In this document: positions 1 to 23,372 of the stretch, piece after piece | How positions within the stretch are numbered: position 1 is the stretch's first letter | Layout: each line of letters opens with the position of its first letter | Source: a virus | Strand: one strand, 5' to 3' | IMG/VR virus record: IMGVR_UViG_3300025889_000976 | Span: 1 to 23,372 of that record | Length of the DNA stretch: 23,372 nt | The notes under the pieces: model-generated | What the model was told of the DNA's origin: nothing | Database searches by the model: none | The model's input: the letters and a program-made list of their open reading frames with translations, nothing else | Position numbers and translations under genes: made by a program

Positions 1-923
1 AAGGCAAGAAACCGTTCCGCAACCATTTGAGTTTGCGAAATAGACTCGCGTTTTGCGCCGTCTGCTAACTTCCATCCCGGCACCTCGTTGCCGACCGCAA
101 TGCGTCGCCTCGCTTCAGCCCGACAAGCGTCGATGACAGCTTCGGCTTGTGCAGCCTTTAGCAGAAAGTCACCGAGCGTCTGACTGTTCAACGCAAACGC
201 AAGCTGACTCGGCGTGATGTCTGGCGGCATTACCTCAAGAGGGCCAGCCAATGCAGCGGAACGGGCCTCTGGGCAAATCGTTTTGCCTCGGCAATAGCGA
301 CACGCAGCCGCAGATGGAACGCGCCTAGAATCGGCTTCTAGGATGCTTCCCATGATGCAGACACTTTCGGCTACAGCAGCAGCAATGTCCGCAGTTTCGT
401 AAAGCGCAACGCTCGGTGCGCCCGTAAACGGCTGGATGATCGCAACCCAGATGGTCTTGAACGCTGACCGCCAAGTCTGGTCGACCAGCGCAACCAAACA
501 GCGCAACTGCTGATTCTCGGCAGCAGACTCGACAGCATTGCGTCCCGTCTTGTAGTCGATAATCAGGGCAACATCGCCTTGGCAGTAGACCACATCGGGC
601 TTACCGGACCATCGCTTGTTGCCAGACGAATCTAGCCACCAGAGACGTTGTTCGCGGAAGTCAGCAACCTGTAAGTCCCGCTTAAAAGTTGCGGCCAGCA
701 GATTGGTTTCGTGCGCACGAATCTGGTCGACGATTGATTGTTCTTCCTCGGTCAGATTCGGAACGTGTTCGTGAGCCAGCACTGCATGAATCCGAGTGCC
801 GATATTGGCATCTTCGCTGGCCGGTTCTTCTGGTGCCTGTTGTTCCATGCGCCAGCTACCGGGACAAAGTGCATACCTGCCTGATGCAGAGGCACTAGGC
901 AGACCAAGACGTTCGTCACTCAT
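1..923 (-). CDS. PD-(D/E)XK nuclease, DUF2800-like, partial at left edge
   Basis: An open frame of 307 codons starts at ATG 923 and runs off the left edge without a stop. It matches the DUF2800/RecB-like nuclease plan. The N-terminal part has CPGS (C20) and GTRIH (H46), then GKPD (107-110) and IIDYKTG (121-127, with D123 and K125), and a QQL segment near Q138. A C-terminal cluster C208, C211 and C217 in CRYCRGKTICP, together with C20, is arranged like the 4Fe-4S cysteines of Cas4/AddB-type nucleases. The likely role is a phage exonuclease working with the RecT-type protein just upstream, whose last 8 bases it overlaps. This is the RecE/RecT pairing: one protein resects ends and the other anneals strands. 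The fold assignment is strong, but whether it acts as an exonuclease is inferred from the neighbour. The 3' end is not visible. Confidence 0.85.
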   Translation of the reverse strand, partial: MSDERLGLPSASASGRYALCPGSWRMEQQAPEEPASEDANIGTRIHAVLAHEHVPNLTEEEQSIVDQIRAHETNLLAATFKRDLQVADFREQRLWWLDSSGNKRWSGKPDVVYCQGDVALIIDYKTGRNAVESAAENQQLRCLVALVDQTWRSAFKTIWVAIIQPFTGAPSVALYETADIAAAVAESVCIMGSILEADSRRVPSAAACRYCRGKTICPEARSAALAGPLEVMPPDITPSQLAFALNSQTLGDFLLKAAQAEAVIDACRAEARRRIAVGNEVPGWKLADGAKRESISQTQMVAERFLA

Positions 924-1578
924 TGGTCGCCTCCGGTGCCGTGGTGGTGGTTTCGATGGAAGGCAATGCGGCAGGTTCAACCGGAGGAACCTCAACCTGC
1001 AACGGCTCTACCTTACGAAAGATGGGTTTAGTCGGGGTGACGTTGACCTGCACCTGTGGCAAGATGGATTCATCTTCGTCAGCAATGCCGCTGAATCCGA
1101 ATGCAATACGAGCGCACTGAATCAGTGCCTTGTGCCGCAACATACGGCGCGGATTGACCTTCCACGGCTCGGTGTTGCGACTGCATTCGGAGAAGTATTC
1201 TGTCACCTCAACCGGTCGCGTGCGATCTTTGAGGTAGATCGTCGCTGTGACCGAGAACGGTTTTGAATCTTTGTCCTCGGTGTGAAACGTGATGCCGTCA
1301 AACGACGGATGCCGATTCATAAGTTTTATCCAACCATCGACGCTAACGACCTGCGTGATGCCTCCGTTTCTACCCGGAAATGCATAGATTTCCTTGGTGA
1401 ACGGATTTAAATCGTACTGATTGGCCGTGACGACAAACGCAAGCAACTCTTCATTGCTCGCCTTGGGCATCAATGTCGCCCGCAGCGTGTCGAGCAACTT
1501 GGTTGGTTCCACGTGGAACTTTTGGGCCATTACGGACAGCGCGGACTGCTTGGTCTGCGGGATTAGTTCTTTCGTCAT
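916..1578 (-). CDS. recT: RecT/Bet-family single-strand annealing protein
   Basis: A 220-aa protein read from ATG 1578. The core is typical of phage Bet/RecT: NQYDLNPFTKEIYAFPGRNG followed by VVSVDGWIKLMNRHP and a WKVNPRRMLRHKALIQCAR segment with IAFGFSGI. The C-terminal 50 residues are a proline/threonine/glutamate-rich tail. Such proteins bind single-stranded DNA and anneal complementary strands during phage recombination and replication. The frame stays open to an ATG at 1623, but the extra 15 residues lie over a conserved-looking part of another frame, so 1578 is preferred. A purine stretch (AAGAAAGT) just before ATG 1578 could act as a weak ribosome binding site. The next gene is the nuclease, which starts inside this gene's last codons. 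Confidence 0.88.
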   Translation of the reverse strand: MTKELIPQTKQSALSVMAQKFHVEPTKLLDTLRATLMPKASNEELLAFVVTANQYDLNPFTKEIYAFPGRNGGITQVVSVDGWIKLMNRHPSFDGITFHTEDKDSKPFSVTATIYLKDRTRPVEVTEYFSECSRNTEPWKVNPRRMLRHKALIQCARIAFGFSGIADEDESILPQVQVNVTPTKPIFRKVEPLQVEVPPVEPAALPSIETTTTAPEATNE

Positions 1579-1714
1579 ACTTTCTTGGTCTTCCGCCTTT
1601 GCGTCCGTTGATTCGTGACGCATTGGCTTTTGCCGGTGAAGTCACCTTGCCTAGCTCCCTGCCCATCTGGGAGGGACTCGCACTAAACTCATGCTGACAG
1701 GCTGGGCATTTCAT
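1451..1714 (-). CDS. small GGRPRK-motif protein with one CxxC knuckle (uncertain)
   Basis: An 87-aa frame from ATG 1714. It begins MKCPACQHEF, a single CxxC knuckle, and continues with GKVTSPAKANASRINGRKGGRPRKY. The run of SPAKA, asparagine/glycine/lysine and GGRPRK is a recurrent ending of small phage and bacterial proteins of unknown function, possibly DNA-binding. Homologues usually stop soon after GGRPRK. Here the frame continues another 40 or so residues and overlaps the RecT-type gene by 128 bases, which is abnormal in this compact genome. The conserved-looking part is residues 1-45. The tail may reflect a lost stop codon or small indel. It sits just after the 123-base gap that separates the tail genes from the recombination genes, so it would be the first gene of that module. 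Confidence 0.42.
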   Translation of the reverse strand: MKCPACQHEFSASPSQMGRELGKVTSPAKANASRINGRKGGRPRKYDERTNPADQAVRAVRNGPKVPRGTNQVARHAAGDIDAQGEQ

Positions 1715-1837
1715 CGACGAGCAACTCTTAACCCAACGACAGGTTGAAGCAACCAAAATCGTTTTTTTTATTGCGAACCCATCATTGTCTAAGGTTTCGC
1801 GAGAAATCGACGTATGTGATCGTCGTTGTCCAAGGAA

Positions 1838-4468
1838 TCACTTGAGATCGACATATCTGATTGATCCGTAGAGTTGCTTGGAAACCCCCGGACCAAAGCT
1901 CACGGAATCGACGTAACTTGCAACTTGAACCGTCTCGCTGGCCGAATAGGACCGTTCCTCAAATCGACGCGTTGGAGTCAGCAGATCGTCGACGGTATCA
2001 AAATTGTATGAGTTGAAACCATAGGATTTACAATATGCAGCAAGATCCTCTGCAGCCACCCAATAATCATATGTACCAGCAGGAAAGGGAGGTGGAAGTG
2101 CTTGCCTATAGGCTGGAATACCGTTCGTCAGAAGCTGATCGTATTGAGCTTCAGTTAAGGAAAAAGCTCTCCTGCCGCTCGTATCCGATGAACCCGTGTT
2201 GTAGGTATCAACAAGATTTTTTAATGGAATTCCGCCAATCAACGGAACATTCTCATTTCCCATACACATTGGTATGGCTTTAGTCCAAGCATCAACCGCC
2301 CATTCAATCAGATTCCAAAGCCAAGCAGATTTTGGAATCTTGTGAAATATTGGACCCGTTCCACCATCTTGAGTCACAAGAGACGGAACGTATGGAAGAT
2401 TAAAATACTGTCCGGTTTCTTTGTAATTGATTTGAGCAATGTTATAGTCATTCCCAAGCGTAACGGTGCCAGCAATCCCAGCCATTTGCGGATCGTCTAA
2501 AGACCTAAAAACATCGTCTCTGACTAATGGAGGTATTGCTGTGGTTGTTTGAATTTGAGTCTGAAGCGTTTTGTCAGGTTGCCCCAAAATTCTAACTTTG
2601 GCGTCTTTGCCACTATATGCACCCCATTTATTGATCCAGAAATCGGCACCACCCGTCGATACGGACAATATTCTAGAAAGCTCCGCGTCGTATACCGAGG
2701 ACGCAAAACCCCATGGTCCATTTGGTGGAACAAATGCCGCATTGATACCGCTGCTAGTTAAAACCGGAAGAGTTTTTTCGTAATATACCGAAGATGACAA
2801 AACGTGAAACAAATAGGTTCTGACACTCGACACATATTTGGTTGTCGACAAAGAAGGCGGACCATCACCAGCCATTCTGTATTTAATGAACAAATCTCCA
2901 ACAAAAGCTCTGTACTCGTATCCTGCAATTTCGTCGAATGCCAAATTGTTCCAAGCTTGTATTTGCAATCCACTTACAGCGGAACAGCAAAGACCCAACG
3001 GGGTCATTGTAAATTTAGAAATAACAGCATCTGATACAGATTCGAAATCTTCTATCGATGTATAGTAACCTTCCTCGACCGCTATTCGTTTCCTGAGGGT
3101 TGCGATGGATTCAAACCAATCTGGAACATTTGTTGGAATCCATCCAATAGTTGAATTGTGGTTTTCGGTTTGATATGTAGCAGGATAAAATGTGCTGACA
3201 GACAAACCTGCTGGAGGAATTGACCAGTACAAATTTGATGTTCCACCAATAAATACGTTACAATCTACCGGATAGATTGTGATTGTGGCACTTGGATTTT
3301 TAGGCGTTAGCAACAATTCACCGTGCGATTGTGATACGTCTAGACCTATGTCGTCGAGATCACCCAAAAAATCTTCCACGCCATCAAAAGCCTTGAAATA
3401 GGAATTGGTTACAATAGATCCAATCGACTCTACAACCTTTGCTCTTCCCCAAGTAAATACGCAATCTCCTATGAAATTGCTGTCGATTACTGGATCAGCG
3501 TATGATTTCGGATATGTTTTGAGAATGTCAAAACGGCGGTCTGGATCAAGTTGTGCGTACAGAGCGTTCTGCCATGTAAAAATAATAAATGGATTGGCAA
3601 TGTTATTTGCTGAAGCGGAGCGTTCTATTGCCATGAACGATCCAGCTATTGATGAAGGAGGCCCACCAGAAAAATAAGGAACGTCACGCGATACATATGG
3701 GAAGAAATACCTGCATGCAGTTCCGTCTGGCCAAGAAGTTATCCATTTACCATCGACATTTCTTCTAAACGATTTGCAAGATGATGGCTCAATCGAAATT
3801 GTGACAGATGAACCATCTGGAATCTGCAAATCGACATACAAAGTCGAAGCGTTGCAGTTGTGTATTCTGTAGCAATCGTATCGTTGATACGTATTTTTGA
3901 TTAGGAAATCAGAGAATCCTTCAATGTAGATATCAGCAACCGCCGTTTCGTGTTTGTGTATTCTAGATGGCGGAAATCTTGGCGACATCCCCAAGCTGCC
4001 GTTAACCAATGATGTTTGCGCGGTATTGGGCGGGTCCCATCCTAAATGCACATCATATTGTTTTCCGTCGATCTCTCGTTTTAGAAGTTCAAACGAAAAG
4101 TGAATTTGTTTGATGTCAACATTTACACCTGCGCCAGATGGAAGATATCTGTCTACATAGACCTGCCCTCCATTAACATCTAGAAATTTGCTTTCTAATT
4201 TTGAAAGCTCAATGTAAGCGTTGCCCTGATCGTAATTTTCAAGATAAGCGTCTGGGCCGGCAAGTCTTCTGCAAGTAGCCGGATCTCTTCTGTACTGATA
4301 AATTACACCATAAGGAACATTCAGCCCGTAATTTCCTGATGATATGCTGCCGAATAGTGGGCTTAAACCATTGAGAGCCAAAAAACACTTTTTGTCGAAA
4401 CGAGAGTACAACCCATTCAGGTTGCTAGCGTTGAACATTTTGTCACGCTTATCCAACGCAAACGGCAT
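1838..4468 (-). CDS. large unrecognised virion protein, probably tail tip / receptor binding
   Basis: An 876-aa protein with no family I recognise. It has no signal peptide, membrane segment or coiled coil, and is rich in Tyr, Trp, Phe, Ser and Asn with many short beta-prone stretches, as in phage adhesins and tail-tip proteins. Cysteines are scattered, including a CC pair near the middle (LGLCCSAV). It is the longest gene in the window and the last of the tail block. That position is usually held by the tail-tip hub or host-specificity protein (lambda J position), but no J-like motif is apparent. Base composition is lower in GC than the head genes. The start at ATG 4468 lies 3 bases past the preceding stop. 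An in-frame ATG at 4438 is an alternative. The adhesin role is inferred from position and composition only. Confidence 0.8.
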   Translation of the reverse strand: MPFALDKRDKMFNASNLNGLYSRFDKKCFLALNGLSPLFGSISSGNYGLNVPYGVIYQYRRDPATCRRLAGPDAYLENYDQGNAYIELSKLESKFLDVNGGQVYVDRYLPSGAGVNVDIKQIHFSFELLKREIDGKQYDVHLGWDPPNTAQTSLVNGSLGMSPRFPPSRIHKHETAVADIYIEGFSDFLIKNTYQRYDCYRIHNCNASTLYVDLQIPDGSSVTISIEPSSCKSFRRNVDGKWITSWPDGTACRYFFPYVSRDVPYFSGGPPSSIAGSFMAIERSASANNIANPFIIFTWQNALYAQLDPDRRFDILKTYPKSYADPVIDSNFIGDCVFTWGRAKVVESIGSIVTNSYFKAFDGVEDFLGDLDDIGLDVSQSHGELLLTPKNPSATITIYPVDCNVFIGGTSNLYWSIPPAGLSVSTFYPATYQTENHNSTIGWIPTNVPDWFESIATLRKRIAVEEGYYTSIEDFESVSDAVISKFTMTPLGLCCSAVSGLQIQAWNNLAFDEIAGYEYRAFVGDLFIKYRMAGDGPPSLSTTKYVSSVRTYLFHVLSSSVYYEKTLPVLTSSGINAAFVPPNGPWGFASSVYDAELSRILSVSTGGADFWINKWGAYSGKDAKVRILGQPDKTLQTQIQTTTAIPPLVRDDVFRSLDDPQMAGIAGTVTLGNDYNIAQINYKETGQYFNLPYVPSLVTQDGGTGPIFHKIPKSAWLWNLIEWAVDAWTKAIPMCMGNENVPLIGGIPLKNLVDTYNTGSSDTSGRRAFSLTEAQYDQLLTNGIPAYRQALPPPFPAGTYDYWVAAEDLAAYCKSYGFNSYNFDTVDDLLTPTRRFEERSYSASETVQVASYVDSVSFGPGVSKQLYGSIRYVDLK

Positions 4469-4471
4469 ACA

Positions 4472-4687
4472 TCAATAAAACCAAGATTCTTCAGAAGTTT
4501 CGACAACAGTCTTTCCAATAGGCTGCTTAATCTTTAACACAGTTCCATTTGGCGTCTGCTCAATGGCTTGATCTGGACCGGCTACAAGCTGGATTTTACG
4601 AACCACATCAATTAGTTGATTGATAGCCCGAGCGTGTTCCGTTTTAAGACCACGCTCCGCAACCTTTGCTGGAAGTGTGACGGCCAT
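4472..4687 (-). CDS. small hypothetical protein in tail operon (71 aa)
   Basis: A 71-aa protein that starts in a TAATG overlap with the preceding gene and ends 3 bases before the 876-aa gene. It has a basic N-terminal helix region (KVAERGLKTEHARAINQLID) followed by a short beta-like segment (NGTVLKIKQPIG) and an aromatic end (ESWFY). I do not recognise the family. The pattern of a helical N-terminus plus an NGTVLKI strand resembles small phage proteins that accompany fibre or tip proteins, but this is only a resemblance. Tight spacing on both sides supports real expression as part of the tail-tip transcript. Confidence 0.7.
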   Translation of the reverse strand: MAVTLPAKVAERGLKTEHARAINQLIDVVRKIQLVAGPDQAIEQTPNGTVLKIKQPIGKTVVETSEESWFY

Positions 4688-5070
4688 TAGATTTCGCAGT
4701 ACTGCGACATGATTTTGATTGTGCCAGATGTAGAAGCAACTTGAACTTCGACTCCGCTAATAATTTGCGGAAGCAAAATGAACTGGCCGGCGGGTATCAA
4801 AATTGGTGTAACGTAGTTTGGATAAGTCGTCGCATCACGAAAACGCATTTGAATACCTTCCTGCGGGTCTAGATTTACCAGCAGCAATTTGTACGGCAGC
4901 GTAAGGTCGGTAGGTGTGTCGAGTGACTCCCAGCTACTACCAACATCTTGGGTTTGCTGCCCCATGTCTCGACCAGTCATGTTTGCGACTGCCGTCCATG
5001 TTTGCGAGTTGATGCTTGCCCCGCCTTTTGAAGCGTACAAGCGAGCAGCCATTTCGATTTCGTTTGCCAT
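4687..5070 (-). CDS. tail-region paralogue B (127 aa)
   Basis: This protein and the preceding 124-aa one are clear paralogues. Both begin MA-x-EI-x-M-x-ARLYASK-x-GA, carry DMG-x-QTQ, then LD-x-P-x-D-x-T-x-PYK-x-L and NLD, a PAG motif, and end in CEI. The family is not recognised. The content looks all-beta with no membrane segment, consistent with a structural virion protein. The start ATG 5070 follows the previous stop by 12 bases with an A/C-rich leader (CCAACACCAGCC) and no Shine-Dalgarno. It lies between the tape measure and the 876-aa tip protein, so a role in the tail tip or as a tail decoration is likely but inferred. Confidence 0.75.
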   Translation of the reverse strand: MANEIEMAARLYASKGGASINSQTWTAVANMTGRDMGQQTQDVGSSWESLDTPTDLTLPYKLLLVNLDPQEGIQMRFRDATTYPNYVTPILIPAGQFILLPQIISGVEVQVASTSGTIKIMSQYCEI

Positions 5071-5082
5071 GGCTGGTGTTGG

Positions 5083-5457
5083 TTAGATCTCGCAGAACGT
5101 CGCTTGAATCGTGACGGCTGAAGTGTTGGCGATTAGATACAGATTTGTATTGATATACGGAATCAACATCGTCTCACCAGCAGGAAGCCGCATTGTTCCA
5201 GCACCTGCAGCAAAGCCAGACGTAAAGGAAAGCTCGACGTAGTTGGTGTTGTCGAGGTTTGAGATCAACACTTTATACGGACTCGTAACGTCAACGGGAA
5301 CGTCTAGCGTTTCGGATGCACCAGTACCGATGGATTGGGTCTGGGAACCCATGTCGGTTCCAACCATCGTCGCAGACTTGGTGTAGGTTACGCTCGGAAG
5401 GTAGGCCCCGTTTTTCGAGGCATACAGTCGAGCCGTCATTTGAATTTCGTCAGCCAT
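5083..5457 (-). CDS. tail-region paralogue A (124 aa)
   Basis: First copy of the tandem pair. It shares the N-terminal ARLYASK motif, the DMG-x-QTQ motif, the LDVPVDVTSPYK region and the CEI terminus with the 127-aa copy. The middle (residues about 72-105) is the most diverged. It is beta-rich with small residues and no signal peptide. The start ATG 5457 lies 9 bases after the stop of the 280-aa gene, with leader TAACACACC and no Shine-Dalgarno. The two copies may form a hetero-oligomer or provide alternative subunits of a tip or decoration ring, which is inference. A fresh duplication would be more similar, so this pair is old. Confidence 0.75.
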   Translation of the reverse strand: MADEIQMTARLYASKNGAYLPSVTYTKSATMVGTDMGSQTQSIGTGASETLDVPVDVTSPYKVLISNLDNTNYVELSFTSGFAAGAGTMRLPAGETMLIPYINTNLYLIANTSAVTIQATFCEI

Positions 5458-5466
5458 GGTGTGTTA

Positions 5467-6309
5467 TTAGGTTGGTGGGTTGTAAGGATACGCAAAAAGG
5501 TCCCAAGCAGCAAATGTCCAAGTCTCATTTCGTTCAACTTGGTTTGTCTTGATAATCAGTGAAGTTGAATCGTTTGTTTTAAGCCAACTCCAAGCCGTTC
5601 CATCAGGGGTCAAATTCGGATCAAATGGAGGTTTTGGCATCATGGTCCTTACCGAAGCAGGAAAACTGTTTCTGTCTGCAAGAACCTCTCCGCTGTAGAC
5701 TGAAGAAATAATCGGCGGCGTTGCAGGAAGTCCATTACGAGCGGAGAACGAGGAGACGCGAGTCAGAGACACTCGGCTCGTTTGGAAGCTGTCTTGACCC
5801 CTTGCAAGTCGAATAACCAACTGGCTCGCAAGCGGGAACTGAGACTCCAAAAACGTCAGCTTGTTGTTTTTTGGGTCTTCACCAGCAAGCTTGATGGCAG
5901 AGAAGTAATCAGCCTCAGTTGCTCCAGATCCGAATGTCGTGACGAATCGCTTAGCTTCAGCCCTGACGTAAGGAAGCGCAAAGAGCGATGCATCAATATA
6001 CTCGGTGCGAAACTCGAAACGGGTCGTTGGTTCTTCCTGAAAAGTATCGACTGGTGCGAGCGGATCATTAGGGTCAATCTGACTACCTGCAAACGTGACA
6101 GTCGCTTCAGAATACGGACCGTCCTCGTTGATTTGATATTTTCCACCAGCAGCGACCCAATTAACAGAAGCAGCGCGGAGAGCATCTTTGCTCCCACGAT
6201 ACTTGTAAGTGATGTATCGACCAGTGCCATCCCCGTTATTGTATTGGCGAGAGACTTCGATGTATCCAGTTGAAACTGGAACAATTATGTCTGTCTTGAT
6301 CGTTGCCAT
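5467..6309 (-). CDS. tail protein downstream of tape measure (280 aa)
   Basis: A 280-aa protein starting one base after the stop of the tape measure gene. The N-terminus (MATIKTDIIVPVSTGYIEVS) and a YITYKYRGSKDALRAA segment are beta-rich. A middle segment has EFRTEYIDASLFALPYVRAE. It ends with a W-rich stretch (ETWTFAAWDLFAYPY). I do not recognise a named family. Immediate downstream position relative to the tape measure is where distal tail proteins (lambda M/L, Dit-like) are encoded, so a distal-tail role is the best guess. Strong co-transcription with the tape measure is evident from spacing. Confidence 0.72.
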   Translation of the reverse strand: MATIKTDIIVPVSTGYIEVSRQYNNGDGTGRYITYKYRGSKDALRAASVNWVAAGGKYQINEDGPYSEATVTFAGSQIDPNDPLAPVDTFQEEPTTRFEFRTEYIDASLFALPYVRAEAKRFVTTFGSGATEADYFSAIKLAGEDPKNNKLTFLESQFPLASQLVIRLARGQDSFQTSRVSLTRVSSFSARNGLPATPPIISSVYSGEVLADRNSFPASVRTMMPKPPFDPNLTPDGTAWSWLKTNDSTSLIIKTNQVERNETWTFAAWDLFAYPYNPPT

Positions 6310-6310
6310 A

Positions 6311-7381
6311 TTACTCCTGAGAAATACGGTCAGCCGTTTTTCCGGTATTCTTCACGATTTGTTTCAACTGCAACGTCTGTTCAATGGCTTGTCTAATAGC
6401 AGTGTCTTGTGCCGATTGAAATCCAGTAAACCCGCCTATTCTTGCTAAATCAGACTGCGCTCCACCGAGAGTAAATGCTGCACCCTTAATCCTTTCGTAT
6501 TCTGGTTGACCGATTGGAGGAGGCAAAACTGGCGATGGTCCCGCTGGCGGTATCGGCTTGTTCCCAGCGGCTACAGCAATCCCTGCAGCAGCACCGGGCA
6601 GATTACCAAGCATCGTCATTCCAATCTGGCTAGGAGTAACCTTTGGAAACGCTTTTGAAAGAGCCGTACTTTCGTCTCCAAGATATTTAATGGTGTCAGC
6701 AGTAATCTTCAATCCATCAGCCAATGGCTTAGAAGCCAATGCCTTTAGAATTCTCCATTGTTCGTCAAGAACACTATTTGCGGATGCTAATGTTTTAATC
6801 GTGTCTTCGGAAATCAGTTCTCTTCCTTCAGTCGATTTGTAGTCTGCAAGAGCAGTAGCCGCAGCAGTCAATTTTGTACCATACAACTGATACATTGCTG
6901 CAGTCGTTTCAGCGGATTTACCAGAGTTCTTGTGAGCTATTGCTGCCTTGATTGCTCCATCAATCCCCTGCATTTGAACATCATTCAAATCATCAAGAGA
7001 CAAACCTAACTTCTTGAAAGTATCTATGGCCTTTTGGTCTCCAGAAGTAGCTTCCAATCTGGCTTCCTCAAACTTCTTGATTACAGACGATAGTTTTTCA
7101 AACGAGATGCCAGTTTCTGCCGACAATATTTGAAGTCGTTGAACCTGATCTGTTGTCAGATTCATCTGTTCGGCGAGGTTCTTGATCTCGTCAGCTACCG
7201 ACATCAAATGCTTGGCAAATCCGGTGAGTGCAGCAACCGACAACGCTTGTGTAAGTTTGCTTCCGATAGCCGATTTCAGATTATCGCCAAACTTGGTTGC
7301 TATGCTGGTCGCCTCTTTGAATCCAAGTTTCAAAGCGGTAGCATCCATTCCCAGCTTAACAAGAATGCCTAAGATGTTCAT
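6311..7381 (-). CDS. short tape measure protein
   Basis: A 356-aa, mostly alpha-helical protein following the tail tube and chaperone-position genes. The N-terminus (MNILGILVKLGMDATALKLG) matches the repeated phage tape-measure opening in which an L-G-x-D segment is followed by long amphipathic helices. Further on are helices such as EQMNLTTDQVQRLQILSAET and KLSSVIKKFEEAR, a small hydrophobic patch (LPGAAAGIAVAAG, about residues 259-271), a proline-rich hinge (PIPPAGPSPVLPPPIGQP) and a C-terminal glutamine/lysine helix. Tape measures set tail length at roughly 0.15 nm per residue, so this would give a tail near 50 nm, short for a siphovirus. No lysozyme or peptidase domain is visible. It starts one base after the preceding stop. 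Confidence 0.8.
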   Translation of the reverse strand: MNILGILVKLGMDATALKLGFKEATSIATKFGDNLKSAIGSKLTQALSVAALTGFAKHLMSVADEIKNLAEQMNLTTDQVQRLQILSAETGISFEKLSSVIKKFEEARLEATSGDQKAIDTFKKLGLSLDDLNDVQMQGIDGAIKAAIAHKNSGKSAETTAAMYQLYGTKLTAAATALADYKSTEGRELISEDTIKTLASANSVLDEQWRILKALASKPLADGLKITADTIKYLGDESTALSKAFPKVTPSQIGMTMLGNLPGAAAGIAVAAGNKPIPPAGPSPVLPPPIGQPEYERIKGAAFTLGGAQSDLARIGGFTGFQSAQDTAIRQAIEQTLQLKQIVKNTGKTADRISQE

Positions 7382-7382
7382 G

Positions 7383-7934
7383 TCAGTTGGCGTTCATGGC
7401 TTGCCAGATTGCTTCGCTTTGGCTGTCCCAAAGATCGACCTGCCCATGCAGTTCAGCGTGGGCAAGGATCAATCGTTCAGCGTCACCTATTGGCAAGTGG
7501 ATTACATCGTCAGCATTTAGGCCGACGTTGATGCATCCAACAAGCACACGTTCGGGCCAAGGCATTGCTGGCCGTTTTCGTGATTTACCGGCCTCCATTA
7601 GCACTTCTGGAGCGTTAGATTGTTCCTTCAACCAAAGAGAAAACCGATCGGACTCTTTGACCAAATTAAGTTGGGAAATCCGCTTCGACCAAACCCAGAG
7701 CAAAACAGATTTCCATTTGGATTTAATTGTCCGCACCGATTGCAATGGCGGTTGGGAACAAACCAACACGGCTTCCGCAAGATCCGCTGGGCTAATCATG
7801 CCGCCCATGACGTAAGGAGAACCGAGCCGTTGCAGCACAAGAGCGTGCCCAACGGTATACGGAACGAGCCGCAACCCGAGCACCTCTGGAGGTTCTGGGC
7901 CGGTCTCCGCTAGGATCTTGCAGAGTTGACTCAC
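7383..7934 (-). CDS. protein in tail assembly chaperone position (183 aa)
   Basis: A 183-aa protein starting with GTG in a GTGA overlap with the tail tube stop and ending one base before the tape measure start. This is the slot occupied by the tail assembly chaperones (lambda G/GT). The N-terminal part, including PPEVLGLRLVPYTVGHALVL and SPYVMGGMISPADLAEAVLV, resembles chaperone-like or gp14-like phage proteins that describe the residue range recognised on a tape measure. The C-terminus is helical with several Trp residues. No second overlapping frame long enough to form a frameshifted GT partner is seen. Function is inferred from position. Confidence 0.68.
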   Translation of the reverse strand: MSQLCKILAETGPEPPEVLGLRLVPYTVGHALVLQRLGSPYVMGGMISPADLAEAVLVCSQPPLQSVRTIKSKWKSVLLWVWSKRISQLNLVKESDRFSLWLKEQSNAPEVLMEAGKSRKRPAMPWPERVLVGCINVGLNADDVIHLPIGDAERLILAHAELHGQVDLWDSQSEAIWQAMNAN

Positions 7935-8416
7935 GCGAGCGTCGTGACAGTCGCGTTGCCAGCCATAGCACCAGTTCCAATGTACTTGGTGAGCGGCAGC
8001 GTAATCATCACCTTTCCAGAATTGGTAAACTTAACGGAACCGCCTCCAGCGTACACCCAATCTCCATTGATGGTTCCAGTTGCTCCACCAAAGGTAATGG
8101 CTTTGGCATTAGCAATAGTCGCCCATCCATTAATCGCTGGCAAAGAAGCGGCCAATTTAGACTGAGCGTCTCCGGTACCGCCAGCAGCAGCCGACGGAAT
8201 GAACGTGATGGACATTGAAAGCCGCTCGTTCTCAGAAACTTGAGCAACCACAACTCCAGCACCATTCTTGATTTGCTCAACGTCGCCCTCATGGGTGATG
8301 TCGTAGCTCTCAATAGTCGTAATTGCGCCAGTGGTCAGTGCCGCTCCTGCGGTCGTGTAAAGCGTTATGTCGCCGTGCGCTCCGTAAACTAGTACGCTGC
8401 CTTTACTTGTAGCCAT
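7931..8416 (-). CDS. probable major tail tube protein
   Basis: A 161-aa protein of small, beta-prone residues (Ala, Gly, Thr, Val), starting MATSKGSVLVYGAHGDITLY. Segments such as TTIESYDITHEGDVEQIKNG and ENERLSMSITFIPS are the kind of strand-turn-strand pattern found in tail tube proteins, with a TITFIP-type strand in the centre. It sits between the tail terminator and the tape measure block, the usual tail tube location, and no other candidate is nearby. The start ATG 8416 follows an 18-base A/C-rich leader (ACCAAACCCAAACATCAC) with no Shine-Dalgarno, notable for a gene expected to be abundantly expressed. The tube role is inferred from order and composition. Confidence 0.7.
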   Translation of the reverse strand: MATSKGSVLVYGAHGDITLYTTAGAALTTGAITTIESYDITHEGDVEQIKNGAGVVVAQVSENERLSMSITFIPSAAAGGTGDAQSKLAASLPAINGWATIANAKAITFGGATGTINGDWVYAGGGSVKFTNSGKVMITLPLTKYIGTGAMAGNATVTTLA

Positions 8417-8434
8417 GTGATGTTTGGGTTTGGT

Positions 8435-8914
8435 TTAAGTTGCGGACGCAAATAATGTAAACGTCCGTTGAAAAACTCTGGATCGTTCTGAAACGTCAGT
8501 CGACCCGAAATCGCTAGGGGTTGCGAAATAAGCCGTAAACGGCCCGTCCTGATGCGTTTCACCGACAGTCAATATGTCTGCACCACCGTCGAGGAAAAGA
8601 TCCTGTAATGCGGCATCTAGGACGTTTGTGATGCCAAGCATGGACGACTCATTTGTGTCGTCAGCCGAAAGCTGAAGTTCGACCCTAACTTCCATTTCGC
8701 AGGTTGTGTCGAACGGGGTGACTGGCACTGCATTTGAAACAGCAACGATGAGCCGAGGAAATTGCGGCATGACATCCTCGACATCTGGATCTTCAAATGC
8801 TCCGCGACCGTAGCTCGTCAGACAAGCTGGCGCACCGATGGGAGAGGCTGACCAGTCAATGCCGATCAGCCAGTCTACCACGGCGCGTTCAGTTCGTAAT
8901 GCAACGGCGTTCAT
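8435..8914 (-). CDS. tail terminator / gpU-like protein
   Basis: A 159-aa protein starting in an ATGA overlap with the preceding gene. The opening (MNAVALRTERAVVDWLIGID) is helical. It is followed by a run of strands: PRLIVAVSNAVPV, TTCEMEVRVELQLSADD, then a helix (LDAALQDLFLDGG) and a final strand set (RSRVFQRTFTLFASAT). This alpha-beta arrangement with VRVELQLS and a closing FTLF strand is typical of phage tail terminator or minor tail U-type proteins that cap the tail tube. The gene order (gp10/Z-like, then this, then tail tube) matches the lambda order Z-U-V. Confidence is moderate because sequence identity in this family is low. Confidence 0.68.
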   Translation of the reverse strand: MNAVALRTERAVVDWLIGIDWSASPIGAPACLTSYGRGAFEDPDVEDVMPQFPRLIVAVSNAVPVTPFDTTCEMEVRVELQLSADDTNESSMLGITNVLDAALQDLFLDGGADILTVGETHQDGPFTAYFATPSDFGSTDVSERSRVFQRTFTLFASAT

Positions 8915-9648
8915 TCTACGACTTTAAACCCACGATTCGCTAAAAGTTGATCGGCTGCCTCGCCTAACTTTGCACGCAGATAGTTTACCATTTCAACCTG
9001 TTCGTCCTGCAATGCCTCAATGACTGCTTTGTTTAGAATACGCTGACCGTTTGATCCAATGCGCGGAGGTCCCTCGGCTTGAACCTGACACTTAGCCATC
9101 GGCATGAATCCGTCGACCGCTTTATTTGCAATCGCTTTGGGATTGCTGCGTCGATAAATTGCAACTGATTGAAGTTTGTGGTCGTATTGTGCGGCTAACG
9201 AAATAGCAGCCTTGTTTGCGCCGCCATATTTACCGCTTTTGACGCGCTTGGTTCCAAATTGCCTGAAACCCTGAAACTTGCGGATTCCTCTGACGATAAC
9301 AGATTTGAGGTATCCAACGCCGCCAAGAGTTCTTGCCCTCAACTTTCTAACAGCTTCCGACATTTCTTTGCCGTAAAGTCCGGGGTGGCGTTTTGAGTTG
9401 ATGATTGCGTAAATCTTTTGAACTTCTCGTTGCTTTCCACCCTTTGCTCGTACCATTTGCATCAAACTTTCCGCATATCGTTTGCGAACGGCAGCAGGTT
9501 CTTTCGGCCCCAAAATCAGATAAGTACGCAATAAAACAAAAAACATCCGTGCGTTAATCGCCTTTGGAAGCGTGCGCGACGAATGCGCCAGATACAGCCT
9601 GAAAGCTATTTCGAAGTTTCTCGTATCAACTGAAACGACAGCATTCAT
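8911..9648 (-). CDS. tail completion / HK97 gp10-like or lambda Z-like neck protein
   Basis: A 245-aa, very basic protein starting in an ATGA overlap. The N-terminus (MNAVVSVDTRNFEIAFRLYL and LPKAINARMFFVL) is the helical start seen in minor tail proteins of the Z/gp10 type. The middle is Lys/Arg/Gly-rich (GIRKFQGFRQFGTKRVKSG), and the C-terminal half has a helix with EALQDEQVEMVNYLRAKLG. Such proteins complete the head-proximal end of the tail. Its position between the connector and the tail terminator agrees. No transmembrane or enzymatic motif is present. It could alternatively be a different neck protein. Confidence 0.66.
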   Translation of the reverse strand: MNAVVSVDTRNFEIAFRLYLAHSSRTLPKAINARMFFVLLRTYLILGPKEPAAVRKRYAESLMQMVRAKGGKQREVQKIYAIINSKRHPGLYGKEMSEAVRKLRARTLGGVGYLKSVIVRGIRKFQGFRQFGTKRVKSGKYGGANKAAISLAAQYDHKLQSVAIYRRSNPKAIANKAVDGFMPMAKCQVQAEGPPRIGSNGQRILNKAVIEALQDEQVEMVNYLRAKLGEAADQLLANRGFKVVE

Positions 9649-10100
9649 CTCGTCTTGGCTGAAAGTTCCAGAACGTAGAAACCTCCACTCGCGTCACGTT
9701 TAGCGGAAACAATACGAAGCACCCTGCCATCATAGGTCAACGTGCGACCGACGACCGGCATCATCTTGCCAAACGTCAGCAACAATCGGTCGGTATTTTC
9801 CTGCAGTAGTAAACTGCCACTTTCTAACTGGAGTTTGTCTGCGGTGGAACCGACATCAGCAGACCAGACGGTAGCGTCAACCGTGACAAGCGTTGAATCC
9901 GCCAAACGCCAATCGTCAAGTTTGACCAGTAGACGAGCAGCGAGATTGTCTTGGAAACCACCAGAGATAACGGCATTTGCGTCCGTGATTGAGGTTGGCA
10001 AACATCGCACAAGCTGACCTTGCCAGATGAACGCAGGATTGCCCAATGCCCCCTGAAGGACGGTCATGCCCAACTGGAGACTGGTGGCAATCAGGTTCAC
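9645..10100 (-). CDS. head-tail connector, FII-like position (151 aa)
   Basis: A 151-aa protein starting with GTG in a GTGA overlap with the fibre-like gene. It contains TVLQGALGNPAFIWQGQLVR near the N-terminus, then a beta-rich body with LAARLLVKLDDW, a KLQLESGSLLLQENTDRLLL stretch and the strand pair VGRTLTYDGRVLRIVS. It ends GGFYVLELSAKTR. An N-terminal helix followed by a YDG-R-x-LRI-V hairpin is common in phage head-tail joining proteins. It is the first neck-type gene after the fibre/lysis cassette. The connector assignment is an inference from fold-like features and from the Z/U-like genes that follow. Confidence 0.58.
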   Translation of the reverse strand: MNLIATSLQLGMTVLQGALGNPAFIWQGQLVRCLPTSITDANAVISGGFQDNLAARLLVKLDDWRLADSTLVTVDATVWSADVGSTADKLQLESGSLLLQENTDRLLLTFGKMMPVVGRTLTYDGRVLRIVSAKRDASGGFYVLELSAKTR

Positions 10101-10597
10101 GCCGTGAAGTAGACGCCAGAAACCAAGATTCGGGAAGTGGCTTGAAGGGGACCAGCAAGACTGGAAATGTCTCCGGTATCGTACACGCTCAACTCACAGT
10201 AAGAAGTCCCGCCAACAACCTTACCAATCACAGCGGTCTTGGCTTGAGTCGTCGCGTTGTCCAACCAGATCGACACAGCAGCGTCATAAGTCGCAGGATC
10301 GGGAAGGCTCAATCGAAGATTTCCGGTCGCTGCACCGCTCACCGAGTTGATGGTGATGTCAGCGGTGAACGTGGAGACAAAGCCAATGGACGTATGGCGA
10401 GCCGTGTTAACCGTCGTCGAGAACGTGCGGCCACCACCAGAGTCAGTCAGCGTAGGAACCCACGCCTCAGGAGCCAGCATCGGTAGCGCGGCATAGATCT
10501 CCGTAAAGTTGTCGTTGGCCTTCTGCCAACTAGCGCGGAGCGTGTCTCCGGTGTTGTCGTTGGCGGTCGTACCCGTGTTGATGACTTGTTGGGACAT
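10097..10597 (-). CDS. tail-fibre-like protein with INTGTTANDNTGDTLR motif
   Basis: A 166-aa protein whose first 35 residues (VINTGTTANDNTGDTLRASW, then KANDNFTEIYAAL) match a widespread phage motif found at the N-terminus of fibre or baseplate-associated proteins. The remaining 120 residues are beta-rich and contain a single Cys. It differs from most genes here in having a recognisable Shine-Dalgarno, AAGGA, about 6 bases before ATG 10597. The C-terminus has no S74 or other known domain. It is likely a short fibre or capsid-surface protein. It directly precedes the head-tail connector with a GTGA overlap, so it is part of the same transcript. Confidence 0.72.
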   Translation of the reverse strand: MSQQVINTGTTANDNTGDTLRASWQKANDNFTEIYAALPMLAPEAWVPTLTDSGGGRTFSTTVNTARHTSIGFVSTFTADITINSVSGAATGNLRLSLPDPATYDAAVSIWLDNATTQAKTAVIGKVVGGTSYCELSVYDTGDISSLAGPLQATSRILVSGVYFTA

Positions 10598-10599
10598 GG

Positions 10600-10827
10600 T
10601 TATTCCTTGGGCAAAGCGTACCAGCCTTCCGAGAGCGTTATTCTGTTCTGAGAGCGCACAACTTTGCCAGAAGCATCTTTGACCCAGACTTTAGATTTAA
10701 CGCTCTCAGCGAGGCGTACAGGCTCACCGTGAGGCACATAGATCACTCGACTAGCGCAACCGCTCATGGTCATCAATACGAGCCAAGAGATCACGCTTGA
10801 GGTCAGGTTGTTTCTGTGCGTCTTCAC
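10600..10827 (-). CDS. small lipoprotein, spanin-like candidate
   Basis: A 75-aa protein with a GTG start. The N-terminal 26 residues form a lipoprotein signal: basic KTHRNN, hydrophobic SSVISWLVLM, then a lipobox-like MSGC with Cys24 to be lipidated. The mature part (RVIYVPHGEPVRLAESVKSK, then WVKDASGKVVRSQNRITLSE and GWYALP) resembles a family of small phage lipoproteins found next to holin genes. An outer-membrane spanin (Rz1-like) role is plausible because the preceding genes are membrane proteins, but the mature part is not proline-rich and no paired i-spanin is identifiable. It starts 8 bases past the preceding stop. The presence of a lipoprotein favours a diderm host. Confidence 0.7.
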   Translation of the reverse strand: MKTHRNNLTSSVISWLVLMTMSGCASRVIYVPHGEPVRLAESVKSKVWVKDASGKVVRSQNRITLSEGWYALPKE

Positions 10828-10835
10828 TGGTCTTG

Positions 10836-11180
10836 TCAGTCTTCAGTTGACCGGCGAAGAACTTCATCAATGCGGTCAGAATTTGTTCGATCCAATTCAT
10901 GGCTACGGATCAACGCAGAATGAAAGACAACCGCCCAGACAAACATCCCAGCAAGGCCAGAGTTTAAGATCACCTCGGAAACCTTGGGCGAGTAGTCAGA
11001 GAGGCAGTTGAAGAGTGAACCAGCAGCTACCGAGACCAGAGAGGCTTTGAGTGTCAGGCTTCCAACTCTAGGCCACTTGTTCACCACACCTGACGAGCGG
11101 TAGATCAAGACCATAAACGCAGAGACACCAGCGGTAAGGACACCACAAGCAACTCGGTTTGTGATCTCTAGCGCATTCAT
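10836..11180 (-). CDS. small membrane protein, holin-type candidate (114 aa)
   Basis: A 114-aa protein starting at ATG 11180 in an ATGA overlap; this start is preferred over upstream codons because of the overlap. It has about three hydrophobic segments: residues 10-28 (VACGVLTAGVSAFMVLIY), 43-62 (LTLKASLVSVAAGSLFNCL) and 72-90 (LNSGLAGMFVWAVVFHSALI). A polar charged tail (DRTNSDRIDEVLRRSTED) follows. It is the last of four tiny overlapping membrane or small genes. Multi-pass small membrane proteins beside a lipoprotein are usually lysis proteins, but no endolysin is visible nearby, so a holin role is unproven. Confidence 0.66.
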   Translation of the reverse strand: MNALEITNRVACGVLTAGVSAFMVLIYRSSGVVNKWPRVGSLTLKASLVSVAAGSLFNCLSDYSPKVSEVILNSGLAGMFVWAVVFHSALIRSHELDRTNSDRIDEVLRRSTED

Positions 11181-11461
11181 TTTGGGCCGATACCCAGCTT
11201 GTCGAGGATGTATTCCACACCGCGCAAACCAAGGAAACCAAGCATGAATGCCACCGCGTATTGGCTGCTGGAGTTCTGCAAACCAAAGGCAGTGATGGCA
11301 AGTGGCGTAAGATAGTTGGCCGACAGAGTTCCAGCGATCAGGCTCATAATCGTAGAGAACCAACTCTTGTGTCCATCTTGCTTGACCAACACTAGCGAGC
11401 CAGCAAATCCAGCGACGAGCAACCCGAGGTTAATCCCAAGATCTCGCAGCAGGTCTTTCAT
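11177..11461 (-). CDS. small membrane protein, holin-type candidate (94 aa)
   Basis: A 94-aa protein with three probable transmembrane helices: residues 9-26 (INLGLLVAGFAGSLVLV), 36-58 (STIMSLIAGTLSANYLTPLA region) and 66-85 (QYAVAFMLGFLGLRGVEYIL). A polar segment (KQDGHKSW) lies between the first two. It starts in an ATGA overlap with the 59-aa gene and ends in an ATGA overlap with the 114-aa gene. Size, three helices and charged ends are consistent with a class I holin, and it is the best holin candidate in the window. An unrelated phage membrane role cannot be excluded. Confidence 0.66.
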   Translation of the reverse strand: MKDLLRDLGINLGLLVAGFAGSLVLVKQDGHKSWFSTIMSLIAGTLSANYLTPLAITAFGLQNSSSQYAVAFMLGFLGLRGVEYILDKLGIGPK

Positions 11462-11637
11462 GGCTTGTCAGTGGGAGCAGCGTCTTGAGCCTTGAGCGCG
11501 GTGAACATTGCTCCCGCACCAGCAACTCCAGCAGTGATGGCACCAGAGATATCCCCAGCGATCACTTGCTTGATTGCAACGCTAAGAGCAGCGAGCAGCA
11601 CGGCCACTCCACCGAGGGTTGTCTTCCAGTTTTTCAT
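11458..11637 (-). CDS. very small membrane protein (59 aa)
   Basis: A 59-aa protein starting in an ATGA overlap with the preceding 49-aa gene and ending in another with the 94-aa gene. The start MKNWKTTLGGVAVLLAALSV gives a short basic N-terminus then a hydrophobic helix (about residues 8-22). A second glycine/alanine-rich weak helix (AITAGVAGAGAMFTAL) follows. The family of short KSWKTTLAGL-type proteins is common in phages close to lysis genes, where it is often called holin or hypothetical. The reading frame, start and overlaps support a real gene despite its size. Confidence 0.66.
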   Translation of the reverse strand: MKNWKTTLGGVAVLLAALSVAIKQVIAGDISGAITAGVAGAGAMFTALKAQDAAPTDKP

Positions 11638-11783
11638 TCTTTGGGCGTGTTAGCGGCAGCGAGGATCTTGTCCACGATAGGCAGAGCAACCTTGGCGTTC
11701 TGTAGGCCACCAGCCTTGACGCTGATGTCGATCAGTTGCAGCAGTTGCTGAATCTCCTCCTGAGTCAGTTCGATGTTAATCAT
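11634..11783 (-). CDS. tiny hypothetical protein (49 aa)
   Basis: A 49-aa protein read from ATG 11783 to TGA at 11634. It starts in an ATGA overlap with the DUF7936-like gene and ends in an ATGA overlap with the 59-aa membrane gene. The sequence is an amphipathic helix pair (ELTQEEIQQLLQLID and NAKVALPIVDKILAAANTPK), with no membrane segment. I do not recognise the family. The tight double overlap is the main support. Function unknown; a lysis-cassette accessory is only a guess. Confidence 0.62.
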   Translation of the reverse strand: MINIELTQEEIQQLLQLIDISVKAGGLQNAKVALPIVDKILAAANTPKE

Positions 11784-12193
11784 TCGGCGGGAACAATAAC
11801 CGGAGCAGTCGGCTCGCTCAAGTCAGGAGCGGGAGGAGCGATCACCGGAGCCTGGATGGTGGTGCCATCGACAACGCCATCGCCCCACGGCAGCGGAGGA
11901 GTGGTGATCGGAGGATTGATCTGGTCGTTGATCTGCTGCGTCACGTTCGCCTCAATCGCGCTCTGATCGACGCCATTGGCATAGCACCATCCGAGGACTT
12001 GCGCTTCGGTCAGATCAGGATACGGCGTGAACGAACCGGTCGGCGGAGCGAACGACGCGCTGCCGTAGCAGGTGCCGCTGTACTGTCCGTCGGTTCCATT
12101 GCAACGCCAGTCGGCGGTGATGACGACATCGGTAAGACTGCCTTCGGTCGGCTTAACGAGAAGGCGTTCGATGATCCAAGAGATGGTAATCAT
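11780..12193 (-). CDS. DUF7936-like phage protein (137 aa)
   Basis: A 137-aa protein resembling a common environmental phage family. The first part (MITISWIIERLLVKPTEGSL, then TDVVITADWRCNGTDGQYSG) is beta-rich. A following FTPYPDLTEAQVLGWCYANG segment and ANVTQQINDQINPPITTPPL region are the usual hallmark: a PYxDLTEAQVxGW motif and then a helix with QQIxxQINPP. The C-terminus is proline-rich and ends VIVPAE. These proteins sit with tail or fibre genes, and their function is not known. It lies 6 bases after the fibre gene and overlaps the 49-aa gene at its stop. An accessory role in fibre assembly or virion decoration is a guess. Confidence 0.74.
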   Translation of the reverse strand: MITISWIIERLLVKPTEGSLTDVVITADWRCNGTDGQYSGTCYGSASFAPPTGSFTPYPDLTEAQVLGWCYANGVDQSAIEANVTQQINDQINPPITTPPLPWGDGVVDGTTIQAPVIAPPAPDLSEPTAPVIVPAE

Positions 12194-12199
12194 GGGATA

Positions 12200-13789
12200 T
12201 TAGGCTTCCAGAGCTTCGATACGGGCGGTGAGTTCCTTGATGGCAGCAACTAGCAGGGGGATGACTTCGGTGTAACGAAGCCCCAGGGATTCGCTATCCG
12301 TTGAATCAACAGCTTCAGGAAGCACGGACTTCACATCCTGAGCAATCAGGAATGATCGACGGATTCCATCCGCATCGGACTTGTATTTGCCAATCACAGA
12401 GCGCAGAGAACCAACCTTAGAAACCGCATTTTTGATCGGCTCAATGATGTCTTTCAAACGCTCGTCAGAAGTAGCAGACCAAGCACTTGCTCCGTCAGCC
12501 ATAGTGACGCCAACATTGCTGGCGTTCATCACAAACAGCGTATTGGATGTGTTGACAGCACCAAACCTCCAATACAGTCCAGCAGTTGCACCAGTGTTGC
12601 GAATTACAATTCCATCTGGCTGGGCAAAGGTCGTGAACAGCGAAAGCCTGCTTGCAAGAGGAGATGATGTATCACCCACCAGCAAATTGCCCGACGCATC
12701 GAGCGTCATCGCTTGGGTGAAGGTGATGGCATTGCCAGCAGTGCCGCTGGGGGCGTTGTACCACTGATGTGCTCCCTGATTCTGCTGATACATCCCTGCG
12801 GCTTGCGTGTTCTTGTAGACGTAATTCCCAGAAGTGTTATAGACTGCGTTGTTAAGGTAAAACGCTTGTCCATACCCAGAAGAACTCGACATCAGCGCAT
12901 TTCCAGATCCAAACTCAATCGCTTTGTACGAGCTATTCCACGCACTCGGCGTAACCCCCACTCCGACGTTGCCGGTCGGATCAACAATGAGCCGCTCGAC
13001 CGGAGTCGTTGAACCAGTGGCAATGATAACGCTTCGCGCAGCACTTGTTCTCGGCTGGATGATCAGGTTTCCGAAGTTGTCGAACGGATACGTTGCTCCG
13101 CCATCGGTGTAGTAGATGGAACAAGCATTAGCGTTTGATATGTAAGACGTTCTTGCTCCACTAGCAGTTCCAGCAATCGCAACGGGTCCTTGAGAATAAA
13201 TCAGATGCGATGCCAACGGACTCCCACCCACGCCCAGCCCCGTGGAGTTCAGGGTCATGGCGGTGCCAGCGACTCCGCCGACGTTCGACCAAGTGGCTAC
13301 GCCGGTAGACGATATCGCATACCGCTCGGAACCATTGACATATAAAAACAACGGAAGCGCATCTCTTTGATAAACAAACGCTCCAGCACTGTTTTGAATT
13401 AAATCAAAGCTAGTTGTGCCAAGTGTGGTTCCATTGCCAGAAATCAGAAGCGCACCTGCGCCACCAACTCCGCCTCTGACATCAATGGTTGCAATCGAAG
13501 CTGCTCGAACAGACAACTGATTGTCTGGCGTCGCCGTCCCAATACCCACCCGATTGTTCGCCGAATCCACCTTCAGGGTGCTGGTGTCCACCGTCAGATC
13601 GCCGCTGATCGTGGCGGAGGCGAGGGTGGCGGTGCCGCTTGCACCAAGCAGTTGATTGAGCGTGACCTTCTTGGTTGTTCCGGTCGCGGCCATTGACGTA
13701 TCGGAAACGTCCACCAACACAAGCGGATCGTTCGCGGGATCGGTAGAAGCTCCGATGCTAGTCAGGGCTGTAATCTTAGAGTCGGCCAT
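12200..13789 (-). CDS. tail fibre with C-terminal S74 intramolecular chaperone
   Basis: A 529-aa fibre-type protein. The N-terminus (MADSKITALTSIGASTDPAN, then DPLVLVDVSD) is a typical virion-attachment opening. The shaft has beta-repeat modules such as NRVGIGTATPDNQLSV and LLVGDTSSPLASRLSL with many Gly/Ser/Asn. Residues 439-529 form a Peptidase_S74 chaperone domain: S441 in SDERLK with K446 form the expected Ser-Lys dyad, followed by helices and FLIAQDVKSVLPEAVD and RYTEVIPLLVAAIKEL, the usual S74 core. The chaperone trimerises the fibre and then cleaves itself near its N-terminus. The gene lies in the middle of the head block rather than after the tail tip. The leader before ATG 13789 shows no Shine-Dalgarno. 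Confidence 0.88.
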   Translation of the reverse strand: MADSKITALTSIGASTDPANDPLVLVDVSDTSMAATGTTKKVTLNQLLGASGTATLASATISGDLTVDTSTLKVDSANNRVGIGTATPDNQLSVRAASIATIDVRGGVGGAGALLISGNGTTLGTTSFDLIQNSAGAFVYQRDALPLFLYVNGSERYAISSTGVATWSNVGGVAGTAMTLNSTGLGVGGSPLASHLIYSQGPVAIAGTASGARTSYISNANACSIYYTDGGATYPFDNFGNLIIQPRTSAARSVIIATGSTTPVERLIVDPTGNVGVGVTPSAWNSSYKAIEFGSGNALMSSSSGYGQAFYLNNAVYNTSGNYVYKNTQAAGMYQQNQGAHQWYNAPSGTAGNAITFTQAMTLDASGNLLVGDTSSPLASRLSLFTTFAQPDGIVIRNTGATAGLYWRFGAVNTSNTLFVMNASNVGVTMADGASAWSATSDERLKDIIEPIKNAVSKVGSLRSVIGKYKSDADGIRRSFLIAQDVKSVLPEAVDSTDSESLGLRYTEVIPLLVAAIKELTARIEALEA

Positions 13790-13799
13790 AGGTCAGGAA

Positions 13800-13955
13800 T
13801 TAGTCGGTGGAGAGTGAGAAAATGATCTTGGAATTGTCCTCTTGGAGAACGAACGAGTTGCCGTCCTCCTGCATCAGCCAACGATCCATCGCAGGATAAG
13901 CCACCTCAATGGCATCATCCGACGTAGAAAGCTGCAATGACAGCGCGAGGGTCAT
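13800..13955 (-). CDS. tiny hypothetical protein (51 aa)
   Basis: A 51-aa frame starting at ATG 13955, which shares a base with the TGA of the preceding 89-aa gene (TGATG), and ending with TAA 10 bases before the fibre gene. The sequence is acidic (MTLALSLQLSTSDDAIEVAY, DRWLMQEDGNSFVLQEDNSK). No membrane segment or known motif is seen. Support comes from the coupled start, an intact frame and absence of another gene in the gap. Function unknown. It may belong to the fibre or to the head transcript. Confidence 0.6.
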   Translation of the reverse strand: MTLALSLQLSTSDDAIEVAYPAMDRWLMQEDGNSFVLQEDNSKIIFSLSTD

Positions 13956-14224
13956 CAGGTCGTGGCTCGGGCGAAGTAGGCGATAACTGCACCGCTAGTC
14001 AGAGTGAATGACGAAATCTTGCCAACGATGGTGATGCCAGCAGGAATCGTAGTCCCAGACCAAGTGCCGGTCACTCCAGTTCCAGCAATGGCAGAAATCA
14101 CGGTTGCGGTGATGGTCTGGATCGCAACATACCCAGCGGTATTAGCAGAGGTTCCGGTGACTAAGGTAAACCCTTGATGCCCCATGGAATCCTGCGTTGC
14201 TACGTCTGATTGGTAAGCGGACAT
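13955..14224 (-). CDS. small structural-type protein after capsid (89 aa)
   Basis: An 89-aa protein starting with MSAYQSDVATQDSMGHQGFT and continuing with beta-rich, Gly/Thr/Ala/Ile segments (IQTITATVISAIAGTGVTGT and IPAGITIVGKISSFTLTSGA). The IPAG-ITI-VG-K-I pattern with alternating strands suggests a compact beta protein. A capsid decoration or minor head role is plausible because it lies immediately after the capsid genes and a hairpin. No family was recognised with certainty. ATG 14224 is preceded by a 16-base leader (AAACCAGATTTACAAA) without a Shine-Dalgarno. Confidence 0.7.
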   Translation of the reverse strand: MSAYQSDVATQDSMGHQGFTLVTGTSANTAGYVAIQTITATVISAIAGTGVTGTWSGTTIPAGITIVGKISSFTLTSGAVIAYFARATT

Positions 14225-14240
14225 TTTGTAAATCTGGTTT

Positions 14241-14279
14241 GAGGGGGGATAACCAACCCTGTGTCAGCCATCCCCCCTC
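14241..14279. other. GC-rich perfect hairpin between head genes
   Basis: A perfect 10-base inverted repeat, GAGGGGGGAT at 14241-14250 and ATCCCCCCTC at 14270-14279, with a 19-base loop. It lies in the 63-base gap between the 58-aa and 89-aa genes. In minus-strand RNA it would fold into a stable stem. No U-run follows the stem, so it is not a standard intrinsic terminator. It may be a weak terminator, an RNA processing or stability element that lets capsid messages be more abundant than downstream fibre messages, or a DNA site. Confidence 0.55.
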
Positions 14280-14287
14280 GCTTGTGT

Positions 14288-14464
14288 TTAACCTTTACGA
14301 ATCTTCGGTGCCAGACTGCCTTGGATGAACAAGATCAGTTTGCCTCCTTCGGGAACAGAAGCGGTGTTGAAGTTGGCACGCTGGAGAGACGCATCAACAT
14401 CGGGACCAGAAACGAGCTTGGTTTTGCCGCTCTTGTCCACCGCAACAGTGGTAGCAATACGCAT
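14288..14464 (-). CDS. small hypothetical protein between capsid and hairpin (58 aa)
   Basis: A 58-aa frame from ATG 14464 to TAA 14288. It starts 11 bases after the capsid stop and ends 9 bases before the hairpin. The sequence (MRIATTVAVDKSGKTKLVSG, then SVPEGGKLILFIQGSLAPKI) is compact, basic at its C-terminus, and beta-prone. Purine-rich AAGGA lies only one base before the ATG, too close for a normal ribosome binding site. I do not recognise a family. The tight spacing and its location next to the capsid suggest a virion head accessory such as a decoration or internal protein, but this is inference. Confidence 0.62.
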   Translation of the reverse strand: MRIATTVAVDKSGKTKLVSGPDVDASLQRANFNTASVPEGGKLILFIQGSLAPKIRKG

Positions 14465-14475
14465 ATCCTTATGGA

Positions 14476-16620
14476 TTAGGCGGTGATGAGGACCTCGGCC
14501 TGAGTCTTATCGCCAGCGGCGGCACCAAACATGATGTCGTACGAGGCCATGTGAGCGCGAGTAGAGCGGCTGTACCAGACCGACAGCAGGACAGAGAGGC
14601 CGTTCTGAGACTCCACGGTGCGCTGCTCAACGAACTCGCCAGCAATCATGCCAACCGGCAGACCAGAGGCGATGGCGATAGCGTCCTGACCGCAAACGAA
14701 GCCGGCAGTATTGGCAATAGCTCCGGTCCAGTCGTTCTGCTCCAGAATGTTATTGAAGCCAAAGAACCCGTTGTTCAGAGGACCAAAACGAGCATCAGGG
14801 AAGGTGTTCGCAGCCGCCGAGAACTGGAGACGGGCCAGATGACCACCATCCAACAAAAGCAACTTCTGGCGGTAGTTCTTAGCGAGAGCCAAGATCGCCG
14901 GGAGATCGCTAGTGTCGAAATTGGCAGCAGCACCAATGGTCGTGCCAGCACCGTAATTAGCCGCAGTCATCACCGCAGTAATCTTCTTGGAAATACCAAG
15001 AGCGAACACATCAGCAGAACCAGCAGCAAGGTCAGCCAAAGCAAACCCCTGATTCAGTTCCTGCTGAGTGACAGTAAACAGCTTGGAAATCTGGTTAACC
15101 GTGACAGAAGTAGCGGCCAACTCGCTGTTGTTCGAAGTCTCAAAGTTGGTGGCATTATCAACGGTCGCGTCGGCACCGCTCTGCACAAACTTCTTAACCT
15201 GCACGGTCGCCCTCGGTCGCAAATTGTCGAGACCAACGGAGCGAGTGAAATTGCCAACCATTGCCAGCTTGGTCCCCATCTCAGTGATGACCGCATCGGC
15301 CAGATAGTCCACCACCAGACCGGCGGCAAACGTATTAGCGTTCTGAGGAGCGATCAGGCGGTTCTGGCGGAGGAGTTCGCTGTGGTTCTCAATCAGGAAC
15401 GCACGACGTTCGGCACCAGCGCGGAGACCCTTGTGCTTCTCCAGCAGAGGATTGCCGAGGTTTTCGATGACGGGACGCACCGGCTCGGGAGCAGGGGCAG
15501 GGGCAGGGGCTTTCATGGCCGCCTCAATCGTCGCCAACTTGGCGAGAACGGAAGCGAGGTCGACGGACGCAGCAGGAGCCGCAGCCGCCACAGTATTAGT
15601 GTCAGACATGTTTGTGTCGGTATTAGGTTGTGTTGGTTGCAGCGTGTTGGTCACGCCATTATCGCCGTCAGCGGATTTGCTGTCGGTCGAAAGTTTTTCG
15701 GTCGAGGTATCACCCTCGGAATCCTGCGCATCGGTTTCGAGTTGCGCGTAAAGTGCTCGGAACCAATCGCGGCCAGCGGCACCTCCCCAGAGGTTAGCCG
15801 CAACATCAGCCGGGGTGTTTGGCTCCGCTTCAAGAAAACGCTCGTTGCGTCCCCACCAAGCATTTGCTTTGCGGATCTTTTGAGGGCTTGGAGCTTCACC
15901 AGCAACGAGGGCTTCGGCTTCATACACGGTCTGTTTCTCAAGACCATCGCCAGCCAATCCTTCTTCGTACTGCTGAAGACCTTTCCGAAGATTATTTTTG
16001 ACCGTCTCAGGAGCGGTCTTTGTAACGGCGCGGGGATGCCATTTTGCAGCTAAAGCCAACTGCTTGACCGGAACATCAACCAGCCCGAAAGCCATAGCCT
16101 CTGCGGTCGTAAACCAAGTTTCTGCTTTCATCGCGGCACGAATGGCTTCTGGAGAACGACCGGTTTTCTTGGCGTAAACCCCAACCAAAACTTGCGCGTG
16201 CTGGTCGAGTGCATCGGCCATTTTCCGCATATCTTCAGCGGTGCCAGCAGTCATGCCGCTGGGATCGTGAATCATCATCAGTGCGGCATCGGCCATTTCA
16301 ACCTTGTCGCCAGCGAGGGCAATGATTGAAGCGATGGAAGCGGCAATGCCAACGACGCGAGTGGTTACCGGGGCATTCCGTCCGCGCAGTTGGTTGTAGA
16401 TGGACAAACCATCCCAGACGTTGCCGCCGGGAGAGTTGATTTCAACAAGCAACGGACCATTGCCAATCTCCTGAAGAACATCGGCAAACTGCTTCGCGGA
16501 AAGACCAGAACCTCCGAACCAATCTTCTCCAATTTGATCGAAAATTTGGACAGTCGCCTGTTCGTTCGCCGCATTTGCGGGAGCGTAGTAAAGCCAATCG
16601 GTTTTCTTTTGCAGGTTCAT
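14476..16620 (-). CDS. prohead protease-major capsid fusion protein
   Basis: A single 714-aa frame joins two functions. Residues 1-190 form a ClpP/S14-type prohead protease: INSPGG 61-66, the oxyanion region, AAS at 93-95 with likely nucleophile Ser95, MMIHDPSG with His118, and ETWFTTAEAMAFGLVD 167-182 carrying the third acid. Residues 190-337 are a linker with WWGRNE and an acidic, low-complexity stretch. Residues 338-714, from an internal Met at base 15609, start with a helical, scaffold-like segment (LASVLAKLATIEAAMKAP, then APAPAPAPEP) and continue as an HK97-fold-type major capsid (GNFTRSVGLDNLRPR, SVTVNQISKLFTVTQQELNQ). Protease, scaffold and capsid are normally separate or lambda C/Nu3/E. 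It starts in an ATGA overlap with the portal. The capsid may also be made from the internal start. Confidence 0.85.
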   Translation of the reverse strand: MNLQKKTDWLYYAPANAANEQATVQIFDQIGEDWFGGSGLSAKQFADVLQEIGNGPLLVEINSPGGNVWDGLSIYNQLRGRNAPVTTRVVGIAASIASIIALAGDKVEMADAALMMIHDPSGMTAGTAEDMRKMADALDQHAQVLVGVYAKKTGRSPEAIRAAMKAETWFTTAEAMAFGLVDVPVKQLALAAKWHPRAVTKTAPETVKNNLRKGLQQYEEGLAGDGLEKQTVYEAEALVAGEAPSPQKIRKANAWWGRNERFLEAEPNTPADVAANLWGGAAGRDWFRALYAQLETDAQDSEGDTSTEKLSTDSKSADGDNGVTNTLQPTQPNTDTNMSDTNTVAAAAPAASVDLASVLAKLATIEAAMKAPAPAPAPEPVRPVIENLGNPLLEKHKGLRAGAERRAFLIENHSELLRQNRLIAPQNANTFAAGLVVDYLADAVITEMGTKLAMVGNFTRSVGLDNLRPRATVQVKKFVQSGADATVDNATNFETSNNSELAATSVTVNQISKLFTVTQQELNQGFALADLAAGSADVFALGISKKITAVMTAANYGAGTTIGAAANFDTSDLPAILALAKNYRQKLLLLDGGHLARLQFSAAANTFPDARFGPLNNGFFGFNNILEQNDWTGAIANTAGFVCGQDAIAIASGLPVGMIAGEFVEQRTVESQNGLSVLLSVWYSRSTRAHMASYDIMFGAAAGDKTQAEVLITA
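15491..15510. repeat. GGGGCA hexamer micro-repeat in capsid linker
   Basis: Three near-perfect copies of GCAGGG plus a partial copy on the plus strand. On the coding strand they encode the Ala-Pro run APAPAPAPEP at the junction of the scaffold-like helix and the capsid domain. Such short GC-rich repeats expand and contract readily by slippage, which would vary linker length by dipeptides without shifting the frame. Confidence 0.7.
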
Positions 16621-18194
16621 TCCGTCTTCTTGTTGCGTGATTTACGAGGCTTTTTGGCTACGGCTTCAATACCATTTTCAACAAGATCATTTGTACTTGC
16701 CTGATCGGAAGGCGGGGCAACTGGTGGGGAAACGTCGTTTGTTTCTGGTATAAACGGTTTAGGTTCAGTAGGTTCAGTAGCAATTCGTTCAGGACGATCC
16801 CTCTGAATAGTCGAAACCTCAGAAACATCCAGAGAATATTTTTCTGCCAACTGACGAATAAACAAAGCCTGTTGCGCTTTAGCTTCTAATGACGATCTCC
16901 AATCTAAACCACGCGCACCGTAAACTTCATCGTAGGTAATTACGCCAGCCTCAAGCTCGGCAAGTTGAGCAGCGGAATTGCGCCCAACGTCAACATTTGG
17001 AGCGCGGGGAGCCGTAATGGCAACTTCGTACCAATCGCTCGGAGCATCGTTGAGAGTCGCATCGTTTTTGATCGACCACTCCATGACGTACTCGTAAATG
17101 CGCCGAGCAGCGGAAGCCATGACTTGATGACGACTGCGGAACCAAACCGCAGACATATCCAGCGCACCACGGTAAACGGTTCCCTGCATGGATTCAGGAA
17201 ACACAAGAACGTATGGAATACCGATACCGGCGCAGACTTTTTCAGTCAACTGCCGCCAGTATTCCCGCATATTTACGCCGGGACGTTCGGTGGCAAACTG
17301 CTGAAAATCATCTCCGTGCTTCAGCACTTTGATGGCACTGCCGAATATCTGCTCGTAGTAGGTCTCGGCGGTGACCTGAGAACTAGGCGACAAACCAGCG
17401 CGTAGGGTTGAAGCCTGAACCTCGCCGCCGGTTGTCTTTACAATCTGTGCAACCGATGCGCCCAACTTACAGGCTTCCATCTCCAACTTTTGGAGATCGT
17501 CGAGATCGTGCAGGTCGTTGATGACGCATGAAACGAACGGAAGCCCACGCAACTGTCCTGGTCTATTCGGCTCGAAAATATGGATAACCGAGTCAGAGGA
17601 AATTGCGCGAACATCGACTAGATTGCCCTGCGTTTTTTCTGAACCAATGAAAAACGAAATTGCCCTGCCAGTGCGGGGATCAAATCGAATCCCGTCAAAA
17701 ACGGTGGCATCGTTTTGAAGATCGCCGGGAGTCGCAATGGATTGTGCCTCCAGCAACTGCAACCTAGGACGACCAGATTCACCCTTGGTCAGCAGGATGA
17801 AGGATTCACCGTCAAAGAACCAAGCCCGAGCGGCTTGACTCATCAAGGTTCCAAACGATTGACGCGAACTGATGTCGGGATACCGGCACCAGATATCAAA
17901 TGCCTTTTTGGCTTTGAGGTTCCAGATCGGATCGGACGAAGCAGGTTGAACGCTGAAGTTTGCACCGACTGTGTACGACTCAAACAAATCGCCGCATCTA
18001 TTCATCACGGCGTTGTTCTGTTCGAAGTAACGCGATTTGCGAACAATCTGCTGGCGCGTTGACGACGTAACATCAAACCGAACGGACGTATACGAGGTGT
18101 CGAGATAACTGCGACGAAGCGAATTACCGGCTCCCTCGTATTTAGCCGTGGGAGAACCTGCGAAGAAGTTACGAAGATTGGCGAGGATGCCCAT
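16617..18194 (-). CDS. phage portal protein, lambda-type
   Basis: A 525-aa portal of the lambda B-like family. Recognisable parts are the N-terminal MGILANLRNFFAG, the YVDTSYTS/VRFDVTSSTRQQIV opening, the DIWCRYPDISSRQSFGTLMS region, ARAWFFDGESFILLTKG, and RPGQLRGLPFVSCVINDLHD with LEMEACKLGASVAQIV. Portals form the dodecameric ring at one capsid vertex through which DNA is packaged and the tail is attached. The C-terminal 80 residues are a polar, proline- and lysine-rich tail (PFIPETNDVSPPVAPPSDQA, KKPRKSRNKKTE). It starts in a TAATG overlap with the 133-aa gene and ends in an ATGA overlap with the protease-capsid gene. Confidence 0.9.
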   Translation of the reverse strand: MGILANLRNFFAGSPTAKYEGAGNSLRRSYLDTSYTSVRFDVTSSTRQQIVRKSRYFEQNNAVMNRCGDLFESYTVGANFSVQPASSDPIWNLKAKKAFDIWCRYPDISSRQSFGTLMSQAARAWFFDGESFILLTKGESGRPRLQLLEAQSIATPGDLQNDATVFDGIRFDPRTGRAISFFIGSEKTQGNLVDVRAISSDSVIHIFEPNRPGQLRGLPFVSCVINDLHDLDDLQKLEMEACKLGASVAQIVKTTGGEVQASTLRAGLSPSSQVTAETYYEQIFGSAIKVLKHGDDFQQFATERPGVNMREYWRQLTEKVCAGIGIPYVLVFPESMQGTVYRGALDMSAVWFRSRHQVMASAARRIYEYVMEWSIKNDATLNDAPSDWYEVAITAPRAPNVDVGRNSAAQLAELEAGVITYDEVYGARGLDWRSSLEAKAQQALFIRQLAEKYSLDVSEVSTIQRDRPERIATEPTEPKPFIPETNDVSPPVAPPSDQASTNDLVENGIEAVAKKPRKSRNKKTE

Positions 18195-18595
18195 TAGGTC
18201 ATGCGGGTCGTGGCTTCACGACGCATTTGAGTGAAGTCGCCAAAGTAGCGATTGGTTGAGATCAGTACGTAGTTCAACATCCTATCGTAAATCTGTGAAT
18301 CACTTGGCGATGTGATTCCGTCTCCTGCCAACAAAGTGACTGCATAGTCGTAGTCACTTAACAGCGATTCCCACATTTCCAACATATCGCCGGGACTAGC
18401 GGAGCCTTTCCCGGGTTCGGCAAACTCTACCGAAACCTCTGCACTTGAGGTTGTGCGTACGAGATTTCCGCTTTCTAGCGTACCAGCAATAGACGAAAGC
18501 TTGGCTGTGAGAGCCTCAAGCAAAGTCAACGCTCCGCGATTCGCGTATGTGACACGAAGATAGGAACGTTTGGTTGCAACCGTATAGGTATGCAC
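18194..18595 (-). CDS. small protein between terminase and portal (133 aa)
   Basis: A 133-aa protein starting with GTG at 18595, 31 bases after the large terminase stop, and ending in a TAATG overlap with the portal. It has a helical region (LTLLEALTAKLSSIAGTLES), a strand (SSAEVSVEFAEPGKG) and a helical C-terminus (QIYDRMLNYVLISTNRYFGD). This is the position of lambda gpW, the head-completion protein, but gpW is about 68 residues and no clear sequence match is seen. The frame stays open upstream of the GTG without an ATG or strong ribosome site, so the start is uncertain. Confidence 0.62.
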   Translation of the reverse strand: MHTYTVATKRSYLRVTYANRGALTLLEALTAKLSSIAGTLESGNLVRTTSSAEVSVEFAEPGKGSASPGDMLEMWESLLSDYDYAVTLLAGDGITSPSDSQIYDRMLNYVLISTNRYFGDFTQMRREATTRMT

Positions 18596-18626
18596 GACGC
18601 GGATCGTCGTTGCATTTGCAAATCCG

Positions 18627-20486
18627 TCAAGCGTTTGTTTCTGGCGTGATTTGAGCCGAACGCAAATCGCCCCACAACATTGCCATAGCCAACTGCATGA
18701 TTTCGCAATCGTGCAGATGGTCAGGCCAGCGATGGTTGCGCTTGTGCCAAACGTGTTTGATTCGTCCTGCTCGGTTAGCTGTTGGCTTTAGAACGTGAGA
18801 GTCCAGATGCTTCCAGTATTGATCAGGATCGACGCAATAGGCTCCCTCGGCTTGCAGTTTGATGGGCAGAGAGCAAACGGCCCAAGACCCTGCCTCGGAC
18901 GATTGTCGCAAGCGTGAAAGGATATCGCGGAGGTGTTCGGAGTCGAAAACGAGCAACGGCTGTACGACATCAGTCCGCATGGACGTTGAAGTAGAAACGC
19001 CAAATGGATGAATTGAACCAGAACGGGTCGTAAACCTTGCTCCGGTTTCGCGTCCCTTCATGGGTGTCCAACCGATTAGCATTGGCTTACGCAACCCGCC
19101 TTCGGGCGGATAACGCAGTCCGCAGGGATACGAAACTGGATTTACCGAGGTATTTGAGAATCCCGCACAAGCATCGTAAACAGTTTGCGTATCAAAACCG
19201 GAGTCAATGCCTACGTCCATGTCGTGAACGCCAAGTTCTACTTGGATGCGGCGAAGTGCAGCGAAATCGTCAGCGTGACCTGCGGCCACTAGGCGGCTAT
19301 TGCCTCCCTGCCATTCGCGGCAGACCCACCAGAAATACGGAGCCGCAGCTTGAACATCTGCCGTGAGGTATCTCCTAGCCTCGTTTAGTGGAGCATCCGA
19401 GATTACTTCAACGCGATCCACGGTGCCGTCTTGGTTTTCCCAAGGCTCGGCTAACATTCCGTTGATAAATCCCTGCAGTCCCATCATCGACTGCTTGGCT
19501 TCCAAGAACGCTACAGCCAAATGCCCCCAAGTACATTTGCGGTCTGGGCTGTAAAGCGAAGACAGGTGATACGAACGAATGGACGGTAACGCATTCGGAT
19601 TTTCTGCGATCCATTTACCGTGACGCAAGGCAGCTACCTTTTGTGCGTCCGAAATCTTTCCCTTACAAAGCTGGCATTCGTAAAAAGCAGACGAGCGAAC
19701 CGCAGCCCAGTCGTATTTGCCGTCTTCGGTTTTGACTCCGTCCCATTTGATTTGTCGCCATTCAAGCCGAATCAACTCGCGGCAGTGTGGGCAGGGTATG
19801 TAGTAACGACGCTGGTCTCCGCGCAGGTATCTTTGCCAAATACGGTTTTCCGTAGTTGTCGGTGTAGATGTGAAGAACGCCTTTGAACTAGAAAACGCTT
19901 TGAGTCGCTGTTCTGCTAAATCCAAAGCGTCGGCTTCTTTAGAAGTTGCATCCGCAAACTTGTCGATCTCGTCTCCAACGAGAACTCGCACCGGACGGGA
20001 AGACAGATTTGCGGGGCTATTTGATCCGATGAATGTCAGCGTCGATTTGTCAAAGTGCTGTTCCAGATTGGTGAGCTTGTCTTTGTCCAACGGAAAGTGG
20101 GCAACCATCGTAGGGCTATCCTCAAGAAACGGAAGCCAACGAGATTTAGAAAACGATCGGGCAAGACTTTCGGTCGGCATCAGCCACAAAGCGGGTGATG
20201 GCTCGTTGTCGATTAGCCAAGCGAGACCGGCCATGAGCGTGGTCGTTTTGCTGGTTTGCGATCCCCAACAAAGTGTAAGTTCCGATACGCCAGGATCTTT
20301 CCATGCCTCCAGTGGTTCACGCACATACGGACGGACCGAAGTAGAATATGGACCGGGATGCTCGGTCTGGCGTTGAGTCAACTTTAGGTTTGCCTCTGCC
20401 CATTCAACGACTGTTTGCTTGGGTGTTGGCCGGTAAAGACCGCGACGCAATTCAAGCAACGAAAGCTGTAGATCGGAAAGCGTCAT
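18627..20486 (-). CDS. terL: terminase large subunit, GpA family
   Basis: A 619-aa packaging motor read from ATG 20486, which overlaps the preceding stop as ATGA. An upstream GTG at 20507 is possible but less likely. Numbered from 20486, the ATPase has a Walker A-like GSQTSKTT (75-82), a motif with LWLMPTE, and Walker B-like VRVLVGDE (167-173) followed by IDKF. A zinc-ribbon-like pair CPHC (232-235) and CQLC (271-274) is characteristic of the GpA family. The C-terminal nuclease half includes LTADVQAAAPYFWWVCREW, a MDVGIDSGFDTQTVYDA segment and ITPETNA at the end. It cuts concatemeric DNA and drives packaging with the portal, and works with the small terminase encoded four genes upstream. Confidence 0.93.
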   Translation of the reverse strand: MTLSDLQLSLLELRRGLYRPTPKQTVVEWAEANLKLTQRQTEHPGPYSTSVRPYVREPLEAWKDPGVSELTLCWGSQTSKTTTLMAGLAWLIDNEPSPALWLMPTESLARSFSKSRWLPFLEDSPTMVAHFPLDKDKLTNLEQHFDKSTLTFIGSNSPANLSSRPVRVLVGDEIDKFADATSKEADALDLAEQRLKAFSSSKAFFTSTPTTTENRIWQRYLRGDQRRYYIPCPHCRELIRLEWRQIKWDGVKTEDGKYDWAAVRSSAFYECQLCKGKISDAQKVAALRHGKWIAENPNALPSIRSYHLSSLYSPDRKCTWGHLAVAFLEAKQSMMGLQGFINGMLAEPWENQDGTVDRVEVISDAPLNEARRYLTADVQAAAPYFWWVCREWQGGNSRLVAAGHADDFAALRRIQVELGVHDMDVGIDSGFDTQTVYDACAGFSNTSVNPVSYPCGLRYPPEGGLRKPMLIGWTPMKGRETGARFTTRSGSIHPFGVSTSTSMRTDVVQPLLVFDSEHLRDILSRLRQSSEAGSWAVCSLPIKLQAEGAYCVDPDQYWKHLDSHVLKPTANRAGRIKHVWHKRNHRWPDHLHDCEIMQLAMAMLWGDLRSAQITPETNA

Positions 20487-21361
20487 TTGCGTCTGCGTTT
20501 CAAACACATTCCGTACTCGTTGTTTTGCTTTTGAACAACCAGATCTGGCTTCCGTATCAACTTGTGTTTCTTGAACGGAGTATAGTCAACGTGATGGTGC
20601 CAGCGACCGAATTTAAACTTTACCTCTGCAACATCTGGATGTTCACGCACAAGCATTTGTGATTTGTCCATTGTGCCATGCTTGTAAAGTTCGTCTGTAT
20701 TTCCGCCCTTGATTGTTTGCGTGCGAAGTTTGCCCTGCAAAAACGCATTGAACTGAATTGTACACCATCCCGCTTTTAGCATATCCAGCGACATAATGGT
20801 GTCTTCATTGTATCTTCCTCTCCATCTAAACGGAACATCGTTGCGTATTAAATTACAGGAATAAATGCGCGTATTTGTAATGAACGCAGGTATTGCAGAC
20901 GCACCAAACGCAAACATTGCATAGTTTGGTCCAGCCATCGCAACGTTTGTATAGCGTAACACAAAGTCTTCCATTGCTTTCCAAATAGAAGGCGATGTGG
21001 TTTCTATGCGTACATTTTTGGTCATGCGATAAAATGCCTTAATGTTATCGTCCATGATCCAATGCCACTTGTGTCCTTGAGACACAGAATGGTCCCAAAT
21101 AAAATTACGAGCAGGTCCAGATCCAGTGCTTTTGCTTAAACCATGAGCGTCGCAAAGTTGGTATTTTCCTTTGTATGACATGTCCAACTCAATCACGTTG
21201 GTTAACAATCCCATTTTCTGAACCGCAGCTTTGTATAGAGCAACTTCCTGGGGTTCTACGACGATATTGTGCTGAACGCCCATTGCCGTGAGGGCTTTGG
21301 ACGTAATCATGTATTCGTGCCTTCCCTTGCTGGGGATGTACAAAGGAAACTGCGGCTTCAT
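20483..21361 (-). CDS. TET-associated glycosyltransferase (TAGT) family protein
   Basis: A 292-aa protein matching the TAGT family in sequence: opening FPLYIPSKGR (5-14), a strand with NIVVEPQEVALYK, RNFIWDHS, catalytic-type WHWIMDDNIKAF with DDN at 104-106, RYTNVAMAGPNYAMFA (136-151), NTRIYSCNLIRND (163-175), WRGRYNEDTIMSLDML with NED at 185-187, and GWCTIQFNAFLQ and KGGNTDELY further on. Family members are encoded by phages with TET/JBP oxygenases and are associated with sugars on modified DNA bases. The DDN motif is the metal/nucleotide-sugar site of GT-A-type enzymes. It starts and ends in ATGA overlaps with neighbours. No TET/JBP enzyme is in the window. The exact sugar and base are unknown. 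It is AT-richer than the terminase genes. Confidence 0.85.
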   Translation of the reverse strand: MKPQFPLYIPSKGRHEYMITSKALTAMGVQHNIVVEPQEVALYKAAVQKMGLLTNVIELDMSYKGKYQLCDAHGLSKSTGSGPARNFIWDHSVSQGHKWHWIMDDNIKAFYRMTKNVRIETTSPSIWKAMEDFVLRYTNVAMAGPNYAMFAFGASAIPAFITNTRIYSCNLIRNDVPFRWRGRYNEDTIMSLDMLKAGWCTIQFNAFLQGKLRTQTIKGGNTDELYKHGTMDKSQMLVREHPDVAEVKFKFGRWHHHVDYTPFKKHKLIRKPDLVVQKQNNEYGMCLKRRRK

Positions 21362-22008
21362 TTCTTCTTAGGTTTTCCTCCCCAACTATTGTTGGAAAAA
21401 TGGGCACAAAGCATCTCAGGAGGAAATTGCGACTTATCACTAAAGATCCCAATTTTTTGATTTCGCTTTGGAGCCATAAATCCGTTGTATGGATAGAATG
21501 TCTTTGTGGGGAGATGTCGCACATCTTCCCTTCCAAATAATACTGACGAGAAGAATGCAGGACCAGTTTGCACAGAAGCCGCCCTCCCTTGATGTGCAAA
21601 ATACCATTTTGGAAGTGCTTTTATCAAATCAGTCATTGCTGGATGATTTGAAGGGCTTCCGAAAATTGCAGATTCAAATGACGTTGACGATCTTTTACCA
21701 GCAAATGGCCTAGGATCATCAAGCAGACAATCCATTGGTTTTAGCGGCATTACGTCTGTGTCTACATAAATGCCGCCCAATTTCCAGACAGCAACATACC
21801 GTGTTATGTCAGAACGCGCTGCGTAACAAGAAGCGTTTAGCCAAATGTTCTTGAACGCGGTCGGGAGCAACTCTAAACAATCTTTGTCGTAAAGTGTAAC
21901 GAACTGCCAAGTTGGATGCAGTGCTTTAAACTCAAGCCACCATTTTTCAAATACTGGTGGCATCGGTTTGTTATCCCAACCGATTCGTATAAACCGTTTT
22001 GGAATCAT
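21358..22008 (-). CDS. glycosyltransferase with DXD motif, GT32/OCH1-like
   Basis: A 216-aa protein that fits the sugar-binding DXD-containing GT32 family: start MIPKRFIRIGWDNKPMPP, LHPTWQFVTLYD (30-41), AARSDITRYVAVWKLGGIYV (63-82), then DTD (83-85) and PLKPMDCLLDD. The C-terminal part includes FESAIFGSPSNHPAM and MLCAHFSNNSWGG. Family members transfer sugars from nucleotide-activated donors using the DTD motif to bind metal. In bacteria and phages they modify polysaccharides, proteins or sometimes nucleic acid bases. It begins in an ATGA overlap with the ParB-like gene and ends in another with the TAGT-like gene, so it probably acts with that enzyme, for example adding a second sugar. That link is inferred from co-location. 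Composition is AT-rich. Confidence 0.82.
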   Translation of the reverse strand: MIPKRFIRIGWDNKPMPPVFEKWWLEFKALHPTWQFVTLYDKDCLELLPTAFKNIWLNASCYAARSDITRYVAVWKLGGIYVDTDVMPLKPMDCLLDDPRPFAGKRSSTSFESAIFGSPSNHPAMTDLIKALPKWYFAHQGRAASVQTGPAFFSSVLFGREDVRHLPTKTFYPYNGFMAPKRNQKIGIFSDKSQFPPEMLCAHFSNNSWGGKPKKK

Positions 22009-22664
22009 TCGTTTAGGATTTCAGCGTTATCCGCTGCCCATTCTTGATCTTTTAGACTGCGACGTTCCTTTTCTGGGAACCAAATCGACTTTGTCTTTTG
22101 AGTGAACGACTGTCTGATAGCGGCAAAGAACCTAGCTACGTCTTCCTCCGTATCAAAGTTTACAACGATCTTGCGGTAGCATGGTTCCTCGGCTTCGTAT
22201 TCTGGCATTCCGTCCCACTCTTTTTCGGGATCGGTTTCTCCGGTTTGAATCTCCAAAAATAAGGAGGCAATTTCTGCATCCGAAAATCCGGTTAGACCAA
22301 GATCAATCCCATCTTCCCTGATGGATTCAATTTCGGACTTAAGCATCTGTTCGTCCCAACCAGCGTTCAGTGCGAGTTTGTTGTCCGCAATGACGTAAGC
22401 TCGGATTTGGGCTGGAGTAAGGTGACCAAGACGAATGCATGGAACCTTGTCCATTTCCAGCTTACGAGCCGCCATGACACGACCGTGACCTGCAACGATG
22501 GTCCCGTCTTTGTCGATTAGTACTGGATTGGTAAATCCGAACTCGCGTATGCTTCCCGCAATCTGTGAAACCTGTTCCTCTGAATGAGTGCGCGAGTTTC
22601 TTGCGTATGGGATTAAGTCTACAACGGCAAGGTATTCCAGTTTGGTTTGATTGGTTTTTGTCAT
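22005..22664 (-). CDS. ParB/sulfiredoxin-fold domain protein
   Basis: A 219-aa protein starting at ATG 22664 in an ATGA overlap with the small terminase; an upstream in-frame ATG at 22715 lies inside that gene and is not favoured. Residues 9-100 form a ParB N-terminal-type domain: LIPYARNSRTHSEEQVSQIA (18-37), IREFGFTNPVLIDKDG, TIVAGHGRVMAARKLEMDKV (55-74) and QIRAYVIADNKLALNAGW. The GHGR motif and the NxRTHSxEQVxxI segment are typical of phage and modification-associated members. The C-terminal domain has YRKIVVNFDTEEDVARFFAA and QKTKSIWFPEKE, a feature of phage ParB-like proteins. Possible activities include nuclease, DNA binding or nucleotide hydrolysis. It sits between packaging and glycosyltransferase genes, suggesting a role in DNA modification or marking. 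Confidence 0.85.
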   Translation of the reverse strand: MTKTNQTKLEYLAVVDLIPYARNSRTHSEEQVSQIAGSIREFGFTNPVLIDKDGTIVAGHGRVMAARKLEMDKVPCIRLGHLTPAQIRAYVIADNKLALNAGWDEQMLKSEIESIREDGIDLGLTGFSDAEIASLFLEIQTGETDPEKEWDGMPEYEAEEPCYRKIVVNFDTEEDVARFFAAIRQSFTQKTKSIWFPEKERRSLKDQEWAADNAEILNE

Positions 22665-23251
22665 TTCCAAGGGTTGGTTGAGTGAAGCGTTGAAAGGCAG
22701 ACTTCTTGGACCCAACGGTCAAGTTCACGTTCAGCGTGTTCTGGATCATGCGGAGCAATACGACCCGCTAGTTGCTTTGGCATGGCTTTAATGAGCGTAG
22801 CTACGGCTCCGTCATGTTCAGACATTACCTTGCGAACCCAATCACCTGAAACCAACTGGCGTTCGCGTTCTAGCAGTCCAAGCACTTCTTCCCGAGCTTG
22901 CGTGAGATTACGCGCAGCTTGTGCATGGATTGAAACAAGCCTTCCGCTGTCAGGTTGACCGTTCTTTAAGGCTCTGGCGGCAAGTGCATAAGCGGCGCGT
23001 TCGATGGTCTTTTGTCTTACATACGCGCCTTGAGGACTATCATCAGCAGCGGAAACGTGATCTGGCTCGGTAGCTTCAGGAGGACGAAATGGTCCGGAAG
23101 TGTTTGTCGCAGACGGAGGACGCTTTTTAGCACTTGAACCGCGCCAAGAATCCGCCGCCTCGGGCGTGGTCAATGGCATCCCTCGGGCAACAAGCTTGGA
23201 GACCTGCCCACGCGACAGCCCAGAGTATCGGCAATAGTCCGCTTGAGTCAT
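22661..23251 (-). CDS. probable terminase small subunit
   Basis: A 196-aa protein read from ATG 23251, with an in-frame TGA 6 bases upstream that fixes the start. The N-terminus (MTQADYCRYSGLSRGQVSKL, then VARGMPLTTPEAADSWR) is a helix-turn-helix of the kind found in Nu1-type DNA-recognition subunits. A polar, proline-rich linker (residues 38-75) follows, then a long helical region (RQKTIERAAYALAARALKNG and LTQAREEVLGLLERERQLVS) ending with AERELDRWVQEVCL. This build, together with the following terminase large subunit four genes later, supports a terminase small subunit that recognises the packaging site. No Shine-Dalgarno is obvious before the ATG. It overlaps the ParB-like gene start by ATGA. 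Confidence 0.72.
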   Translation of the reverse strand: MTQADYCRYSGLSRGQVSKLVARGMPLTTPEAADSWRGSSAKKRPPSATNTSGPFRPPEATEPDHVSAADDSPQGAYVRQKTIERAAYALAARALKNGQPDSGRLVSIHAQAARNLTQAREEVLGLLERERQLVSGDWVRKVMSEHDGAVATLIKAMPKQLAGRIAPHDPEHAERELDRWVQEVCLSTLHSTNPWK

Positions 23252-23372
23252 GCTGGGTCAGTTCAGACAAACCACGGAAACATTCGCCCTACAGCAAACT
23301 ACAGCGATGGCGGTGTGTTTCCCAATTTGGCTAGTGTTTACGCTCTCGTGCTGCGTTCGCAACGCGTTTACC

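Follow-up and report, generated by a model that had tools for sequence, protein, structure and literature searches.

Two sugar-attaching enzymes and a ParB-like partner, encoded between the terminase subunits of a phage, probably decorate the phage's own DNA late in infection. The gene pair of the ParB-fold protein and the TAGT glycosyltransferase recurred in hundreds of viruses, E. coli prophages among them. New here are the C-terminal module of the ParB-fold protein, which is fused straight to TAGT in large phages (Aeh1, Kuja, POP12), and the matching of two module classes to two TAGT classes. On balance, we lean towards a late, ParB-partnered TAGT cassette for DNA glycosylation.

The gene run between the terminase subunits

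The window, i.e., the whole stretch of DNA analyzed, is a linear IMG/VR fragment of 23,372 bases and represents part of a genome. As claimed in a preliminary description of this DNA, genes for a ParB-fold, a GT32-like and a TAGT-like protein lie between those of TerS and TerL and are linked by ATGA overlaps; all identities and junctions were borne out (Table 1). ATGA was present at the four junctions TerS/ParB, ParB/GT32, GT32/TAGT and TAGT/TerL, the last on condition that the ATG at 20486 is the TerL start. Chance is excluded for this arrangement, since it recurs in more than 100 other loci. Purifying selection was evident for TAGT and GT32, with dN/dS of about 0.02–0.04 in the locus pair L004/L005, for which dS was high, although not saturated.

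Table 1. Genes and motifs of the coupled run, in positions of the window.
Feature	Position	Strand	Description
TerS, small terminase subunit	22661..23251	-	196 aa; opens the coupled run; phrog_57, E 2e-8; ORF
ParB-fold protein	22005..22664	-	219 aa from ATG overlapping the TerS stop; N-terminal ParB_N core and C-terminal TAGT-matched module; PF02195; phrog_620, E 1e-57
C-terminal module of ParB-fold protein	22008..22226	-	about residues 147-219, EWDGMPEY...TQKTKSIWFP
GT32-like glycosyltransferase	21358..22008	-	216 aa; PF04488, E 2e-11, above cut-off
DTD (DXD) motif of GT32-like protein	21754..21762	-	residues 83-85; invariant among 12 homologues
TAGT glycosyltransferase	20483..21361	-	292 aa; PF20691, E 7e-40; phrog_842, E 1e-47
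DDN motif of TAGT	21044..21052	-	residues 104-106; invariant in 27 sequences
NED motif of TAGT	20801..20809	-	residues 185-187; invariant in 27 sequences
TerL, large terminase subunit, GpA type	18627..20507	-	626 aa from GTG; GpA ATPase PF05876, E 4e-64

The family assignments of both glycosyltransferases held when they were checked by profile search. The TAGT protein scored 137.5 bits (cut-off 27.5) over the full domain of PF20691, and the GT32-like protein scored 44.7 bits (cut-off 23) with PF04488 (Gly_transf_sug). By analogy with DXD, the DDN motif of TAGT may form the metal/donor site. Solved structures searched by sequence with TAGT gave no match; the model of the fused homologue L096 (pLDDT 91) showed a GT-A fold, with a Z score of 14 to GT-A GalNAc-transferases. 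These top structural matches act on peptides, and fold alone shows no function. RB69 ORF003c, an arabinosyltransferase candidate, was also considered as a TAGT and was rejected, as the RB69 record had no match to PF20691 and the protein is described as having a GT-B fold (PMC6024577).

Recurrence of the ParB-TAGT pair and its matched module

Domain-bounded profiles were used to collect relatives, because an iterative profile merged GT32, ParB and TAGT via fused ORFs. The viral records searched were mostly fragments. Upstream sequence was sufficient in 118 non-redundant TAGT loci, and in 105 of these ParB was located directly upstream of TAGT or fused to it. When the search was started from ParB, TAGT was found in 66 of 68 loci, and ParB-TAGT fusions also occurred among the loci. 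GT32 was present in 21 of 164 loci, with TAGT alongside in all 21, and one GT32-ParB fusion was found. Given this frequency of GT32, a two-sugar product of GT32 and TAGT is only plausible.

The terminases and portals of the cassette-bearing phages were unrelated, and the cassette travels among them. The late operons of temperate phages showed the order Q-lysis-ParB-TAGT-TerS-TerL, and ParB-TAGT-TerS-TerL was the gene order in phi jlb1. Rac-family prophages with the cassette were present in 885 of 5,426 E. coli genomes, i.e., in about one in six complete genomes. The K-12 gene ynaK is a remnant of the cassette and thus gains an explanation. Several cassettes were adjoined by sugar-nucleotide enzymes, and some relatives carried further GT4/GT9-like genes.

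The ParB-fold protein scored 29.1 bits (cut-off 26.3) with PF02195 (ParB_N), and its AlphaFold2 model (pLDDT 87) matched CTP-binding ParB/Noc/KorB with Z scores of about 13. With the partition-protein model TIGR00180 (NCBIfam) it reached 24.9 bits, below the cut-off of 58.45; it is therefore called a ParB-fold protein only, not a partition protein. Fold searches mainly reflected the ParB core and the GT-A domain. The C-terminal module was recognized as the N-terminal extension of the TAGTs in Aeh1, POP12, Kuja, PTm1, henriette and two Vibrio phages (E 1e-8 to 6e-19). T4-like and Ackermannviridae phages carry it as a fusion with TAGT, and it is conserved in A2. Module class tracked TAGT class: module 1 accompanied 131 TAGTs of class I, module 2 accompanied 5 of class II, and no crossed combination occurred. 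The ParB core is common to phage fusions of ParB_N with DNA methyltransferases, such as those of Vibrio phages 1.213.O and D71 (E about 1e-53). These fusions likewise tie the core to a DNA-modifying enzyme, but carry a methyltransferase in place of TAGT and lack the KTKSIWFP module.

Precursor enzymes and the acceptor of the sugar

According to the preliminary description, the phage glycosylates modified bases, for which a TET/JBP or hydroxymethylation enzyme might be encoded outside the window. The glycosylation role stood, and DNA as acceptor is supported indirectly, because the ParB module is fused to TAGT and the ParB core to DNA methyltransferases; the TET/JBP route found no support. The cassette shares its glycosyltransferase family with TET/JBP-TAGT systems of phage DNA hypermodification, but TET/JBP (PF12851) had no match in the records or genomes of 78 relatives (28 + 50), nor in 299 genomes of one phylum meant as positive control, so that the absence is suggestive only. 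In T2/T6, the TAGT-family enzyme puts glucose on glucosyl-hmC in DNA (PMC13216743, PMC13390438), and the hmC is provided by the thymidylate-synthase family and is not a TET product (PMC13216743).

A single one of about 50 cassette contigs, many of them 30–69 kb long, carried a member of the thymidylate-synthase/hydroxymethylase family, with the controls matched, and no such hydroxymethylase was present in the window. Five large isolates with TAGT (Aeh1, POP12, Kuja, PTm1, henriette) each carried a gene of this family. Neither a TET/JBP nor a hydroxymethylase enzyme was listed in the 50 kb read of an annotated Rac-family relative. For two further long relatives, of 61 and 48 kb, the 25 Pfam families listed per relative included no base hydroxylase that recurred. 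Across the relatives' records and contigs searched, no phage enzyme making a hydroxylated base recurred with the cassette. Cytosine-C5 methyltransferase (PF00145) was discarded as a recurrent substrate maker, as no more than 4 of the 21 long cassette contigs contained it. Serratia phage eta, with a ParB homologue and an alleged hypermodified guanine, was dropped as a lead since HPLC found no modified base (PMC3918226). Thus, as far as TET searches whose positive control did not match can tell, the ParB-TAGT pair recurs without the base-oxidizing enzyme formerly thought required.

These results bear on the classical pathway, in which genes beyond the 23-kb fragment would encode a TET/JBP oxygenase or a dCMP/dUMP hydroxymethylase that supplies a hydroxymethyl-pyrimidine to TAGT and GT32. 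The window is a fragment, the five large isolates carry a thymidylate-synthase-family gene, and the definition of TAGT came from its link to TET/JBP phages (work of Iyer et al. related in PMC4111573). The near absence of the thymidylate-synthase family from the cassette contigs, the lack of such an annotated enzyme in the 50 kb of the Rac-family relative and, as far as it goes, the TET/JBP result make this pathway unlikely. Alternatively, TAGT and GT32 could modify a host factor or a phage protein (ParB itself, terminase, portal or capsid), in the way reported for GREB1 and the estrogen receptor. GREB1, described as a TAGT orthologue (PMC4111573), is reported as a protein O-GlcNAc transferase in work cited in PMC12645433; homology therefore does not guarantee a DNA acceptor for TAGT. 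The E. coli homologue is labeled 'GREB1-related' by PGAP, and the closeness of the TAGT model to peptide-acting enzymes points the same way, within the limits of fold. However, large phages with thymidylate-synthase-family genes join the ParB module to TAGT, other phages join the ParB core to DNA methyltransferases, and the cassette moves among phages whose terminases and portals are unrelated; modification of a protein is thus considered quite unlikely.

A role at the cell surface or in host takeover is very improbable. The enzymes would then alter surface sugars, as in serotype conversion, or a small nucleotide metabolite, with ParB as a passenger. O-antigen or capsule is a frequent target of phage glycosyltransferases, glycan clusters commonly include GT32-type enzymes, and the GT4/GT9-like genes of some relatives would suit such a role, but no flippase-like or other membrane partner was identified among the recurrent neighbors, ParB is paired with and fused to TAGT, and the cassette lies in the late operon beside terminase and not at a lysogenic-conversion site.

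DNA is the best reading of the acceptor and a moderately likely one. We regard it as rather doubtful, but conceivable, that TAGT, guided by ParB, glycosylates a canonical base directly (or some unsuspected acceptor), without a hydroxymethyl precursor. The modification would then be late and targeted to sequences or concatemers in temperate phages, GT32 would extend the sugar, and ParB-fold proteins with exchangeable C-terminal parts would serve phage DNA-modifying enzymes, methyltransferases as well as TAGTs, as general adaptors.

Proposed function and comparison with known systems

In the preferred reading, the cassette would carry out late-expressed, post-replicative DNA glycosylation. TAGT, as a metal-dependent GT-A enzyme, would use a nucleotide-sugar as donor and attach its sugar to phage DNA. 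The ParB-fold protein would be its dedicated partner, with the nucleotide-switch core and the TAGT-matched module bringing the enzyme to DNA; for this guiding role we see an even chance. GT32 would be an accessory enzyme that adds a second or different sugar, and its assignment as second-sugar enzyme is tentative, at slightly below even. Modification would take place on concatemers shortly before packaging, and the sugars might protect phage DNA against restriction by the next host, functionally much like Mu Mom, a role that may equally well prove right or wrong. The coupling of glycosylation to packaging that had been proposed earlier gained no support: the gene location fits ordinary late-operon expression.

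The com-mom system of the temperate phage Mu performs a late, post-replicative modification just before packaging. The proposed cassette resembles it in outline, but enzymes, chemistry and control differ and no homology is claimed. Like the TAGT of the window, the alpha-glucosyltransferase of T2/T6 that acts on beta-glucosyl-HMC belongs to PF20691 and is of GT-A type; a DNA-sugar acceptor is known for T2/T6. The T6 enzyme is a remote relative, at 38 bits to PF20691, and is without ParB partner or module, and its gene directly follows a 246-aa ORF read as the T6 dCMP hydroxymethylase, whereas the window TAGT is ParB-linked and terminase-embedded, without a hydroxymethylase-type gene in the fragment. 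The TAGTs of Aeh1, POP12, Kuja, PTm1 and henriette 12B8 are closer, with a TAGT domain about 50% identical and the module fused N-terminally. They differ in lacking the ParB_N core, in belonging to large phages with thymidylate-synthase-family genes and, unlike the window, in having no terminase gene in the 6–8 kb flanks viewed.

Of 753 phage genomes that encode homologues of T-even-type glucosyltransferases, 288 were reported to have TAGT but neither the classical alpha- nor the beta-glucosyltransferase, and these TAGTs may be novel transferases (PMC13216743). Many such TAGTs can now be assigned a nearly obligate ParB-fold partner and a matched module, with GT32 as an optional addition and, in temperate phages, a fixed late-operon place. 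How a temperate phage can have hypermodified DNA without harm to its lysogen has been described as a conceptual problem (PMC3918226), which late-only expression would solve. Since the cassette resides in Rac-family prophages of so many complete E. coli genomes, the question is testable in E. coli.

Genes of the window between the terminase subunits

The window is a linear IMG/VR fragment of 23,372 bases from a tailed phage with a lambda-type portal and a GpA terminase. On its minus strand, five genes were found head to tail in the order listed below, with ATGA at every junction, including TAGT/TerL if the TerL start is the ATG at 20486.

Five-gene run of the window, in order of transcription
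Gene	Position	Strand	Profile match
TerS	22661-23251	-	phrog_57, E 2e-8
ParB-fold	22005-22664	-	PF02195, barely over cut-off
GT32-like	21358-22008	-	PF04488, E 2e-11
TAGT	20483-21361	-	PF20691, E 7e-40
TerL	18627-20507	-	GpA, E 4e-64

The catalytic motifs DDN and NED were invariant in the TAGTs (n = 27 homologues), as was DTD in the GT32s (n = 12 homologues). Thus, the preliminary description of two glycosyltransferases and a ParB-like gene linked by ATGA overlaps between the terminase subunits was borne out by coordinates, junctions, motifs and profile matches, the latter confirming all five gene assignments. Where measurable, the cassette is under purifying selection, with dN/dS of 0.02-0.04 for TAGT and GT32 between loci L004 and L005, at a high dS that is below saturation.

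Elsewhere in the window, a 714-aa ORF (14476-16620) combines a ClpP-like protease domain (residues 54-182) with a long C-terminal part, probably the major capsid protein, which would make it a protease-capsid fusion. A 529-aa tail-type protein (12200-13789) ends in an intramolecular chaperone domain (Peptidase_S74), and at the fragment edge (3-1623) a DUF2800/PD-(D/E)XK exonuclease adjoins a RecT annealing protein, which is a phage recombination pair.

Pairing of ParB with TAGT and spread of the cassette

ParB and TAGT are partners. Viral contigs were searched with TAGT, GT32 and ParB one by one, and bacterial genomes with TAGT. A ParB-fold protein was present in 145 of 164 TAGT loci and lay directly upstream of TAGT, or was fused to it, in 105 of the 118 non-redundant loci whose upstream sequence spans 700 bases or more. 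The ParB-first search yielded TAGT in 66 of 68 new loci (among the best 80 matches), a sample biased by TAGT-linked seeds and partly overlapping the TAGT set. GT32 was accompanied by TAGT at all 21 of its loci and by ParB at all but two, both cut at the contig end. ParB and TAGT form a single ORF in L096 and, less surely owing to ambiguous bases, in L022, while the one GT32-ParB fusion (L035:3218-4525; 435 aa) is followed by TAGT and then by a UDP-xylose-synthase-like gene.

The ParB core (residues ~1-145) is predicted to adopt a ParB_N fold that closely resembles those of the CTP-binding proteins ParB, Noc and KorB (Z ~13); the protein scored below the partition-protein cut-off (24.9 versus 58.45 bits). 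Its C-terminal module (residues ~147-219; EWxGMPEF...TxKTKSIWFP) recurs as an N-terminal extension of TAGT in phages Aeh1, POP12, henriette, PTm1, Kuja and two Vibrio phages (E 1e-8 to 6e-19); several prophage ORFs likewise have it (e.g., L106, L112, L114, L120). Thus, it is attached either to TAGT or to a ParB core from the gene immediately ahead of TAGT. A second TAGT class (E. coli, Lactobacillus, HHTV-2) is paired with a different ParB module, and no mixed combination occurred among the loci classed (131 versus 5), the second class being small and including the sequences that built its own profile. The WxGMPE segment was modelled with a pLDDT of ~90 in the fused protein versus ~60 in the lone ParB, from differing alignments, which is only a hint that it packs on TAGT.

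At least 47 of the 67 well-flanked non-redundant loci had a terminase gene within 5 kb, a lower bound because the models covered some terminase families only. TAGT identity to the window was 79% in L010 and 74% in L014, with TerL at 43% and 22%, respectively, and the TerL of L016 had no detectable similarity. With such differing terminases beside similar cassettes, the cassette therefore moves between phages and keeps its position. The haloarchaeal tailed virus HHTV-2 also has a ParB-TAGT pair (L292:4196-5858), with the large terminase gene ~2.9 kb downstream. The TAGT of Lactobacillus phage phiLdb, which directly follows ParB at the genome start (L291:848-1713), is broken into two overlapping ORFs by either a frameshift or a sequencing error.

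Late-operon position and E. coli Rac prophages

In a lambda-like 48-kb relative (G051), antiterminator Q, holin, endolysin and further genes precede ParB, TAGT, TerS and TerL. Escherichia phage vB_EcoS-683R6, a Rac-family element, runs from integrase, repressor, Q, lysis genes and trkG to ParB, TAGT, one small ORF, TerS and TerL, and Lactobacillus phage phi jlb1 has the order ParB-TAGT-TerS-TerL. Late expression, if it occurs, would leave the lysogen chromosome unmodified, and the modification would reach DNA that is about to be packaged. In this the cassette would parallel Mu Mom in function; homology is not claimed.

The 683R6 ParB-TAGT stretch (L288:35487-37203) was matched, at a coverage of 80% or more, in 885 of the 5,426 complete E. 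coli genomes; PGAP names the second gene 'GREB1-related protein'. An intact trkG-ynaK-TAGT-TerS-TerL order is present in many E. coli genomes, within Rac-family prophages, and some strains, e.g., R2, have a broken ynaK with TAGT intact. In K-12 MG1655 (L293:3859-4122), ynaK has only 87 codons between trkG and ydaY and is thus a truncated remnant of the cassette's ParB gene. In E. coli strain 357900 (L294:1-654), two enterotoxin-annotated genes replace trkG just upstream of ParB-TAGT, so this slot seems to be a cargo site.

Acceptor, donor and proposed model

The preliminary description held that the phage glycosylates modified bases, possibly with a two-sugar product, and couples this to packaging or protects its DNA from host restriction. 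Gene identities, ParB-TAGT pairing, fusions and location stand; phage DNA as the acceptor we infer. The PF20691 member of T2/T6 glucosylates glucosyl-hmC in DNA (PMC13216743, PMC13390438). The T6 TAGT gene directly follows an ORF read as dCMP hydroxymethylase. All five large isolates with a module-TAGT carry a gene of the thymidylate-synthase family, a match that takes in dCMP and dUMP hydroxymethylases together with ordinary thymidylate synthase. The ParB core is also common to phage fusions of ParB with N6/N4 DNA methyltransferases (E ~1e-53) and has thus repeatedly been joined to DNA-modifying enzymes. However, GREB1, an animal relative of TAGT (PMC4111573), is reported to O-GlcNAcylate protein (cited in PMC12645433), which counts against certainty that DNA is the TAGT acceptor.

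On balance, we lean towards late, ParB-guided glycosylation of phage DNA with GT32 as an optional second enzyme. The overlapping genes are probably translationally coupled, ParB would guide the enzyme, GT32 could add a second sugar, and the modification may protect against restriction. Direct glycosylation of a canonical base is the most novel version of this model and a less likely one. The preliminary description placed a TET/JBP or hydroxymethylation enzyme elsewhere in the genome or else derived the base from another pathway. Two sets of relatives, 28 and 50 records or genomes, gave no PF12851 match, in searches where no positive control matched either, which is only suggestive of TET/JBP absence from the cassette relatives. 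The thymidylate-synthase family, with positive controls matched, was found in one of ~50 cassette contigs, several of them 30-69 kb. Cytosine-C5 methyltransferase occurred in 4 of 21 long cassette contigs, and no recurrent hydroxylase appeared among the families listed in Pfam scans of two long relatives.

A nucleotide-sugar fits as the donor. NAD-dependent epimerase/dehydratase proteins adjoin the cassette in L024, L027, L028 and L035, of which two look like UDP-xylose synthase on inspection by eye. In L019 and others the neighbour is a cytidylyltransferase-like protein. In some phages, the sugar may thus be a pentose. Record G012 (L052-L055), a long relative of 61 kb with a ParB-TAGT pair, also matches models for PTPS (QueD family), PAPS reductase and glycosyltransferases of the GT4 type, and a 7-deazaguanine-like pathway is possible there.
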